A DNA stretch of 64,000 nucleotides from Fusobacterium ulcerans (GTDB lineage: Bacteria > Fusobacteriota > Fusobacteriia > Fusobacteriales > Fusobacteriaceae), in the NCBI RefSeq assembly GCF_003019675.1, contig NZ_CP028105.1, forward strand, positions 3,364,282-3,428,281, written 5' to 3'. Shown here one piece after another: positions 1-64,000 of this stretch. The position numbers and the translations under genes were made by a program. Under the pieces are notes generated by a model that was not told the DNA's origin, made no database searches, and saw only the letters and a list, made by a program, of their open reading frames with translations. Every line of letters begins with the position of its first letter. The stretch's first letter is position 1.

Positions 1-1386
1 GTAAGTAAAGCACCTGCTAAAAAAGCTGATGCAGTTCTTACTGACATCTCTACCGACATTGTTGTAGTTGGAGGAGGAGGAGCTGGACTTACTGCTGCTA
101 TTGCTGCAAAAGAAAAGGGAGCTAATGTTATCCTTCTTGAAAAAATGGCTATGTTAGGTGGAAACACTAACTATGCAACTGGTGGTATTAATGCTGCTAA
201 TACTTCTCTTCAAAAGAAATTAGGTATTGAAGATTCAGAAGAACTTTTCTATAACGATACTATGAAAGGTGGAAAAAACAAAAATAATCCTGAACTTCTT
301 AAAAAAATGACTGATGAATCTAAACATATTATTGACTGGCTTATTTCAAAAGGAACTGATCTTACAGAAGTTTCTTTCTCTGGTGGTCAAAGTGTAAAAA
401 GAATTCACAGACCTACTGGTGGAAAAGCTGTTGGTCCTGTTGTTGTAGCTGCTCTTAGTGATACTGCTGATAAATTAGGAATTGAAATCAGAACTGAAAG
501 TGAAGTTACTAAATTAATAAAAACTGGTGATAAAGTTACTGGTGTAGAAGTTAAACATAAAGGACAAACTTATGTTATTTCTGCTAAAGCTGTGGTTATG
601 GCTACTGGTGGATTTGGTGCCAACCCTGCTATGATAGAAGAATACAATCCTGCTCTTAAAGGATTTGGTTCTACTAACAGCCCTGCTATTACTGGTGAAG
701 GTATCAAAATGGTTAAAGCTGCTGGTGCTGATCTTGTAGATATGCCTGAAATTCAAACTCACCCTACAGTAGTTCATAATAATACTGCTATGATTACTGA
801 AAGTGTAAGAGGAGAAGGGGCTATCTTAATCAACAGAGATGGTAAGAGATTTATCAACGAACTTGAAACTAGAGATGTTGTTTCTAAAGCTGAACTTGCT
901 CAAAAAGGCGCAAGTGCTTTCCTAGTATTTGATCAAGGTACAAGAGAAAATCTTTCTGCAATAAATGGATATGTTAAACAGGGATTTGCAGTTGAAGCTT
1001 CTACTTTAGAAGAGTTAGCTGGAAAAGTAGGAATCGAACCTAAAACTTTTGTTGAAACTATTACAACTTATAATGGATATGTAAAAGCTGGTGAAGATAA
1101 AGATTTTGGTAAGAAAGGACTTCCTAGAGAATTAGTGAAAGCTCCATTCTATGCTATTGAAGTATCTCCTGCTATCCATCACACTATGGGAGGAGTTCGT
1201 ATCAATACTGATACTCAAGTTCTTACTCCTGAAGGAAAAGTTATTCCTGGACTATATGCTGCTGGTGAAATCACTGGTGGAGTACATGGAGGTAACAGAA
1301 TTGGTGGAAATGCTGTAACTGATATTACTGTTTTTGGTAAAATAGCTGGAGAAAATGCAGCTGATTTTGTTAAAAATTCTAAATAA
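1..1386 (+). CDS. Fumarate reductase/flavocytochrome c-type FAD flavoprotein, 5' end missing
   Basis: The frame is open from base 1, so the gene starts before the window and the first ATG at 145 is internal. The fragment carries an FAD dinucleotide-binding motif (VVGGGGAGLTAAIAA, near codon 21) and the C-terminal flavoprotein signature (TMGGVRINTDTQVL, then GLYAAGEITGGVHG and GGNAVTDITVFGKIAG). The family reduces fumarate or related enoates using FAD. In flavocytochrome c or urocanate-reductase relatives an N-terminal FMN or haem domain supplies electrons, and that part would lie outside the window. The Lys/Ala-rich start (SKAPAKKAD) looks like a linker after such a domain. The substrate cannot be decided here. 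A hairpin terminator follows 20 bp after the stop. Confidence 0.85.
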   Translation, partial: VSKAPAKKADAVLTDISTDIVVVGGGGAGLTAAIAAKEKGANVILLEKMAMLGGNTNYATGGINAANTSLQKKLGIEDSEELFYNDTMKGGKNKNNPELLKKMTDESKHIIDWLISKGTDLTEVSFSGGQSVKRIHRPTGGKAVGPVVVAALSDTADKLGIEIRTESEVTKLIKTGDKVTGVEVKHKGQTYVISAKAVVMATGGFGANPAMIEEYNPALKGFGSTNSPAITGEGIKMVKAAGADLVDMPEIQTHPTVVHNNTAMITESVRGEGAILINRDGKRFINELETRDVVSKAELAQKGASAFLVFDQGTRENLSAINGYVKQGFAVEASTLEELAGKVGIEPKTFVETITTYNGYVKAGEDKDFGKKGLPRELVKAPFYAIEVSPAIHHTMGGVRINTDTQVLTPEGKVIPGLYAAGEITGGVHGGNRIGGNAVTDITVFGKIAGENAADFVKNSK

Positions 1387-1404
1387 TAAATTTTTATAAA
1401 TATT

Positions 1405-1458
1405 AAAAAGAGATTGACCTAAAACTTATTTTAGTTTTTAGTCAATCTCTTTATTTTT
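1405..1458. terminator. Bidirectional terminator between the flavoprotein gene and clpB
   Basis: A 12-bp perfect stem (AAAGAGATTGAC at 1407-1418 with its complement at 1441-1452) is followed by a T-rich tract on the plus side and preceded by an A-rich tract for the minus side. It lies between two convergent genes. Confidence 0.8.
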
Positions 1459-1460
1459 TA

Positions 1461-4037
1461 TTATTTCTCTCTTACTTTAAATTCTATCTGTCCATTTACA
1501 AGTTCTACATCCACTTTATCTCTTTCTTTAATTCTATTAGAAAGTATCATCTTAGCAAGAGATGTTTCAAGTTGTTTTTGAATATATCTTCTAAGTGGTC
1601 TAGCACCATATTGAGGATCATACGCATTAGTTGCCAGATATTCAACAACTGGCTCTGTAAAATGCAGCTCAATATATCTATCTTTTACTTTTTCTTGTAC
1701 AGACTCAAGTGATAATCTTACAATGTCTTTTATAGAAGCTAAATCTAAAGCTTTAAATATAATAATTTCATCTACCCTGTTTAAGAACTCAGGTCTGAAA
1801 TTAGCTTTTAATTGATCAAGTACTCTCTCTTTTGTTTCTTCTTTTAAATTGATATCTTCAAGTATTAAGTGACTTCCTATATTAGATGTCATAATTATCA
1901 ATGTATTTTTAAAGTCTATCATTCTACCTTGTCCATCAGTAAGTCTACCATCATCAAGCACTTGAAGAAGAATATTAAATACATCTGGATGGGCTTTTTC
2001 TATTTCATCAAACAGGATTACTGAATAAGGTTTTGTTCTTACAGCCTCTGTCAGCTGTCCTCCCTCTTCATAACCTACATATCCTGGAGGTGCTCCTATC
2101 AATCTAGTAGTGGAGAATTTATCCATATATTCACTCATATCTATTCTTATAACATTATCTTCATTGTCAAATAAATTATAAGCTAGAGATTTTGCAAGAT
2201 AAGTTTTTCCTACTCCTGTTGGTCCTAAAAATATAAATGATCCCATAGGTCTATTTTTATCTTTAAGTCCAGCTCTTGATCTAATCATAGTATCTGCTAC
2301 TGCTCTTACAGCTTCATCCTGACCTTTTACTCTGTCTTTTAAAGTATTTTCAAGGTTAAGTATTTTTTCTTTTTCAGTTTCAGCTAATTTAGATACTGGA
2401 ATACCAGTCCATTTAGAAACAATATCAGCTATTTCATCAGCATTAACCTCTTGTTTTAACAGTCCGCTGTTTCCATAAGTTTCATCTAATTTTGCCTGCT
2501 GTTCCTGTATTTCTTTTTCAATACCAGCTAATTTTCCATATTTTAATTCTGATAATCTGCTTAAATCATAATTTCTTTCAGCTTGTTCCATTTCAAGTTT
2601 AACTTTTTCAGCTTCTTCTTTAAGCTGTTTTACTTTTGTTATATCTCTTTTTTCAAGTTCCCATTGTGATTTCAACAAAGATTTTTTAGAGTTCATTTCT
2701 GCAAGTTCTTTTTCAAGTATTTCTAATCTATCTTTTGATCCTTGATCAGTTTCTTTTTTCAAAGCTTCTCTTTCTATTTCCAGCTGCATACTTTTTCTAG
2801 TTAATTCATCAAGCTCTGCTGGCATAGAATCTATCTCTGTTCTTATCATAGCTGCTGCTTCGTCTATAAGGTCAATAGCTTTATCTGGAAGCTGTCTGTC
2901 TGCTATATATCTGTTACTCAAAGTTGCTGCTGAAACTATTGCAGAGTCAGATATTCTTACTCCATGATACATTTCAAATTTCTCTTTAAGTCCTCTTAAA
3001 ATAGATATAGTATCTTCAACAGTAGGTTCATCAACCATTACTATCTGGAATCTTCTTTCAAGAGCAGCATCTTTTTCAATATATTTTCTGTACTCATCTA
3101 TAGTAGTAGCTCCAATTACTCTTACTTCTCCTCTGGCAAGCATAGGTTTTAAAATATTCCCTGCATCCATTGCTCCATCAGTTTTTCCTGCACCAACTAT
3201 AGTATGTATCTCATCTATAAATAGTATTATATTTCCGTTTGAACTTTCTACTTCTTTTAATACACCTTTAAGTCTTTCTTCAAACTCTCCTCTGAATTTT
3301 GCTCCAGCTATCAGTGCACCCATATCCAATGAATAAAGTTTCTTTCCTTTTAATGATTCTGGAACATCACCATTAAGTATTCTTTGAGCAAGTCCTTCAG
3401 CTATAGCAGTTTTTCCTACTCCAGGCTCTCCTATTAATATAGGGTTGTTTTTAGTTCTTCTTGATATTATCTGTATAGTTCTTCTTATTTCACTATCTCT
3501 TCCTATAATAGGATCTATTTTACCTTGTCTTGCTAATTCAACAAGATCTCTTGCATATTTTTCAAGAACTTCATATGTTGCTTCTGGATTTTGAGAATCT
3601 ACTTTTTGATTTCCTCTCACCTCTTTTACTGCTGCTTCATATTTTTTTTCATCTATTCCTAATTTTTTCAATAGAGGCATCTCTTTTATCAACGCCCAAA
3701 AGATGTGTTCTACACTAACATAAGAATCTCCCATCTTTTCCATAATATTTTCTGCTTCTATTAAAATTCTGTGAGTAGATTGATCTAAAGTAACATCTCC
3801 CAAACTGCTTCCTTCTATTCTAGGGAATTTATTCACTTCATTTTCTATCTGCCCAATAATGTAGTTGAGATTCAATTCAAGCTTCTCCATAATTCTTGGA
3901 ATAAGTCCTTCTGTATTTTTTAAAAGTGCCAATGCCAAAAATTCAGGTTTTATTGTTTGTTGTTTAGCTCTCATAGTCAATGCTTGAGCCTCATTTAAAG
4001 CAAGTAATGAATTCTCTGTAAATTTGTTTGGATTCAT
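1461..4037 (-). CDS. clpB: ATP-dependent disaggregase ClpB
   Basis: ClpB is a hexameric AAA+ chaperone that pulls polypeptides out of cytosolic aggregates together with DnaK. The 858-residue product has the N-terminal Clp repeats ([20 protein letters not shown]), a first nucleotide domain with Walker [14 protein letters not shown] and Walker B LFIDEIH, a long coiled-coil middle domain (about 400-530) that distinguishes ClpB from ClpA/ClpC, and a second domain with [12 protein letters not shown] and [11 protein letters not shown]. The frame stays open 34 codons further upstream, but a consensus sigma-70 promoter lies inside that extension. The ATG at 4037 has an AAGGAGG site, and the resulting length matches the family. 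I saw no CIRCE element (HrcA operator). Confidence 0.97.
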
Positions 4038-4106
4038 ATAACCAACCTCCTTTTCAATCTCTATATTAAAATTTAATTTATAACAATATTCATCTTTTAT
4101 ATTTTG

Positions 4107-4135
4107 ATTATAGAACACTTTTTTATTTTTGTCAA
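4107..4135 (-). promoter_or_regulatory. Sigma-70-type promoter of clpB
   Basis: On the minus strand TTGACA (4135-4130) and TATAAT (4112-4107) are separated by exactly 17 bp, a perfect consensus. It would give a leader of about 60 nt before the ATG at 4037 and rules out the longer open frame as the translated start. Confidence 0.85.
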
Positions 4136-4347
4136 CCATTTTAAAACAATATTTTTTTTTATTCTTTTTTCACTACATTTATTTTATATTTTATTATTCA
4201 GTTTAAAAATGATTTTTCTTTTATATTTATATTATACTCTTTCCAAATATTTTTCCTCTTTAATTTATCTTTTTATTATATTATACTGTAGTTTAGAAAC
4301 ATTACTATTTATGGTTCAAAATTTCTCAAATAATAATTTGATTTATT

Positions 4348-4376
4348 TTGAAAAGTGTGAAATAATATCTTATATA
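4348..4376 (+). promoter_or_regulatory. Probable promoter of the PTS IIA gene
   Basis: TTGAAA (4348-4353), a 17-bp spacer and TATATA (4371-4376) lie 45 bp upstream of the IIA start. The rest of the 4140-4347 intergenic DNA is very A/T-rich and shows no gene. Confidence 0.5.
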
Positions 4377-4420
4377 CATTGTTTATAATTTCTAAATCTT
4401 GAAAAAATAGGGAGGAAAAT

Positions 4421-4918
4421 ATGGGATTATTTGACATGTTTAAGAAAAAGAAAGAAGAGGAATGGTTTGATATATATTCTCCACTTAATGGAAAAGTTAT
4501 AGATTTATCAGAAGTTCCTGATGAAGCTTTTGCTCAAAAAATGGTAGGAGACGGATGTGCTATTGATCCTGCTGAAGGAGTAGTGTGTGCTCCAGTAGAT
4601 GGTGAAATTGATATTTTTGAAACTAATCATGCTGTAAGTTTTGAAACTCCTAATGGACTTGAAATGATAGTTCACTTTGGAATAGATACTGTTACTTTAA
4701 AAGGTGAAGGATTCAAAAGAGTAGCTGCTGGAAATCAAGTTAAAGTTGGAGATAAATTAGTTGAGTATGATCTTGAATTTATAAAAAGCAAAGTACCTTC
4801 AGTAAAAACTCCTGTTATCATTAATAATATGGATATGATAGAAAAAATTGATGTTGTAGCTAAAGGTAAAGATGTTAAAATTGGAGATCTTTTAATGAGA
4901 GTACAACTAAAAAAATAA
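4421..4918 (+). CDS. crr: PTS glucose-family IIA component (EIIA-Glc-like)
   Basis: This is a cytosolic phosphocarrier that takes phosphate from HPr onto a histidine and passes it to a IIB domain of a sugar permease. The 165-residue single-domain protein contains the family signatures GEIDIFETNHAVSFETPNG and the active-site block IVHFGIDTVTLKGEGF, whose His is the phosphorylated residue. It is a stand-alone gene with a strong GGGAGGAAAAT site, its own probable promoter and a terminator right after it, so its IIBC partner is encoded elsewhere. The symbol is by analogy with the E. coli protein. A regulatory role (inducer exclusion) is possible but not shown by the sequence. Confidence 0.88.
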   Translation: MGLFDMFKKKKEEEWFDIYSPLNGKVIDLSEVPDEAFAQKMVGDGCAIDPAEGVVCAPVDGEIDIFETNHAVSFETPNGLEMIVHFGIDTVTLKGEGFKRVAAGNQVKVGDKLVEYDLEFIKSKVPSVKTPVIINNMDMIEKIDVVAKGKDVKIGDLLMRVQLKK

Positions 4919-4932
4919 TTAGTTAATTATTG

Positions 4933-4962
4933 ACCACCGTTTTAGAGCGGTGGTTTTTTATT
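4933..4962 (+). terminator. Terminator of the PTS IIA gene
   Basis: Stem ACCACCG (4933-4939) pairs with CGGTGGT (4948-4954) and is followed directly by a run of six T. Confidence 0.9.
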
Positions 4963-4964
4963 AT

Positions 4965-5002
4965 ATAAAAAGCTCTCTCCTTTTTTCAAAGAAGAGAGCC
5001 GT
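4965..5002 (-). terminator. Terminator of the 5011-6240 regulator gene
   Basis: On the minus strand AGCTCTCT (complement at 4971-4978) pairs with AGAGAGC (4993-4999) and runs into TTTTT, just past the stop codon of the leftward gene. Confidence 0.75.
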
Positions 5003-5010
5003 TATTACTC

Positions 5011-6240
5011 TTAAAATATTTCAAATTTTTTCAAAACTTCACTAGGCATATTTTTTTGATAATATTCCAATATTTTTATAGCTGGTTTATAATCTTTCTT
5101 TAGTTCTAATAAGTTGATATATTCATTTTCTATACTTTGTACAGAATAGAAATCGCTCTTTTCAAACATTTTGAATAATTCAGTTATTATATCCATTCTT
5201 TCTTCTATTTCACATCCCGAATTCTTTCCTACCATTAATGCTTCCATGTAAAAAGATCTGCTGTCTTTTGTTTTTCCTAATTCCTTTGCTCCCTTTGCTA
5301 ATAGAACAAGTACATCAAAGTTATCACATTCTTCTTTTATTCCATTTATTTCATAGTTATCTTTACATTTTTCATAGAATTTTTTTAAAAATACTTTATC
5401 TTCAGTAATTATTCCTATTTCAATAAGTTTGCTGTATGCTTCTGCCTTTTCTTCAGAACTTCTTCCTTTAGCTAAGGATACATACTCTTTAGACGCTTCC
5501 TCATAATCGCCCATATTTTTATAAGTTTTAGCTGTCATTTTTCTTACTTCAAATAAGAAATCTTCATTTTTAGACTTCTTAAATAAGAACTTTAATATAT
5601 TTAGTGCTTCTGTATACCCTTCTGTCTCTACTAAAGCCTCTGCATATCTGTACTGAAGCATTTCATATTCTTTGCTCCATTTTTCTTTTGAAAGTCTATC
5701 TTCAAATTTTCTATAAGTGAATACACTATTTTTATAATCACCTAATATTTTATTAAGTTTCATAATTTCTAATAGTTTTTCTTTAAGGTCAACTATTTTT
5801 CTGATACCATGAAGCGATTTTAGAATATAGTCTCTTGCATCTAAATAATTCTCTTCATTTTCAAATCTTGCAAAAAGTTTCATACAATATTCACTTCTAT
5901 CATTATCATTTAATTCAAAAAGTGCTTCTTCTATTTCCCAAATGTTTTCTTTGAGATCTGAACTTGTATCTTTAGTTATATTTTCTAAGTATTCCAAAGC
6001 CTGTACTTCTTTTGTTTTCATAAGATCACTTAGTTTGATGGAATCTTTTATTCCTCTTTCACCTAATATTTTAGTAAAGTTTTTGCAAAGTAATTTAGCT
6101 GTTTTTTCTGTCAGCGATCTTTTGCCTATTTCAATCATACCTAAAAAAACTCTAGTAATGTCATCCCCCACTAATTCTCCTTGAGTTATTTTATGTTTCT
6201 TTCTAAAGGCTAACAATTTTTCTTCTGGTGACAAAAACAT
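5011..6240 (-). CDS. Helix-turn-helix regulator with TPR-like helical repeats
   Basis: The N-terminal 60 residues form an XRE-like DNA-binding domain (LLAFRKKHKITQGELVG, then ITRVFLGMIEIGKRSLTE). The remaining 340 residues are repeated alpha-helical pairs resembling TPRs (for example TEALNILKFLFKKSK, YEEASKEYVSLAKG). This layout is that of Rgg/PlcR-type regulators, whose repeats bind a peptide or partner protein, but no peptide gene is visible nearby, so the ligand is unknown. The start has an AAAGGGGG site. It is monocistronic, between its own terminator and a promoter region with an inverted repeat at 6325-6341, which fits autoregulation. Confidence 0.7.
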   Translation of the reverse strand: MFLSPEEKLLAFRKKHKITQGELVGDDITRVFLGMIEIGKRSLTEKTAKLLCKNFTKILGERGIKDSIKLSDLMKTKEVQALEYLENITKDTSSDLKENIWEIEEALFELNDNDRSEYCMKLFARFENEENYLDARDYILKSLHGIRKIVDLKEKLLEIMKLNKILGDYKNSVFTYRKFEDRLSKEKWSKEYEMLQYRYAEALVETEGYTEALNILKFLFKKSKNEDFLFEVRKMTAKTYKNMGDYEEASKEYVSLAKGRSSEEKAEAYSKLIEIGIITEDKVFLKKFYEKCKDNYEINGIKEECDNFDVLVLLAKGAKELGKTKDSRSFYMEALMVGKNSGCEIEERMDIITELFKMFEKSDFYSVQSIENEYINLLELKKDYKPAIKILEYYQKNMPSEVLKKFEIF

Positions 6241-6324
6241 TTTCTTTTCCCCCTTTTGTCTATTTATTGGTTATAAAAAAATTCTTTATCAAAAAACCAA
6301 CTTTATTCCTGGCTTTTTAATGTT

Positions 6325-6345
6325 ATACGACTTTATCGTATTATA
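6325..6345 (-). promoter_or_regulatory. Promoter/operator region of the HTH-TPR regulator
   Basis: A minus-strand TATAAT (6345-6340) overlaps an inverted repeat, ATACGA (6325-6330) and TCGTAT (6336-6341). No good -35 hexamer is present at 17 bp. The remainder of the 6241-6604 gap is A/T-rich and contains only a weak hairpin near 6560-6585 that might end the neighbouring HAD gene. I see no further gene in it. Confidence 0.45.
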
Positions 6346-6604
6346 CTACAAATTTTCTTATTTGTGTATTGAAAATTTCATTTTTTTAAAAATTTTTTTA
6401 GATGTCTCCAATAATAACTTCGACAAAAGATATTTAAGTAATTAAAAAAAGTATTTAATTAATTCATAATGGCATATTTTAAATTATTTCATCCAATTTT
6501 TCCTTGTATGTATGCTTTTTTCCTTATTTTTAAGAACCAATCTTTTTTTTATTAATCTTCAAGAAGAGAATCGTTCTCTCTTTAGTTAACAGCGTTTATT
6601 AATT

Positions 6605-7210
6605 TTATAGTTCTATCCCCTTATTTTTTAGGAGTTCCTCTAACATTTCTGGAAAATCAAGGTGAATTCCTGCTATTCCTATTTTTTCTGCTCCTTCTAC
6701 ATTTACTTTAGTATCATCTATAAATAATGTTTCTTCAGGAATGAGTCCATATTTAGCTAACAATAACTCATATATTCTCTGATTTGGTTTTAAAAGATGG
6801 CAATAACAAGATATAACTCCTCCATCAAATGCATTAAAAAATTCCCAGTCATTTTGTATCTGCTCAAATGCTGGTCTATGAAAATTAGAAAGAACAAATA
6901 AATCATACCCTTTTTCTTTTAATTTTTTTAATACTTTAATATTTTCTTCTATTGGTATTAAACAATCCATTATATTATTTTTAAAAAGTTTTTCTAAATT
7001 CTCTCTTTCTTCTGGAATTTTTTCAGCAAATTTTTCTATTGCATCCTCATATGATAAAGTTCCTCTGTCAAGCTCCAACCATTCTTTACTTTTAAAAACA
7101 GTCTCTATAAACTTTTCCTGTCTTTCTTTTTTTACATTATTTTCTAAAAAATTCTCTGGAGTGTATTTAATAAGCACATTCCCTAAATCAAATATAATAT
7201 TTTTTATCAT
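6605..7210 (-). CDS. HAD-superfamily phosphatase (subfamily IA, YihX-like)
   Basis: A cytosolic phosphatase of about 201 residues with HAD motif I IIFDLGNVL (the nucleophile Asp), motif II VLSNF, and motif IV LFIDDTKVNVEGA. A four-helix cap follows motif I (residues 20-85), typical of the class that dephosphorylates small sugar phosphates such as alpha-glucose-1-phosphate or FMN. The frame opens 12 codons earlier, but ATG 7210 has the better site (AGAGGTTTAAG) and places motif I at the usual distance from the N-terminus. The substrate cannot be told. Confidence 0.82.
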   Translation of the reverse strand: MIKNIIFDLGNVLIKYTPENFLENNVKKERQEKFIETVFKSKEWLELDRGTLSYEDAIEKFAEKIPEERENLEKLFKNNIMDCLIPIEENIKVLKKLKEKGYDLFVLSNFHRPAFEQIQNDWEFFNAFDGGVISCYCHLLKPNQRIYELLLAKYGLIPEETLFIDDTKVNVEGAEKIGIAGIHLDFPEMLEELLKNKGIEL

Positions 7211-7230
7211 CTTAAACCTCTTTTTTAAAT

Positions 7231-7259
7231 TTGATATTTTCCTCAATCTGTATTATAAT
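7231..7259 (+). promoter_or_regulatory. Promoter of the Cof-type phosphatase
   Basis: TTGATA (7231-7236), a 17-bp spacer and TATAAT (7254-7259) lie 48 bp before the ATG. An 8-bp inverted pair (CCTCAATC at 7241-7248, GATTGAGG at 7292-7299) straddles the start of transcription, and its second arm contains the ribosome-binding site. Confidence 0.7.
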
Positions 7260-7306
7260 CTATGCATATTAGTTTAGCAATATTTTTATTCGATTGAGGT
7301 GATAAA

Positions 7307-8101
7307 ATGAAGATAAAAGCAGTTGCTCTGGACTTAGACGGAACACTCTTAACAACTGACAAAAAAATTTCAGATATTAATAGGGATGTTCTTAAAGAAT
7401 TGGAACAGCAAGGTGTAAAAATATTTATAGTTACAGGAAGAACTTACAATGCTGCTAAGCCTTATGCAGAATATCTGGATCTTGGCGGTGTTGTGATATC
7501 ATATAATGGAGCTAAGGTCGTTGAATATAAAAGTGATAGAGTTGTATTTGAACTGCCTTTGCAAGAAGAATATGTAAAAGAGGTTATAAGAATAGCTAGA
7601 AGAATGGGAGTTCCTCTTAACCTTTATCAGGACAATAAATGGTATGTAGAGGATTCAAGCAGAAAAGAAGTTCTTGAATATGCTAAAGAAAGAGATCTTA
7701 TCCCTATTGAAAAAGATTTCTATAGCTTTGATAACTACGAAATGACTAAAACTGTGTTCATGGGTGCACCTGATATTCTTGATGAAGTAAATAGAGAAGT
7801 AGAAAAAATATTAGGTAATAAAGTGTACAAAGCTAAATCTATGGATACCCTATATGAAGTGTTAAACAGAGAGGTAAATAAAGGTCTTGTACTGGAAAGA
7901 ACTCTCAGAACTTATGGTATTACTCCTGAAGAATGTGCAGCTTTTGGTGATGCTGTAAATGACATAGAAATGCTTACTTCTGTAAAATATGGAGTAGCTA
8001 TGGGAAATGCTCCTCATGAAGTAAAATCAAGAGTTAATTATGTCACTGACACGAACGATAATAATGGTGTAGCCAAATTTCTAAAGAAATTTTTCTTTTG
8101 A
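7307..8101 (+). CDS. Cof-type HAD-IIB phosphatase
   Basis: A 264-residue cytosolic HAD hydrolase with all four motifs: AVALDLDGTLL (I), IFIVTGRTY (II), the conserved Lys in VNKGLVLERTL (III), and AAFGDAVNDIEML (IV). The insertion between II and III is the C2B cap of the Cof/YidA family, which acts on sugar phosphates, FMN or pyridoxal phosphate. It has its own promoter and a GAGGTGATAAA site. The guaA promoter begins inside its last codons, so the two genes are independently transcribed. The physiological substrate is not predictable. Confidence 0.88.
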   Translation: MKIKAVALDLDGTLLTTDKKISDINRDVLKELEQQGVKIFIVTGRTYNAAKPYAEYLDLGGVVISYNGAKVVEYKSDRVVFELPLQEEYVKEVIRIARRMGVPLNLYQDNKWYVEDSSRKEVLEYAKERDLIPIEKDFYSFDNYEMTKTVFMGAPDILDEVNREVEKILGNKVYKAKSMDTLYEVLNREVNKGLVLERTLRTYGITPEECAAFGDAVNDIEMLTSVKYGVAMGNAPHEVKSRVNYVTDTNDNNGVAKFLKKFFF

Positions 8102-8126
8102 CACGATTTCGATTTTATGATAGAAT
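8098..8126 (+). promoter_or_regulatory. Promoter of guaA
   Basis: TTGACA (8098-8103), a 17-bp spacer and TAGAAT (8121-8126). It overlaps the stop codon of the upstream HAD gene and implies a leader of about 90 nt for guaA. Confidence 0.7.
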
Positions 8127-8139
8127 TCTATAATCAAAT

Positions 8140-8208
8140 AAATATCATATAAAGGTTGATATTTGTTTTCAAGTTGTTTAACAAGGAGCATTTCGCTCCT
8201 TTTATTTT
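8140..8208 (+). promoter_or_regulatory. Two-hairpin guaA leader with terminator-like second stem
   Basis: Downstream of the predicted start point lie a hairpin AAATATCA/TGATATTT (8140-8147 with 8157-8164) and a second one AAGGAGC/GCTCCTT (8183-8189 with 8195-8201) followed by TTATTTT. A terminator inside the leader of a purine gene suggests attenuation. I do not recognise the purine riboswitch core. The second stem could instead simply end transcripts from the upstream gene. Confidence 0.45.
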
Positions 8209-8224
8209 AAATTTGGAGGTTTTT

Positions 8225-9763
8225 ATGAAAGAAAATAGTATTGTAATACTGGACTTTGGTTCTCAATACAATCAACTGATTGCCAGAAGAGTCAGAGAAA
8301 TGGGTGTTTATGCTGAAGTTGTTCCATATTTTGAACCTTTAGAAAAAATACTTGCTAGAAAGCCTAAAGGAATAATCCTTTCAGGAGGACCTTCCTCTGT
8401 ATATGCAGAAGGAGCTCCTACTATAGACAAAGAATTATTCTACAAAGGTATCCCTGTATTAGGTATCTGTTATGGTATGCAGCTTACTACTCACTTAATG
8501 GGTGGAGAAGTTGCTAGAGCTGATAAACAGGAATTTGGTAAAGCTGAACTTTTAATTGATTCTGCTGACAGTCCGCTTTTCCAAGGTATTCCTAACAATT
8601 CTAAAGTATGGATGAGCCACAATGACCATGTTACTAAAATGGCTCCTGGATTTGTTCAAATTGGTCATACTGATTCATGTGTAGCTGCTGTGCATCTGCC
8701 TGAAGTTAATAGTTACTGTATTCAATTCCATGCTGAAGTTACTCACTCAGAATATGGAACTCAAATCCTTAAAAACTTTGTTTTCAATGTTGCTAAATGT
8801 GAGCAAAACTGGTCAATGGGTAACTACATTGAAGAAACTGTAAAAAGCATCAAAGAAACTGTTGGAGATAAAAAAGTTCTTCTTGGACTTTCAGGAGGAG
8901 TTGACTCATCAGTTGCTGCTACTCTTATCCACAAAGCTATTGGAGATCAACTTACTTGTATTTTCGTAGATACTGGATTATTAAGAAAAGATGAAGCTAA
9001 AAAAGTAATGGAAATATATGGAGAAAACTTCCATATGAATATCAAATGTGTTGATGCAGAAGATAGATTCCTTGCTAAATTAGCTGGTGTATCTGACCCT
9101 GAAACTAAGAGAAAAATAATTGGAAAAGAATTCATTGAAGTATTTGATGAAGAAGCTAAAAAACTTGAAGATGTAGAATTCCTTGCTCAAGGAACTATAT
9201 ATCCAGATGTTATTGAATCTATGTCAGTAAAAGGACCTTCAATGACTATTAAATCTCACCACAATGTTGGAGGACTTCCAGAAGATATGAAATTTAAACT
9301 TCTTGAGCCTTTAAGAGAACTTTTCAAAGATGAAGTAAGAAAAGTAGGAAGAGAACTTGGAATTCCTGATCATATGGTTGACAGACATCCATTCCCAGGT
9401 CCAGGACTTGGAATCAGAATCCTTGGTGAAGTAGATAAAGAAAAAGCTGATATTTTAAGAGAAGCTGATGATATATTTATTGAAGAATTAAGAGCTGCTG
9501 ACCTTTATACTAAAGTAAGTCAAGCATTTGTTGTTCTTCTTCCAGTTAAATCTGTTGGAGTTATGGGAGATGAAAGAACTTATGAATATACTGCTGTATT
9601 GAGATCTGCTAATACTATTGACTTCATGACTGCTACTTGGTCACACCTTCCATTTGAGTTCTTAGAAAGAGTTTCTAATAGAATTTTAAATGAAGTTAAA
9701 GGAATCAATAGATTAACTTATGATATTTCATCAAAACCACCTGCAACTATCGAGTGGGAGTAG
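8225..9763 (+). CDS. guaA: GMP synthase (glutamine-hydrolysing)
   Basis: GuaA converts XMP, ATP and glutamine to GMP in the cytosol. The 512-residue protein has a class I amidotransferase domain with nucleophile Cys82 in GICYGMQ and the His/Glu of QFHAEVTH, an ATP-pyrophosphatase domain with the P-loop LSGGVDSS, and the C-terminal dimerisation domain ending [12 protein letters not shown] 8225 follows TTTGGAGGT. The frame is open upstream to 8156, but the encoded extension covers the leader hairpins and is not credible. The gene is intact, so the prophage that follows did not insert in its coding part. Confidence 0.97.
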
Positions 9764-9823
9764 TAGATAAATTTCTCTCAAACCATTATTTAAAGAGAGT
9801 TTGAAAGAACTAAAAAACCTTCG

Positions 9824-9845
9824 TGACAATAAAATGACAATAAAA
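9824..9845. repeat. Tandem 11-bp repeat at the left prophage edge
   Basis: Two exact adjacent copies of TGACAATAAAA (9824-9834, 9835-9845) lie between guaA and the first phage gene. They could be recombinase arm-type sites or part of an attachment site, but no matching copy was found at the right edge. Confidence 0.3.
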
Positions 9846-9850
9846 AATTA

Positions 9851-9876
9851 AAGGAGAGTTTTCTGGACTCTCCTTT
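9851..9876. terminator. Bidirectional terminator between guaA and the phage late operon
   Basis: Stem AAGGAGAGT (from 9851) pairs with ACTCTCCTT and is followed by TTTTTTC. On the other strand the same stem is followed by TTTAATTTTTTA. It would stop both guaA and the leftward late transcript. Confidence 0.8.
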
Positions 9877-9888
9877 TTTCTTGCCTTT

Positions 9889-10338
9889 TTATATATTTTC
9901 AATGGCCTTTTCTTGCTTCTCATTTTTACATTGTTCTAATATTTTTTTTAATTTAGCAGGAACAGGTACACCTATCAAAGTAGCATTTTCTAAAATAGAT
10001 AATCCCTCACTTCCAATATAGAAACATATAACTACAAATCTACAATTTAATCCTTTTTCAGTCAAATGAAAAATTATATCAAGTCTATTACTCATAGCTA
10101 CTATTATAAGAATTACAAATTTTTTAAGTATTCCATAGACAGCTTTTTTACTATTTAAATCTTTATTCTTAATAGCTTTTATCCAACCAGTTATATAATC
10201 AAAAATCATAAATAATAATAATCCTGTTAATATATCATCTTTGCCACCTATAAGATAAATCATAGCTCCTATGCTTAGACTATATAAGATATCTCCAATA
10301 TTAATATTTGTTAAATCAGAAACTAATTTTGCAATCAT
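9889..10338 (-). CDS. Phage holin, toxin-secretion/phage-lysis holin family
   Basis: A 149-residue membrane protein with about three hydrophobic segments (LYSLSIGAMIYLIGG, GLLLFMIFDYITGWI, FVILIIVAMS). It carries the hallmarks of the phage_holin_4 family: DYITGWIKAIKNKDLNSKKA and the C-terminal FYIGSEGLSILENA followed by GVPVPAKLKKILE. It would permeabilise the inner membrane to release the endolysin. It is the last gene of the leftward late operon, next to a second small membrane protein and a putative endolysin. Confidence 0.88.
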   Translation of the reverse strand: MIAKLVSDLTNINIGDILYSLSIGAMIYLIGGKDDILTGLLLFMIFDYITGWIKAIKNKDLNSKKAVYGILKKFVILIIVAMSNRLDIIFHLTEKGLNCRFVVICFYIGSEGLSILENATLIGVPVPAKLKKILEQCKNEKQEKAIENI

Positions 10339-10350
10339 TTATTCCCCCCT

Positions 10351-10587
10351 TTAAATTCTTTGCAGTAACCTTTCAAATAAATCAAACCACCAGCCAGTTA
10401 TAGCAAGACTTGGAAATAATGAAGCAAGAACACACATAAAAAGAGAAACTATAATTATTATTGCTACTACCTTTGAATAAACATCTATTTTTTTTACTTC
10501 TATATCTTGTTCCTTTTCAGCATTTTTACTTCTTTTAAAAACAATGTCTAAAATTTTACTCCCAAACTTTATCAATCCCTCTACCAT
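10351..10587 (-). CDS. Small single-pass membrane protein of the lysis module
   Basis: 78 residues: a charged N-terminal half (KRSKNAEKEQDIEVKK) and one strong transmembrane segment (VVAIIIIVSLFMCVLASLF). The C-terminal tail contains aromatic residues (WWFDLFERLL). The position, 12 bp from the holin gene and 11 bp from the putative endolysin, suggests an accessory holin, antiholin or spanin-like role. I do not recognise the family. Confidence 0.6.
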   Translation of the reverse strand: MVEGLIKFGSKILDIVFKRSKNAEKEQDIEVKKIDVYSKVVAIIIIVSLFMCVLASLFPSLAITGWWFDLFERLLQRI

Positions 10588-10598
10588 TTGTATCTCCT

Positions 10599-11162
10599 TT
10601 AATAGTTTTTTTCTATATTGTTATATCTTCTGATCACATCAGTTGGATGTTCTATTCCCCATTTAGTTTCAAGTTTAAACTTCAAAATATTTTCGGAAGT
10701 TGCGATTTTTAAAGTTTTTAAATATTTGTGCATTTTCCCATTTATTGCAAGATTAAACTGATTATGATAATCAACTAAATGAATAAATACTTTCTCATTC
10801 ATTTCTGGAAGTCCCTCAAGTCTAACAACATGATTTATCATAGATTTTATATGCTGTAAATCAAGTTCATCAATTTCTTTTTTATGCTCTGATAGCTTTC
10901 CATTTAGGTCTAAAACATCTTTGTCAAGCTGTAGTAATCTATTTATATCACTATCACTAAAATCACATTTTTCTTGTAAAAATTTTTTAGCACTATCATT
11001 ATTTTTAACATCAAACTGACTTCTTCCAAAACTATACCCACTTCTTCCACCTGCATATGAAAATTTATATATAAAATTCTGATTATTGGATATTTCATTT
11101 AATGCGATAACTTTCATGACCTTGTTTACATCTATATTTCTTATTATTTCTTTTATATTCAT
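10599..11162 (-). CDS. Putative endolysin (lysozyme-like, uncertain)
   Basis: A 187-residue soluble protein without a signal peptide. The N-terminal segment VIALNEISNNQNF followed by GGRSGYSFGRSQFDVKNN resembles the glutamate and SGxSFGxxQxD-type stretch of lysozyme-fold muralytic enzymes. The location between the fibre-assembly gene and two holin-like genes supports a cell-wall role. A second wall-active gene (amidase, 36909-37451) lies at the other end of the late operon. Catalytic residues cannot be assigned firmly. Confidence 0.45.
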   Translation of the reverse strand: MNIKEIIRNIDVNKVMKVIALNEISNNQNFIYKFSYAGGRSGYSFGRSQFDVKNNDSAKKFLQEKCDFSDSDINRLLQLDKDVLDLNGKLSEHKKEIDELDLQHIKSMINHVVRLEGLPEMNEKVFIHLVDYHNQFNLAINGKMHKYLKTLKIATSENILKFKLETKWGIEHPTDVIRRYNNIEKNY

Positions 11163-11176
11163 ATTTTCATCCTTTT

Positions 11177-11695
11177 TTATATTTTAAAAGTTTCAATTTT
11201 ATTTCCCAAGTTATTAATTTCTATTTCTAAATTATTCATTTTTACTACAATGAAACTGATTTCATCAGCAGAAGGAAACTTGCTTGCTTCTAACATATTT
11301 TTATTTTCAACTAATTTTTGATATTCAAGTATCTTATTAGCTCTAACTTCTACAATTTCTTCTTTTGTCATAGTTTCATACCATATACGATTTTCTTTAT
11401 CCCATGCTTTCCTTAAAATGCTCTCTGGACACTCTACAATTAAAATTTCCCCATTTTCAATATATTCTCCATCTTGTAATAATTCAGACATATTTAAATT
11501 TAATATTTTTTCTTCTCTTGTCATTTCTCTTAAAGAATTTCCATCTATTATTGGATACTCATATCTTGTATCACTTGCATACCAATTTTCATCCCAGTTT
11601 TCATAAAATTTTTCAGGATCTTTCTTAAATTCCTCCAAGTTACAATTTAAAGCTGTTATAAATGTTAGTGCTTCATTATAAATATTAGTTATCAT
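11177..11695 (-). CDS. Putative tail-fibre assembly protein
   Basis: 172 residues, soluble, acidic. It contains an N-terminal segment with many Trp/Tyr (KFYENWDENWYASDTRYEYP), then ENGEILIVECPESI, and a C-terminal coiled-coil. This arrangement, with a short proline/tryptophan-rich first half and a helical tail, and its place directly after fibre sequences, is typical of phage fibre chaperones. The intervening gene is a tyrosine recombinase, so fibre, spare tips, recombinase and chaperone form one block. Family recognition is weak. Confidence 0.4.
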   Translation of the reverse strand: MITNIYNEALTFITALNCNLEEFKKDPEKFYENWDENWYASDTRYEYPIIDGNSLREMTREEKILNLNMSELLQDGEYIENGEILIVECPESILRKAWDKENRIWYETMTKEEIVEVRANKILEYQKLVENKNMLEASKFPSADEISFIVVKMNNLEIEINNLGNKIETFKI

Positions 11696-11704
11696 TTTAT
11701 CCTC

Positions 11705-12679
11705 CTAAAATTGAGCCAATGCCCTTATTTTTTTTATTTTTTCAGTTTTTTCAATTGCTGTCATTTCTTGAATATAATGATCTCTTGTGACAGTTGTATT
11801 TTTATGATATGCTATTAATGCCCCATCATCTATACTCCCTAATTTAGTCACAATATTAACAATTGTTTTTCTTAAAGTGTGTGGATATAAATCCTCAATG
11901 TTTAATATTTTTCCTATCTTACGTACTCTTGCTCGTATTGTTTCACGAGACATATTTTTATATTTTCCATTATATTTTGTAATTAAAAAGTCATCTATTT
12001 TTATATTATTTTCTTGCCTCCATATGAGATATTTATTTATCAAAACCTTTGTTTCCTCTGATATATAAACTTCTCTCATTTCTCCACCTTTTTGCTTTAT
12101 ATTTATAAATACATCATTTTTTAAATCTAAATTGCTTATTTTTAAACGAGTCATTTCCCCTATTCTAATAGCACTATCAATAAAAATATTAAAAATTATT
12201 TTACTTCTGATATCAAATTTTTGTGGCTGTAATTCCATTTGTTGCTTTATAAATTTAATTTGTTCTATTGTTAAAAAATAACTATTTCTTCTTTTGTCCA
12301 ACTTAGATTTTTGTTGTCTTTCTATGTCTAATACAGGATTAAAAATTATTTTTCTTGTTCTTCTAGCCCAAATATAAAAACTTGAAAGAGCAGTTATTTT
12401 ATTATTAACAGTAACTTTATTGTTTCCCCTTTCTCTAACACAATACATCATATACCTATCTATTATTTCTGGAAATTCATTTAATGTTTTTTTATCAAGC
12501 AGATAATACCCTTTATCTTTTGTATGAAACCATTTTAGAAATAAATTCATATTACTTTTATAAGTTTTGTAGGTTGTGTCTGCTGTGTCAATTGACTTTG
12601 AAATTTTACTTTCAAGATACATTTTATAAATTTCATTGTTTTTTTTAAAATTATCTCTAAAAAAAGTTTTCAAAAACAT
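11705..12679 (-). CDS. Tyrosine site-specific recombinase, candidate fibre-tip recombinase
   Basis: A 324-residue XerC/D-like enzyme with an N-terminal SAM-like core-binding domain (about 20-110) and a complete catalytic set: Arg172 (SAIRIGEMTRL), Lys197, His267 and Arg270 (PHTLRK), His292, and nucleophile Tyr302 (TRDHYI). It cuts and religates DNA through a 3'-phosphotyrosine link. It sits directly downstream of the tail-fibre gene and its two spare tips, inside the late operon, and not at a prophage end. The terminal recombinase is instead a large serine enzyme at 52021-53514. This favours a DNA-rearrangement role at the fibre locus, although phage integrase cannot be excluded. Start ATG 12679 has GGAGAAGCAA. 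Confidence 0.85.
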   Translation of the reverse strand: MFLKTFFRDNFKKNNEIYKMYLESKISKSIDTADTTYKTYKSNMNLFLKWFHTKDKGYYLLDKKTLNEFPEIIDRYMMYCVRERGNNKVTVNNKITALSSFYIWARRTRKIIFNPVLDIERQQKSKLDKRRNSYFLTIEQIKFIKQQMELQPQKFDIRSKIIFNIFIDSAIRIGEMTRLKISNLDLKNDVFINIKQKGGEMREVYISEETKVLINKYLIWRQENNIKIDDFLITKYNGKYKNMSRETIRARVRKIGKILNIEDLYPHTLRKTIVNIVTKLGSIDDGALIAYHKNTTVTRDHYIQEMTAIEKTEKIKKIRALAQF

Positions 12680-12733
12680 TTGCTTCTCCTTAGTTTCTTG
12701 ACGTTTTTGATAATTGGTATCATCATTCTTTTT

Positions 12734-12755
12734 GTTTTCGCAAGCTTGCGAAAAC
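12734..12755. repeat. Perfect 22-bp palindrome upstream of the recombinase gene
   Basis: Bases 12734-12755 form a perfect palindrome with central AAGCTT and outer arms GTTTTCGC/GCGAAAAC, more GC-rich than its surroundings. No T-run follows on the minus strand, so it is a poor terminator for the fibre transcript. It could be a recombinase crossover site, an operator, or an mRNA-processing hairpin. The rest of 12680-12942 has no gene. It also holds a hairpin AGAAAAT/ATTTTCT near 12812-12828 and a degenerate TTAGAG motif at 12793-12798. Confidence 0.5.
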
Positions 12756-12923
12756 TATATTTTTAAATTATAATTTTTATAAAAATATCTACTCTAATTT
12801 CCAAATCTAACAGAAAATTTGATTTTCTTAGAAATTAAAAAGCTAGTATTTTCAAGGCATTCACACTTTTATCTTTAAAGAGGGAAAAGGGAATTTTGTC
12901 TATCCCCTATTCATAACCACCTA

Positions 12924-12940
12924 ATTAAATAATTCTCTAA
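12924..12940 (-). repeat. Fibre-tip cassette boundary repeat, copy D (distal end)
   Basis: On the minus strand this reads TTAGAGAATTATTTAAT, one base shorter in the central T-run than copies B and C. It begins three bases after the stop of the last cassette and no open frame follows it, so it closes the array. Confidence 0.55.
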
Positions 12941-12942
12941 AC

Positions 12943-13203
12943 TTAATACCCTATAGCAAAATACATAAAAAAATCGGCAACAGGTGCTTCAGTTAAAAAA
13001 ATAAAGCCAGTTTTATCCATAGAATCTGTTTCTATAGCTTGTTTGTTTATTCCACCACTTGTGTAATCTGTAAGGAATACTCCTAGACATTTGTTAGGAA
13101 AAGGTTTATCAAATAAAACTCGGGCTTCATGTTTAGCTGCAACATCTTTAATTTTTATTATTATTTTATTGTTTAAATTATTAATTGTAAATAAATTCTC
13201 TAA
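12943..13203 (-). pseudogene. Silent tail-fibre tip cassette 3 (no start codon)
   Basis: An open frame of 86 codons begins at repeat copy C (13203) with Leu-Glu-Asn-Leu-Phe and ends in the aromatic motif FMYFAIGY before a stop. Phage fibre C-terminal domains of the gp53-like class commonly end in such a motif and contain FPNxCLGV-like stretches, as here (FDKPFPNKCLGVFLTDYTSGG). No start codon or ribosome site precedes it. The first internal ATG would remove most of the domain. If joined at the repeat to the expressed fibre gene it would be read in phase, giving a different receptor-binding tip. It is called a pseudogene only because it is not expressed in the present arrangement. Confidence 0.65.
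13187..13203 (-). repeat. Fibre-tip cassette boundary repeat, copy C
   Basis: Minus-strand TTAGAGAATTTATTTAC. Its first 16 bases are identical to copy B. The stop codon TAG of cassette 2 overlaps its second to fourth bases. Confidence 0.7.
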
Positions 13204-13466
13204 TCCTGTTCTATAACAAGATAATTAAATTGGGGAGAATAATCTGAAGAAGATTGAAGAACAATTATTCCAAAACCGGAAGTATTTATACTATAAAGTT
13301 TTATTTTAGTTGTAGATAAAGTTGCAACAGAGTAAATTTCTTCTCCCACTATTACTAAAGGAGGTTTTTTATATGTTTTTTTGAAAGAAATAGCTATCTT
13401 TTGTCCAGAATAAGCTTTATTTATTCCCAACTTCCCAACTTCAATAATTTTAAATAAATTCTCTAA
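13200..13466 (-). pseudogene. Silent tail-fibre tip cassette 2 (no proper start)
   Basis: An open frame of 88 codons starts at repeat copy B (13466) with Leu-Glu-Asn-Leu-Phe, immediately after the stop codon of the expressed fibre gene. The sequence (KKTYKKPPLVIVGEE, then INTSGFGIIVLQSSSD and a C-terminal QFNYLVIEQD) looks like a compact beta-rich tip similar to H-type lectin or fibre-end domains. The only possible start is a TTG at 13430 without a convincing ribosome site. In-phase fusion at the repeat would give a complete alternative fibre C-terminus. Confidence 0.65.
13450..13466 (-). repeat. Fibre-tip cassette boundary repeat, copy B
   Basis: Minus-strand TTAGAGAATTTATTTAA, placed directly after the TAA stop of the fibre gene (13467-13469). 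Confidence 0.7.
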
Positions 13467-14618
13467 TTATATTCTTAGTACATATACTGATATAACCATA
13501 GTATTTGTAGAAAAGCCTGTTTGTCTATCTACCAATATATTATCTGTATTTATATTTAGAGAAAATGAAAATGGTTGTTTAATATCTGCAGAATAAAAAC
13601 CAGATAATTCCAATCCAGAAATTGCTTTAGAAGTAAATATTTTTGTTCTAGTGTAACTGTAATCACCTAGATAAAATCCCATATTAACAAAAACAATATC
13701 ATTTTCTATAAGTTTTTTTGTAAAAGTCATAGGAGTTTTAAATTTAAATTCTGTCGGTTCCAATGCCCAAAAACCTTTTAGATTCTCTAATTTGTTTCGA
13801 TTTTGAAAAACTGATAATTCTTCAAAGTTTGCGTTAGGAGCGGTCAAAGATGAACCACTATAATTTTCTACACATACATAAAACTTATTTGTTGCTGGAA
13901 GTAAGTATATTCCTTCTTTTACTGCTGTTGTAAGTGGAAAAGTTCCACTATATCCACCTGCTAGTCCATTTATTTTATTTACTATTGCTGGTCCTTGTCT
14001 TGCATCTAAAATTTTCCCTTCATCTACAGTAATTAAATTATTTTCTACATCATCTTTATTTGCTTTTTTAGTAAATAATTCATTTATAGATTCCCATATA
14101 GTTTTTGCAGTTGTAAGAAGCCTACTATCAGTCATATCCTGCTTTTTTTCTAATTCTTTTTCCAGATATTCTTTATCTATCCAAAATTCTTTTCCACTCC
14201 AATTTACTACCAAACTTTCTAAAGATGTAGCTATTATATTAAAATGATTTTTCAATTTTACTGGAGCAGTACTCTGAGTTGGTAAATAAGAAGCTTCATT
14301 CCCATCATTTACATACCAATATAAAACTTCTACTCCTTCATCTTCTACATATATTCCAAATTCTCGTGGAAAATATCCTTCAGTTACTCCATCATTATCC
14401 ATTTGGATTGTAAGTCTTACTGCATCTTGTATTTGGGTTTTCTCAGATATTCCTACCTCTTTTTTTAAGCTTTTTACATCTATAAACTTTGCTGGATCTT
14501 CTGTTTCTTCAAGCAATCCATTACCTATCTTTACTTTAACAAATTTTATAGGAAGTTCATTTGCTTTACACTTAGCTTGATACATACTTCCTGCATTTGT
14601 AAATCCATTATATTTCAT
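13467..14618 (-). CDS. Tail fibre protein with exchangeable C-terminal tip
   Basis: 383 residues. The N-terminal 160 residues match the P2 gpH/phage tail-collar fibre domain that attaches to the baseplate (NGFTNAGSMYQAKCKANE, VRLTIQMDNDGVTEGYFPREFGIY). A middle segment (KDDVENNLITVDEGKILDARQGPAIVNKI) is the fibre shaft-type repeat. The last 107 residues begin at LENLKGFW, exactly at repeat copy A, and form a beta-rich tip unlike the two spare tips downstream. It recognises the host surface. It overlaps the gpI gene by 4 bp. Confidence 0.85.
   Translation of the reverse strand: MKYNGFTNAGSMYQAKCKANELPIKFVKVKIGNGLLEETEDPAKFIDVKSLKKEVGISEKTQIQDAVRLTIQMDNDGVTEGYFPREFGIYVEDEGVEVLYWYVNDGNEASYLPTQSTAPVKLKNHFNIIATSLESLVVNWSGKEFWIDKEYLEKELEKKQDMTDSRLLTTAKTIWESINELFTKKANKDDVENNLITVDEGKILDARQGPAIVNKINGLAGGYSGTFPLTTAVKEGIYLLPATNKFYVCVENYSGSSLTAPNANFEELSVFQNRNKLENLKGFWALEPTEFKFKTPMTFTKKLIENDIVFVNMGFYLGDYSYTRTKIFTSKAISGLELSGFYSADIKQPFSFSLNINTDNILVDRQTGFSTNTMVISVYVLRI
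13774..13790 (-). repeat. Fibre-tip cassette boundary repeat, copy A (inside the expressed fibre gene)
   Basis: Minus-strand TTAGAGAATCTAAAAGG. It shares TTAGAGAAT and then A/T-rich bases with copies B-D, and is read as Leu-Glu-Asn-Leu in the same phase as the spare cassettes. The identity after position 9 is partial. Confidence 0.55.
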
Positions 14619-15253
14619 CTTTCTACCTCCATTTCTATTGTCTTATAAATCCCTTGATATGATTTCAGTTTTATATCTCTATCTTCTAAATTACTAAAAT
14701 ATTCTTTTTCAATTTCGGAAATTACGAAATTTCCAACCCTATACTCTGCATTTTCTCTTTCTCTATCTAAGCAAATAGATTCTAGTATACTTCGACAATT
14801 CTTATATTTATTTATTATTTCTAATAAGTCATCCACCCAATGTACTGAAGTATTAATTTTTGTTGTTGTCACTTTAAAAGTAAAAGGTTGTCCATTAAAT
14901 TCAAACCATTCTGATAACTGAATTGGATAGTTTAATTTTTTTAAATTTTCTTCTATTATTTTTTTAGTTCCTTTTTTACTATGTGCCCAATAAGCTTCTT
15001 TTATGAGCCTTATTTTCACTTCTCTATCTAGTTCTTCTTTCCAGTTATCTATTACAAATTGCCAAGCTAAAGCTGATAAGACTTCATCTGATTGTTCTTC
15101 TAAGTTTTTAAAAATTGCTAATTTGGGAATCTCTGCAACTACCTCCTCTTTAAAAACTTCTTCAAATTGGAGAGATAAAGCTTGTAAATTTTTATATTTT
15201 TTTAAATTTTCTGGAAAAATCTTTTGATAATCTGTAGTTAAAAGATTACTCAT
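14615..15253 (-). CDS. Baseplate tail protein I (P2 gpI-like)
   Basis: 212 residues with the gpI-family pattern: an N-terminal helix that starts at the target protein count (QKIFPENLKKYKNLQALSLQFEEVF), LSALAWQFVIDNW, then the conserved KEAYWAHSKKGTKKIIEENLKKLNYP and SEWFEFNGQPFTFKV. gpI sits at the baseplate edge between gpJ and the fibre. The gene overlaps gpJ (8 bp) and fibre (4 bp), so translation is coupled. Confidence 0.85.
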   Translation of the reverse strand: MSNLLTTDYQKIFPENLKKYKNLQALSLQFEEVFKEEVVAEIPKLAIFKNLEEQSDEVLSALAWQFVIDNWKEELDREVKIRLIKEAYWAHSKKGTKKIIEENLKKLNYPIQLSEWFEFNGQPFTFKVTTTKINTSVHWVDDLLEIINKYKNCRSILESICLDRERENAEYRVGNFVISEIEKEYFSNLEDRDIKLKSYQGIYKTIEMEVER

Positions 15254-16343
15254 CTTCTACCCCCTGATAGTCTATTTGTATGGATTTTTCTTGTGCTATT
15301 TTAATTTTATCTATTTTAGTGAAAACTGGACTTGTTATTTCAACTCTCTTTGCTCCTGCTTGAATCAGAAGTTGAATAAGTTTATTTGGATTTATATCTC
15401 TTCCAAGTTTCTGTTTTTGCCAGATTTTATATTCTTCCACTGCTTCACTTACTTTAGGAGTTATTAAAAGAATATCATCTTCTTTATTTAGCCACCATTT
15501 AAATTGTATATTGTAATTTTCTGCTGTTGGAGGTTCAACCTGAACATTATCAGTAAAAGGTCTTACTCCATTTTCTAATATATTTTTTACAATATTTAAT
15601 ACCTCTTCTCCTGGAATAATTCCATTCTTTAGCAAAGGAATTATCTTAACAACTCCTGGTGTTTCCTCAGGAGTATATATTTCTGCATCAACTATATCCT
15701 GATGAGCTGTTAGTACATAGTATTTATACGCTGCAACTGGTCCAGCTGTAGAAAATGATGTAGGTTTTAAATGTATCCTTTCTCTAAGACTTTCATCTTC
15801 TTCTCTGTTTGTGCCTCCACTAGAAACCGTTATATTTTCTACAGTATAAAGATAAGGTATATCATCTACTATTGTATTTATTTCTCTCTTTTCAAAATTA
15901 TTCCCTATTTCTCCAGTTGTTATGCAAGTCACTTCTCCTATAATTTCTCTAGTTCCTATTTTAAGTTCCAAATTTTCATTTAATTCAAAATATAGACTCC
16001 CAGCAGCTACTTTATGCCCTTTTGGAATGACTACTACTTCTGTAAATATTTTTGTAAAGGTATATTTTATAGTTGCCTTTGCTCCTTTTTCCTCGTTTCT
16101 CTCTACTCCTACTAAAGTTCCAATTGCATCTAAATATTCATCCTTAGCATATTTCAGAAGATTCATTTTTCCAGTAAAATTAATTTCTTCTTTAGAGACA
16201 CTAAATAAATAAGTTAACCAACCTATAAAATCATTAATTGGATCTCCTTCAGCAATTTTAAGATTCATAATTCTCTCATATCCAGCTTTAAGAATTTTTT
16301 CTATATTATTTACATCACTATCCACAAATCTGATATCACTCAT
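15246..16343 (-). CDS. Baseplate assembly protein J (P2 gpJ-like)
   Basis: 365 residues of the Baseplate_J family, a wedge component of contractile tails. Visible marks include YLDAIGTLVGVERNEEKGAKA, VVVIPKGHKVAAGSLYFE and the conserved SSGGTNREEDESLRERIHLK, followed by TAGPVAAYKYYVLTAH. It overlaps its neighbours by 8 bp on both sides within the tail operon. Confidence 0.9.
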   Translation of the reverse strand: MSDIRFVDSDVNNIEKILKAGYERIMNLKIAEGDPINDFIGWLTYLFSVSKEEINFTGKMNLLKYAKDEYLDAIGTLVGVERNEEKGAKATIKYTFTKIFTEVVVIPKGHKVAAGSLYFELNENLELKIGTREIIGEVTCITTGEIGNNFEKREINTIVDDIPYLYTVENITVSSGGTNREEDESLRERIHLKPTSFSTAGPVAAYKYYVLTAHQDIVDAEIYTPEETPGVVKIIPLLKNGIIPGEEVLNIVKNILENGVRPFTDNVQVEPPTAENYNIQFKWWLNKEDDILLITPKVSEAVEEYKIWQKQKLGRDINPNKLIQLLIQAGAKRVEITSPVFTKIDKIKIAQEKSIQIDYQGVEDE

Positions 16344-16641
16344 TTAATATCTCTCCTTTTATAATTCCTGCAACTTTTTCTTTTTCAGAAACCATATTTA
16401 TTTCAGTTACTAAAAATCTTTTTTCCTCTCTAGTTAGTTCATCCATTACATCAGCTGCTATTTCAGCTTTTACAATTTCTGTTGGCAAATCTACATTTTC
16501 TGAGTTTATTCCCTTTTCTCTTGCTAAAACAACATTTCCTCTTACTCTTCCAACTATATTTTCTATATTTTGAATTACTTCTTCAGAAACATTTCTTTTA
16601 AAAATATAATTTCTTTCAATATTTTTTATTTTTACTTCCAT
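16336..16641 (-). CDS. Small baseplate protein in the gpW/gp25 position
   Basis: 101 residues, mixed alpha/beta, with REKGINSENVDLPTEIVK and a C-terminal KRFLVTEINMVSEK that resembles the strand pattern of gp25-like wedge proteins. The assignment rests mainly on its place between gpU/gpV and gpJ, where P2-like phages keep gpW. It has no membrane segment. Confidence 0.5.
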   Translation of the reverse strand: MEVKIKNIERNYIFKRNVSEEVIQNIENIVGRVRGNVVLAREKGINSENVDLPTEIVKAEIAADVMDELTREEKRFLVTEINMVSEKEKVAGIIKGEILNE

Positions 16642-17033
16642 TAGTTATACTCCTTTAAAGTTAATGATAACTCTATCTTTGTAACTGTTCCTAATGCAGA
16701 AAAAGTCTTATGATTTTCAGAAATACTTGTTATCACATACATCCCTGTTCCTATTACTTTTCCTCCTAAAATAAATTTTAATTTTTTACCTTTTTTCATA
16801 TATTCTTCTAATTCTTTTGCTACCTTAAGAGGATTCACTTTAAAAGCTGCATTTAAATGAATATCAAACTTTATTTCATCTAAATTAGCACTATCAAATT
16901 GCAACTTAGGTTTACTTTCAATTATTTTATGTTCTATCCAGTTTACACTTTTAGAAATAGAAAGATTATTTATAGTTTTAATATAATAAGTATTACAAGC
17001 AAATATAACCTTTCCTAAACTTCCTACTATCAT
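16641..17033 (-). CDS. Tail protein U (P2 gpU-like)
   Basis: 130 residues following the gpU pattern: an N-terminal GxVxFxxxT strand, then FDIHLNAAF, KVAKELEEYMKKGKKLKFILGG, and a C-terminal SENHKTFSALGTVTKIELSLTLKEY. gpU is a tail-completion or baseplate-associated protein. It lies next to gpD and gpV genes as in P2. Confidence 0.7.
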   Translation of the reverse strand: MIVGSLGKVIFACNTYYIKTINNLSISKSVNWIEHKIIESKPKLQFDSANLDEIKFDIHLNAAFKVNPLKVAKELEEYMKKGKKLKFILGGKVIGTGMYVITSISENHKTFSALGTVTKIELSLTLKEYN

Positions 17034-17041
17034 TTTTCCTC

Positions 17042-17539
17042 CTATTCTGGAGGTCCAGAAATATCACTTCCTGCTTTTACTCCAGATGTTTTATGTGTTT
17101 TTAAAGATACTCCATCTGCTTTTATATCTCCTTTTGTAAGATTTATATTTCCATCAATTGTTATATCACCAATAATTGAAATTTCAGGACATACAATCTC
17201 TATACTTTTTTTACAATTTACATATAATCTTGAAGTTTTTTCATCATATTCAATTCTGGTTCCATCTTTATATAGTTTTATATCTTTTCCTTCATCTGCT
17301 CCTACTGGAATTGGATTAACCTCTGAAAAACCGCTTCCAAGATAATAGCCACTATCTCCATTGTCTACTATCAAACAAAGTCCTTTTTCACCTATTACAG
17401 GCATTTTATATTCTTTTGTTCCAGTAGTTCTTCCCTGAAATACAATTAATTCTTCTGATTGTATTTCCAAATCTTCAAAAGTAACTTTTACAGTCCCTTT
17501 TTTATTATTTACTATAGATACAGTTCCAAATCTTATCAT
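17042..17539 (-). CDS. Baseplate spike protein V (P2 gpV-like)
   Basis: 165 residues. An N-terminal OB-fold-like region (GTVSIVNNKKGTVKVTFEDL, ending in PVIGEKGLCLIV and GYYLGSGFSEVNP) is followed by a beta-helix-like repeat region (GDITIDGNINLTKGDIKADG) and the tip segment LKTHKTSGVKAG. The trimeric spike punctures the outer membrane during contraction. P2 gpV binds iron through two histidines at the tip. Only one His is visible here, so metal binding is uncertain. Confidence 0.85.
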   Translation of the reverse strand: MIRFGTVSIVNNKKGTVKVTFEDLEIQSEELIVFQGRTTGTKEYKMPVIGEKGLCLIVDNGDSGYYLGSGFSEVNPIPVGADEGKDIKLYKDGTRIEYDEKTSRLYVNCKKSIEIVCPEISIIGDITIDGNINLTKGDIKADGVSLKTHKTSGVKAGSDISGPPE

Positions 17540-18624
17540 TTTTCTTCCTCTTCTTCTTCTACTTTTCTCAAAGATAGACTTAGATTATAGTTGGAAAAAT
17601 CTATACTAATATCTGTTATCAGGTATTTTCCAGCAAAATCTCCAAAGCCTTCTATTTTTATAGTTTCACCTGCTGTTAAAAATCTTTCTCTTCCTAATAT
17701 AGATATATTACCCTTTATAGCTTTTTTATTCTTTTCTCTTAAAGCCTTTTCAGCTATTTTAGCTAAATATGCTCTTTTTTGTGAATCAGTTTCTCCAGGA
17801 GGACATTTTTCTTCATTGATAAAAAGAATTCTTTGGGTTCCTCTTTTATAACCTTTTCTTTTTTTTGCCATAAAAGTCCATTCCATTTTTTCTTCTATTT
17901 TGGGATCCCAAAATGATATTTTACATCCTGCATATGTATCTGTATCATCTTCCTCAAAAGAATAAGAAATAAGATCTGTTCTTTTAAATGTCATTACAGA
18001 TTCTTTTTTTTCATAAACTTCCTCTTCAAATAAGATTAACCTATCATTATATAGCTTCACATCTATTCCTGCTTCCTTTGTAATTCTTTTTAGAAAATTA
18101 AAATGAGATTCTAATTTTTCTGCTAGTCTAGTATACTTTCTATTAAAATCAGCTTCCCAGATTAATTCTAATCCACATTCTTTAGCTATATCCTGTGCCA
18201 CTCTCTTTATTGTTACATTTTCCCATACTCTATTTTTTTTACTGTCCATTATATCTTTAGTTATATCTATAGATATTGCTTTTATTTTCACTGTATCAGG
18301 AGGTCCAGAAAATTGAATATTATCTACATAAAAGGTCCCTATGTTTATTTCTATCATTCCTTCGTTTTCCCAGTTCCATAAATAAGCTATTGCTTCTATT
18401 TTATCCCCCTTCAAAGGTTTCCACCCAGATATCCAAAGTTGCTTTCTATCCTGCAATGTCATTTCGATAGTATCGAATTCATTTAAAGAATCTGACTGAG
18501 AAAAATTTAATAAATCATCTTGAATAAATTGTGTAATATCTTTCCCTTCATAACATATGGAAAGAGAAATTCTTCTTGTATCTCCTACTAATTTTTTATA
18601 ATCTTCTTTTATTTTTTCTATCAT
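17536..18624 (-). CDS. Tail protein D (late-control gpD-like, baseplate hub)
   Basis: 362 residues of the phage late-control D/VgrG-hub family. Marks include ISICYEGKDITQFIQDDLL, FSGPPDTVKIKAISID, the central hub segment with WENVTIKRVAQDIAKECGLEL and LDSHFNFLKRITKEAG-like text, and a C-terminal GERFLTAGETIKIEGFG-type segment. gpD forms the hub above the spike. An ATG 33 bp upstream is in frame, but ATG 18624 follows GGAGAAGATAA and begins one base after the gpX stop, the usual coupled arrangement. Confidence 0.85.
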   Translation of the reverse strand: MIEKIKEDYKKLVGDTRRISLSICYEGKDITQFIQDDLLNFSQSDSLNEFDTIEMTLQDRKQLWISGWKPLKGDKIEAIAYLWNWENEGMIEINIGTFYVDNIQFSGPPDTVKIKAISIDITKDIMDSKKNRVWENVTIKRVAQDIAKECGLELIWEADFNRKYTRLAEKLESHFNFLKRITKEAGIDVKLYNDRLILFEEEVYEKKESVMTFKRTDLISYSFEEDDTDTYAGCKISFWDPKIEEKMEWTFMAKKRKGYKRGTQRILFINEEKCPPGETDSQKRAYLAKIAEKALREKNKKAIKGNISILGRERFLTAGETIKIEGFGDFAGKYLITDISIDFSNYNLSLSLRKVEEEEEEK

Positions 18625-18625
18625 T

Positions 18626-18868
18626 TTATCTTCTCCAAGGAGGAACAGTTTCATCATAAGTTTTAGGAATATCTCTATACTTTATATTTTTTCCTGCTTC
18701 AAAAATGACTGTTCCTATAAATTCTTGATTAAGCTCAAATAAAGTATTATACGCTTTAGAATCTCCAAAAATTTTATAAGAAATACTATCCCAAGTATCC
18801 CCTGAAATAGTAGTATATATTTTATCTTCCTCCACCTTTTCTGTACACCTCCCTTTGATATCTTTCAA
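18626..18868 (-). CDS. Tail protein X (LysM-like)
   Basis: About 80 residues with the LysM-type stretch ISGDTWDSISYKIFGDSKAYNTLFELNQE typical of P2 gpX. It probably connects the hub to the tail tube. The frame overlaps the tape-measure gene by 47 bp. The most upstream start is a TTG, and a GTG 12 codons later, 12 nt after an AAGGGAGG, is an equally plausible start. Confidence 0.8.
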   Translation of the reverse strand: MKDIKGRCTEKVEEDKIYTTISGDTWDSISYKIFGDSKAYNTLFELNQEFIGTVIFEAGKNIKYRDIPKTYDETVPPWRR

Positions 18869-21800
18869 AGTAACTTTTAAATTGATTATAAGAAACTTCT
18901 TTATCTTTTCTTAATGCTTCTTCCACTCCAGTTGCATTATTAGCATATATAACTGGTGCATATGTAAAATTAAATTCAGATAATCCGTTATTAAAGTTTT
19001 CCCTAGAATCATATGCTCCAAGAAATCTTCCTGTTTTTTCCCACAAACTAAGGCTATTAGCATTTTTAGTTAGTGGAATTATAGACTCTGAATTGCCTCC
19101 TTCTCCTATCATGGCAAGAGTAGGACTTGTTACAATACCTCCAGTTGCATATCCAGGGATCGCCTCTTCTCCAAAACCAAAAAATGATTTTGTCTGACTC
19201 CATTTATTAGCTCCAAAAGATTTTACTCCTTCCCATTTTTCTCCAACTTTTGTAAAGAATCCATCTATCTTACTGTAAGCTTCTATAAAGAAATCTATTA
19301 CCTCTGCTCCTGTATCTTTTACAGAAGTCCATTTTTCTTTTATCCAATCAAAACTTGCATCTAGTACATTTTCACTTTTTTCTTTAAATGAATCCCAATT
19401 TTCTATCCATCCTGCTACCATATTAATCAGATATTCTTTAAGTTCTCCTCCTTTTTCCATAATAGTATCCCAGTTTTGATAAACAAGCCTTCCTGCTTTT
19501 AAAACATATCCTAAAGGTCCCATTAAGAACCAATACTTATCTATTAATTCTCCTATAGCTTTCCTCAATCCTGCTGTTTTTTCTTTCACCTTATCCCAAT
19601 TTTTATATAATAGGTATCCTGCTGCTACTAAAGCCAATATTCCTGCTATTATCCAAGTAACAGGACTTGCAAGTGCGGTCATTCCTATCTTCCCCAATGT
19701 CACCATAGCTTTTCCTGCTGTTTTTCCAAAACCTATTATTCCGCTTCCTACTGTTTTTCCAAAGCTTAATACTCCTTTTTTTAAAAAAACTAAATTGTTA
19801 ACAACTTTACTTGCTATTTCTTTTTCTGATATATATGCAACAGTTTTTAAGCCCATAGACCATCCTTTCATCCCTAACCCTATTGCTTTAATAGCCAATC
19901 CTGCTCCATATAACCCAACAGTTAACTTTACTAAATTCATAACAAGTTTTTTTACTCCTTCAGGATTTTCTTTCATTAATTTAGTTATCTTCTTGGCAAA
20001 TTCTGTTCCATATTTTGCTAAATCTTGTATTACAGGTAAAAGCTCTGTTCCTAAATCAGCTTTTATAAAATCAAATTGTGTTTTAAGAACTTGTAATTTA
20101 TTTTCAGTTGTATTATTTTTATTTCTAAATTCTTCTTCTTGAGCTCCATCATAAATTTCTTTATCTCTAACAATTCCTAAATTCTTATTATATTTCTCTT
20201 GTGCCTCTAATAAATTAGCTGCTGCAACCTTTCCTTCATCTCCAAAAAGCATTTTTAAAACTGCTGCTCTTTTGGATTCATTTACTTTTCCTAGTCTGCT
20301 AAATACTTTTTCCATAGCTTTTTCAGGGTCTTCTTGAGTCTCTTTAGCTAAATATTTGGGATTGATTCCTAAGATATCTAAAGCTTTTCCTACTTCTCCT
20401 TTAGCTGCATCTCCTGCTGTCAAAGCATTTAATAGCTTAGTGGCACCTGTTGCTGCTTTTTCAGGAGCCATTCCCATTTCTATTAAAGTTGCTCCTAATG
20501 CTGCTGTCTGATTTACTGCCATTCCTGCTATCTTAGGAATGTTTCCCATACGAGTTATAAAATCAGAAATTTGAGTTTCTGTTGCTCCTGTATTGTTTCC
20601 CAAAATATTTATTTGATCTCCTAATTCTTTTAATTGAGTTAAGTCCATTCCAAAAGCATTTTTCCATATAAACATATTCTTAGCAGCATCTTCTCTAGAC
20701 ATATCAAAAGCTACTGCCATTTTAGCAGCCTGTTCTACATAAGATATTGCTTCCTCTTGTCCTATTCCTGATTGTCCTGCGGTTGCTGCCATACCATATA
20801 AATCTTCTTGTGATATAGCAATTCCTTTTTCAGTTACAATTTTTTGAAGCTCAGTTTTAAATTTTTCTTCCTCATCTTTATCTTTAAAATCAAACTGCTT
20901 TTTAACATCTGCGAAAGAGCTTTCAGCTTTTATTGCTGATTTAGCAACATTTACTCCTATTCCTGTTACTGCCCCTCCAATTCCTATAACTCCAGTTCCA
21001 AAAGAAGAAACCTTTCCCCCTTTTTCACTTATACTTTTAGCTTTATCATATTTTTTTAATATATTATTATATTTTTCTGACTTTTGATTAAGTTCATCAT
21101 AAGCTTTAGAAGTATCTTCAATTGATATTCCTTGATTTTTTAGAGCTTCACTTACTGAATTTATCTTATTTTCTTGTGTGCTGTATGAATTTTTTAACTG
21201 CTGAGAACGATTCTCTAAATTTTTATAACTCTTTTCAAGTTGATTTCCTTTGGTTGAATTATCTTGTATTTCTTTTGTTACATCTTTCATTTTCTTCTTT
21301 AATGGTTCTAGTTCTTCACTAGATGATTTTAATTCTTTACCAAGTTTAGAATACTCTGTTCTCAATTTTAAAGCATTATCTTCATTCTTCAATATATCAG
21401 CTCTAAGATCTGTTAATTTATTTTTTAACTTCTCTGCTCCTTCTGTTGAGGTATTTTTCATTTCTTCCTTTAATCTTCGTTCTTCAAGCTTTAATTTATC
21501 TGTATTTTCTTTATTCTTCTTTAAGTTTCCATCTAATTCTGACATTTTCAATTTTATTGAAGAGATATTATTTTCTGTTTTTTTCATTTCATTTCCAAGA
21601 TTATTATATGTCTTCTGCAATTCTTTATTTTTATCAGAATTAACTTTCAATTCTCCATTTAAATCTACTATGGACTTACTTGTTATCTCCATTTCCTTTG
21701 CGATATTTTGTAGCCCTGTTTTTAAACTTTCAAAATTTTTAAGACTTTCTTGTGTTTTCTTTAAATCCAATATTCTTTTGTTCACACTATCTACAGTAGC

Positions 21801-21884
21801 ATTTGCACTTTTAAAAGCACTTGCAAAGCCTCCAGCTATTGTAGCCCCTATCCCAAAAGAAATAGCTAATTGTTTAACAGCCAT
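18822..21884 (-). CDS. Tail tape-measure protein
   Basis: 1020 residues. The first 290 residues are almost continuous coiled coil (repeated KKTQESLKNFESLKTGLQ-type heptads). The TP901/P2-gpT core follows (about 310-620: DVKKQFDFKDKDEEEKFKTE, GMAATAGQSGIGQEEAISYV, GNIPKIAGMAVNQTAALGAT). Then comes a hydrophobic region (SPVTWIIAGILALVAAGYLL), and the C-terminus carries GYATGGIVTSPTLAMIGEGG, the segment seen near the end of many tape measures. It sets tail length and may help DNA cross the inner membrane. Confidence 0.93.
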   Translation of the reverse strand: MAVKQLAISFGIGATIAGGFASAFKSANATVDSVNKRILDLKKTQESLKNFESLKTGLQNIAKEMEITSKSIVDLNGELKVNSDKNKELQKTYNNLGNEMKKTENNISSIKLKMSELDGNLKKNKENTDKLKLEERRLKEEMKNTSTEGAEKLKNKLTDLRADILKNEDNALKLRTEYSKLGKELKSSSEELEPLKKKMKDVTKEIQDNSTKGNQLEKSYKNLENRSQQLKNSYSTQENKINSVSEALKNQGISIEDTSKAYDELNQKSEKYNNILKKYDKAKSISEKGGKVSSFGTGVIGIGGAVTGIGVNVAKSAIKAESSFADVKKQFDFKDKDEEEKFKTELQKIVTEKGIAISQEDLYGMAATAGQSGIGQEEAISYVEQAAKMAVAFDMSREDAAKNMFIWKNAFGMDLTQLKELGDQINILGNNTGATETQISDFITRMGNIPKIAGMAVNQTAALGATLIEMGMAPEKAATGATKLLNALTAGDAAKGEVGKALDILGINPKYLAKETQEDPEKAMEKVFSRLGKVNESKRAAVLKMLFGDEGKVAAANLLEAQEKYNKNLGIVRDKEIYDGAQEEEFRNKNNTTENKLQVLKTQFDFIKADLGTELLPVIQDLAKYGTEFAKKITKLMKENPEGVKKLVMNLVKLTVGLYGAGLAIKAIGLGMKGWSMGLKTVAYISEKEIASKVVNNLVFLKKGVLSFGKTVGSGIIGFGKTAGKAMVTLGKIGMTALASPVTWIIAGILALVAAGYLLYKNWDKVKEKTAGLRKAIGELIDKYWFLMGPLGYVLKAGRLVYQNWDTIMEKGGELKEYLINMVAGWIENWDSFKEKSENVLDASFDWIKEKWTSVKDTGAEVIDFFIEAYSKIDGFFTKVGEKWEGVKSFGANKWSQTKSFFGFGEEAIPGYATGGIVTSPTLAMIGEGGNSESIIPLTKNANSLSLWEKTGRFLGAYDSRENFNNGLSEFNFTYAPVIYANNATGVEEALRKDKEVSYNQFKSYFERYQREVYRKGGGR

Positions 21885-21948
21885 TTTTCCTCCAATAAAA
21901 AAACCACCTATCCAATTAATGAATAAGTGGTTTATATTTATTCTTATT

Positions 21949-22341
21949 TTATTTTAATAATAGTTTCCAAATTACTACAAAGATTATGATAGAAAGAATC
22001 ATCCAATATATAGCTCCAAAAATTCCTATTACTATACATATTAGAACTGCTAAAACCCATAATATTTTAGGAAGTATATTTATAATGAAGTTTTCAAAGA
22101 AAGTTAACTTTGCTGTTTTATCTCCTGAATAATATCTTTCTCTTCTTTTTTCATCTTCTGTTATTTCTATTTTTGCTTTCTCCATATCTTCTTTAAATTC
22201 TGTTCCTATCTCTTTCATATCTTCTTTAAATTCTGTTCCTATTTCTTTCATTTCTTTTTTAAAATCAGATAAAGAATAAGCTCTTGCTTCTTTCATATAT
22301 TGTTTAAAACCAGCCCAAGAATAGGATTTTTTTTCTTTCAT
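21949..22341 (-). CDS. Small membrane protein with its own promoter, unknown function
   Basis: 130 residues from ATG 22341 (site GAGGTG). A basic/acidic helical half contains the unit KEIGTEFKEDM twice in tandem, followed by two hydrophobic segments (ILPKILWVLAVLICIVIGIF, IYWMILSIIIFVVIWKLLL). It lies between the tape measure and the antirepressor, where contractile phages do not normally carry genes. A private promoter with a dyad suggests expression in the lysogen, as for a moron (superinfection or stress gene). The family is not recognised. Confidence 0.6.
   Translation of the reverse strand: MKEKKSYSWAGFKQYMKEARAYSLSDFKKEMKEIGTEFKEDMKEIGTEFKEDMEKAKIEITEDEKRRERYYSGDKTAKLTFFENFIINILPKILWVLAVLICIVIGIFGAIYWMILSIIIFVVIWKLLLK
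22188..22253. repeat. Tandem 33-bp duplication inside the small membrane protein gene
   Basis: Units 22188-22220 and 22221-22253 differ at one base (C/T) and encode a duplicated 11-residue helical unit. In-phase copy-number change would be possible. Confidence 0.8.
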
Positions 22342-22357
22342 AATCTTCACCTCTGAT

Positions 22358-22389
22358 AGAATTATAATCTATAATTCTAATAAAAGCAA
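22358..22389 (-). promoter_or_regulatory. Promoter with overlapping dyad for the 21949-22341 gene
   Basis: Minus strand TTGCTT (22389-22384), 17 bp, TATAAT (22366-22361). A perfect 9-bp inverted repeat with 3-bp spacer (AGAATTATA at 22358-22366, its complement at 22370-22378) covers the -10 region, so a repressor could block it. Confidence 0.65.
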
Positions 22390-22423
22390 CCACTTATCTA
22401 GTTGTAATAAATCTGAAGAAATT

Positions 22424-23242
22424 TTACAACTTGTTTTCTTTATCCATATTTGCTTTTATTCCCATACTAGTAAGAATTTCATGTATTTTTAATCTTCCTT
22501 TTTGTGTCCATTTAGTATTTACAGCCACTTTATATCCCATTATTATTTGTAATCTATATGTACAGCTTTGAGTATATCCTTTGTTCATATGCTCTTTATA
22601 TAAAATCCATTGATCATTTACTTTTCTTATAATTCCTTTTTCATTGAGAATTTTATTTAATGCGTGACCACTCAATCCATAGTCAGCTGCTATTTGTGAA
22701 ATACACATTGTCTCAGCTGATGAAAGTATAAAATCCATATACTCTTTTACAGGTTCAAACTCAGATATAACCTGTTTTTGAATCTCATTTTCTACTTGAA
22801 GATTTTCCACTTTAGATTCCAGCTGCTTTCTTTTTTCTCTTTCTTCTTTTAACTTAGTAAAAGCTTTGATAGCCAAATCAGGATCATCTAATAATTTTTC
22901 AGTAACATACATTCCATTTTTTCTAATTGTAGGAAGTATTTCATCACATACTAGGTCTTGAAATTTTCTAGCTGTTTGGTTATTAGCCTTCATACATAGT
23001 TTGTAGAATATATTTTCTGGTATAAACTCAGGTAAACTCTGCTTTCCCTGACCATCGCCACCTGTGGCGATGACTCTCAAATCAACAAGATAATCTTTTA
23101 CTCTTCTCCATCTAACCACTTCATTACCACTTTTTGCAGTTTCTGTGAATCCAAGTCCATGTGCAACATCTTCAAGATTTAAAAATGCTGTTTCTTTTTC
23201 ATCTATATATCCTCTTACATTTTTTATTGTCATTAATTCCAT
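22424..23242 (-). CDS. Phage antirepressor (BRO-N plus KilAC-type)
   Basis: 272 residues: an N-terminal BRO domain (about 10-115: LNLEDVAHGLGFTE, VRWRRVKDYLVDLRV, PENIFYKLCMKANNQTARKF, then FQDLVCDEILPTIRKNG), a coiled coil (130-165), and a KilAC-type C-terminal domain (SQIAADYGLSGHALNKILNEKG, QWILYKEHMNKGYT). Such proteins antagonise repressors or regulate phage genes. It sits unusually within the tail region, behind a small gene and an AbrB-like gene. Start 23242 has CGGAGGAAATAAA. Confidence 0.88.
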   Translation of the reverse strand: MELMTIKNVRGYIDEKETAFLNLEDVAHGLGFTETAKSGNEVVRWRRVKDYLVDLRVIATGGDGQGKQSLPEFIPENIFYKLCMKANNQTARKFQDLVCDEILPTIRKNGMYVTEKLLDDPDLAIKAFTKLKEEREKRKQLESKVENLQVENEIQKQVISEFEPVKEYMDFILSSAETMCISQIAADYGLSGHALNKILNEKGIIRKVNDQWILYKEHMNKGYTQSCTYRLQIIMGYKVAVNTKWTQKGRLKIHEILTSMGIKANMDKENKL

Positions 23243-23255
23243 TTTATTTCCTCCG

Positions 23256-23555
23256 TTATATTGTTCTTACATTCAGAAGTGAAATCATTCCTTGAGGTTC
23301 CCAATTTAAATCAATCTCTTCTCCTATAACAGCAGCAAATACTCCATAATCAAAATATTGATATTTTACAAGATCACTATATTTTAAAATGTTATTTTCC
23401 ATTTCTATTAATTTCTTTCTAGCTTTATCATCTTTTACATTTTCCATAAGATAATTTAAAGTATTTGCTACACTTTTTTCTAATTGTCCAATCTCTGCAT
23501 TTTCATTGATTTTTTTTACAAACTCCAATAAAATACCCCTTGTTGATTTTTCCAT
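23256..23555 (-). CDS. Small hypothetical protein upstream of the antirepressor
   Basis: 99 residues from ATG 23555 (TTAGGAGGTATTATT). Helical N-terminal half (GILLEFVKKINENAEIG, LEKSVANTLNYLMENVKDD), then a short aromatic segment (VKYQYFDYGVFAAVIGEEIDLNWEP). No DNA-binding motif is recognised. The gap to the antirepressor is 13 bp, so they are probably co-transcribed. Confidence 0.6.
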   Translation of the reverse strand: MEKSTRGILLEFVKKINENAEIGQLEKSVANTLNYLMENVKDDKARKKLIEMENNILKYSDLVKYQYFDYGVFAAVIGEEIDLNWEPQGMISLLNVRTI

Positions 23556-23590
23556 AATAATACCTCCTAAAAAATTTGAATTTTTGGAGT

Positions 23591-23634
23591 AAGTATAGTA
23601 CAATATACTTGTCATGGTATGTATTATACTACAT
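23591..23634 (-). promoter_or_regulatory. Operator/promoter region before the 23256-23555 gene
   Basis: Two dyads lie next to a minus-strand TATAAT (23628-23623): AAGTATA-6-TATACTT (23591-23610, perfect) and ATGTA-6-TACAT (about 23619-23634). No strong -35 is seen. The arrangement suggests a repressed promoter. Confidence 0.45.
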
Positions 23635-23678
23635 GCTAACTCCTGTTGGAACTCATTAGAGAACTGGCAGGAGATTTT

Positions 23679-23852
23679 TTATTTCTTTCGGATAATAATT
23701 TCGCTAGTATCCTCCCTGAACTCTACCTCTACTTTTCTATCATCTAAAGTGATATTCATTTTATCTGTCCACTTTTTTGGTAGTGTTAATTTTGGGGAAA
23801 GATTTCCAGCTCCACTTTTACTAAAAGAAATGTTTAAATCTCTCTTTTCCAT
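23679..23852 (-). CDS. AbrB/MazE-like small DNA-binding protein
   Basis: 57 residues: FSKSGAGNLSPKLTLPKKWTD followed by MNITLDDRKVEVEF, a swapped-hairpin pattern of the AbrB/MazE/SpoVT class, which are dimeric transcription factors or antitoxins. Start ATG 23852 has AGAGGAGGAGAAA. The promoter in front carries two copies of a GC-rich operator, implying autoregulation. No toxin gene is adjacent in the usual MazEF order. Confidence 0.7.
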   Translation of the reverse strand: MEKRDLNISFSKSGAGNLSPKLTLPKKWTDKMNITLDDRKVEVEFREDTSEIIIRKK

Positions 23853-23866
23853 TTTCTCCTCCTCTA

Positions 23867-23910
23867 ACGGTCCGTATTAATATAATATTACAATACGGTC
23901 CGTTTGTCAA
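23867..23910 (-). promoter_or_regulatory. Promoter with two ACGGTCCGT operators (AbrB-like gene)
   Basis: Minus strand TTGACA (23910-23905), 17 bp, TATTAT (23887-23882). Two identical ACGGTCCGT copies (23867-23875, 23895-23903), each nearly self-complementary, flank the -10: one lies in the spacer and one just downstream. Binding would occlude RNA polymerase. Confidence 0.75.
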
Positions 23911-23979
23911 GAGTTTTTTAGAAAATATTATTATGGTTTTCTTTCTTCAGATTTATTCTTTTGCCAATGTCCAATTTTA

Positions 23980-24434
23980 CTATCTTTTACTATTTTTCTC
24001 TTCTAGTATTTCATTTAAAGATTCTATCCAGTCATTCCATTCATATAAAGGTAAATTAAGCCAATATGTTAATGGAGTATTTGTTTCAGTAGAAATTAGA
24101 ATTCCTATTTTCCTAATAGAATTTGAGTTAAGTTTTCCAATTCCAAGCCATCGAAAAAACCCTTAATCAAGTTTGTTATTCTTAAATAATCCATTCCTGC
24201 TAAGTTTTCAATTTCTTCAAATCTACAACCTATTATTTTACTAGCTACATAACCAAGATATGATCTAGATCCTTCCATATCTCCTTTAGAAAATACACCA
24301 CCAGTAAGTAAAAATTCTCTTTCTGCCTCTATTAAAGTCTTTGCTGTAAAGTCCTCTTTTTTTATTTCTATTTCCAGTAATTCTTTTTTATTTTCTCCAC
24401 TTCCTATTGTTAGTGGTTTTGATAGTTTTATCAT
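23980..24434 (-). CDS. Tail assembly chaperone, -1 frameshift extended form
   Basis: The 109-residue chaperone gene contains the heptamer T TTT TTC (24159-24153), a canonical -1 slippery sequence, in the right phase at codons 92-94. Slippage leads into an overlapping frame that is open for 57 codons to a TAG at 23980-23982, giving a 151-residue fusion ending in a Trp-rich tail (LTYWLNLPLYEWNDWIES). Long-tailed phages typically make such G/GT or E/E' pairs at this exact position, between tube and tape-measure genes. Both products chaperone the tape measure. The -1 frame is closed by TAA just before the heptamer, which limits where the shift can happen. Confidence 0.8.
24105..24434 (-). CDS. 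Tail assembly chaperone, unshifted form
   Basis: 109 residues: IKLSKPLTIGSGENKKELLE, TLIEAEREFLLTGG, GYVASKIIGCRFEEIENLAG, then DYLRITNLIKGFFDGLE. This is the gp41/gpE-type tail assembly protein made before the tape measure. It lies 8 bp downstream of the tail-tube gene. Confidence 0.82.
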   Translation of the reverse strand: MIKLSKPLTIGSGENKKELLEIEIKKEDFTAKTLIEAEREFLLTGGVFSKGDMEGSRSYLGYVASKIIGCRFEEIENLAGMDYLRITNLIKGFFDGLELENLTQILLGK

Positions 24435-24442
24435 TTCTCCTC

Positions 24443-24979
24443 CTACATTCCTAAAGCAGCTCTTACCTCTGCTAATACATCTGATCCATTCACTTCAAAA
24501 ATCATGTTGATCTTGTCAATCTCTAATAATTTTTTACCATCATATTCTACTTTTAAATAAGTTAAAGAAAATTCCCTTTTAGAATCTGTAGGCTTTCCTA
24601 CAGATAATTTCCCTAATGTTAATCCTGTTGGAACTCCCTTTGCCATAATAGATAGTTTTCCTACCAGTAATTTCCCATTTACTTGATCGTTTGACTGCAT
24701 TCCTGCTTTGATTTCCAGAGAATAGCTTTTCTGTTCCAACATAGTAAAATCTTCATCTATCAAACTTCTTACATTCAATCCCAGTATCAAAGAACTTGTA
24801 TGCCCAAGAGTAGGAGATTCAATTTCTCCAGCTATCCCTGCTCCTGATATAGTTTCTGTAATATATTTAATTTCTGGTAAATCAACATCTACTAATGCTG
24901 CTAAAGATGCTGATCCATCTGTGTATAATTTATAATTAATCGCTTTTTCTGGAATTACTCCAGTATTTGGGTTTGCCAT
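24443..24979 (-). CDS. Major tail tube protein (P2 FII-like)
   Basis: 178 residues with the FII pattern: PEKAINYKLYTDGSASLAAL, VDLPEIKYITETISGAGIAG, and GLTLGKLSVGKPTDSKREF. Hexamers stack to form the inner tube through which DNA passes. It is adjacent to the sheath gene (16 bp), as in P2. Confidence 0.9.
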   Translation of the reverse strand: MANPNTGVIPEKAINYKLYTDGSASLAALVDVDLPEIKYITETISGAGIAGEIESPTLGHTSSLILGLNVRSLIDEDFTMLEQKSYSLEIKAGMQSNDQVNGKLLVGKLSIMAKGVPTGLTLGKLSVGKPTDSKREFSLTYLKVEYDGKKLLEIDKINMIFEVNGSDVLAEVRAALGM

Positions 24980-24995
24980 TTCTACCTCCTAAAAT

Positions 24996-26411
24996 CTAAA
25001 ATAAGCTATTATAGTAATTGACATCTATTTCTTTATCAAAACATATTTCTTCTCCTGGTAAAGTAGGAGTATAATATGTTTTAAACTTAATTTTTCCATC
25101 TATCAAAGATGTCAGAGGATTATCTTCCTCTCTAAATTCTACTCTTCCTCCCATTATCTTTCCTGATGCTGTTAAGCCATTCATCCAAATATTAGCTGTA
25201 TCAACAATTGTCTTTATCAAAACTTTGTTAATTGCTTTATCCACTTTTTGCCAGAATGTAAGAACTAAAGTATTGTTTAGATAGTTATACATCATTCTTG
25301 AGGCTATAAAACAATCTTTTGGATCTGTATTAGCTGGATAACAAGATGTTCTATTCCCCCAGCTTTTCCATCCTCCTATCCAGTTAATTGCTGTATTTAT
25401 TCCCTGTCCATTAAGATAGTTTGCTTCATCTACCCCAAGAAATACATCTTTTCCTCCTGTTAGGCAACTTTTATCAGCTTTTAAATTCACATTAGAAGGA
25501 GATTGATAAGGAATTCCCTCACTTTCATTAGCTAGTTGAAGCATTATACAGGCTATTTGTGTTGATAAGTGATATTCCTGCTCTCCTAAAGCAACTTTTG
25601 GATAGTATACATCTAGAAAAGTAGAATTTAAGTTATTATTATTTTTGGTTTGGGGTGCATCCGAATATTTAATCACGCTTTTAGTATCAATATCTACTAA
25701 AGCAATTGCCTGAAAATGTCCATTTATGCTACTTGCCTTAGTTTCCATTACAGCTGCTACAACTGAATCAGTTGAATATTTAGGAGCTAGAATAGGATTT
25801 GGAACTACTCTATATTTAGGAAAAACTTTAGAAATACATTCAAGTCCTTTTTTATTGCCTGTATTAGCATCTATTCCTCCAACTATATCATCTTTCTTTA
25901 CCGCTTCTGGATCTAGAAATTCATATGTTACTTTTATATTATTTCCTGGTGTTACTTCTTCTGACATAGTAATTAAAACTAAATATCCTTCACTATCAAA
26001 TTCTTTTACAACTTCCATTGCTGGTGTTATTTTTACTGTGTCTGGTAGTACTCCTAGTTTTTTTATTACATATGTCTTTTGCTCTGTTAATGGAAGAGTT
26101 TCCTCTTCTGTTATAGCTTTTTTATGTATAGTTGGATCTAATACATTTATTAGTACAATAGGTCCTATTCCAAATTTACTGAAATGCGCATCTATTGCTT
26201 CACAAAGAGTATAATTTTCAAAATCTTTTACATATCCAAAATTTTCTACTGCTTCTTCATAGCTATAGCATAAAATTGGTTCATTTATATTTTCTACTTT
26301 GCACATATTTATAGGAGCAGTTCCTACATATGTAGGAGTAAGTCCATCTGATACTACTGCTACAATGGATGTAGGTGTTTCTTGTCCAGTTATTCCATGT
26401 TTGAAACCCAT
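24996..26411 (-). CDS. Tail sheath protein (P2 FI-like)
   Basis: 471 residues of the contractile sheath family: N-terminal FKHGITGQETPTSIVAVVSDG and PINMCKVENINEPILCYSYEE, and a conserved C-terminal domain (GGWKSWGNRTSCYPANTDPK, SRMMYNYLNNTLVLTFW, KIMGGRVEFREEDNP). It contracts to drive the tube through the envelope and identifies the phage as a myovirus type. Confidence 0.95.
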   Translation of the reverse strand: MGFKHGITGQETPTSIVAVVSDGLTPTYVGTAPINMCKVENINEPILCYSYEEAVENFGYVKDFENYTLCEAIDAHFSKFGIGPIVLINVLDPTIHKKAITEEETLPLTEQKTYVIKKLGVLPDTVKITPAMEVVKEFDSEGYLVLITMSEEVTPGNNIKVTYEFLDPEAVKKDDIVGGIDANTGNKKGLECISKVFPKYRVVPNPILAPKYSTDSVVAAVMETKASSINGHFQAIALVDIDTKSVIKYSDAPQTKNNNNLNSTFLDVYYPKVALGEQEYHLSTQIACIMLQLANESEGIPYQSPSNVNLKADKSCLTGGKDVFLGVDEANYLNGQGINTAINWIGGWKSWGNRTSCYPANTDPKDCFIASRMMYNYLNNTLVLTFWQKVDKAINKVLIKTIVDTANIWMNGLTASGKIMGGRVEFREEDNPLTSLIDGKIKFKTYYTPTLPGEEICFDKEIDVNYYNSLF

Positions 26412-26683
26412 TATTTTTTACCTCCTATTACTTCTTTTATTTTTTTATAAAGAATATTTTCTTTAGTTCCTGAAATTTTTATATTTCCTTTTTTAGTTGG
26501 AAACTTATCATCTATTGTAATGAAAAGTGATTCTATTTCTTTATATTCTTTTATAGCTGCTTTCACATTTTCTGGGTATCCATCATAAATAGTTCCAGAA
26601 GCTATTCCAAATTTAGATATATTTGGACCAATGTACATTTTTTTTATAATAGTTTCACCTTTTTTTTGTTCTTTTACTGCCAT
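26411..26683 (-). CDS. Small conserved-type phage protein upstream of the sheath gene
   Basis: 90 residues, basic: KKMYIGPNISKFGIASGTIYDGYPE is followed by a helix (NVKAAIKEYKEIESLF) and a C-terminal basic tail. The position between tail-completion and sheath genes suggests a head-tail or tail initiation role. The family is not recognised. The stop overlaps the sheath start by 1 bp. Confidence 0.55.
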   Translation of the reverse strand: MAVKEQKKGETIIKKMYIGPNISKFGIASGTIYDGYPENVKAAIKEYKEIESLFITIDDKFPTKKGNIKISGTKENILYKKIKEVIGGKK

Positions 26684-26692
26684 TTTTCCTCC

Positions 26693-27154
26693 TTATTTTC
26701 CATCTAGCCAATCATTTATATCATTTCTATATTCATTACCATATAAAACATTAAAATTTACTATTCCTATCCAAAATGGATAAGGCTGCTCTTCTGGAAT
26801 CTCCCAAATGATATCTGGTAGAATTTCATATTTCTCTAAAATTACCCCTGTTTCAATTATTTTTTTTGATATTCTCTCTATCAAATCATTAAGTTTTTCA
26901 TATCCTTTTTCAGATTCTGTAAAGAAAAGTGCTATTATAATTTTTAAAGTTGTTCTTTTTTCATTAAGATCATTTTTTCCATTTGTAGTCCTAATTGCAA
27001 TAGCTGGTATAGTGGTTTCTGCTTCTTCTATTGGCAAAAATCCTGTTATAATTTTAGGTGCCCTTTTTCCTTCTTCTTTATATACAGGGAGTTCTTCATT
27101 AGCGGTTATTTCAGTAATTATATTTGATATATATTTTTCTAATTCTCTTATCAT
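26693..27154 (-). CDS. Putative tail terminator/completion protein
   Basis: 153 residues, alpha/beta: helix RELEKYISNIITEITAN, strands TTIPAIAIRTTNGK and TTLKIIIALFFTESEKG, helix YEKLNDLIERISKKII, then an aromatic C-terminus. This order resembles phage tail terminator proteins of the gpU/gp37 type, and the location just before the sheath gene fits. It overlaps the next gene upstream by 4 bp. Confidence 0.5.
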   Translation of the reverse strand: MIRELEKYISNIITEITANEELPVYKEEGKRAPKIITGFLPIEEAETTIPAIAIRTTNGKNDLNEKRTTLKIIIALFFTESEKGYEKLNDLIERISKKIIETGVILEKYEILPDIIWEIPEEQPYPFWIGIVNFNVLYGNEYRNDINDWLDGK

Positions 27155-27717
27155 AGATACCCCTTTAATATTCTTGCTATTTCTCTTTCCATAGACTCTT
27201 CTAATACTTCTTTTCCTTCTTTGAATACAAATTCTGATACAGAAGAATAACCAATCATTTGAGGTATTCCTAAAGTATAGTTTTCTTTGATAGGATTAGA
27301 AGAATTTAAAATTCTCTGAAATATTCCTCGATGTCCATTTTTCATTGTTGCTATGAAAGGAACTCCTGAATAGTTTGATTTTCCAGTTACTGGTTTTAAT
27401 CCCTCTGATTTTTTTATTTTTACTATTAGTCTTTTTCCAGTATTTCCAGTTAAAAACTTATAGAGTGTCAGTCTTGTACTTTTTGATTCTATAGTTCCAG
27501 AAAGAGTAGAAAAACTAGCTTTCCTTATTTTTAAAGATTTTTCTATTTCTCCACTTTTTATGTTATATTCTTCTGTCACTTTCTTTTTCACTGCTAATTT
27601 CATTTTTATCAGAGTTTTATTTATAGATACTGTAGCTGCTCTTTCAGCTCCATTTTCTATCCCAGAAAGCATATTTCTAGCTTTTTCAAAATTTTTCATT
27701 TCTATAGAAAGTTCCAT
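27151..27717 (-). CDS. Minor tail protein Z-like (lambda gpZ family)
   Basis: 188 residues with the gpZ pattern: MKNFEKARNMLSGIENGAER, then ATVSINKTLIKMKLAVKKKV, KSTRLTLYKFLTGNTGKRL and GVPFIATMKNGHRGIFQR, ending in a helical tail. gpZ acts at the head-proximal end of the tail. Gene order after the capsid genes agrees. Confidence 0.75.
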   Translation of the reverse strand: MELSIEMKNFEKARNMLSGIENGAERAATVSINKTLIKMKLAVKKKVTEEYNIKSGEIEKSLKIRKASFSTLSGTIESKSTRLTLYKFLTGNTGKRLIVKIKKSEGLKPVTGKSNYSGVPFIATMKNGHRGIFQRILNSSNPIKENYTLGIPQMIGYSSVSEFVFKEGKEVLEESMEREIARILKGYL

Positions 27718-28067
27718 TAGAATCCCTCTTTCTCTTCTAACTTAATTATCAACATTCCTTCTTCTACATATGTATTATTTACTATATAAATCTCACCATT
27801 TATTTCTAAAGACTTTCCTATTTTTATCTTTTTTAATTCTTTATCTTCAGAATCATATTTTATATAAATAATAAGTGAAATAGCTGAATTTATCCCTTCT
27901 GCTTCTTCAGAAAAATCTTTTTCAGGATGTTCTATAACCCCAATATAATCTTTAGAATTTATAGTAATCCTTTCTCCCATTTCTTCAATATTTATGAATA
28001 TATCTAAATCCTCCTGAAGCATTAATTTAAAAGGTGATAAATTATTTAGTCTTTTTTCTTTTTCCAT
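27717..28067 (-). CDS. Putative head-tail joining protein (gpFII-like position)
   Basis: 116 residues, acidic, beta-rich second half (INSAISLIIYIKYDSEDKEL, GKSLEINGEIYIVNNTYVEE). The size and place between the capsid block and gpZ correspond to lambda FII. Sequence evidence alone is weak. Confidence 0.5.
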   Translation of the reverse strand: MEKEKRLNNLSPFKLMLQEDLDIFINIEEMGERITINSKDYIGVIEHPEKDFSEEAEGINSAISLIIYIKYDSEDKELKKIKIGKSLEINGEIYIVNNTYVEEGMLIIKLEEKEGF

Positions 28068-28272
28068 TTTTATCTTCCTTTGTCACTTCTGGTGTTTCTG
28101 GTACTTCTATAACTGGAATATCCTCTGTTGAATTGTTTTTTTCTTCTTCATTTTCTAAAATTAAAATAGTTTTTGTTGAGATCAGATATCCCTTTTCCTT
28201 TTCATCAATTGTTATAACTTCTTCAGCTCCAATTTTATATTTTCCATAGTTTCTTAAAAATTTTACTTTCAT
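28042..28272 (-). CDS. Small phage protein after the capsid gene
   Basis: 76 residues: a compact N-terminal beta domain (MKVKFLRNYGKYKIGAEEVI) and a disordered charged tail (PETPEVTKEDKNGKRKKTK). It overlaps the next gene by 26 bp. Similar small SH3-like proteins occur between capsid and head-tail genes of many phages. Function unknown. Confidence 0.5.
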   Translation of the reverse strand: MKVKFLRNYGKYKIGAEEVITIDEKEKGYLISTKTILILENEEEKNNSTEDIPVIEVPETPEVTKEDKNGKRKKTK

Positions 28273-28309
28273 TCTTCCCTCCTGTTTTTACAATTTCTAA
28301 AATTCTGAA

Positions 28310-28325
28310 AGGGGAATATCCCCCT
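28310..28325 (-). terminator. Hairpin right after the major capsid stop
   Basis: A GGGG/CCCC stem begins immediately after the capsid stop codon and is followed by only three T. It might reduce downstream transcription or protect the capsid mRNA end. Weak as a terminator. Confidence 0.35.
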
Positions 28326-29349
28326 ATTCAGCATCACAAACTATAACATTAAAATATCCTGAAAGATCATCAGGCTGTAGTACTGGTCTTGATTCTGTAG
28401 AAATAATTTTTGTTTTCTTATTAGGAGAATCTACATCAGAGAATCTCTTAACCATATGAACATCTGAAGTTCCCATATTGATAACAGGAGCATATAATAT
28501 TTTTCCTTCTGTTGATCCACCTAAAATCATGTTAGTAGGCATCAACTGAATTTCTGTTCCATCATATCCAATAATTTTTCTTGAATATCTGAAAAGCTCT
28601 ACCCCATAAGTTTTATAAGTTCCTAACCAAACAACCCCTGGATATTGTCTTATTACTTCTTTTACAAATTCTGTTTGAAGATCTTTACTCAACATTTCCT
28701 TTTTAAACTCTGAAGAATTCATAAATTTATCAGCTGCACTCAATCCCATAACAACATTTTTTACAATAACTCCATTTTCTTCTGCTTTAGCTAGAATATT
28801 ATCAAGAGATGTAATAGGATTTACTCCTGTTTTTCCCCATTTTTCTTCTGTTTGGAGAGTTACCATATTATCAATTCCATAGTCCACTTCATAAGAGGCT
28901 TCATCTGTTGTAGAAGTTACTTTTCCTGTAGTTAGGAATTGAGATACCATTAATTCCTCTTTATTTGAAATATATCTTTCTTGATTAGTTAATATTTCAG
29001 CTATTCTTTTTCCAACTCTTGTAGCAGGATCATATTCTCCAAAAAAGTTCATTCCTGCCTCTCTTACAAAGTAATCTTTAGGACCTAGAGTTCTTGAAAC
29101 TGCAATGTTTGGAGCAAGAATAAGGTTTGTTGTAGTTGTTCTGTCCACAACAGGTCTTCCCATCTCAAGAGGAGTAACAAAAGGAGCTACATGTTCTCCT
29201 CCTTTTGTAATTTCAAGTACAATTTCTTCTGTTGGAACAGTATCTGAATTCTTAAAAAATAGATCTGTTAAAAAATTCTTTTTAGGTTCCCAAGCATCTC
29301 TAATCTTTCTAACTGTTTTTGGTGTGTATAAATCAAATCCGTTTGTCAT
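28324..29349 (-). CDS. Major capsid protein (lambda gpE family)
   Basis: 341 residues with the capsid-E pattern: YTPKTVRKIRDAWEPKKNFL, HVAPFVTPLEMGRPVVDR, NIAVSRTLGPKDYFVREAGM, a helix QERYISNKEELMVSQFLTTG, and the C-terminal VHMVKRFSDVDSP. It forms the icosahedral shell. ATG 29349 has the site ATGGAGGTAAAA. An in-frame ATG four codons earlier overlaps the stop of the decoration gene and has no site. Confidence 0.92.
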   Translation of the reverse strand: MTNGFDLYTPKTVRKIRDAWEPKKNFLTDLFFKNSDTVPTEEIVLEITKGGEHVAPFVTPLEMGRPVVDRTTTTNLILAPNIAVSRTLGPKDYFVREAGMNFFGEYDPATRVGKRIAEILTNQERYISNKEELMVSQFLTTGKVTSTTDEASYEVDYGIDNMVTLQTEEKWGKTGVNPITSLDNILAKAEENGVIVKNVVMGLSAADKFMNSSEFKKEMLSKDLQTEFVKEVIRQYPGVVWLGTYKTYGVELFRYSRKIIGYDGTEIQLMPTNMILGGSTEGKILYAPVINMGTSDVHMVKRFSDVDSPNKKTKIISTESRPVLQPDDLSGYFNVIVCDAE

Positions 29350-29360
29350 TTTTACCTCCA

Positions 29361-29687
29361 TTATTTTAAAAATAAGCTAATTTTTCTTAATTCTTGTTTT
29401 AGTTTTAATTTTTTATCTGCTGTTTCAGGCAATAATACAAAACTTTCCATCAAGTATGCTGTTAAAATACAAGAACAGCTTTTATCAACTTCTCCTGCTT
29501 CATATGCTATTGCATATGGTGTAGTATATGTTACTTCATCATATTTTCCATAATTTCCAGAAGTATCAACCCCAATCACATCTCCTTCTTTTACAGCAGT
29601 TTTAACAACCAAAGCTTCTGATATAAGAGGATAATTTCCATAAAAAATTTGTTTTTCTTGGTTTGTAAATTTTACATTGTTTGACAT
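29361..29687 (-). CDS. Head decoration protein (lambda gpD-like)
   Basis: 108 residues. NYPLISEALVVKTAVKEGDVIGVDTSGNY, PYAIAYEAGEVDKSCSC and LTAYLMESFVLLPE follow the gpD arrangement, a trimeric stabiliser of the expanded capsid. Placed between the protease/scaffold and the capsid gene, as in lambda. Confidence 0.82.
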   Translation of the reverse strand: MSNNVKFTNQEKQIFYGNYPLISEALVVKTAVKEGDVIGVDTSGNYGKYDEVTYTTPYAIAYEAGEVDKSCSCILTAYLMESFVLLPETADKKLKLKQELRKISLFLK

Positions 29688-29701
29688 ATTGTCCCTCCTT
29701 A

Positions 29702-30124
29702 CTATTTATTAATTTTTAATTCCTTTAGTGCTACTTCTACAATATTACTTATCATTTGTTCTTTAGCACTTCCTTCAATGGCTGAAGAAATATTATTGAA
29801 TCCTGCTGCTGTCTTTTCTCCCTCAATCATTTCTATTTCTTTCCCAGCTTGTTCTGAGTTCATATTATACAGATCTACAATAATATCTTTATAATCACGA
29901 GGTTCTTCAAATTTTGCTTTATTTATAATATCTTTTGCTGCTTGACTGTAAGTTTTAATTCCATCTAGACTTTGAATTCTTTTTCTTTCCTCTGTAATTG
30001 CTGCTTGTACTGCTTTATTGATTGTATTTTTTACAGTATCAGTGCTTGTCACCGAATTTAATATTTCTCCTTCAAATTGGTTTAATAGTTCTGGATATTG
30101 AGCTCTTAATTCTGTTAGTGTCAT
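29702..30124 (-). CDS. Nested scaffold protein (Nu3-like internal start)
   Basis: Inside the protease frame, an ATG at 30124 (codon 228, beginning MTLTELRAQYPELL) is preceded by AAGGAGGAAAAA, a site as strong as any in the operon. The product of 140 residues is helical with ITEERKRIQSLDG in the middle. Lambda and related phages make an assembly scaffold in the same way from the 3' part of the protease gene. Confidence 0.75.
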   Translation of the reverse strand: MTLTELRAQYPELLNQFEGEILNSVTSTDTVKNTINKAVQAAITEERKRIQSLDGIKTYSQAAKDIINKAKFEEPRDYKDIIVDLYNMNSEQAGKEIEMIEGEKTAAGFNNISSAIEGSAKEQMISNIVEVALKELKINK

Positions 30125-30805
30125 TTTTTCCTCCTTATTTTCTTTTTTATTTAAAATTTCTGAAAGTTCTTTAGGTATTTTTTTTGAATTTTTTAGATTC
30201 ATTGAACATACATTTACAATATTTGAAGTAACTGTATTTGTATCATAAGAAGCTATCTCATCTATAAAGCCTGCTTCAAGAGCTTCTTGAGCAGTGAAAT
30301 ATGTTTCTTCATCCATCTTTTTAGCAATATCTTCTCTTGAAAGAGAAGATTTTTCTTCATACAGATCAATCATATTTTCTTTCGTTTTATTTAGATGTTC
30401 TATTGCTTCCTGCATTTCTCCAGTATTTGAATATCCCATATATATCATTGGATTATGGATCATAAAGTAACAACCTTTTCCCATTACAGTTTTTTTAGCC
30501 GCTATGGCAATAAGTGTGGCTGCTGAACAAGCCATTCCATCAATATATGCTGTGATTTCTTTAGTTTGAGATAATCTTTTAAGTTCGTGATAAATTGCTA
30601 AAGTTTCTGAAATATCTCCTCCTGGAGAATTTATCTTTATAGATACTTTTCTAGCATTTTTTATTTTTTCCAGCTGCTTAATGAAAATTAAAGAACTGGT
30701 TTGCCCAAATTCTTCCCACGCCCATCTTGTAATTTCTCCTGAAATTCTTATTTCTCCCTCATCATCTGATAAGTTTTTTATTGAAAAAAATAAATTTTTA
30801 GACAT
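29702..30805 (-). CDS. Head maturation protease (ClpP-type) with C-terminal scaffold
   Basis: 367 residues. The first 200 are a ClpP/SppA-like serine protease: KINSPGGD oxyanion loop, nucleophile Ser94 in GMACSAATLIA, His117 in YFMIHNPM, and the C-terminal EALEAGFIDEI. The remaining part, after a charged linker, is a helical scaffold (about 228-367). It cleaves scaffold and capsid components during maturation. The gene contains an internal start for the scaffold alone. Confidence 0.9.
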   Translation of the reverse strand: MSKNLFFSIKNLSDDEGEIRISGEITRWAWEEFGQTSSLIFIKQLEKIKNARKVSIKINSPGGDISETLAIYHELKRLSQTKEITAYIDGMACSAATLIAIAAKKTVMGKGCYFMIHNPMIYMGYSNTGEMQEAIEHLNKTKENMIDLYEEKSSLSREDIAKKMDEETYFTAQEALEAGFIDEIASYDTNTVTSNIVNVCSMNLKNSKKIPKELSEILNKKENKEEKMTLTELRAQYPELLNQFEGEILNSVTSTDTVKNTINKAVQAAITEERKRIQSLDGIKTYSQAAKDIINKAKFEEPRDYKDIIVDLYNMNSEQAGKEIEMIEGEKTAAGFNNISSAIEGSAKEQMISNIVEVALKELKINK

Positions 30806-32333
30806 TTATTTCACCTCCTTTTATCTCTTCTTTAATTTTTTTCTGTATTTCTGCAATCTTTATCTCTTCTTCAAGCCTTGCTTCTAACATTTCATCAAAA
30901 TCCAAACCGCTTTCAGCTGCAATAATTCCTCTTGTTGTAGTGTAATTATCAAGAGATGTTTTATTAGCATTCGCTTCTTTTAATGGATCTAATGATGATT
31001 TTCCACTTCCAACCCAAATGCAACGAGTAAAGGCATATCTTACAACCTCATTTTCAAAAAAATTAGGACAATCAACATCTCCATTTCTTATAAGTTCAAG
31101 GATAAATTCTTCATAAATAGGTTGACAAAGAGTTCTTTCAAGAAGTTTTCTACATACAAGGAATCTTTGATGTGCTTCTTCCAGAGATGCTTTAGCTGCT
31201 GAATAAGAAGCCTTAAAGGATGACATTAAAACTTCATGAGGTATTTCTAATTGAGCTCCAATTTCTTCATAAACCGCATCAACAAACTCTTTATATGACT
31301 TATTAGGTCTTGTTGTAGTGAACTCTTTAATAGTTTCTCCCTCTTTTGCAATTATTCCCATTCCATGTTCTAATGAAATTTTATCTGTCCTTTCTTTTTT
31401 AGCTTCTCCATCTGTATCACTATCACTGCTTCCAAAAGCAGACCCATTAATAAAGTTTTCAGGATCTTTGGTTTCTACTATGAATCCTAAAGAAGCATTA
31501 ATTACTGCCGCTATAAGTTCAGCCTCTTTATATTTTCCAAGATTTTTAATTGGATAGATTATTGATGCAAGAAGTGGAACTCCTCTTCTTTGTCCGATTC
31601 TCTCAGGCTCGAAAATATGAAGTATATTTCTTCTTCCTAGATTGTTAAATACTGGATAACCTTTTATTTCAGAATATCCATCTCCTGGATGTCTATCTGC
31701 AATATAATATTTGAGTAAATCTCCATTCTCTGAAAACTCTACACCGCCTTTTATCAGCTGATTATAAGTAAATCGAGGATTAACTACTCTATCTGCTTCA
31801 ATCATTTGTAAACATAGATCTATTTCTACTCCTGCTCTTTTTTTCCGTTTTGGAATTATAAAGGCATCTCCATTCATTATCCAGCTCAGCTGTATAAGAG
31901 CTTGTATAGTGAAGAAATCGTGCATTCTGTTAAAATCTGCATTGGTTGATGAAGCCCAAGCATTGAACTTTGCTTTTATAATTTTTTCATATTCCTTTGC
32001 TTTTTCTTTAGTTATCCCTGCAATCTGATAATTGATGGTAGGCTTTGGAAGAAGTCCTGTTCCAACAATTTTAGTCCTCATTTTTTTCAGAGCAGCCCCA
32101 GCAAGCTCATTATTCATATAAAGATTTCTTGATTTTGCTCTCAAATCATCTAAATCCCATAATATATCATTGTCTGGGCTTTCAGAATAGGTATACCACT
32201 TCGAAAGTGAAGGGTCATCTTTATTGTTATAACCTATCCCACTTACCATTTTTATAGTTGTTGAGGTTTTAGAAACTTCCCTAGGAGTGTTTTTTGCCAC
32301 TTGAACAACTCTTTTTTTTCTTTTTCTACCCAT
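30798..32333 (-). CDS. Portal protein (lambda gpB family)
   Basis: 511 residues with the lambda-portal pattern: DIDDLRAKSRNLY-like text near residue 85, AAGALKKMRTKIVGTGL-type stretch, NADFNRMHDFFTIQALIQLSW, QMIEADRVVNP, ILHIFEPERIGQRRGVPLLA, and SFKASYSAAKASLEEAHQRF. It forms the dodecameric ring for DNA entry and exit. The gene overlaps the protease by 8 bp. Confidence 0.92.
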   Translation of the reverse strand: MGRKRKKRVVQVAKNTPREVSKTSTTIKMVSGIGYNNKDDPSLSKWYTYSESPDNDILWDLDDLRAKSRNLYMNNELAGAALKKMRTKIVGTGLLPKPTINYQIAGITKEKAKEYEKIIKAKFNAWASSTNADFNRMHDFFTIQALIQLSWIMNGDAFIIPKRKKRAGVEIDLCLQMIEADRVVNPRFTYNQLIKGGVEFSENGDLLKYYIADRHPGDGYSEIKGYPVFNNLGRRNILHIFEPERIGQRRGVPLLASIIYPIKNLGKYKEAELIAAVINASLGFIVETKDPENFINGSAFGSSDSDTDGEAKKERTDKISLEHGMGIIAKEGETIKEFTTTRPNKSYKEFVDAVYEEIGAQLEIPHEVLMSSFKASYSAAKASLEEAHQRFLVCRKLLERTLCQPIYEEFILELIRNGDVDCPNFFENEVVRYAFTRCIWVGSGKSSLDPLKEANANKTSLDNYTTTRGIIAAESGLDFDEMLEARLEEEIKIAEIQKKIKEEIKGGEINV

Positions 32334-32336
32334 TTT

Positions 32337-32558
32337 CTACCCCCTTGGAATAAATTGAACAAAGCGAGGACCAGATTTTCCGTTTGCCTGTTCCAATCTT
32401 TCTGCCCAAAGTTCAATATTTCTAGCTATTTCACTAACATTAGCTCTAGTTAAAGTTCTTGCTCCTATTGTATAGCTTTGCCCTTGAGCTACTTTTAAAT
32501 CAGCTTCCAACCAGATATTCAAGTGTTTTTCACACATTTCTTTTGTGAATACCATCAT
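32337..32558 (-). CDS. Head-tail joining protein (gpW/DUF6148-like)
   Basis: 73 residues: MCEKHLNIWLEADLKVAQGQ, then SYTIGARTLTRANVSEIARN and WAERLEQAN. This matches the small proteins found between terminase and portal (lambda gpW). It starts within the last codons of the terminase gene (4-bp overlap). Confidence 0.78.
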   Translation of the reverse strand: MMVFTKEMCEKHLNIWLEADLKVAQGQSYTIGARTLTRANVSEIARNIELWAERLEQANGKSGPRFVQFIPRG

Positions 32559-34321
32559 TTACCTCCTTTCGGTTTAAATTTCAAATTATACAAATCAACT
32601 GGAAGTAATTCTATTCCTGCTGTAGCATAGTTCATCAAATCCAACGGTTCATTTCTCCTATCTGGAAGAACTTCCCATTCAATTTTCTCTCCTTTTGAAG
32701 TCATCTTCTTTACTTTTACTTCTGCTGTAAGACCTTTAAAAAAATCTATTCCACAACCTTTTGTAGAATCTGTTGGAAAATGACAAGTTCCTGCTCCTTC
32801 TAAAATAGTTAATCTGGAATAAACCAAATCTTTCAGAGCATTAACTCCTAGACTTAATAAGTTTATACTTGGAACACCCTTCTTAGTAGTTTTTCTAAAT
32901 CCATTCAGAATATTTATTCCAAATCCACCTTGACCCTTAATTGCAAAGATATTTCTCTTTGCTTTTCCATAGACATATTTATACACATTCCCTGTGTGAT
33001 GTCCTCCAGAATCTATAAGAGTACAAGCTATAGATAAACTTTTTTTATTTTTAAAAGAAAATTTTCTTTTTAAATATGCATCCAACTGCAACCATACATC
33101 TTCTTTTCCAGGTGAACCAGGAAAATCTCTATAAGCTACTACGTAGCTTTCATACTGATAACCCCATCCTACAACCATTAGTTCAAGTCTATTGTCTTGT
33201 ACATCTACTCCAGCAGTTAAAAATCTTATATTATCGTGCAACTCTGCTCCATAGTCTTCTCTTCTTTCAAATATAGCTTCATAATCGAGCTGTTCTTCTA
33301 AATGTAAAATATATGGCTTTCCAAGCATAGTATTAAGAAATACTCTATATTTCATTTCATCATTTTTAGCTAGAAGCCATTCCTCCCACATTTCATCCCA
33401 TGTTACCCATGGTGATGCCATAGCATTCATATGAAAACTTCTATGTTTTTTATTTTCTGGAAATTTAGCTATCCATTTTCCATTGAGTTGATTTTCTTTT
33501 TTCCATTCCTCTTCTGTTCCCTCATAACTACAAGAGCTGCATTCTAAAAATACTGTTCCATTTTCTTCTTTAACATTTTCCCATTCTAAAGGTTGATATA
33601 TTCCACAATGTGGACAAGGTAAGCACCACTCTTCCTGAGAACCTTCTATATACAATTTTTTTATTTTAGAAGTTGTATCATCAGTTGGAGTAGATACCCT
33701 AAGATTTTTTTTATTAAAATATGTAGTAGTTCTTCTTTCTGCAAGGACTACTGGATTCCCTTCATCTTTGGCTGACTGTGGAAATCTATCAACTTCATCG
33801 AGAAGAGTTATTCTTATAGGTCTACTAGCTAATCCTGATGGACTGTTAGATCCTACAAATCGCACATACCCTCCTGGAAACATTTTTCCTTGTACTGTTC
33901 CTTCTTTTTTCTTATTAGATTTTTTTATCAGTTTTTTCAAAACTTTAGTGTCTCTTATCATTGGTTCTACTCTTTCTTTGCTAAATGCCTTGGCATCATC
34001 AACAGTAGGTTGGACAAAAAGAATAGGACAAGGATCTAAGTGCATATACCTTCCTAAAATATTTAATAAAGCTTCTGTTTTTCCTACCTGTGAACTAAAC
34101 ATCATAGTTATTGCCTCTGTATAACTATCTGTTATACATTCATAGATAACTTTCATATAAGGAGTTCTATCTGTCATCCATTTTCCTGAAACTGCTGAAC
34201 TCTCCTTTGATAGTATTCTGTAATCATCTGCCCATTCTCCTATTGTCAAATCAGGGGCTGGTTCTAATACTTTTAAAATATTTGTAAATAATTTAATCGT
34301 TTTCTTCTCCAATTTCAACAT
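32555..34321 (-). CDS. Terminase large subunit (lambda gpA family)
   Basis: 588 residues of the GpA packaging ATPase/nuclease: PDLTIGEWADDYRILSKESS, MMFSSQVGKTEALLNILGRY (Walker-like), PTVDDAKAFSKERVEPMIRD, RITLLDEVDRFPQSAKDEGNP (Walker B), the zinc-like CPHCG/CSSC pair near 225-255, and C-terminal nuclease segments (TAGVDVQDNRLELMVVGWG). It translocates DNA into the head. Confidence 0.95.
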   Translation of the reverse strand: MLKLEKKTIKLFTNILKVLEPAPDLTIGEWADDYRILSKESSAVSGKWMTDRTPYMKVIYECITDSYTEAITMMFSSQVGKTEALLNILGRYMHLDPCPILFVQPTVDDAKAFSKERVEPMIRDTKVLKKLIKKSNKKKEGTVQGKMFPGGYVRFVGSNSPSGLASRPIRITLLDEVDRFPQSAKDEGNPVVLAERRTTTYFNKKNLRVSTPTDDTTSKIKKLYIEGSQEEWCLPCPHCGIYQPLEWENVKEENGTVFLECSSCSYEGTEEEWKKENQLNGKWIAKFPENKKHRSFHMNAMASPWVTWDEMWEEWLLAKNDEMKYRVFLNTMLGKPYILHLEEQLDYEAIFERREDYGAELHDNIRFLTAGVDVQDNRLELMVVGWGYQYESYVVAYRDFPGSPGKEDVWLQLDAYLKRKFSFKNKKSLSIACTLIDSGGHHTGNVYKYVYGKAKRNIFAIKGQGGFGINILNGFRKTTKKGVPSINLLSLGVNALKDLVYSRLTILEGAGTCHFPTDSTKGCGIDFFKGLTAEVKVKKMTSKGEKIEWEVLPDRRNEPLDLMNYATAGIELLPVDLYNLKFKPKGGK

Positions 34322-34748
34322 CCTCCATCTTTAGGTCCTTATATTCAGATAATTCTAATAATGCTATATTTATTTTTTTTCTAAGAATATCTTCTATTTC
34401 TCGCCTATCACTTTTATTTAAAAGTAATAAACTAGCCTCTAATGGAATTCCATTTAACTTGGACTTCATTCTCAACAACATATCTGATACTAACAATGTT
34501 ATGTCATCTTTATGATGATATTCTTCCCTCATTATTCCAAGTTTTAATTCTTTAGTTTCTTTCTCAACTCTTTTAAGTTCAAGAGATTCGTCTTTTCCTG
34601 AAGAACTTTCTACAAACATTTCTACAGCAGCAATAAAATCATATTGTCCTGGAGCAATTCTCACTTCTTTAAATTTTTCTCTGATACTTCTTTCTGACAT
34701 TTTGAATGTCCTAGCCATTCTACTTTCAGTAGCAATAACTTCAGGCAT
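34293..34748 (-). CDS. Terminase small subunit (Nu1-like)
   Basis: 151 residues: an N-terminal winged-helix-like DNA-binding region (ARTFKMSERSIREKFKE), a middle charged helix (LELKRVEKETKELKLGIMRE) and a C-terminal acidic helix. It precedes and overlaps the large-subunit gene by 29 bp. Recognises packaging-start DNA. Strong site AAGGAGGGTAAAA. Confidence 0.8.
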   Translation of the reverse strand: MPEVIATESRMARTFKMSERSIREKFKEVRIAPGQYDFIAAVEMFVESSSGKDESLELKRVEKETKELKLGIMREEYHHKDDITLLVSDMLLRMKSKLNGIPLEASLLLLNKSDRREIEDILRKKINIALLELSEYKDLKMEDVEIGEEND

Positions 34749-34859
34749 TTTTACCCTCCTTATTTACTCAAAAAATTTTGGCAGAACCAAAAAAAATTCT
34801 AGAATCAACGACTTTCGAGCTCGCCAGCTCCTCAAATCGCCAAAACTTTTTACAGTACC
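34749..34859. other. Non-coding GC-richer spacer next to terminase genes, possible packaging site
   Basis: Within 111 bp of otherwise A/T-rich DNA, bases 34811-34845 contain a GC-richer cluster with the dyad GAGCT-CGCC-AGCTC and a repeated GGCGA on the minus strand. It lies immediately before the small terminase gene, where lambda-type phages carry cos. No direct evidence of cutting. Confidence 0.25.
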
Positions 34860-35372
34860 TTAATCTAGTAACTTAGCATGTTGCTTCTCATCTAGCTCTT
34901 TCTTTAACTTTTCATATTTCGCTGTTTCCTGCTTCATCTCAAGAAGTTCCTTATCACTATAGATTGAATGTAGGTCTTTATCCAACTTATATAGAACATC
35001 TATAGCTGTTACTCTTTTAAGAAAAGCTTCCTCTGTAGATTTATTAACTGGAGAAGTGTATCTATCTCCTGATAATACCTGCCTACCTGTTGCCTTATCT
35101 ATTGCATAGTTTCTTAAATCTTTAGTAAGAAGCTTGTATTCTTCTTTGATAGCTTCTCTTTCCTTCAAGGTCTTATCAGCTGCTTCAAATATTTCTTTTG
35201 CTCTTACAATATCTTTTACTATACCCTTCTCCCATTTTTCATGAGAAGCTAAGTTTCTTAATGTGCCATAGTTGACTTTATACTCTATAGCAAGGTCTAT
35301 CAAACCTTCTCCATATTCATATCTTTTTCTAATTTCTTTTTTTAAATTAGTAGTAGTAGTTTTCTTTGCCAT
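34860..35372 (-). CDS. Putative second terminase small subunit/DNA-binding protein
   Basis: 170 residues from ATG 35372 (GGAAGGAGC site). The N-terminal helix-turn-helix IRKRYEYGEGLIDLAIEYKVNYGTLRNLASHEKW is of the kind found in terminase small subunits, followed by a long helical part. Together with the Nu1-like gene this gives two candidate DNA-recognition proteins for packaging. The frame extends upstream but without a site. Confidence 0.55.
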   Translation of the reverse strand: MAKKTTTTNLKKEIRKRYEYGEGLIDLAIEYKVNYGTLRNLASHEKWEKGIVKDIVRAKEIFEAADKTLKEREAIKEEYKLLTKDLRNYAIDKATGRQVLSGDRYTSPVNKSTEEAFLKRVTAIDVLYKLDKDLHSIYSDKELLEMKQETAKYEKLKKELDEKQHAKLLD

Positions 35373-35530
35373 GCTCCTTCCTTTTGTAACAGTAAAGTAA
35401 TATTCCATGTCATATTTTTTTAACATAGTTTAATTTAAAGAAAAGCAAGATAAATATTCTTTTTATTTTCTTTTCCTAAGCCTTTTTAAATAGGGATTAT
35501 AGCAAATATATATCTTCCCCTCTAATTGGA

Positions 35531-36553
35531 TTAGTGGGGAAAAATTAATTCCAGCAAGTAATTCAATTTTTTTAAATTATTATGCTGGATATATTTTTCT
35601 AAAATCTTCTTTGTTTCTCTTCCTTTATGCTTGCTATCATATTTTCCTATTATGTCTATTAAGAAAGAATAGTCAAATATCCAGAATTCCTCCAAATATC
35701 TATAAATATTTCTTTCCTCTTTTCTTCCAGTGGATCTTGCTAATATATTTGCCTTTTTAAAGGCTAAATATTCTTTTTCTAAAACTGGTTTTATCCTATT
35801 TTCAATATAGCTGAAAGCCTTTTTTATAAAGTCCTTCTTTAATCTCTCTCTAAAAATTACCTCTATTAAATCTTTATTTTTGAGTAGAGTTGCCAGTGAA
35901 TTATCTTTTCCAAATTTTTCACTTATATATTTATAAGAGGATGTCTCAAAAAAGTATTCTAGCCGACTTATACTTGTATTTAGATTCTTTTCTCTATCTT
36001 TAGAATAAACTTTAAAAGTAACACTTTTATTTATTCTTGTAAAAAAACTTTCATCTATTTTGAAATTTTTAACTCTCTCAGAATCTGTAATAGCACTTAT
36101 AGCTTTAGAAAAATTTATTTGTTTAAAAAAAAGCATAAATACTTCTGAATATTCATTAAAATCAACTGGAACATTTAAATTAATTTCTATATCTGCGATC
36201 CTTGAATCTGAAAAGTCTATATAAATTTCTTTTTCTTTTAACATCAATGTCAGTTTTTCTATTGCCTCTTTTAAATCTAAAGTTGTTGAATTGCATATGT
36301 TATCACCAGTTAAAATTTTATTTGGATTAAAAGTAATTCTATTAAAAAAGCTTTCCTCTACCTCTTTTTCTCCCTGATACACAGTATAAGAATTTACTAT
36401 GGAAAATAGTTCATCTGTTATAATAGTTTTTTCCTTCAATGAGTTTTCTTTGTAATCAGTTAATTTTTTAAATCTTTTTTCTGTTTCAATTGAAAAATTA
36501 TAAAGAGAAATCTTATCTATTCCTATTCGAAATATTTTATTTTCACTTAACAT
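35531..36553 (-). CDS. Unknown protein, possibly replication-initiator-like
   Basis: 340 residues. Segments such as FRIGIDKISLYNFSIE, NRITFNPNKIL, IADIEINLNVPVDFNEY, VTFKVYSKDREK and SRLEYFFETSSYKYI recall the layout of phage/plasmid gene II/X-type replication proteins (DNA-nicking initiators), with a basic helical C-terminus. No HUH motif is clear. It is located in the late operon between the amidase and terminase blocks, which is odd for a replication gene, so the assignment is tentative. Confidence 0.35.
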   Translation of the reverse strand: MLSENKIFRIGIDKISLYNFSIETEKRFKKLTDYKENSLKEKTIITDELFSIVNSYTVYQGEKEVEESFFNRITFNPNKILTGDNICNSTTLDLKEAIEKLTLMLKEKEIYIDFSDSRIADIEINLNVPVDFNEYSEVFMLFFKQINFSKAISAITDSERVKNFKIDESFFTRINKSVTFKVYSKDREKNLNTSISRLEYFFETSSYKYISEKFGKDNSLATLLKNKDLIEVIFRERLKKDFIKKAFSYIENRIKPVLEKEYLAFKKANILARSTGRKEERNIYRYLEEFWIFDYSFLIDIIGKYDSKHKGRETKKILEKYIQHNNLKKLNYLLELIFPH

Positions 36554-36863
36554 TCATATTTCCCTGCTCCTTTTCATCTTCAAAATTTTCTTCTATTACA
36601 ATGTTATATCTTTCTTCTAATTGCTTTTTTAAAGAAATTTCTTTATTAGATACTAATTGTAATTTTTTATGAATACTTTTATATAGTTTTTCTATATTTT
36701 TAGGTGTAGTAATTCCCAGTTTAAATTCTCTTAATCTATATTCATAACTATATGGAAATATTTCTATTTCTTCATTATTTCCTGATACTATCAGCTTAAT
36801 TTCATTTTTTTCTGCTTCTTTTATCATTTTTTCAAAATCTTTATATTCTTTATTAATAAACAA
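36543..36863 (-). CDS. Hypothetical protein
   Basis: 106 residues, probably started by TTG at 36863 behind GAGAGGTA. Charged, with helix FEKMIKEAEKNEIKLIVSG and FPYSYEYRLREFKLGI. Its stop overlaps the start of the 340-residue gene (ATGTTAAGTGA), so they are translationally coupled. Function not recognised. Confidence 0.5.
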   Translation of the reverse strand: MFINKEYKDFEKMIKEAEKNEIKLIVSGNNEEIEIFPYSYEYRLREFKLGITTPKNIEKLYKSIHKKLQLVSNKEISLKKQLEERYNIVIEENFEDEKEQGNMNVK

Positions 36864-36908
36864 GCTTATACCTCTCCTATCCCGAACCTTATCAGTTCAT
36901 CCAAATTT

Positions 36909-37451
36909 TTATTGATTTGCAATATATAACAATATCTCTAAAATTGATTCTACAGTCTTATCCATTAGGGTATTTAATCTCTCATATGAATGTATTTCAT
37001 CTAAGAAGAATGGCTCTATTAGTATTGCTATAGGTTTTGTTTTATTTAATATGCTTCCACCTCTTTCAGATGGAGAAACACCTTTTATTCCTCTATCATT
37101 CAGACCAAGATTTTTTACTAGAATAGTCTGAGCTTTTTTAGCTAATTTCTCTCCTTTTGAACTTGTATGAGCATAAAGGACTTCTGTCCCTTGTGTTTCT
37201 CCATCATAAGCATTAAAATGGCAACTGATTAAATAATTAGCTGGAATTTCATTTACCTCTTTTACTAAATCAGCAAAATCATTTCTTGCTTTTATAACAG
37301 TATCAAGATTAATTAATCTTTCTTCTTTAAATACTCTTGCTACTAATTCTGTAGTAAGATCAAACTCTGTTATTCTTTTTCCATCTTCCATTTGAGTGCT
37401 ACATCCACTTTTTTCAAAATTGTGCCCTGCTAAAATAATTACTCTTTTCAT
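36909..37451 (-). CDS. N-acetylmuramoyl-L-alanine amidase (Amidase_3), endolysin candidate
   Basis: 180 residues: an N-terminal strand with the first zinc ligand (RVIILAGHN), ITEFDLTTELVARVFKEE (Glu ligand), LISCHFNAYDGETQGTEVLY (second His), GIKGVSPSERGGSILNKTKP and catalytic Glu in AILIEPFF. It would cut the stem peptide from the glycan in peptidoglycan. No signal peptide is present, so it depends on a holin. It is an early gene of the late operon, while a second putative endolysin and holins lie 25 kb downstream. Confidence 0.9.
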   Translation of the reverse strand: MKRVIILAGHNFEKSGCSTQMEDGKRITEFDLTTELVARVFKEERLINLDTVIKARNDFADLVKEVNEIPANYLISCHFNAYDGETQGTEVLYAHTSSKGEKLAKKAQTILVKNLGLNDRGIKGVSPSERGGSILNKTKPIAILIEPFFLDEIHSYERLNTLMDKTVESILEILLYIANQ

Positions 37452-37459
37452 TTCCCCTC

Positions 37460-37693
37460 CTATACTGAATATTCAATGACCTGCCATTTGTTGTTTTTTC
37501 TCTCTTTTATTTGTAAAGAATGATTAGGATAGACTTCTTTTAAAATTTTTAAATTCCTATCTAGTTCTTTTTTACATGTACATAGTCTTTTATCCACCAG
37601 CATCAAACATTCTTTCCCATTTATAATGCTAATTTTCTCTATTACTCTTATAGTGTATTTCCATGCTGGATCTGTGTTTATTCCTACTCCCAT
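37460..37693 (-). CDS. Hypothetical protein
   Basis: 77 residues from ATG 37693 (AAGGTGATTGAA). Contains WKYTIRVIEKISIINGKECLMLVDKR and a Cys pair (CTCKKELDRNL). No family recognised. 8 bp upstream of the amidase gene. Confidence 0.5.
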   Translation of the reverse strand: MGVGINTDPAWKYTIRVIEKISIINGKECLMLVDKRLCTCKKELDRNLKILKEVYPNHSLQIKERKNNKWQVIEYSV

Positions 37694-37780
37694 TTCAATC
37701 ACCTTTTTTCCAAAAAATAAAAGAGCCAAGATCTCAATTACTTGAAACCTTGACTCAGAAAGCCGTACTTTAAATTCAAT

Positions 37781-37963
37781 TTATTTTAAACTTACTTTTG
37801 TGATTTCTCCACATTTACATTCTACTTGGGATAAATCACCACTGATTATAACACTTACACCTCTTGGAAACCTAGTTTTACTTCCTATCTGCTCATAAAG
37901 AAAACGACCACATTTGCAATAGGTTTTTGCTATATCATTATATTCTTTTTTCAAAATAATCAC
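37781..37963 (-). CDS. Small zinc-ribbon protein (Com-like)
   Basis: About 60 residues with two Cys pairs, YCKCGRFLYEQ and VECKCGEITKV, spaced as in small zinc-binding proteins such as Mu Com, a translational activator. Start is GTG 37963 or, with better spacing from GAGGGTG, TTG 37954. It is the first gene after the late promoter. Confidence 0.6.
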   Translation of the reverse strand: MIILKKEYNDIAKTYCKCGRFLYEQIGSKTRFPRGVSVIISGDLSQVECKCGEITKVSLK

Positions 37964-37986
37964 CCTCTTGGTTTTATCTTATTTTG

Positions 37987-38040
37987 ATACTACCATAAAA
38001 AAAAATAAATTTCAAGAGGGGTTGTACCAAATTTGGTACA
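37987..38040 (-). promoter_or_regulatory. Late promoter with Ogr/Delta-type activator site
   Basis: Minus strand TTGAAA (38015-38010), 17 bp, TAGTAT (37992-37987). Upstream lies a perfect 18-bp palindrome TGTACCAAATTTGGTACA (38023-38040), which has the form TGT-N12-ACA. Its centre is about 52 bp before the predicted start point. P2-family late promoters are activated by Ogr/Delta at TGT-N12-ACA sites centred near -55. The phage encodes an Ogr-like protein (46914-47165). Confidence 0.75.
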
Positions 38041-38069
38041 CTTTTTTATTTTTTGAAAAATTTTTTAAA

Positions 38070-38100
38070 ATAAAAAGAACTCAAATTTTAATTTGAATTC
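38070..38100 (-). terminator. Terminator of the methylase-ATPase-receiver-HNH operon
   Basis: A 10-bp A/T stem with one G-T pair (38077-38086 with 38091-38100) followed on the minus strand by CTTTTTATTTT, just beyond the HNH stop. Confidence 0.6.
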
Positions 38101-38109
38101 TTTCATCAA

Positions 38110-38745
38110 TCATTTTATAATTTTATTTTTTAGAGATCTTTTTTTTCTTATTCTTCCTTTTAAATCTCCAATTCTAATTTTCAAATCTCCATTTTCTAAA
38201 CTTTCGTACAGTCCTTCTAAATTTAATAATAAAAAATCTAATTTTCTAAATTCATAATCTAATTTCAATGTTTTATAAAATTTAAGAATTTCACTATCCT
38301 CTTCATACTCAGGTTTTATTTTTATTCCATAATCATCTTCTCTGTAAAAAATTTTCTTTATTTCTTCTTTATCTGGTTGCAATTTCTCTAAATACTCATC
38401 TTTAATTCTTAATCCTCCCTTACTTCTATTACAACTACGGCATGCTACAACCAGATTCTCTAATGCACCAGCCTCACCTGTACTAGAACAAGAAGCCTCA
38501 TTTTTATAATGATCTATTTCAAATAAATCAGGATCTAATACAAAGACTGAAGTTCCACAATAAGCACATTTATAATTATATATCTCTAAATAATTCCCCT
38601 TAAATTCATTTCTTACAATATTATAGAAATTATTAGTTAAAGGATGATTATGTGTTCTTATTATTTCTTTTAGTTCCTCTTTTTTTCCAGAAATTTTTTC
38701 TAATTTTTTACAGTAAGTAGTATTTCTATAATCATTTTTATCCAT
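38110..38745 (-). CDS. HNH endonuclease of the GHKL-linked cassette
   Basis: 211 residues with a complete HNH/zinc module: Cys60-x2-Cys63 (YKCAYCG), Asp78-His79 in LFEIDHY, Asn97 (ALENLVVAC), Cys102-x2-Cys105 and NRSKGG. This is the McrA-like core that cleaves DNA with one metal ion. The N- and C-terminal flanks are helical with no recognised domain. It overlaps the receiver gene by 8 bp and is the last gene of the operon, the usual place for an effector. Confidence 0.88.
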   Translation of the reverse strand: MDKNDYRNTTYCKKLEKISGKKEELKEIIRTHNHPLTNNFYNIVRNEFKGNYLEIYNYKCAYCGTSVFVLDPDLFEIDHYKNEASCSSTGEAGALENLVVACRSCNRSKGGLRIKDEYLEKLQPDKEEIKKIFYREDDYGIKIKPEYEEDSEILKFYKTLKLDYEFRKLDFLLLNLEGLYESLENGDLKIRIGDLKGRIRKKRSLKNKIIK

Positions 38746-39343
38746 CTATAGCCCTCTTTAATTTTTTAAATTCTTCAATAAGTTCCTTGATGTCTTCACT
38801 TTTTAATTCTGAATATTCATCTCCACCATCTAATGAAAGTGAAATTTTTTCTAATAACTCACTATCTACTTCTTTTTTTTCATCCAATTTTTTAAATATT
38901 TCTCTTCCCATCAAAATTTCATTTATTTTTTTATCTATACACTTCCCTAATATTTCTGAATAATATTCTTCTGGATCTTGAGATAAATTTTTATCACAAT
39001 TATATTTTTTTATAATATCATATGAGTCTTTTTGCTCATTTTGGCTAATTACAATAGTTTCAATATATGGAAACAGCCTTTTTAATATTATTTTAAACTC
39101 TTCTCCTGTAAATCTTTTATCTCTTTGGTCATCTAAAAGAAATAATGCAGAATCTATAACTAATAAATTTATGTTTTTATCAGTCAATTTTTTTAACAAT
39201 GTTTTGTAATCATCTTCTTTTGTAAATTTAATCTCATATGATCTAATTTCAACTGGTTTTATATTGTAATCGTATTCATCTAAAAATCCAGATATTGCTC
39301 TCTCTATTATATCATCTACATATGCAATATTAATTACTTCCAT
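38738..39343 (-). CDS. Stand-alone receiver-domain (CheY-like) protein
   Basis: 201 residues. The first 120 follow the receiver fold: acidic pair Asp10-Asp11 (AYVDD), phospho-acceptor Asp64 (LLVIDSALF), Ser100 (TIVISQN) and Lys105, in the right order and spacing. The rest is helical and acidic (LDGGDEYSELKSEDIKELIEE) and lacks a DNA-binding output domain. It is sandwiched between a kinase-like ATPase gene (3 bp away) and an HNH nuclease gene (overlap), suggesting that phosphorylation state controls the nuclease. Confidence 0.8.
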   Translation of the reverse strand: MEVINIAYVDDIIERAISGFLDEYDYNIKPVEIRSYEIKFTKEDDYKTLLKKLTDKNINLLVIDSALFLLDDQRDKRFTGEEFKIILKRLFPYIETIVISQNEQKDSYDIIKKYNCDKNLSQDPEEYYSEILGKCIDKKINEILMGREIFKKLDEKKEVDSELLEKISLSLDGGDEYSELKSEDIKELIEEFKKLKRAIDG

Positions 39344-39346
39344 ATT

Positions 39347-41503
39347 TTATATATCACTTCCTAGTCTAAAAGACATATAAAAACCTCTATTAACTCCCTT
39401 GTCTAAAATATTTTTAATTTCTTCAATTTCCCCTGAAGTTTTAATAATGGTATTATTAGTAATCCACATACCTAAACCATGTCCATTTTCTCGTGAAGTT
39501 TCATGAACATTTAATATCTTCATAGGATCTTTTATATATTTTTCAAGAAGTCCTCTACCATCATCCTCGTAACTTATTTCTAAAAATTCACCAATTTTTT
39601 CTATATTAATTTTTATATTAATTTTATCTTTAGAACTATTTTGTTGAAAACTATTTAAAATTAAATTATCAAAAATAACTTTGAATATATCTTCCGAACT
39701 TTTAAATCTTGTATCTGGGTCAATAATTAAATCTATTTTTAACATTTTATAATCTCTTTCCCAAATATTTTTTATCTTTTCCATTACTTCTAAAATTTTC
39801 AAATCATTACTTTTAAATTTATTTTTTTTAATATCTTCCAGTAATGTTCCAATAAAAACAGATACTTTCTTATTTATTTTTTCATTATCTTCCAACATTT
39901 GAGGTACATTATAAATTGCTTTTTCTTTATTTTCTTCTTTATCTAAAATATCCCAAACTTTATGTTTAATTAAAGCTTTTTTTAAATCCTTACATAACCT
40001 ATTAATATTATTTCTTTCATTCTGTAAATCGTGAGCTACTGAACTTGCTTTTAGTCCTATTGTAGACAACATATTTAATATCCTTGCATCATATTTAAAA
40101 TTATTTTCAACTTCTTTTAAAACCTCTTTAATAGACTGCTCTCTTTTTTGCAATCCTAAAATTTCTGTTTTTAATTTTTCTTTTTCAAATTGATCTAATC
40201 TTTCTATCATAGTAAAATCTTTTATAATTCTTTGTAATATTTCCTCTTCTGAAGTTTCTTTCAATACATTTTTTTTATTAATTTCTCTTATTATTTCCTG
40301 ACGATAAACCTCAAAAGCTTCTAATACTTTCTCTATAATTTTTATAAAAGTTTCATAATATTCATTCTCTTCTAATCCTTGACGATTTGATAAATCTCTC
40401 AATACACTATTTTCATTTTTATCAATTTCTACTTTTCCAGCAATATTATTTTCTCTAACTTTCCAAGCCCCAGTAAGATGTGTTGCAGCAGCTGGTGACT
40501 TTCGAGCCCTTTGACCTATTCCTATCCAATCTTTAGTTCCATCATATGAAGATATACTAAAAGAGTTTCTATACAAAATAATCCCTTCTATATATTGCTC
40601 TGGAATTCTTAAATATTTATATAAAAATTTTTCTTTATCAGTTTTTGAAGCAGATATCCTAAAGTAAAATTCTCCTTTAAAGTTTCCAAGTTCTTGTAGC
40701 TTATTTTGAAGTTCTATATCTTTTTCATTTTTTTTAGAAAATAGGGTATATATATCTAATACTTCATTTTTAAAGTGAATATTTCCTTTATAGTAATTTT
40801 TTGCTTCATCAGTAAATTCATCTGAAGTAATAGTATACTCCAATTTTTTATCTAGTGCTGAATATTCAAATCTTATTATACTTAAGCAATTAATTCCTAG
40901 TTTAGGTTCTGAAAAAAATTCTTCTATTTTATAAACTTTCTCTCTAAATTCAATATATATTTTCATTTTTGAATTTCTTGTTGTTCTGGATAAATATTTT
41001 TTTAAGTTTTCAATACTTCCTTCATTCCATCTATCTCTTAATTCAGATATTATTATTTTAGTTTTTGAATCTTTAGTGATTATATCTTCAGTATTAAAAT
41101 TAATGTTATTCCAATCTGTTTCCCAAATGACTTTATAATCTTTTAATTTATTAGAAATAAGTTTTACTCTTTTTCCTAATCTAGCTAAAGCAAACCTTCC
41201 AATTCCCTTTGATCCTGAATAAATTCTTTCGTTTCCTTCTATATCATAAAAACTATATTCATTTTCTTTACTACTTTTCCCAACATGCATCCATTTATTT
41301 CTTATGTCATCTTCATTCATTCCTTTTCCATTATCTTCCAATATTAATTGATCTTCTTTAAAAATTATTTTTAATTCACTTGCTCCAGCATCAAAAGAAT
41401 TTTTTACTAATTCCAATATAGCTGATTCCTTTTTAGTAAAGTTTTGTACTCCTAGCAATTCAGCTACACGACTATCTTCTACTATATATTTTAATTTCCC
41501 CAC
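39347..41503 (-). CDS. Double GHKL ATPase: Hsp90/MORC-like N-half, histidine-kinase-like C-half
   Basis: 718 residues. N-terminal GHKL domain: N-box with Glu31, Asn35 and Asp38 (ILELVKNSFDAGAS), G1 box LEDNGKGM (57-62), then KGIGRFALARLG. A transducer-like middle follows (to about 400), then a coiled coil (about 410-480), a dimerisation/phospho-acceptor-like helix with His491 (SSVAHDLQNERNNI) and a second GHKL domain with N-box near 617 (DNLILNSFQQNS), EDDGRGL (about 647) and NGHGLGMWI (about 674). The fusion of an Hsp90/MutL-type switch with a kinase core suits a sensor that passes phosphate to the neighbouring receiver. Prokaryotic MORC/MutL-like ATPases are known in predicted restriction systems. 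Confidence 0.85.
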   Translation of the reverse strand: MGKLKYIVEDSRVAELLGVQNFTKKESAILELVKNSFDAGASELKIIFKEDQLILEDNGKGMNEDDIRNKWMHVGKSSKENEYSFYDIEGNERIYSGSKGIGRFALARLGKRVKLISNKLKDYKVIWETDWNNINFNTEDIITKDSKTKIIISELRDRWNEGSIENLKKYLSRTTRNSKMKIYIEFREKVYKIEEFFSEPKLGINCLSIIRFEYSALDKKLEYTITSDEFTDEAKNYYKGNIHFKNEVLDIYTLFSKKNEKDIELQNKLQELGNFKGEFYFRISASKTDKEKFLYKYLRIPEQYIEGIILYRNSFSISSYDGTKDWIGIGQRARKSPAAATHLTGAWKVRENNIAGKVEIDKNENSVLRDLSNRQGLEENEYYETFIKIIEKVLEAFEVYRQEIIREINKKNVLKETSEEEILQRIIKDFTMIERLDQFEKEKLKTEILGLQKREQSIKEVLKEVENNFKYDARILNMLSTIGLKASSVAHDLQNERNNINRLCKDLKKALIKHKVWDILDKEENKEKAIYNVPQMLEDNEKINKKVSVFIGTLLEDIKKNKFKSNDLKILEVMEKIKNIWERDYKMLKIDLIIDPDTRFKSSEDIFKVIFDNLILNSFQQNSSKDKINIKINIEKIGEFLEISYEDDGRGLLEKYIKDPMKILNVHETSRENGHGLGMWITNNTIIKTSGEIEEIKNILDKGVNRGFYMSFRLGSDI

Positions 41504-41519
41504 TGCTTACCTCCCTATT

Positions 41520-42953
41520 TTAAAAATAATAATTATTAATATCTTTAGCAGTTATCATTATTGTTTTTCCACTAGCATTTTTCCCAACATTTTTTATATA
41601 TTTATAAAACTCTTGACTTTCTAATATTTGTTGTGCTAATTTTAATGGTAAATTTGATTTAGCTATAATATAAATTCCTGAATAAGGTATATAAGTATCA
41701 TTTAAAATATAAGTTTCAACTCTATTTGTTATTAAAGTTGAAAGTATTAATTTATCCGTATTTAAATATTGCAGTGCTTGGCTTCTTCCATATTCAAACC
41801 ACTTTGCTGACCTATCAGCATCTCTTTCCATTAATGCTTCATAATGATGTAATAAATAGTTTTTAGCTTCTGGAAATAATGTCCCAAATTCTTCTTCAGA
41901 AAATTTATATAATTTATCTTCAATATATTTATAAGGGAAAATTATAAGCTCATTTTTTCCTTTTTTCATTCCAGATGGGCTTGCTCCTCGCTTTAATATT
42001 TCTCTTTCTATTTTCATTCCATTTTTATAAACATAAATTTCATCTTCTTTGTAATCATTTATAACAAAAGATTTATTACTTAAAGTTGCTACTCCCATAG
42101 AAACTTTAAAATAATCCCCAAATTTTTTTAAATTATCTTTAAGTAAATCGTTTTTTTCTTCTACAAATATCCATTTTTTATTTAAATTTTCTTTTAATAT
42201 TTTTATTTGATTTTTATTTTCATAATCAAAATATAACATAGATTTTTTCTTTTTTCTCTTGTCACAAATTAGAATTGCTGATGTGGTAGAAACATTTTTA
42301 AAAATTTTATGAGATTTATAGTCAACAATTTTACTGAGTGAAGGCAATATTATTTTTCTTAATTCTTCCCCAAATTCATTTTTAAAAATACTATTTGGAA
42401 TTAAATATACAAACTTTCCAAAACTAGATAAACAGTTTAAACTTTCTTCTATAAATGCATAATAATAATCAAACTTTCCTTTTTTACATGAAGTATATTT
42501 CTCTTTTAATTCTTTTCTAATAGTATCATTTATATCCTTATAAGAAATATATGGTGGATTTCCAATAATATAGTCAAATTTTTTATCCCATTCTTTTTTT
42601 AATGCATTTTCATTAAATACTTTCCAGTTGACATTTCTAATCCCATAAGTTCCTGCTATCATATCTAAATTTTTTAAACAAGTTGAATAATGTTCCTTAT
42701 CAAGCTCAATCCCATAAATATCATTTTCTAGACCAAATTTTATTTCATCCAAAGTTTTCATTTTCAATAAACTATTTATATATTTATTAACTATTACTTT
42801 TAAAATTTCGCCATCTCCACATGAATTTTCAAGTATTTTTTTTCCAAATAAATTTTTTTTATACCCTGCATATTCTAGAAGTTTATTTGCATATTTTTCT
42901 GGTGTAAATATTTGGCATTTATTTAGTACTGATTCTTGCTCTACCATCCCCAT
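41520..42953 (-). CDS. Adenine-specific DNA methylase (Eco57I/type II N6-like)
   Basis: 477 residues: SAM motif I ILENSCGDGE (41-50), catalytic motif IV NPPY (132-135) in DYIIGNPPYISYKD, and FGKFVYLIPNSIF. The second half (about 250-477) is a target-recognition-type region (KRGASPSGMKKGKNELIIFPYKY is the typical start). No nuclease domain is fused. It is the first gene of a four-gene operon with a kinase-like ATPase, receiver and HNH nuclease, and may mark self DNA. Confidence 0.9.
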   Translation of the reverse strand: MGMVEQESVLNKCQIFTPEKYANKLLEYAGYKKNLFGKKILENSCGDGEILKVIVNKYINSLLKMKTLDEIKFGLENDIYGIELDKEHYSTCLKNLDMIAGTYGIRNVNWKVFNENALKKEWDKKFDYIIGNPPYISYKDINDTIRKELKEKYTSCKKGKFDYYYAFIEESLNCLSSFGKFVYLIPNSIFKNEFGEELRKIILPSLSKIVDYKSHKIFKNVSTTSAILICDKRKKKKSMLYFDYENKNQIKILKENLNKKWIFVEEKNDLLKDNLKKFGDYFKVSMGVATLSNKSFVINDYKEDEIYVYKNGMKIEREILKRGASPSGMKKGKNELIIFPYKYIEDKLYKFSEEEFGTLFPEAKNYLLHHYEALMERDADRSAKWFEYGRSQALQYLNTDKLILSTLITNRVETYILNDTYIPYSGIYIIAKSNLPLKLAQQILESQEFYKYIKNVGKNASGKTIMITAKDINNYYF

Positions 42954-42990
42954 TTTATACTCCTACCTTTAATAAATTTCTTTCTTCTAG

Positions 42991-43019
42991 ATTATACTAT
43001 AATTTTCTTGTTTCGTCTA
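42991..43019 (-). promoter_or_regulatory. Promoter of the methylase operon
   Basis: Minus strand TAGACG (43019-43014), 17 bp, TATAAT (42996-42991), 38 bp before the methylase ATG with its TAGGAG site. Confidence 0.5.
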
Positions 43020-43072
43020 TAGCACCAATAAAATTAAATTTAATAATTAAATATAATTTTATTAACAATTTT

Positions 43073-43267
43073 TTAGCTACAAACTTTACAAGGTTGTCTT
43101 CCTCCAACTTTAGAAATATCAATTTCTATGATTTGTTTGCTCCTAGCTAAAGTCCTACAATTTTTTGTAGAATGATATTTTTTTCCTTTAGGAGTTATAT
43201 ACACTAATTGCCCTGCTATGCTTATAGTTGTAAAAAGTATAAAAAGAAATATTATAATTTTTTTCAT
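43073..43267 (-). CDS. Small secreted protein with Cys/His motif
   Basis: 64 residues: signal peptide KKIIIFLFILFTTISIAG, then a short mature part with Tyr-His, Cys and a C-terminal Cys pair (KKYHSTKNCRTLA, RQPCKVC). Similar HxxxxC...CxxC tails occur at the ends of some secreted nucleases and lipoproteins. Function unknown. Probably periplasmic, encoded just after a lipoprotein gene (20 bp). Confidence 0.55.
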   Translation of the reverse strand: MKKIIIFLFILFTTISIAGQLVYITPKGKKYHSTKNCRTLARSKQIIEIDISKVGGRQPCKVCS

Positions 43268-43287
43268 AGCTACTTCCCCTAGACTTT

Positions 43288-44493
43288 TTATTCTCTTATA
43301 TTATCAACTATTCTAACAACCACAAAACTCTCTATTTCATTAATCTCCAACTCAAATCCAAAATTTTCTATTTCAACATAAGTATTGCATCCTTTTTCCC
43401 AATTAGCTTTATCATAAAATCCTAATTTATCCATAAGATTTTTAAATGTACTTTCAGAAATTTTTATCCCAGATGAAGCTATTACTTTTTCAACTATTGC
43501 TAAATACTCTTTTTTTAATTTTTCAGAATTTTCTATCTGAGCTCCAACTATAGATAAATTTGTAAGTTTATTACTTTTCTTATTCCAAGAATTGAATATG
43601 CCAATATTTTCAGTTAAATATAAATTTTGATTAAAATAAGTTCCCTTATCTTCTTTTTCTACATATATAATTTTTTCACTGCTAAAATATTTAGATATAT
43701 TTTTTCCCCATTGTTTTCTTGTAAGTTTAAATTTAGGTTTATTATAATATAAATTTTCTAATTTTTTTGAAAGATTACTTCCTTCTTTTATCTCATTATT
43801 TAAAATTATATTTTCCATTTCTTTGTTTTCATTTTCAGTTAAAGCACTATTTGCTGAATAAAAACTTATTTCTTTTATTTTATCATTTTCAGAGGTAAGA
43901 TATAGAGTTCCAAGTGTTTGATGACTATTATTTAATAAAATATATGAATTCATACTATCTTTACTAAAATAAGGTTCTCCATTCTTATTTATAAAACCTT
44001 TTATACTACTACCAATTTCAATTGGAATTATATTCTTATATTCTATAAAGCCTAACCTTCCTATAAAATCTGGTTTAATAGTCATAATTTCATATTCTAA
44101 TTGATATTTAAAATCCATTACTTCTATTTCTTTATCACCAACTTTTCTTATATCATAAATAGCAATTCCACTTTTATCTAATGTACTAGAAGTAAGACTT
44201 GAAGATATTGGAAGTACAAATATAGCAAAATGATTTTCCTTATTAGGATATATTTCCATCAAATCTTTAAATACAGCTTTTAACTCTTCAATTGTTGGAA
44301 TTCTTTTAATTTCAGATTCAGAATTTATATCTACCAAATTCACTTTAACAATATTTTGTACTTTTGGTCCATTATCATAAATATTCTTATACAAATATGG
44401 TATTAACTTAACAGGTTCTTCTTTCTTCTCTTTACTCCCTCCACATCCTAAAATACTAAATAATAAAAATAATAAAATTGCTAATTTTTTCAT
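43288..44493 (-). CDS. Putative lipoprotein of unknown function
   Basis: 401 residues with a lipoprotein signal (AILLFLLFSILGCGG, lipobox LGC) followed by a Lys/Glu linker. The body has mixed alpha/beta segments with no recognised domain. It lies between the repressor genes and the small secreted protein on the lysogeny side of the prophage. An expressed envelope protein here could alter surface or superinfection properties, but that is only inference. Codon and base composition is like the A/T-rich cassette beside it. Confidence 0.6.
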   Translation of the reverse strand: MKKLAILLFLLFSILGCGGSKEKKEEPVKLIPYLYKNIYDNGPKVQNIVKVNLVDINSESEIKRIPTIEELKAVFKDLMEIYPNKENHFAIFVLPISSSLTSSTLDKSGIAIYDIRKVGDKEIEVMDFKYQLEYEIMTIKPDFIGRLGFIEYKNIIPIEIGSSIKGFINKNGEPYFSKDSMNSYILLNNSHQTLGTLYLTSENDKIKEISFYSANSALTENENKEMENIILNNEIKEGSNLSKKLENLYYNKPKFKLTRKQWGKNISKYFSSEKIIYVEKEDKGTYFNQNLYLTENIGIFNSWNKKSNKLTNLSIVGAQIENSEKLKKEYLAIVEKVIASSGIKISESTFKNLMDKLGFYDKANWEKGCNTYVEIENFGFELEINEIESFVVVRIVDNIRE

Positions 44494-44554
44494 AAAATCC
44501 TCCCAGATTATTTTTATTTTCTCTTTAATAAAGAGATTTTAATTTTTTTTGCAT

Positions 44555-44977
44555 TTATTTTGCTATTGATAAAGTTCCTTTGTATAATCCAACTATTGTG
44601 AAGTCATCTGAAGCTTTTATTTCAATGTCATCATAATAACTATTGTCACTTCTCAATACCATTTCTCCTTCCTTCTCACAAAGTCTTTTTAAATAGGCAC
44701 ACCCATTCAACATAAATGCACCTATCTTTCCAAAAGGAATATCATCACACTTTTTAATAAAGACTATAGCTCCATCTAAAATAGTATCTTCCATACTATC
44801 TCCTTTTACAACCACTCCAAATACATCTCCAGTAAAAACATCATTAAAATTTACAACAGATATATAATTTTCAATTTCATTTTCATAAGAACCATAGCCT
44901 GCACTTATACTTTTGTAAATTGGAATATCTTTAAATTTACAATCAGTTGCTATATTTGATTTTATTTCTCTTCCCAT
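44555..44977 (-). CDS. S24-type peptidase/repressor C-domain without DNA-binding domain
   Basis: 140 residues, paralogous to the C-terminal part of the adjacent CI-like repressor: the linker with Ala26-Gly27 (SISAGYGSYE), Ser61 (VKGDSMEDTI) and Lys97 (CAYLKR), the catalytic dyad, all kept. The N-terminal helix-turn-helix is absent, and the gene starts in the linker region with its own ATG. It could mix with the full repressor through the shared dimerisation domain. It lies 19 bp downstream of the repressor, likely co-transcribed. Confidence 0.8.
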   Translation of the reverse strand: MGREIKSNIATDCKFKDIPIYKSISAGYGSYENEIENYISVVNFNDVFTGDVFGVVVKGDSMEDTILDGAIVFIKKCDDIPFGKIGAFMLNGCAYLKRLCEKEGEMVLRSDNSYYDDIEIKASDDFTIVGLYKGTLSIAK

Positions 44978-44996
44978 GTTTATTATTTGTTCCCCT

Positions 44997-45671
44997 TTAT
45001 TCTTCTCTTATGAATGATCCAATGTATTTCCCAACTACAATGAAATCATCACCAGCTTTTATTTCTATATCTCTATATTCCCTATTATCACTTCTTAAAA
45101 ATACCCCATGTTCATCTTCAAAATATCTCTTCAAATAAGCATTATTATTAACTATAAAAGCTCCAATCTTTTTATTTTGAATCTCTGCATCTTTCTTTAT
45201 AAATACAATAGATTTATCTTCTATAGTATTTTCCATAGAGTCACCATGTACCTGAACAGCAAAAATATCTCCTGTAAATGTTCCTTGGTAATTTGGAAGT
45301 GAAATATAATCTAAAATATCACTTTCAGCAGCTCCATACCCTGCACTGATATTTTCATAAACAGGAACTCTCTTAAAATTAAATGCTATCTCTGCATTAG
45401 GAACTATTTTTTCGTCTTCATCTAAATATCCAACTATTTTATAAAATTCTTTATAATCTACATTTAAAGCTTTTGCTAATTTTTTTAAGTGGAATGGATT
45501 TACTTTTTTAGCTTTACCATTAATTATTTCATTCAAACTTCTAACATTAACTCCACTTTTCATAGCTAACTGATTAAATCCATAATTTTTTTTATTTCTT
45601 AATTCTTCAATATAATCTCCAAGTTTTTTTCTTAATTCTTCTTTTATTTCAACACTAACATTTTCAGTCAT
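44997..45671 (-). CDS. CI-like phage repressor (HTH plus S24 peptidase)
   Basis: 224 residues: XRE helix-turn-helix (about 15-72, FNQLAMKSGVNVRSLNEIIN), linker with the Ala110-Gly111 cleavage-type site, and a LexA/S24 domain with catalytic Ser145 (VHGDSMENTI) and Lys181 (AYLKRY). It maintains lysogeny by binding operators between itself and cro. RecA-stimulated self-cleavage would link induction to DNA damage. Confidence 0.92.
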   Translation of the reverse strand: MTENVSVEIKEELRKKLGDYIEELRNKKNYGFNQLAMKSGVNVRSLNEIINGKAKKVNPFHLKKLAKALNVDYKEFYKIVGYLDEDEKIVPNAEIAFNFKRVPVYENISAGYGAAESDILDYISLPNYQGTFTGDIFAVQVHGDSMENTIEDKSIVFIKKDAEIQNKKIGAFIVNNNAYLKRYFEDEHGVFLRSDNREYRDIEIKAGDDFIVVGKYIGSFIREE

Positions 45672-45828
45672 AATTCCCCCCTTTCAAAACTATTTTACCC
45701 TTTATATTTCCATATGTAAAACAACTTTTAATTTTTCTATTTACATATTGAATTTTTTATGTTATATTTACATTATGAAATATTTACAAAACGAAATAAA
45801 ATTATAAATTGAAATAGGAGGTTATTTT
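45672..45828. promoter_or_regulatory. CI/Cro genetic switch with divergent promoters
   Basis: Rightward promoter: TTTACA (45740-45745), 17 bp, TATATT (45763-45768). Leftward promoter: TTTACA (complement of 45715-45720), 17 bp, TAAAAT. Variants of ATATTTACA recur at about 45738-45745, 45764-45772, 45780-45788 and, inverted, 45712-45720, overlapping both -35 boxes. These look like repressor half-sites. Confidence 0.7.
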
Positions 45829-46026
45829 ATGGAAAATTTAACACTAACACAAATTATAAAAATTGAGTGTATAAAACAAAACAAGAAAGTAGAAGATTTA
45901 TGTACTCAAATAGGTTTATCAAGACAACTTATGTGGCATCATGTGAGAAGAAAAAATAATGAAATAATAAACAAAATAGAAACAGCTTTATCTCTACCAA
46001 AAGGAACTTTATTAAATTTATCATGA
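45829..46026 (+). CDS. Cro-like regulator
   Basis: 65 residues with a helix-turn-helix (KVEDLCTQIGLSRQLMWHHV), divergent from the CI-like gene and first in the early operon. It presumably turns off repressor synthesis. Site AATAGGAGGTTATTTT. Confidence 0.8.
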   Translation: MENLTLTQIIKIECIKQNKKVEDLCTQIGLSRQLMWHHVRRKNNEIINKIETALSLPKGTLLNLS

Positions 46027-46060
46027 ATATTTACCTTTGTATTTTTAAAATGGAGGGCTA

Positions 46061-46231
46061 ATGAAAGTTTATTATTTTATTTATGAAAATGGTTCATATA
46101 CTAAAAAATTTATTTCTTCTGATAAAGAAAAACTAGAAGAAAGAAGGATGCAATTATCTAAAATATATGAACCTACAAAAAATGTGAGTAAGCTTATAGA
46201 ACTAGATATTTCTAAAATCAATATTATTTAG
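46061..46231 (+). CDS. Small early protein, unknown
   Basis: 56 residues from ATG 46061 behind TGGAGGGCTA: a beta-like start (KVYYFIYENGSYTKKFISSD) and a helix. Not recognised. Part of the early operon. Confidence 0.55.
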   Translation: MKVYYFIYENGSYTKKFISSDKEKLEERRMQLSKIYEPTKNVSKLIELDISKINII

Positions 46232-46243
46232 CTAGGAGGACAA

Positions 46244-46441
46244 ATGATAAATACTCAGATAAAAGAATTGATCAATCCAAAAGAAGATAAACGACTTGTC
46301 AAAATCATAGTCAAAGGATTTTTAAAATTAATCTATCTAAAAATTATTAAAAGAGAAGATATAACTAAAGAAGCTGTTGATGAAATGATAGATTATTTCA
46401 AAAATGATACTAATTACAAATATAAACAATATATAAAATAA
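46244..46441 (+). CDS. Small early protein, unknown
   Basis: 65 residues, basic, helical (KRLVKIIVKGFLKLIYLKII, DEMIDYFKND). Good site TAGGAGGACAA. Function not recognised. Confidence 0.55.
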   Translation: MINTQIKELINPKEDKRLVKIIVKGFLKLIYLKIIKREDITKEAVDEMIDYFKNDTNYKYKQYIK

Positions 46442-46453
46442 GGAGATTAATTT

Positions 46454-46921
46454 ATGAAAAATTGTAGTGGAATTTCTTCAGACTTAGAAAGAAGCATGAA
46501 TCTTCAGAGCAGAATAATGACTTTTGAGGAATGTTTAAGAAATGCAAAAGTAATAGATGCTCTAGATGATAAGAGAAGAGTAAAAATGTTTAATCTTTTA
46601 GTTTGGAATGATGATATGCAAAGTAATTTTATTTCTAGATTAGATAGAATAATTCTTGAAGCAGAAATTGAAATACTTAAACAAGATATCAGAGAGCTGA
46701 GGAAAAACATGAAAACTTTTACTGAAAAATTTAAAAAAAGTATAAATGTAGTAAAAAATGATGAAATAAAATATGAAGAAATGGATGATAATTTAAGAGA
46801 ATTTCTAATAAATTATGCTGTAGAGTGCAGAGAAAAGCTAAAAATAGAAAATTCTGAAGTAGAAACAAAAATGATACTAGAAAATCTTGAAAAAAGAAAA
46901 CAGAGAGGGTTATATGATTAA
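46454..46921 (+). CDS. Helical early protein, unknown
   Basis: 155 residues, mostly coiled coil (LDRIILEAEIEILKQDIRE, then a helix to ENLEKRKQRGLYD). No domain is recognised. The stop overlaps the ogr-like start by 8 bp. Confidence 0.55.
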   Translation: MKNCSGISSDLERSMNLQSRIMTFEECLRNAKVIDALDDKRRVKMFNLLVWNDDMQSNFISRLDRIILEAEIEILKQDIRELRKNMKTFTEKFKKSINVVKNDEIKYEEMDDNLREFLINYAVECREKLKIENSEVETKMILENLEKRKQRGLYD

Positions 46922-47165
46922 ATGCCCTGAATGTGGAATAAAGCTTTCTCCTTACTGCACAAAAATAAAAACTGGTATTAAAAGAAGATACTATAAATGC
47001 TTTGTATGCTCTCATTCTTTTACCACCAGAGTTACAGAATCTGAAACAATAGAATTAAATCAAAATGAAAAAAAGGCAGACCACAAGATCCACCTACCTT
47101 CGACAAGTAGAGTATATCATGGTCTCCTTAAAAATTTCAAGCTTTTTTTTAAGGAGGTTTTTTAA
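46914..47165 (+). CDS. Ogr/Delta-type zinc-finger late activator
   Basis: 83 residues starting MIKCPECG. Cys4-x2-Cys7 and Cys29-x2-Cys32 (RYYKCFVCSHSFTTRVTE) reproduce the P2 Ogr arrangement (N-terminal CPxC, then YxC and a second Cys followed by F-T and a Glu). Ogr proteins bind TGT-N12-ACA sites and recruit RNA polymerase to late promoters, and such a site lies before the late operon at 38023-38040. ATG 46914 is preferred over an earlier in-frame start because zinc ligands then sit at P2 positions. Confidence 0.78.
   Translation: MIKCPECGIKLSPYCTKIKTGIKRRYYKCFVCSHSFTTRVTESETIELNQNEKKADHKIHLPSTSRVYHGLLKNFKLFFKEVF
47124..47156 (+). promoter_or_regulatory. Hairpin that hides the ribosome site of the 47168 gene
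   Basis: CTCCTTAAAAA (47124-47134) pairs perfectly with TTTTTAAGGAG (47146-47156), which contains the AAGGAGG of the next gene. The stem lies within the last codons of the ogr-like gene, so translation of ogr would open it. Confidence 0.55.
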
Positions 47166-47167
47166 TT

Positions 47168-47311
47168 ATGAGACAAATATACCTAGAACATATAAACTTA
47201 TTTATGCTTTCAATCATTATTGGTGGGACACCTAAAATTTTTATAGGAACAGATGAAGAAATAAAAGAGAAAATAGTTGAATTGAAAGGTGGTGTTCTAA
47301 TTGCTGGATAA
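47168..47311 (+). CDS. Small early protein, unknown
   Basis: 47 residues (MRQIYLEHINLFMLSIIIGG, then TPKIFIGTDEEIKEKIVEL). Its site is occluded by a hairpin unless the upstream gene is translated. Function unknown. Confidence 0.5.
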   Translation: MRQIYLEHINLFMLSIIIGGTPKIFIGTDEEIKEKIVELKGGVLIAG

Positions 47312-47801
47312 ATTAAGAAAATTAAGAGCATTATCACAAGATATGACAACCACTGAAGCTGAAAGGGAATTAGCATATAAAAGGTATCAAGAAATCAAAA
47401 AAAAGTATGCAGTTGATGATAGTGAATTAGAAAAAAAAGAAGAAAGATTTCACATTCGAGTACAAAATATTTTTGAAAAAGATTTACTTAGATATATTCT
47501 TTGGAGTTTTGATTTAACATCATACACAGAAAAGTATTGTTCAAAATTAAAAGTAATTTTTTATACTAAAAAAAGTGTTTATGAAGCTATTCAAGATGAT
47601 TTTAAATTTCATTCTAGAAAAACAAATGCAATTTTAGATGGAGTTTTAACGAAATATCTTCACACACAGATTAAAGAACCTGAACTTGTTGCATCTCCTG
47701 AAACTATAAATAATTTAGATCCAGATATGTTAAAAGCATATTGGAATAATAGCTGGATGAATAATGAAAATTATTCAAAAAAATTTAAAATTGAAGATTA
47801 A
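47301..47801 (+). CDS. DUF2786-like protein
   Basis: 166 residues; TTG start overlapping the preceding gene by 11 bp. The N-terminal KLRKLRALSQDMTTTEAERELA with YQEIKKKYAVDDSELE matches the DUF2786 pattern found in many phage early proteins, followed by a DUF7168-like second half. The role is unknown; usually linked to DNA metabolism genes. Confidence 0.6.
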   Translation: MLDKLRKLRALSQDMTTTEAERELAYKRYQEIKKKYAVDDSELEKKEERFHIRVQNIFEKDLLRYILWSFDLTSYTEKYCSKLKVIFYTKKSVYEAIQDDFKFHSRKTNAILDGVLTKYLHTQIKEPELVASPETINNLDPDMLKAYWNNSWMNNENYSKKFKIED

Positions 47802-47819
47802 AAAATGAGGTGATGGCAA

Positions 47820-48002
47820 ATGTCTAAATTAAAAAAAATTCCTGTGTATTTAGTAAGTAAGAATGGTATTCCTGTCCATATTTCTACAAACAAAGAAGTA
47901 GCAGAAGATATTGTAAAAGAAAATGCAGGACATACATACCAAGTATTATATTTACCACTAACTAAACAATTTATAAAAACTTGTATAGCTACTGCTGAAT
48001 AA
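47820..48002 (+). CDS. Small early protein, unknown
   Basis: 60 residues (KKIPVYLVSKNGIPVHISTN, then a helix and strand). Site GAGGTGATGGCAA. Not recognised. Confidence 0.55.
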   Translation: MSKLKKIPVYLVSKNGIPVHISTNKEVAEDIVKENAGHTYQVLYLPLTKQFIKTCIATAE

Positions 48003-48023
48003 AGAAGTTAGGAGTGATCAAAA

Positions 48024-48902
48024 ATGAGCTACTTTGATAAGAGTATTTTAAAAAAGAAAAAAAAGAATAACTATACAAGTATTTCAAACGACTTTTTGCA
48101 AGATCCTTATATTTCTTTTGAAGCTAAAGGACTAGCTGCTTCTCTTCTTTCAAGACCTGAAGACTGGGAAATTAATGTTTCCGCTTTAATGTCTGAAGGA
48201 AAAATTGGAAGAGATAAAGTTAATAAAATTATTCAGGAGTTAATTAAAGCTGGATATATGTATAAATCCCAAAGTAGAACTTCTGGAAAATTTTCAAGAA
48301 ATATTTTATTTATATCTGATGAAAAAGATTATCTTTTTGAAGAAGTCATAGAAAAAGAGGGAACTTCACCGTTAACTGAAAAAACCGCAACGGTAAAACC
48401 AGTAACTGGTGAACCGTCAACGGAAAATACTGAACAACAAACTAAAGAATATACAAATACTAATATAACAAATACTACTACTACTAAAAAAGAAAAAAGT
48501 AGTAGTAGTCCATATGAATTTTTAGTAATAAAAGAATTCCCTCTTTTGAATGCTGCAACTATAAGCAATATAAAAAGATTTATTCCAGATCTTACAGAGG
48601 ATATATTTAAAAAAGCTTATTCTCTTACAGAGAAAGAAATAACACTGGGAAAAGGAAAAGACTTTAATGCTATTCTCTACAAAGCCTTAAAAGGAGAATG
48701 GTCTTTCACAGAAGAAAAGAAAAAAGAATCCTCTACTGTGAATGAAGAGAATAAAATAAAAAGTAAATTTGAGCAATATGCTGCTATGGTTTCTACTTGT
48801 GGAAATTTCAATTTTGCTTTTGAAGAGTTTAAAAAATCTATTACTAAATATGATAAAAACTTAGCAACTAGCTATCTAGAAAAATTTAAAAAATTGGAGT
48901 GA
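48024..48902 (+). CDS. Phage replication initiator (winged-helix, O/DnaD-like)
   Basis: 292 residues. N-terminal winged helix (NYTSISNDFLQDPYISFEAK, AASLLSRPEDWEINVSALM, IGRDKVNKIIQELIKAGYM), a Thr/Ser-rich linker (about 115-155), then a DnaD-like helical C-terminus. Such proteins bind an origin and load DnaB. A DnaB-type helicase is encoded 1.7 kb downstream. The origin itself may lie inside this gene, in the repeat-rich linker-coding part, but no iterons are clear. Confidence 0.7.
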   Translation: MSYFDKSILKKKKKNNYTSISNDFLQDPYISFEAKGLAASLLSRPEDWEINVSALMSEGKIGRDKVNKIIQELIKAGYMYKSQSRTSGKFSRNILFISDEKDYLFEEVIEKEGTSPLTEKTATVKPVTGEPSTENTEQQTKEYTNTNITNTTTTKKEKSSSSPYEFLVIKEFPLLNAATISNIKRFIPDLTEDIFKKAYSLTEKEITLGKGKDFNAILYKALKGEWSFTEEKKKESSTVNEENKIKSKFEQYAAMVSTCGNFNFAFEEFKKSITKYDKNLATSYLEKFKKLE

Positions 48903-48908
48903 TAAAAT

Positions 48909-49100
48909 ATGGGAATTTTAAAAATAGAAATGCCTCTGGAATGGTGGACTAGAATCAATGAAAAATGCAAAGAACTCAATCTAAATCCTGAAAGTTATAC
49001 AGAAGTAAAAAATTATGGAAAACTGTATTTTGACTTACAAAAACATCAATTTGATAGAAGATTTCCAATTCCAGATCCAAAAGATTATTTGAAAATATAG
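48909..49100 (+). CDS. Small early protein, unknown
   Basis: 63 residues (MPLEWWTRINEKCKELNLNP, YFDLQKHQFDRRFPIPDP). Between replication and partition genes. Not recognised. Confidence 0.5.
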   Translation: MGILKIEMPLEWWTRINEKCKELNLNPESYTEVKNYGKLYFDLQKHQFDRRFPIPDPKDYLKI

Positions 49101-49110
49101 GGGGCATTTT

Positions 49111-49812
49111 ATGGGAAAAATGATAGCATTTAAAAATAATAAAGGTGGAGTAGGTAAAAGTTGGATAACTCTTCAAGTTGGACATGCTCTTGTTATTTTA
49201 TTTGGATATAAAGTATTAATAATAACTTCTGATACTCAGAACAATATTTTACTTTTTGCTGGAATAGATGCCGAGCCTGGAGCAGGATTAGAAAGTTGGG
49301 TAACAAAAGGTGATGGTGACTTAATCAGATTAAGAGAAAATCTTTACTATATCCCTCTTTCTGTAGGAGTGGAAATATCAAAGAAATTTAAATCAAATTT
49401 AAAAAATACTATATCCCAATTAAAGCAAGAATATGACTTTATACTTTTAGATCCTAATCCTACTTTAAGGCTAGATAAAGAGTTCACAGATGAAGCTGAT
49501 TACTTTATTATACCTACTTTTTTAGATCAAGCTACTTCTCAATCTATGCTTAATATTATAAATGATACTGACAAAAGAAAAGTAAAAGCTGTTATTCCAA
49601 ATAGATATACTAATACTAAAAAAGAAAAAGAATATTATAACAATCTAAAAGACATATTTAATTCTTATGATATTTATTTAAGTTTACCTCTTGCTCAAAG
49701 TTCTACAATAGGGAGATTAATAGATAAAGGGAAAACTATATGGGATGTGCATAATCAAGATGTAGCACAATTTAAGCAAATTATAGAAGATGTATTGGAT
49801 GTGATAGTGTGA
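49111..49812 (+). CDS. ParA-family ATPase
   Basis: 233 residues with the deviant Walker A (FKNNKGGVGKSWITLQ), Walker A' region IITSDTQNN, and FILLDPNPTLRLDKEF. ParA proteins move or position plasmid DNA with a DNA-bound partner. The next gene overlaps its stop by 4 bp and probably encodes that partner. An intact partition pair suggests that the phage can exist as a low-copy plasmid or uses it during replication. Confidence 0.85.
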   Translation: MGKMIAFKNNKGGVGKSWITLQVGHALVILFGYKVLIITSDTQNNILLFAGIDAEPGAGLESWVTKGDGDLIRLRENLYYIPLSVGVEISKKFKSNLKNTISQLKQEYDFILLDPNPTLRLDKEFTDEADYFIIPTFLDQATSQSMLNIINDTDKRKVKAVIPNRYTNTKKEKEYYNNLKDIFNSYDIYLSLPLAQSSTIGRLIDKGKTIWDVHNQDVAQFKQIIEDVLDVIV

Positions 49813-50513
49813 ATAAAAATGTTTTGAATAAATTAGAAGCAGCTTTGGAAAAACAGGAGTATAAAAGTAATTTTGATTTCGAAAAATTTGAAATTAGAGA
49901 AAAAAGTGTAATTGACTTAGTTATTCAAAAAGAAAAATTAATTTCTAGAAAATTAGATAAATATAATGAAAGTTTATTTGATATCTGTGAAGCTATATAT
50001 GATATTTCTGTAGTCTTAAAAGCTACAAATAGCTTTATGGAGTGGTATGAAGGCTGTGGACTTACAAAAGACATGATTTCTATGTATTTAAAAAGACATT
50101 CATTGTATCAGGAATTTCCAAATTATAAAAGTTTTATATCTGCTCTTACAGATTCAGCTGTAAAAATTCTTACAAATAAAGATGTTACATATGATAACAG
50201 GCTTATGATAGTAGATAAAAGAATGTCAAATACTCAAGATATAAAAGAATTTTTACAACCTTGTATTGAAAAAACAAAAGAAGAATTTAAAAAAGAAATA
50301 CCTTTTTTCAATACAAAAAGAATAAAAAAAATGAAAAAAAGAGTTGATAAAATAGAGGATCCAAAAGAATTAAAATCTTTAGTTGATAAAATTTCCATTT
50401 ATAAAAAAGAAATAAAAGAAATAGAACAATTACTAAAAGATAAAGAAAAAGAATTTGAAAATAAGAATAATCTTCAAATTGAATATAACGGTGATGAAAA
50501 TGAAAATGATTAA
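49809..50513 (+). CDS. Putative partition partner of ParA (ParB-like, uncertain)
   Basis: 234 residues, GTG start overlapping the parA stop. Helical, with EWYEGCGLTKDMISMYLKRH resembling a helix-turn-helix, and a C-terminal coiled coil (ISIYKKEIKEIEQLLKDKEKEF). No ParB CTPase motif is seen. The function is taken from position and shape. Confidence 0.55.
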   Translation: MNKNVLNKLEAALEKQEYKSNFDFEKFEIREKSVIDLVIQKEKLISRKLDKYNESLFDICEAIYDISVVLKATNSFMEWYEGCGLTKDMISMYLKRHSLYQEFPNYKSFISALTDSAVKILTNKDVTYDNRLMIVDKRMSNTQDIKEFLQPCIEKTKEEFKKEIPFFNTKRIKKMKKRVDKIEDPKELKSLVDKISIYKKEIKEIEQLLKDKEKEFENKNNLQIEYNGDENEND

Positions 50514-50573
50514 ATATCACGGTTTTGTAACTTTTCGTTTGACTTTTTTGGAAAAAATAAAAAGGTGGTTTAG

Positions 50574-51887
50574 ATGAAAGATTTTGAAATAAAAAAAATT
50601 CCTTATAATACAGAAGCTGAAAAAGCTGTAATTGGTGGTATATTTTTAAAACAAAATGCCCTTACCGATATAGCAGAGTTTCTCTCTCCAGATGATTTTT
50701 ATAATAAAGACCTTAAAATCATATATGCAGCCATCTTAGAACTTTACAATGAAAATAAAGCAATAGATCCTATTCTGATTTTAGAAAAAAACAAAAATAT
50801 AAAAAATGATACTTTTTATGAAGTAATAGAATCTGTTCAAACAGCTGCAAATGTTATTGAATATGCTCATATAGTTATGGACAAAGCTAAATTAAGAAAT
50901 CTACAAGATTCAGCTACTAAAATTGTAGAAATGACATCTGATGAAGAAGAAACAACTGAAGATATAATAGATAGATCTGAAGCTCTTATTTTCAAAATAG
51001 CAGAAAACAATAATACTAGAAATGTTATCTCTATAAAAGATATGATGAATAGTGAATTTACTAGACTTCAAAATGTTTATGATAATAAAGGAACTACAAT
51101 TGGGATTTCATCAGGATTTACTGATTTCGACCAGATGACAAATGGATTTAATCCCTCTGACCTTGTAATTCTTGCTGCTAGACCAGCAATGGGAAAAACA
51201 GCTTTTGCACTTAATTTAGCTTTAAATGCTGCTAAGACTAATAAATCTATTCTTATTTTTAGTTTAGAAATGTCAAGTTCTCAACTGCTTCAAAGATTTA
51301 TTGCAATAGAAGCAGGGATAGGATTACAAAAAATTAGAACAGGATTTCTTTCTGAAAATGATTGGGGGAGAATGGGGTTGGCAAGCGAAACATTAATGAA
51401 AACCCAATTGAATATTGCAGATCTTCCAAATGCTACAGTAATGGAAATAAGAACTGTAGCCAGAAGAATGAAAGCAGCAGGAAAACTTGATATGATACTT
51501 ATTGACTATTTACAATTGATAAAAGGCAGCAGTGGAAAAAATGAAAATAGGCAGCAAGAAATATCAGATATATCAAGATCACTTAAAGGAATAGCTAGAG
51601 AACTTGATGTACCTATTATAGCTCTTTCACAGTTATCACGAGCTACAGAACAGAGAGCAGATAGAAGACCTATGCTTTCAGATTTAAGAGAATCTGGAGC
51701 GATAGAACAAGATGCTGACATGGTAGCATTTCTATACAGAGATGACTACTATAATGAAGAATCTGAAGCTAAAGGGATAACAGAAATAATTATAGGTAAA
51801 CAAAGAAATGGCCCTGTAGGAACTATAAAATTAAGATTCTTTCACGAACTTACTAAGTTTGCTAATTATACTAATAAAGTTTATTAA
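50574..51887 (+). CDS. Replicative DNA helicase (DnaB family)
   Basis: 437 residues: N-terminal primase-binding domain (NTEAEKAVIGGIFLKQNALT), RecA-like core with Walker A ARPAMGKTAFAL, LIFSLEMSSSQLLQR, MILIDYLQLIKG and LSDLRESGAIEQDADMVAFLYR. It unwinds DNA 5'-3' at the phage fork. The size and motifs are complete. Related to but distinct from the chromosomal dnaB by location. Confidence 0.93.
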   Translation: MKDFEIKKIPYNTEAEKAVIGGIFLKQNALTDIAEFLSPDDFYNKDLKIIYAAILELYNENKAIDPILILEKNKNIKNDTFYEVIESVQTAANVIEYAHIVMDKAKLRNLQDSATKIVEMTSDEEETTEDIIDRSEALIFKIAENNNTRNVISIKDMMNSEFTRLQNVYDNKGTTIGISSGFTDFDQMTNGFNPSDLVILAARPAMGKTAFALNLALNAAKTNKSILIFSLEMSSSQLLQRFIAIEAGIGLQKIRTGFLSENDWGRMGLASETLMKTQLNIADLPNATVMEIRTVARRMKAAGKLDMILIDYLQLIKGSSGKNENRQQEISDISRSLKGIARELDVPIIALSQLSRATEQRADRRPMLSDLRESGAIEQDADMVAFLYRDDYYNEESEAKGITEIIIGKQRNGPVGTIKLRFFHELTKFANYTNKVY

Positions 51888-51905
51888 AAATAAAGGAGAA
51901 TTAAA

Positions 51906-52010
51906 ATGTTTATAAAAGACCCTAGTATAGATGAAATAATATCAAAAGAAAAAATGAAAGAATTTTGGGAAAATTTAGAATTTTTAGGAAGGGAAATAAA
52001 TAGTAAATAG
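51906..52010 (+). CDS. Very small early protein
   Basis: 34 codons from ATG 51906 behind TAAAGGAGAATTAAA (FIKDPSIDEIISKEKMKEFW). A good ribosome site is the main support. It fills the gap between the helicase and the recombinase genes. Confidence 0.45.
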   Translation: MFIKDPSIDEIISKEKMKEFWENLEFLGREINSK

Positions 52011-52020
52011 AGGTAATTTT

Positions 52021-53514
52021 ATGATAAAAGAAAGATTACAAAAATTAGCTATTGAATTAGGACATCCTCCTCAAGCTTATCTCTATGCTAGAATATCCAG
52101 AGAAGATTACAAGGATGAAACTAATCCACAACATGCCATTGAAAGTCAACTTTCTATTTTAAGAAGAGTTGTTAGTGAGAATAACCTTAATGTATATAAA
52201 GAAAAAGCTGAAATAGAAAGTGGTGTAACTGCTGAAGATGCACAAAGAGAAATTCTTGAACTTATAAAATCTAGAACTATAAATATATTAATAATTAAAG
52301 ATTGGTCAAGATTTGCAAGAAATAGAGCTTGGGCTGAAAAAATGCTTGATTATGCTGAGTTATTTAAAAAAACATTTATTTTATATTCTCTTTCAGATAG
52401 GGAGGGAGTATATAATCCAGTTGCTAGAATGTATTGGGATTTAAATAATGTATTTAATGCGCAATATGTTAGAGATATCGTATCTAAGATGAAAACAGCA
52501 AAAGAAGAAAGTGCTAAGCAGGGATTCTATATGACTAGACTCTTTGGTTATATGAGAGTAAATAAAAAAACTTACCCTGACACAGTAGAACCTCTAAAAG
52601 CACAGATTGTAAGAGAGTTACATGATTTATTTGATAAAGGTAAGTTTAAAAATAAACACCAAATGTTAGACTACTGCAAAGAAAAATATCCTCAATATAA
52701 GTTTGACTATACACGAATTGATAGTTTCTTCTTTAATCCTGCATATAAAGGAACTGTTATATATGGGAAAGTTAAAACATACAAAGGAAAAATAATAATG
52801 GAAAATACTGAAGAAGAAATAATTGAAGTAAATAACTCTCCAAATATTATTCCTCTGATTCCTCCAGCTCTTTGGGATAAAAACAATCTTAAACTAAGAC
52901 AGGTTACAGAAGTATATAGAGCAAAAAGTGAGGGAGCATATTTGTTTTCTGGTAAAATCTTTTGTTATTGTGGTTCAAAAATATATGGAAATGAAGAATA
53001 CTACAAATGCAATTCAAATTCTATAAATGAAAATCATAAGCATTCAAATAATAAGATTATATGTGACTGGAAACCAAAAAGAGTAGAGGTTTTAGAAAAC
53101 TATATCCTTGATAAAATAATTACTGAATTTAATCATATTGAACATTGTAATACCTCTTTGGATGATGAAATAGAAGCTCAACTTGAATTTTTAAATGAAA
53201 ATATTGACAAATGTAATAAATACATTAAAAACATTAAAGAAAGTACTAAAATTGGTATTTACACACCATTAGAAGCAAAAAAAGAAATAGAAAATATAAA
53301 TAAAGAATTATACAGACTTGAAAAAGAAAAAAAATCTCTTGAAGAAAAGAAAAAACAACAAAGTTTAGATATAAATAAAGAAGAAATATTTAAATTAATT
53401 ATTGAATATAGCAAAAAAAATAATAGAGTTATGCTTAAACGATTGCTTAATTGCTATATATCTAGAATAGTGTTTTTCAATTATTTTAATGCTGAAATTT
53501 ATACATATTTTTAA
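52021..53514 (+). CDS. Large serine recombinase, probable phage integrase
   Basis: 497 residues: resolvase domain with nucleophile Ser26 (YLYARISRED), IESQLSILRR, ILIIKDWSRFARN; recombinase domain (TRLFGYMRVNKKTYPDTVEP, FNPAYKGTVIYGKV); zinc ribbon (IFCYCGSKIYGNEEYYKC); and a C-terminal coiled coil (LYRLEKEKKSLEEKKK) typical of directional integrases. It is the last gene at the right edge of the prophage, the usual position next to an attachment site. Confidence 0.9.
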   Translation: MIKERLQKLAIELGHPPQAYLYARISREDYKDETNPQHAIESQLSILRRVVSENNLNVYKEKAEIESGVTAEDAQREILELIKSRTINILIIKDWSRFARNRAWAEKMLDYAELFKKTFILYSLSDREGVYNPVARMYWDLNNVFNAQYVRDIVSKMKTAKEESAKQGFYMTRLFGYMRVNKKTYPDTVEPLKAQIVRELHDLFDKGKFKNKHQMLDYCKEKYPQYKFDYTRIDSFFFNPAYKGTVIYGKVKTYKGKIIMENTEEEIIEVNNSPNIIPLIPPALWDKNNLKLRQVTEVYRAKSEGAYLFSGKIFCYCGSKIYGNEEYYKCNSNSINENHKHSNNKIICDWKPKRVEVLENYILDKIITEFNHIEHCNTSLDDEIEAQLEFLNENIDKCNKYIKNIKESTKIGIYTPLEAKKEIENINKELYRLEKEKKSLEEKKKQQSLDINKEEIFKLIIEYSKKNNRVMLKRLLNCYISRIVFFNYFNAEIYTYF

Positions 53515-53545
53515 AAATCCCCAGAAATTTACTTCTGAGGATTTT
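53513..53545. terminator. Bidirectional terminator at the right prophage edge
   Basis: AAAAATCCCCAGAA (53513-53526) pairs with TTCTGAGGATTTTT (one mismatch) and has A- and T-runs outside. It lies between the convergent recombinase and host gene and could also include the attachment core. Confidence 0.75.
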
Positions 53546-54110
53546 TTTCTATGTATTCAATTACTTTAAAAGTTCTGCCATCAAAAGCTAAATGATCTTT
53601 TTTCTTTTTAGGATGATATAAAACCATATAATTAATATTATAATCTGATTTAAATTTTTCCAATTTATTCTTTTCCCCATATATCTCTATATGATCTTTA
53701 AATAAAGTATATTCAAACTCTTTTAAATCTTTTTTTAAATCTTCTATTTCTCCAATATAAGGTAATAATACAGAAAAAGAATCTGCATTCTCTGTAAAAC
53801 CTCTCAATAAAGCATTTACTATAGTAGTATCAAGAAACCCATTTTCAACACTTAATTGTCTCATTACTTTTCCCGCTTTTAAAAGATTAAATAATGTCTT
53901 TTTCTCTTTATATTTTTTATACTTTTCTCCATAATCTTCTAAAAAATCAGAGTAAGTATAATCAATTGGAGAAATATCTATTCTAGAAGCTACAGTTTCA
54001 AGTTTTGCAAATTCTCCTCTTTTCAATCTTCCAACTAAAGAAACAGATAATTTTTCTTTTAATTCTTTTTCAGTATATTTATTTAATAGTTTTTCATAAA
54101 TAATTGCCAT
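53529..54110 (-). CDS. Hypothetical protein, third gene of a host operon
   Basis: 193 residues, mostly helical (NKYTEKELKEKLSVSLVGRL, KVMRQLSVENGFLDTTIVNA), with a C-terminal alpha/beta segment (YMVLYHPKKKKDHLAFDGRT). No family is recognised. Its ATG begins one base after the HD-gene stop, so it is translated with it. The 3' end touches the prophage edge, so part of its C-terminus could derive from insertion. Confidence 0.65.
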   Translation of the reverse strand: MAIIYEKLLNKYTEKELKEKLSVSLVGRLKRGEFAKLETVASRIDISPIDYTYSDFLEDYGEKYKKYKEKKTLFNLLKAGKVMRQLSVENGFLDTTIVNALLRGFTENADSFSVLLPYIGEIEDLKKDLKEFEYTLFKDHIEIYGEKNKLEKFKSDYNINYMVLYHPKKKKDHLAFDGRTFKVIEYIEKNPQK

Positions 54111-54111
54111 T

Positions 54112-54705
54112 TTATTCCTTTATAATCCCTTTATCAATATACTTCTGCACTTCTGGCATCACAAACTCATAAAAAAGCTGTGGTGCATACTCAACTATAG
54201 GTGACATTCTCTTCAGTACCATTTCTTTTGTAGCATTGAATTTCTTCCATGTGTGCCCATCTGAAGTAAGATTTTGTATAAATCCCTGAAATCTATCAAA
54301 AGTATTAGCAAATTTTGCTTCTTTTGTTTCCATATTCTCAAATTCAAGCCATAGCTTCATGAACTCTTTTTCCTGCTCTTCTGGAAGCATTCCATATATC
54401 TTCTCTGCACTTTCAAGTTCTGTTCGCCATTTCTCCTGTTTGTTGTAATTCGAAAACGCAGGAGTATCTCCTGCGTATATTTCAACAATATCATGTATAA
54501 GTATTAGTTTAAGAACTTTTTCCATATCTATTTCTCCCAGATTGGAATATTCTTTCAAAGTCATTGCACACAATGCCATGTGCCAGCTGTGCTCAGCATC
54601 ATTTTCTCTTCTATTCAAATCTCCCAGTACAATAGACTGCCTTAAAATACTTTTTACCTTATCTATTTCTATTAAAAATTTAACTTGATCTGCTAATTTT
54701 CCCAT
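54112..54705 (-). CDS. HD-domain phosphohydrolase (YfbR/HDDC2-like)
   Basis: 197 residues, cytosolic, with the HD signature His...His-Asp...Asp (DAEHSWHMAL, LILIHDIVEIYAGDTPAF) and KFANTFDRFQGFIQN. Family members are metal-dependent 5'-deoxynucleotidases of the YfbR or HDDC2 kind. The start at 54705 (MGKLADQVKF) has a GAGGG site. An ATG four codons earlier has a weaker one. Part of the META-HD-unknown operon. Confidence 0.85.
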   Translation of the reverse strand: MGKLADQVKFLIEIDKVKSILRQSIVLGDLNRRENDAEHSWHMALCAMTLKEYSNLGEIDMEKVLKLILIHDIVEIYAGDTPAFSNYNKQEKWRTELESAEKIYGMLPEEQEKEFMKLWLEFENMETKEAKFANTFDRFQGFIQNLTSDGHTWKKFNATKEMVLKRMSPIVEYAPQLFYEFVMPEVQKYIDKGIIKE

Positions 54706-54729
54706 CTTTTCCCTCATTTTCTTTAATTT

Positions 54730-55140
54730 TTATTTTTTTATAAAAATCATTTCCTCTTCTTTCTCATTAGTTAATATCAATTTATCTCCATCTTTTTTTA
54801 TAGTCTTAGCATTTTTTAAAAGAGTAAGATATTGATCTTCAACTATCATTTTGTCTCTAGGTCCACCCATTCTAGTTGTTGCTAATGCTCCAATATTTAT
54901 AGTTCCATTACTTACATCTGCTTTTCCAAAGAATCTGTTGATTCCAGCAAATCCAAATATTCTGCCTTCTTTATCAAAACCAAGAGTTAAGTTGTTTTCT
55001 ACAAAAAGATTAGTTAACAGATACTCATTACCAGCTACATTTTCAAGTGATACCTCCACAGGAACTTCTACCTTAACTGGAGTAGAGCTACATCCCACTA
55101 ACAGCATCAAAGTTGCTAAAAAGATAAATATTTTTTTCAT
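54730..55140 (-). CDS. META-domain lipoprotein (HslJ-like)
   Basis: 136 residues: lipoprotein signal with lipobox LVGCSS, then a META domain (FDKEGRIFGFAGINRFFGK, TINIGALATTRMGGP, YLTLLKNAKTIKKDGDKLIL). E. coli HslJ, a related protein, affects novobiocin resistance, but the role here is unknown. Outer-membrane or periplasmic. First gene of the leftward operon. Confidence 0.85.
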   Translation of the reverse strand: MKKIFIFLATLMLLVGCSSTPVKVEVPVEVSLENVAGNEYLLTNLFVENNLTLGFDKEGRIFGFAGINRFFGKADVSNGTINIGALATTRMGGPRDKMIVEDQYLTLLKNAKTIKKDGDKLILTNEKEEEMIFIKK

Positions 55141-55180
55141 TGTTAAACCACCTCGTATAATTTTTTGTCTCTTCTATGAA

Positions 55181-55209
55181 ATTATACACCAAATAAGTGG
55201 TTCTGTACA
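55181..55209 (-). promoter_or_regulatory. Promoter of the META-HD operon
   Basis: Minus strand TGTACA (55209-55204), 17 bp, TATAAT (55186-55181). The following 55210-55543 stretch is A/T-rich with no gene or structure that I recognise. Confidence 0.65.
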
Positions 55210-55543
55210 GATTAACAAATTATATTTCTTTTATAAATTCACACAGCCCTATAATCAACCAAAGTCTATTTTGATTGTATAATTCACTTCATAGTTATGC
55301 TGAAGATTATTTGAGTTAGAATAATCCACTTTTTAATTTAGCCATAAGAAAATTATATCCTCCATTTTAGTGTCTAAAATTTTGAGGTGCAGTCCAATTA
55401 TTATCACTGCTTATTTTTCATATATAATTGACATTGATTTTTTTTATTGAAACTCCTTCTTTTCTTCTATTTTTTAATAATTTTAATTTAATAAATTAAT
55501 TCTCATCTTCTAAAACTTATATATTCATCTATAAAATATATTA

Positions 55544-55572
55544 TTGCATAAACGAAATTTATGATATATAAT
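55544..55572 (+). promoter_or_regulatory. Promoter of the structured leader/small peptide unit
   Basis: TTGCAT (55544-55549), 17 bp, TATAAT (55567-55572). Transcription would begin near 55579, just before the first hairpin. Confidence 0.7.
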
Positions 55573-55578
55573 TATATT

Positions 55579-55705
55579 AAGAAGAAATTCTTAGACGCAT
55601 TGCCCCCCGGCGATGTATACGTCAACTAATTTTCCTTCCAATAATTTTTTATCTGACCAGTAAAAAACTATTGGAAGGAACTCCAAATTAAAAGGAAGGG
55701 AAAAA
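55579..55705 (+). ncRNA. Structured leader RNA of unknown class
   Basis: A GC-rich stem CATTGCC-CCCC-GGCGATG (about 55597-55614), flanked by GACG/CGTC that can extend it, stands out in A/T-rich DNA. It is followed by a 20-bp hairpin with one mismatch (TTCCTTCCAATA arm at about 55631, complement near 55661-55680). I do not recognise a riboswitch family. It could be a cis-regulator of the tiny ORF or a small RNA. Confidence 0.5.
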
Positions 55706-55843
55706 ATGGAAAAAATATTATTGCTTATTATTGCTGTTTCAATAGCTTTTGTTATTAAGAGTTGGATTTATTCTGCTTTTATTCCACTTTTTTTTCTTAT
55801 ATTATTATTAATCTTTATTCCAAGCTTAATAATAAAAAAATAG
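55706..55843 (+). CDS. 45-residue hydrophobic peptide
   Basis: ATG 55706 follows AAGGAAGGGAAAAA. The product is almost entirely hydrophobic (EKILLLIIAVSIAFVIKSW, then FIPLFFLILLLIFIPS) with a Lys-Lys end, one or two membrane spans. Its size resembles KdpF-like or type I toxin peptides. The structured leader suggests controlled synthesis. No known family can be claimed. Confidence 0.5.
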   Translation: MEKILLLIIAVSIAFVIKSWIYSAFIPLFFLILLLIFIPSLIIKK

Positions 55844-55909
55844 ATTTTCAGCTTTCAAATTTAATTAAAGAACACTCTTGTATATTATCTTTCATCATAC
55901 TTACATAAA

Positions 55910-55957
55910 AAATGAACCCTTGTCATTAGATTATCTCTAATAGTTTGGGTTCATTTT
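55910..55957. terminator. Bidirectional terminator between the small peptide and the sirtuin
   Basis: AAATGAACCC (55910-55919) pairs with GGGTTCATTT, with an inner ATTAGA/TCTAAT stem and T-runs outside. Confidence 0.75.
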
Positions 55958-55966
55958 AATTTATTT

Positions 55967-56677
55967 TTATCCTTTCAACAGTTCCATAGTTTCAGTCATA
56001 ACTTTAGCAAAATTTTCATTTATTACAAGAGAAGCATCATTGTCATATTGAGTAGCATCTTTATTGAGTATTACCAGATTTCTTCCTTTGAAGTATTTTA
56101 TGTAATAAGCTGCTGGATATACAGTGAGGCTGGTTCCGACTATAATTAAAGTATCAGCTTTTTCTATTTCCTTGATAGCTTGATATGTAACTTCCTCATT
56201 AAGCATCTCTCCATACAAAGTCACCTCAGGTCTTACTATCCCTCCACAATCACACTGAAATCTCTTGTTATCTTTTTTTCCACATTTCAGACAATACCAT
56301 TTTTTCAATGTCCCATGAAGTTCCAGAACATTTTTGCTCCCTGCTGCCTGATGAAGGTCATCTATATTTTGAGTGATAACAGCTTTTACTTTTCCCATTT
56401 TTTCCAATTCTGCCAGAGCTTTATGCCCAGCATTTGGCTTGATTCCATCTATATCTAATTTTTCATCAAGATACTTATCAAAAATATCCCTATGATTAAA
56501 AAAGAAATCATGGCTCAATATCTCTTCCGGCTCATATCCCATATATGTTCTGCTGTACAGTCCATCTTTGCTCCTAAAGTCTTTTAACCCAGAATCTGTC
56601 GATGCCCCTGCTCCTGTGAAAGCAACAACATAGCTGCTGTTTTTAAGAATCTCTGCTAATTTTTTTATCTTGTCCAT
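55967..56677 (-). CDS. cobB: NAD-dependent protein deacylase (sirtuin)
   Basis: 236 residues, cytosolic: NAD-binding FTGAGASTDSGLKDFRS, catalytic His in VLELHGTL, TQNIDDLHQAAG, a Cys4 zinc module (YCLKCGKK, FQCDCGG), and IVGTSLTVYPAA near the end. It removes acetyl or other acyl groups from lysines. The Tyr/Arg pair of class III desuccinylases is not apparent. The 56678-56906 gap upstream is A/T-rich, with a TATAAT near 56720 on the minus strand and no gene. Confidence 0.92.
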   Translation of the reverse strand: MDKIKKLAEILKNSSYVVAFTGAGASTDSGLKDFRSKDGLYSRTYMGYEPEEILSHDFFFNHRDIFDKYLDEKLDIDGIKPNAGHKALAELEKMGKVKAVITQNIDDLHQAAGSKNVLELHGTLKKWYCLKCGKKDNKRFQCDCGGIVRPEVTLYGEMLNEEVTYQAIKEIEKADTLIIVGTSLTVYPAAYYIKYFKGRNLVILNKDATQYDNDASLVINENFAKVMTETMELLKG

Positions 56678-56906
56678 AGATACCTCCTATCTCTTTTTAA
56701 ATCTACCTTTCTATATATTATACTATATTTTTTTATTTAAACTGCATACTTTTTTAACTTTTAAAGAATCTCTAATTTTTATAAAAAAAGGCTGTATTCA
56801 TGTATCTAAGTCTGATAAAAATATTTGTATACAGAATAGAATCTATCTTCTTTCAACACCTCTTTAATCTCCAGATTAAACATTGCTTATTTATTTTATA
56901 AAATAA

Positions 56907-56935
56907 TTGTTATCACAAAAAAAATGAGTTATAAT
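56907..56935 (+). promoter_or_regulatory. Promoter of the aldo/keto reductase gene
   Basis: TTGTTA (56907-56912), 17 bp, TATAAT (56930-56935), 40 bp upstream of the ATG. Confidence 0.7.
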
Positions 56936-56974
56936 TGTAATGGAACTATTAATTTATTACAAGGGGGAATAAGC

Positions 56975-57820
56975 ATGTACAAATTAAGAAACGGTGTAGA
57001 AATACCTGAAATAGCTTTTGGAACTTGGAAAATCACAGATCCGGAAGTATGTAGAAAAAGTGTAAAATATGCTTTGGAAACTGGTTACAGACATATCGAC
57101 ACTGCAATGGTATATAGAAATGAAGAATTTGTTGGAGAGGGAATCAAAGAATTCCTAGCTGAAAATAAAAATGTAAAAAGAGAAGATCTTTTCATCACTA
57201 CAAAAGTATGGAACTCTGATCAAGGATATGATTCAACTCTAGCAGCATTTGAACTTTCTCTTAAAAAACTGGACCTTGAATATGTAGATCTTTACCTTAT
57301 TCACTGGCCTAATACTCCTAATATGAAAACTACAATCGATACTTGGAAAGCCCTTGAAAAACTTTATAAAGAGAAAAAAGTAAGAGCTATTGGAGTATGC
57401 AACTTTGAAATTCATCACTTTGAAGAACTTCTTCCAGAAGCAGAGATCATACCTATGATAGATCAAATCGAGCTTCACCCACTAAATCAACAGCTTAAAT
57501 CAAGAGCATACTGCAATGAAAAAGGTATCATAGTTGAATCTTGGAGCCCATTAATGCAGGGAAATCTTGAAAATGATGTCATAGAAAAAATCGGAAAAAT
57601 ACATGGAAAAACAGTTGCTCAGGTTATCCTTAAATGGCATCTGCAATCTGGACTTCTTCCATTGCCAAAATCTGTAACTCCATCTAGAATAAAAGAAAAC
57701 AAAGATCTTGATTTTACTCTTTCTACTGAAGAAATGAATACTATCAATGCTTTAAATAAAAAAGAAAGATTTGCAACTCACCCAGATAATATGAGTTCTG
57801 GTTTTGAAAATTTAAGATAA
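56975..57820 (+). CDS. Aldo/keto reductase
   Basis: 281 residues with the NADPH-dependent AKR signatures: GYRHIDTAMVYRNEEFVGEG (Asp/Tyr of the active site), the Lys in ITTKVW, VDLYLIHWPN (His), AIGVCNFEIHHFEELL and C-terminal PLPKSVTPSRIKENKD (coenzyme loop). It reduces aldehydes or ketones, substrate unknown. ATG 56975 follows AAGGGGGAATAAGC; the earlier open frame covers the promoter. It is followed by the aminotransferase gene with a 31-bp gap, so they may be co-transcribed. Confidence 0.92.
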   Translation: MYKLRNGVEIPEIAFGTWKITDPEVCRKSVKYALETGYRHIDTAMVYRNEEFVGEGIKEFLAENKNVKREDLFITTKVWNSDQGYDSTLAAFELSLKKLDLEYVDLYLIHWPNTPNMKTTIDTWKALEKLYKEKKVRAIGVCNFEIHHFEELLPEAEIIPMIDQIELHPLNQQLKSRAYCNEKGIIVESWSPLMQGNLENDVIEKIGKIHGKTVAQVILKWHLQSGLLPLPKSVTPSRIKENKDLDFTLSTEEMNTINALNKKERFATHPDNMSSGFENLR

Positions 57821-57851
57821 AATTATCAAATATCTATGGAGGAAATGTTAA

Positions 57852-59033
57852 ATGAAATATAATTTTGATGAAATAATTGATAGAAGTAAGACAAACTCTA
57901 GAAAATGGAACCCTGAAATATATAAAAATACATATAATGGAAAAACTGATCTGCTTCCTTTATGGGTAGCAGATATGGATTTTAAAGTTGCTCCAGCTAT
58001 ACTTGACAGCCTTCAAGCTATACTGACTCATGGTGTACTTGGGTATACTGCAACTGATGATGAATATTTTCAAGCTATCATTGACTGGAACAAAAACAGA
58101 AAAAATGTAGATCTTAAAAAAGAATGGATAATATTTACAAACGGAGTTGTACCAGCTCTTAACTATATGATACAGACATTTACTAAGGAAGGGGATTCTA
58201 TCCTTATACAAACTCCTGTATATCACCCATTCAGAATATCTACTGAAAACAACAATAGAAAAATAGTTACTAATCCTCTGATAGATACTAAAGGTTACTA
58301 CACTGTAGATTTTGATGATCTTGAAAAGAAAATAGTTGAAAATAGTGTAAAAATGTTTATCTTGTGCAATCCTCATAACCCTGTGGGAAGAGTGTGGACT
58401 AAAGAAGAACTTGAAAAAATGGGAGAAATCTGCTTAAAACACAATGTACTTGTGATATCTGATGAGATTCACTCTGACCTTATTTTCAAAGACAGCAAGT
58501 TCACTTCATTCCTTACATTGAAAGATGAGCTTAAAAATAATTGCATAGTTTGTACAGCTCCAAGCAAAACATTCAATCTTGCTGGACTTCAAACTTCTCT
58601 TATCTTTATAGTTGATGATGAAATAAGAGATAAATACAAGAATACTCTTATGAAAATAAGACTTGAAACTCCTAGTACTTTTGGTATAGAAGCTATCAAA
58701 GCTGGATATATGCACTCTGGTGAATGGCTTGATGAGTTGATAGACTATCTTGATGGTAATAGAAAATTCATTGAAGAATATATCAAAGAAAATATGCCGG
58801 GAGTAAAATATCTAAAACCTGAAGGAACTTACCTTGCATGGATAGATTTCAGAGATGTATTAAAAGATGGAGAAACTTTAGAAGAAATATTTGAAGATAA
58901 AGCAAAAGTTGCTATTGACTATGGTAACTGGTTCGGAGCAGAGGGAGCAGGTTATGTAAGACTTAACTTTGCATGTCCTAAATCGATAGTTAAAGAAGCT
59001 CTGGACAGAGTTAAAAATGTAATATATAAATAA
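57852..59033 (+). CDS. MalY/PatB-type aminotransferase (cystathionine beta-lyase-like)
   Basis: 393 residues of PLP fold-type I: LPLWVADMDFKVAPAI near the start (typical of PatB/MalY), CNPHNPVGRVWTKEEL, SDEIHSDLIF, and the PLP lysine in TAPSKTFNLAGLQTS, ending YVRLNFACP. Family members cleave cystathionine or cysteine S-conjugates to pyruvate, ammonia and thiol. Could release hydrogen sulfide from cysteine. Own site TGGAGGAAATGTTAA. Confidence 0.9.
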   Translation: MKYNFDEIIDRSKTNSRKWNPEIYKNTYNGKTDLLPLWVADMDFKVAPAILDSLQAILTHGVLGYTATDDEYFQAIIDWNKNRKNVDLKKEWIIFTNGVVPALNYMIQTFTKEGDSILIQTPVYHPFRISTENNNRKIVTNPLIDTKGYYTVDFDDLEKKIVENSVKMFILCNPHNPVGRVWTKEELEKMGEICLKHNVLVISDEIHSDLIFKDSKFTSFLTLKDELKNNCIVCTAPSKTFNLAGLQTSLIFIVDDEIRDKYKNTLMKIRLETPSTFGIEAIKAGYMHSGEWLDELIDYLDGNRKFIEEYIKENMPGVKYLKPEGTYLAWIDFRDVLKDGETLEEIFEDKAKVAIDYGNWFGAEGAGYVRLNFACPKSIVKEALDRVKNVIYK

Positions 59034-59180
59034 AATAATAGATAGAAATCAAGAAAATAGTTATGTTACAGAAATTCAGGAGGACTTAATGCACAGTCTG
59101 ATTTCTAAAGATATTCAAAATTTAATGGATTAAAAACAGTTTTACAGTAAAATAAGAAATTTAATATTGATATATTTTCA

Positions 59181-59222
59181 AACAGCCTTAACCCTCAATA
59201 TCAAGAGCTAAGGCTGTTTTAT
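59181..59222. terminator. Bidirectional terminator after the aminotransferase gene
   Basis: AACAGCCTTA (59181-59190) pairs with TAAGGCTGTT (59209-59218), followed by TTATTTTA. It also serves the leftward TSCPD gene. Confidence 0.85.
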
Positions 59223-59223
59223 T

Positions 59224-59469
59224 TTATCTCCCTGTCAGCTGCATAAGTATTTTACACAATTCCCTCATACATGAAGTTCCTCTTTCTCTGCATTCAATAT
59301 GATACAGATCATTTATTATCTTGTCTATCTTCATATCTTTCAGCAGTATTTCAAAAGCTTTTGAATCTCCATCACAGCACCCGAAAAATTTTACTTTTCT
59401 CAATATTCCATCTTCAATTTCTACACCAATCTCTTTTGCACATACACCATTAGTTTTGTATATTTCCAT
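59224..59469 (-). CDS. TSCPD-domain protein
   Basis: 81 residues from ATG 59469 (TAGGAGGTGCAGT). VCAKEIGVEIEDGILRKVKF, the Gly-Cys-Cys segment FGCCDGDSK and RERGTSCMRELCKILM follow the small TSCPD proteins related to the C-terminus of some ribonucleotide reductases. Function unknown; the Cys residues may bind metal. Overlaps no gene, 10 bp after the ABC ATPase stop. Confidence 0.8.
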   Translation of the reverse strand: MEIYKTNGVCAKEIGVEIEDGILRKVKFFGCCDGDSKAFEILLKDMKIDKIINDLYHIECRERGTSCMRELCKILMQLTGR

Positions 59470-59479
59470 ACTGCACCTC

Positions 59480-60226
59480 CTAGAATATAATAAGTGGTCT
59501 GTTGGTTTTTGGATGCTTTGCAACTTCGCATTCTACATCAAAAACTTTCTTTATATTTGCCTTAGTAAAAACCTCATCTGGACTTCCCTGAATCTCTATT
59601 TTCCCTTTTTTCATTCCATAAATATAGTCGCAATATGAACTGGCAATATTCATATCATGTATCACAGCTAAAATAGTTTTATTGGTCTTTCTTACAAGCT
59701 TCATTATCTCAATCTGATATTTTATATCCAGATGATTTGTAGGCTCATCCAATACCAATATATCACTGTCCTGAGCCAATGCTCTTGCTATAAGGACTCT
59801 CTGCATCTCTCCCCCAGAGAGAGTGAGAAAACTTCTGTCCTTCATCTCTTCCAGCCCCACTGATGCCAGTGCTTCTTTTATAACTTCTTTTTTCTCCAGA
59901 GTGAACAGGGAATTTTGATGAGCATATCTTCCCATTTCCACTATCTCCTCCACAGTAAAATCAAAGTTCATATTCTGTTTTTGAGCCAGTACAGCCATTT
60001 TCCTAGCAATAATTTTTGGCTTGTAATCATTTAATTCTATATTATCAATTATTATCTCTCCATTTTTATGTTTAAGAAATCTGTATATATTCTTCAGAAG
60101 TGTACTTTTTCCACAGCCGTTAGCACCAATTATCCCTACAAATTTCTTTTCTTTCACTATGAGAGATACATCTTCCAGTATATTTTCATTATCTATAGAA
60201 TACCCAAGTTTTTTTACTTCTATCAT
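59480..60226 (-). CDS. btuD: ABC transporter ATPase, cobalamin/iron-siderophore type
   Basis: 248 residues: Walker A IGANGCGKSTLLKN, Q-loop VLAQKQNM, ABC signature LTLSGGEMQRVLIARAL, Walker B ILVLDEPTNHLD and the switch His in VIHDMNIASSYCD. It powers the BtuC-like permease. Substrate B12 is inferred from the cobalamin riboswitch that leads this operon. ATG 60226 follows GGAGGGGAGTAGT and abuts the permease stop. Confidence 0.88.
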   Translation of the reverse strand: MIEVKKLGYSIDNENILEDVSLIVKEKKFVGIIGANGCGKSTLLKNIYRFLKHKNGEIIIDNIELNDYKPKIIARKMAVLAQKQNMNFDFTVEEIVEMGRYAHQNSLFTLEKKEVIKEALASVGLEEMKDRSFLTLSGGEMQRVLIARALAQDSDILVLDEPTNHLDIKYQIEIMKLVRKTNKTILAVIHDMNIASSYCDYIYGMKKGKIEIQGSPDEVFTKANIKKVFDVECEVAKHPKTNRPLIIF

Positions 60227-60227
60227 A

Positions 60228-61265
60228 CTACTCCCCTCCAAATCTATATGCTTTCTTTCTCAACATATTTAAAAAGAATGGAGCTCCAAACATAGAAGTT
60301 ATAACTCCTATTGGTATTTCCTGCGAGGTAAAAAGACTCCTAGTCAGAGCATCTGTCAATATGAGGAATACTCCTCCCATAAGTATGGCACAAGGTATAA
60401 CTTTTTTATGATTTCCTCCCACCAGTCCTCTTGTCACATGTGGAATCACTAAGCCTACAAATCCTATTATCCCTGTATTTGATACTATTACTCCTGTTAA
60501 AAATGTTGATACCAGCACTATCAGAAGCCTTATTTTCTTTACATCAACTCCCAGAGCTACAGCATTTTCATCCCCTGTTACCAGTATATTCAATTCTCTA
60601 TACTTTGGATATACCAGAAAAAATGATACTCCTAGACTTATTAATGCAAAAGGGATATATTTCCAGTTGGAACCTCCCAGACTTCCTGACATCCAGAATA
60701 TGGCCCCTCTCAATTCTTTTTCATTAGGTGCCATCATTATCATCAATGTAGTTATCCCAGAAAAAAGCGAAGATACTGCCACTCCGATAAGTACCAGTCT
60801 TGTACTGGAAAATCCCCCTGCTCCTGCAAAATAGAAAACTAAAAAAGCTGTAAAAGTTCCAAATACAAAAGCTCCTATTGGAACAGAGAGCATAGTTCCC
60901 CCTAAAAACAGAATAGCCATTACTGCCCCTGTACTTGCCCCTGCTGATATCCCCAATATATATGGACTTGCCAGAGGATTTTTAGTAAGACACTGCATCA
61001 GTATTCCCACCAGTGCCAGTGCCCCTCCTGCTGTCATTCCCATTATTATTCTTGGAACTCTCAAATTCCACACTATTATCTCTATACTATTTTTCCATTC
61101 TTTCTGAAAAATTTCTCTCCCCAGACTCTTATTCACTATTATTTTCCAGACATCTGTTCCTTTGAGAGATACAGACCCTATAGTCACTATGAATGTAGAA
61201 CACATAATGAGTAATATACATAGAATCAGGCATAATACTTTGTAATTGTTAAATAATTTTTTCAT
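60228..61265 (-). CDS. btuC: FecCD-family permease, cobalamin type
   Basis: 345 residues with about ten hydrophobic segments. Signature stretches: RVPRIIMGMTAGGALALVGI, NPLASPYILGISAGASTGAV, and GIIGFVGLVIPHVTRGLVG with the EAA-like loop. It forms the inner-membrane channel with BtuD and a binding protein. The assignment to B12 rests on the riboswitch. Confidence 0.9.
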   Translation of the reverse strand: MKKLFNNYKVLCLILCILLIMCSTFIVTIGSVSLKGTDVWKIIVNKSLGREIFQKEWKNSIEIIVWNLRVPRIIMGMTAGGALALVGILMQCLTKNPLASPYILGISAGASTGAVMAILFLGGTMLSVPIGAFVFGTFTAFLVFYFAGAGGFSSTRLVLIGVAVSSLFSGITTLMIMMAPNEKELRGAIFWMSGSLGGSNWKYIPFALISLGVSFFLVYPKYRELNILVTGDENAVALGVDVKKIRLLIVLVSTFLTGVIVSNTGIIGFVGLVIPHVTRGLVGGNHKKVIPCAILMGGVFLILTDALTRSLFTSQEIPIGVITSMFGAPFFLNMLRKKAYRFGGE

Positions 61266-61291
61266 TTTTTCTCCATCTTAGTATTTGTTAT

Positions 61292-62152
61292 CTAAATTTC
61301 CACATTATGAAACTCTTTTGCAAGTTTTTTTACTGCATTTACATTTCTTATTCCTGCTGATATATCTCCCAATCTTATCACTGCAAATCTCTCGTTTTTT
61401 ACAGCATCAATATCTTTTATAGGAGATTTCTCCTTTAAATATTCTATCTTTTTATCAACAGTATTATCACCATAATCTATTATCAGTATAATTTCAGGAT
61501 CTGCCATCAACACTTTTTCCCATGTACCATTTCCAAAGCTTCCTCTGATATCTTTAAATATATTTTCTCCTCCAGCCAGCTCAATGATGGTATTTCCTAT
61601 TCCTCCCCCACCAACAACAAAGGGAGCACTTTCTCCTCCATCATATGGAAGTACCGTTACTTTCTCTTTTGGAAGTTTTTCCTTGATCTGTTCAAGTTCA
61701 TTTTTCATATTTGCAACTATTTTCTGAGCATTATTTTTCTTATCAAATATCCTGCCAAATTCCAATATATCATCAAATACATCATCTATATTATTACTTT
61801 CCAATGATTTCATGAAAAATACTTCTACTCCATTTCCATTTAACTCCTCTACACTTCCTAGATTATTGGGCATACTAAGAGATTTCCACCCTGTTACAAA
61901 ATCTGGATTTACTGAATAAAAAACTTCCTTGCTCGGATATTTAGAAGATAGAACAGGTATCTTTTCATATTTTTCTTTCAGTTCAGGAAGTATTTCATTA
62001 TCCATAAATGCCGTTCCTGCCACTTGTTCCTCTGCTCCAATAGCAAGAAGTATCTCTGTAGTAAATTGTGAAGCTGATACAGCTCTTTGAGGTGCTTTTC
62101 CAAAACTGATATTGCTCAGAATAACCAAAAATAGAAGTAATCTTTTAAACAT
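61292..62152 (-). CDS. btuF: Periplasmic binding protein, cobalamin type
   Basis: 286 residues: signal peptide KRLLLFLVILSNISFGKAP, then a class III binding fold (AVSASQFTTEILLAIGAEEQ, PDFVTGWKSLSMPNNLG, GGGIGNTIIELAGGENIF, DPEIILIIDYG). Delivers substrate to the BtuCD-like transporter. ATG 62152 has TTGGAGGAAAAT. First gene behind the riboswitch. Confidence 0.87.
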   Translation of the reverse strand: MFKRLLLFLVILSNISFGKAPQRAVSASQFTTEILLAIGAEEQVAGTAFMDNEILPELKEKYEKIPVLSSKYPSKEVFYSVNPDFVTGWKSLSMPNNLGSVEELNGNGVEVFFMKSLESNNIDDVFDDILEFGRIFDKKNNAQKIVANMKNELEQIKEKLPKEKVTVLPYDGGESAPFVVGGGGIGNTIIELAGGENIFKDIRGSFGNGTWEKVLMADPEIILIIDYGDNTVDKKIEYLKEKSPIKDIDAVKNERFAVIRLGDISAGIRNVNAVKKLAKEFHNVEI

Positions 62153-62167
62153 ATTTTCCTCCAAAAA

Positions 62168-62400
62168 ATAAAAAAACCGTTCTTAAAATAAGAAGACGGC
62201 ATAAAAATACCTTATCCGTCCTCGCAGATATAGAATAAATCAATCTTTGGCAGGTCTCCTGACTTGACTTCATTTTACTTGCAAACCTTCCCAGCCGTGA
62301 GCCAGTGGTGCTTTGCTTTCATCCATCTTACAGTGGCGGGACCGTGCAGGATTTCAACCTGCTTCCCTTTTAATCAAATGAACCATAGATTTCTATTATA
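62168..62400 (-). ncRNA. Cobalamin riboswitch of btuFCD with terminator
   Basis: The minus-strand RNA has the class marks: GGGAAGCAGGTTGAAATCC, then CGGTCCCGCCACTGTAAG and the B12 box GTCAGGAGACCTGCC (complement near 62250-62267). Downstream, GACGG/CCGTC (62194-62220) can compete with a terminator in which CCG-TTCTT pairs with AAGAACGG before seven T (62168-62197). Cobalamin binding should reduce transport gene expression. Confidence 0.9.
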
Positions 62401-62416
62401 TTTATATTTTTGATTA

Positions 62417-62445
62417 ATTATACAATACTTAAATTTTTTAGTCAA
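62417..62445 (-). promoter_or_regulatory. Promoter of the btuFCD operon
   Basis: Minus strand TTGACT (62445-62440), 17 bp, TATAAT (62422-62417), just upstream of the riboswitch. Confidence 0.8.
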
Positions 62446-62610
62446 ATGAATAGTGAAATATCTTCCATTATTTATATTTTAATCTTTTAGTTTCATAGAA
62501 TATAGATGCTTTTCAGCTTAAAATTCAGTACTTTCTTTTTCTTGTTCTTCCAATTTTACACTTTCATTGTAAATTAAAATTTCTTTTTTTCATATCACAT
62601 GTTATTTTAG

Positions 62611-62639
62611 TTGACATTATATTATTAATTTAGTATAAT
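62611..62639 (+). promoter_or_regulatory. Promoter of the btuB unit
   Basis: TTGACA (62611-62616), 17 bp, TATAAT (62634-62639), a perfect consensus. The 62446-62610 DNA between the divergent promoters shows nothing recognisable. Confidence 0.85.
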
Positions 62640-62649
62640 CTGTGCGTAA

Positions 62650-62910
62650 TAAAATATATTTAGGTGCTTTTATAAAGCTTAATAGAGGAAGCAGGGTGAA
62701 AATCCCTCACAGCGAGAGCTGCTGTATAGTGGACGAAATCACATTATGTCACTGGGAAACTGGGAAGGCGTGAGAGTAGGATGAAACTGAGTCAGAAGAC
62801 TTACCAAATAGTCATATATTTTGTTTAAAAAGCTTTTTTGCTTATTAAACATATTTTTAAATTGACTCTCTAGTAAGGTAGGATCTCTATTTTATTAGAG
62901 TTTTTTTATT
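62650..62910 (+). ncRNA. Cobalamin riboswitch of btuB with terminator
   Basis: GAGGAAGCAGGGTGAAAAUC-type start (from about 62685), then GTCACTGGGAAACTGGGAAG (62747-62766) and the B12-box-like GAGTCAGAAGACTTACC (62790-62806). A terminator follows: CTCTA (62885-62889), TAGAG (62896-62900) and seven T. GGTAGG (62877-62882) can pair with CCTACC (62930-62935) across the terminator as a possible antiterminator. Confidence 0.88.
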
Positions 62911-62985
62911 TCTAATAAATAGTTCCCTTCCTACCAAAACACAGGAATTTTTTACAACTGAATCTTAAAAATATGGAGGAAAGAA

Positions 62986-64000
62986 ATGTACAAAAAAATT
63001 GGAATTTTAGCTTTGATTCTAAGCTCTACTATTTATGCTGAAGAAGTTCAAAGTACAAAGCTTAATGAAAGTGTTATCTCGACTGAAAACTTTGAAACAA
63101 GTGTAAGAGATACAGCAGCAAATATCTCTATTGTCACAGCAAAAGAGATTGAAAAAACTGGTGCAAAAAATCTTGTTGATGCTCTTAAAAATGTTCCTGG
63201 TATCTTTGTTAAACATTATGCTGGGGGAATAAAATTTGACATAAGAGGACTGAATTCAATGTACAGTGACAGAAATGCCCTGATTACACTTGATGGAGTT
63301 CCTGTGACATCTGCACAAGTATCAAATATTCCAATAGAAACTATTGAAAGAATTGAGGTAATCCCAGGTGGAGGAGGTATTCTCTATGGAGATAAAGCTA
63401 TTGGAGGTATAGTTAATATTATCAGTAAATCAGCTCTTGATAAAAAAAATTATGGAACTGTCTACTCTCAATTTGGAAGCAACAGTGAACATAAAGTAGG
63501 ATTCAATTATGGAACTAAACTTACAGACAGACTTATTACAGAAGTAGGATATACAGACTATGATTCTGATGGTTGGAGAAGAGGAGAGAAGTTTGATAAA
63601 AAAGAGGGGCGTTTTAAAGCTAAATACCTATTAGATGATGGAGAAATAGAATTTAAATACAATCACTCAGATAACAAAACATATAAAGGAATAGCTGTTC
63701 CAAGCTATATTCTTGATGATGACAGAAGAAATCCCGGAAGTCTTTCTAAGGGTAAAAATAAAAGTAATGATTACTATTTAAAATGGAAGCAAAACCTTTC
63801 AGAAGATACAGAGTTTTTGATATATGGAAACTATTATGAGAATAAAAAATGGCTTTTTAACAAAAGTAAAAACTCTTTCTACAGAGATGGGGATGAAGTA
63901 AGAAAATATGTGAAAGCTCAAATTAAACATACATATCTTCCAGAAAGCTATTTTATAGCTGGTATAGATATACTGCAAGATGAAGTGAAACCTTATGATA
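62986..64000 (+). CDS. btuB: TonB-dependent outer-membrane receptor, B12 type (3' end cut)
   Basis: 338 codons before the window ends. A signal peptide (KKIGILALILSSTIYAEE), then the plug domain: STENFETSVRDTAANISIVT, ALKNVPGIFV, IKFDIRGLNS, NALITLDGVPV, IERIEVIPGGGGILYGDKA, GGIVNIISKS, and the first barrel strands. TonB-dependent receptors import B12 or siderophores across the outer membrane. Cobalamin is inferred from its riboswitch. ATG 62986 follows ATGGAGGAAAGAA. Confidence 0.9.
   Translation, partial: MYKKIGILALILSSTIYAEEVQSTKLNESVISTENFETSVRDTAANISIVTAKEIEKTGAKNLVDALKNVPGIFVKHYAGGIKFDIRGLNSMYSDRNALITLDGVPVTSAQVSNIPIETIERIEVIPGGGGILYGDKAIGGIVNIISKSALDKKNYGTVYSQFGSNSEHKVGFNYGTKLTDRLITEVGYTDYDSDGWRRGEKFDKKEGRFKAKYLLDDGEIEFKYNHSDNKTYKGIAVPSYILDDDRRNPGSLSKGKNKSNDYYLKWKQNLSEDTEFLIYGNYYENKKWLFNKSKNSFYRDGDEVRKYVKAQIKHTYLPESYFIAGIDILQDEVKPYD

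What the first reader, a model, noticed from the sequence alone, without database searches (positions are those of the whole stretch)
11705..12679. Tyrosine recombinase inside the fibre block while a serine integrase sits at the prophage end
The phage carries two complete site-specific recombinases. The serine one lies at the right edge, where an integrase is expected. The tyrosine one lies between the fibre tip cassettes and a putative fibre-assembly gene, in the late operon. This suggests division of labour, with the tyrosine enzyme acting on the fibre repeats, similar in concept to Mu Gin or shufflon recombinases but from a different enzyme family.
Basis: inference. Interest (0 to 1): 0.7.

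Follow-up and report, generated by a model that had tools for sequence, protein, structure and literature searches.

The report
Tail-fibre tip shuffler in Fusobacteriota prophage
The phage's second recombinase belongs to a family that flips and swaps the receptor-binding tips of the phage's tail fibre; in this prophage the array looks frozen, because the inverted site that flipping needs is gone, and the same tip set sits in a second prophage of the same bacterium.

Summary
A complete tyrosine recombinase (11705-12679, -; R172, K197, H267, R270, H292, Y302 kept) lies behind a tail fibre and two silent tip cassettes. A large serine recombinase sits at the other prophage end. Each tip opens with an 11-bp site, TTAGAGAATYT, in frame (LENL/F). 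Homologues (about 40% identical) in Fusobacteriota phages sit at the same place: 27 of 42 non-redundant loci have a matching '+' site in the fibre and a '-' site just before the recombinase (null 0/210 and 2/241). One genome carries three copies of one prophage differing, over 9 kb, almost only by inversions whose breakpoints fall inside TTAGAGAATTT. So the family is a tail-fibre shufflon of the Rin type (known from Bifidobacterium and Eggerthella prophages). In this window all four sites are direct: the terminal inverted site is missing, so inversion should be impossible. The 1014-bp tip module is also present, one mismatch, in a second prophage of the same genome that has another fibre stem and no recombinase. 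Relatives also carry a second small invertible segment after the recombinase whose sites keep the arms but change the 4-bp spacer.

The parts
11705..12679 (-). Tyrosine recombinase (shufflon type), 324 aa, catalytic R172 K197 H267 R270 H292 Y302
13467..14618 (-). Tail fibre gene: constant stem 13791-14618 plus the expressed tip 1 (13467-13790)
13780..13790 (-). Recombination site 1 inside the fibre gene, TTAGAGAATCT (codes LENL)
13456..13466 (-). Recombination site 2, TTAGAGAATTT, right behind the stop of tip 1
13200..13466 (-). Silent tip cassette 2, 88 codons from the site, no start codon or ribosome site at its head; weak H-type lectin match
13193..13203 (-). Recombination site 3, TTAGAGAATTT
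12943..13203 (-). Silent tip cassette 3, 86 codons; Gp53-like C-terminal tail-fibre tip (PF21882, above cut-off)
12930..12940 (-). Recombination site 4, variant TTAGAGAATTA, followed by only 9 codons (probable scar of a lost cassette)
12782..12925 (.). Truncated remnant of the small second invertible segment (intact and inverted in L125)
12734..12755 (.). Perfect 22-bp palindrome GTTTTCGCAAGCTTGCGAAAAC between array and recombinase, role unknown
52021..53514 (+). Large serine recombinase at the prophage end, the presumed integrase

Best explanation
The gene encodes the DNA invertase of a tail-fibre tip shufflon, not the integrase. In the family (shown by comparison): a constant fibre stem ends in an 11-bp asymmetric site; alternative receptor-binding tips, each opening with the same site in frame, lie between it and an inverted copy just before the recombinase gene; recombination between opposed sites inverts the DNA between them and joins a new tip to the stem. 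In this window (inferred): the array is a derived, direct-only form. A deletion removed the terminal inverted site together with one arm of the neighbouring small invertible segment, so the expressed tip can no longer be exchanged by inversion. What remains possible is loss of a tip between direct sites or exchange with another phage at a site; the module is in fact shared between this prophage and a second one in the same cell.
For: Inversion in the family: three copies in genome G014 are identical over 9 kb (100%, apart from one aligned block at 99.9%) except for inversions with breakpoints inside TTAGAGAATTT and one more small inversion after the recombinase. Co-occurrence 27/42 against nulls of 0/210 and 2/241. 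The recombinase lies inside the shufflon clade, next to L028, L018, L086 and L097 (support 96/95); L028 has the same site sequence in about ten copies of both orientations and shares the baseplate-fibre region at 79%. Tips 2 and 3 resemble known binding folds. Direct-only state; remnant of the second segment. Shared module: 1014 bp, one mismatch, left boundary 5 bp before site 1, in a second prophage at 2.677 Mb of the same genome, where no other recombinase of this family was found. Integration-independent.
Against: No rearranged version of the window's own array was found. Its recombinase has the longest branch in the tree (1.25) and departs at 6 of 46 columns conserved elsewhere, against 0-2 for most others, so it may be decaying or may have changed specificity. 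The prophage attachment sites were not found, so the serine enzyme's role as integrase is inferred.
Confidence: 0.82

Rival explanations
1. The enzyme works on the direct sites in this window: it excises tip 1 so that tip 2, then tip 3, joins the stem, and circles can re-insert, so the array is a one-way or integron-like tip changer.
For: Four direct sites, each tip in frame from its site. L036 and L039 are identical up to and through a site and then differ by one whole cassette lying between two direct sites.
Against: Rci, which works alike, joins inverted sites only and does not excise (PMC4176322). In the three G014 variants array length is unchanged. The L036/L039 flanks on the recombinase side are only 87% alike, so that event may be an exchange between phages. 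A direct-only array would be lost quickly if excision were frequent.
Confidence: 0.2
2. The tyrosine enzyme is the phage integrase and the serine enzyme has another role.
For: It is annotated 'integrase' in Funu1 and phiRTG5 and matches general integrase families. Attachment sites of the window were not found.
Against: In the annotated relatives it sits in the late region between fibre and lysis genes, its sites lie in the fibre array, and those relatives carry a serine recombinase or Mu-type transposition genes.
Confidence: 0.03
3. The recombinase here is a relic: its array was replaced by a foreign module and the enzyme is no longer selected.
For: Longest branch in the tree, 6 of 46 conserved columns changed, terminal site gone, order of parts changed (recombinase after the small-segment remnant).
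Against: The frame is intact over 324 codons and every catalytic residue is kept; its clade partner L028 has the identical site sequence.
Confidence: 0.3

Closest known systems
Rin shufflon of Bifidobacterium prophages (PMC6109161)
   Same: Constant receptor-binding stem, several C-terminal tip cassettes, short asymmetric 11-bp sites inside the gene and before each tip, XerD-like tyrosine recombinase next to the array, separate integrase elsewhere, very dissimilar tips.
   Different: Other phylum; site TTAGAGAATTT instead of TTCCCTAACCC; the Fusobacteriota family often has a second small invertible segment behind the recombinase; this window's array has direct sites only. Direct sequence kinship to Rin was not tested.
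Rin-like shufflon of Eggerthella lenta clade 1 prophages (PMC8778435)
   Same: Tyrosine recombinase apart from the integrase, tip genes with H-type lectin domains (weakly matched by cassette 2 here), short crossover repeat.
   Different: 8-bp repeat ttccgtat, other phylum; no direct-only or shared array mentioned in the passages read.
Rci shufflon of plasmid R64
   Same: Tyrosine recombinase, multiple inversions exchanging C-terminal segments, asymmetric sites.
   Different: Acts on a pilus adhesin of a plasmid; 31-bp sfx sites; Rci has an extra C-terminal domain (PMC11852207) for which there is no room here (22 residues after the catalytic Tyr).
Mu Gin, P1 Cin, p15B Min
   Same: Invert phage tail-fibre gene ends.
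   Different: Serine recombinases; unrelated enzyme class.

Membership tests
Rin-type phage receptor-binding-protein shufflon | XerD-like tyrosine recombinase beside the receptor-binding gene, distinct from the integrase | tested here: met
   serine recombinase at the other end
Rin-type phage receptor-binding-protein shufflon | Constant stem plus several promoterless alternative tips opening in frame at a short repeat | tested here: met
Rin-type phage receptor-binding-protein shufflon | At least one site in inverted orientation, so that inversion is possible | tested here: not met
   All four sites are direct; no opposed site within one mismatch near the array. Met in 27 of 42 related loci. 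The window is therefore described as a derived form, not filed as a working shufflon
Rin-type phage receptor-binding-protein shufflon | Observed rearrangement with breakpoints in the sites | tested here: inconclusive
   Shown for homologues; for the window only a module shared with a second prophage, bounded within 5 bp of site 1
Rin-type phage receptor-binding-protein shufflon | Sequence kinship of the recombinase to Rin itself | not tested
   The Rin protein sequence was not obtained
R64 Rci shufflon | Rci-like C-terminal extension behind the catalytic domain | tested here: not met
   Only 22 residues follow Tyr302; feature stated in PMC11852207
Gin/Hin/Cin serine invertases | Serine recombinase catalytic domain | tested here: not met
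   PF00589, tyrosine family
Phage integrase (function) | Gene next to attP at a prophage end and dependence of integration on it | tested here: inconclusive
   Gene lies in the late region, about 2 kb inside the left end, not beside the presumed integrase end; att sites not found

The most novel reading that the evidence does not exclude
One recombinase serves two independent invertible modules by reading the same arms with different 4-bp spacers (tips versus a small segment before the downstream late genes), and it can also serve, in trans, tip arrays of co-resident prophages that lack their own enzyme, so that tip modules are traded between phages at the sites.
Probability: 0.35. Interest if true: 0.65.

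Novelty: new variant of a known kind. Interest (0 to 1): 0.5.

Why it matters
It places receptor-tip shuffling by a tyrosine recombinase across Fusobacteriota phages, where I found no report of it (PMC open set), with natural inversion variants already in databases. It bears on how these phages, including those of F. nucleatum and F. necrophorum, may vary host range. The spacer rule in the second segment is a testable way for one enzyme to keep two switches apart, and could give a new orthogonal inversion tool.

Tried and rejected
Single-sequence scans of viral contigs and genome contigs found no relatives; the alignment search did. A generic most-repeated 11-mer search gave mostly low-complexity hits and was replaced by a motif with reading-frame and position rules, so those rules were set after looking at the loci. 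The att search between guaA and the serine gene found nothing convincing, and relatives have other neighbours behind guaA, so no empty site could be shown. Promoter or terminator content of the small invertible segment: no signal above shuffles for promoters, no consistent terminator. The more distant homologues in other large phages (L016, L046-L049, L051, L054) show no such sites in the same test, so the claim is limited to the closer clade. The integrase reading was rejected on family evidence. A structure prediction was not run, since the fold class is clear from sequence.

Full report
What is there. The ORF 11705-12679 (-) is a 324-aa tyrosine recombinase of the Xer/integrase family; its closest solved relatives by profile are XerA, XerD and XerH. 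Alignment with eight homologues keeps R172, K197, H267, R270, H292 and Y302. A large serine recombinase lies at 52021-53514, 15 bp from a convergent gene followed by host-type genes, and guaA lies at the left edge.

The array. Reading the - strand, the fibre gene contains TTAGAGAATCT in frame (LENL) at 13780-13790. The expressed tip ends right at a second site, a second tip frame opens there (88 codons), a third tip opens at a third site (86 codons), and a fourth variant site (TTAGAGAATTA) is followed by only nine codons. Three exact sites within 600 bp are not expected: the whole window has 4 against 0.76 by chance, and no shuffle of 100 reached 4. Tip 3 matches the Gp53-like tail-fibre tip family above its cut-off; tip 2 matches an H-type lectin weakly, below the cut-off. 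Tips 2 and 3 have no start of their own at the head of the frame, so they should be silent unless joined to the stem (inference).

The family. Homologues of about 40% identity were found in Fusobacterium phages Funu1 and phiRTG5, in genomes of the phylum and in IMG/VR. In the annotated records they sit behind the fibre gene and before late or lysis genes. Their upstream regions carry the analogous site: TTAGAGAATTT, TTACAGAATTT, TTGGAAAATYT, TTGAATAATCT and others, characteristic of a lineage, in both orientations, with tips on both strands. A test with fixed rules ('+' site opening a frame of at least 55 codons, '-' site 25-130 bp before the recombinase, at most one difference) passes in 27 of 42 non-redundant close loci, against 0 of 210 Markov shuffles and 2 of 241 shifted anchors. 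The duplicates were chosen by hand, and the rules were written after the pattern had been seen in these loci, so the fraction is descriptive; the nulls show that it is not chance.

Inversion seen. Genome G014 has three copies of one prophage (L082-L084). They are identical over 9 kb, apart from two mismatches in one aligned block of the first pair, except for inversions whose breakpoints lie inside TTAGAGAATTT, the same site as in the window, and a small inversion behind the recombinase. Whether they are three insertions or three assembled states of one phage was not settled. G001 (L022) shows gaps and doubled cassettes in its array, as expected if the assembler met mixed arrangements; that is suggestive only. 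L036 and L039 are identical up to and through one site and then differ by one whole cassette between two direct sites.

Not the integrase. Funu1 has a recombinase/resolvase-type gene at its other end and phiRTG5 carries Mu-type transposition genes, so the module travels with different integration modes. The window's own att sites were not found.

This copy is a derived form. The window has no opposed site; nothing within one mismatch lies near the array on the other strand. In L125, the region matching window 12802-12923 is inverted and belongs to a small invertible segment with an intact left part. The window keeps only a truncated version, which fits one deletion taking the terminal inverted site and one arm of that segment (inference). 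L043 shows a parallel case: its terminal site has lost three bases and its array is direct-only. Rci inverts but does not excise (PMC4176322); if this enzyme behaves likewise, the window's array is frozen. The recombinase falls in the shufflon clade beside L028, L018, L086 and L097 (96/95) but on the longest branch, with 6 of 46 conserved columns changed.

A shared tip module. Window 12782-13795 occurs with one mismatch in 1014 bp in a second prophage of the same genome at 2.677 Mb, which has another fibre stem. Identity starts five bases before site 1. No other recombinase of this family was found in the genome, nor on the IMG/VR copy of that prophage (L126, a record that may be a fragment). 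The direction of transfer is not shown; the second prophage has the flank also seen in L125, which suggests that the window received the module.

A second address. In 21 of 42 close loci a pair of inverted sites lies just behind the recombinase, about 140-185 bp apart, with the same arms (NATT-4-AAT) as the cassette sites but another 4-bp spacer, for example AATT-ACAG-AATTT against AATT-ATTG-AATTT in L020 and GATT-GAAT-AATCT against GATT-TCAT-AATCT in L042; 0 of 420 shuffles gave such a pair. The segment is found flipped between relatives. The comparison of spacers was made by eye from these outputs. Its role is unknown; promoters and terminators gave no signal.

What is known. The Rin shufflon of Bifidobacterium prophages (PMC6109161) and its Eggerthella counterpart (PMC8778435) have the same architecture with other sites. 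I found no paper on such a system in Fusobacterium phages in the open library, which holds only part of the literature. Verdict: a tip shufflon of known kind in a new group, here in a direct-only, probably frozen variant.

Noticed in passing
G000:C1:3076711-3076733 (L132), host CRISPR array: One of 23 spacers (36 nt) spans a fibre-stem/tip junction at the recombination site: 34/36 to the second prophage, 29/36 to the window. A tip switch would destroy this target, so shuffling could help escape CRISPR.
   Followed up: partly
about +25 to +225 bp behind the recombinase stop in L014, L020-L022, L024-L031, L033, L039, L042, L043, L052, L085-L088: Second small invertible segment with the same site arms and another 4-bp spacer; flips between relatives; function unknown.
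   Followed up: partly
G000:C1:2677238-2678251 (L127) and L126: Second prophage carries the identical tip module with no recombinase of this family found; a possible substrate in trans.
   Followed up: partly
window 12734-12755: Perfect 22-bp palindrome just upstream of the recombinase, role unknown.
   Followed up: no
G001 (L018, L022): Runs of N in both tip arrays and doubled cassettes in L022, suggestive of mixed arrangements in the sequenced culture.
   Followed up: no
G010 and G009 downstream of guaA (L120, L121): Other inserted elements next to guaA in relatives, with phage tail genes in G010: a possible insertion hotspot.
   Followed up: no
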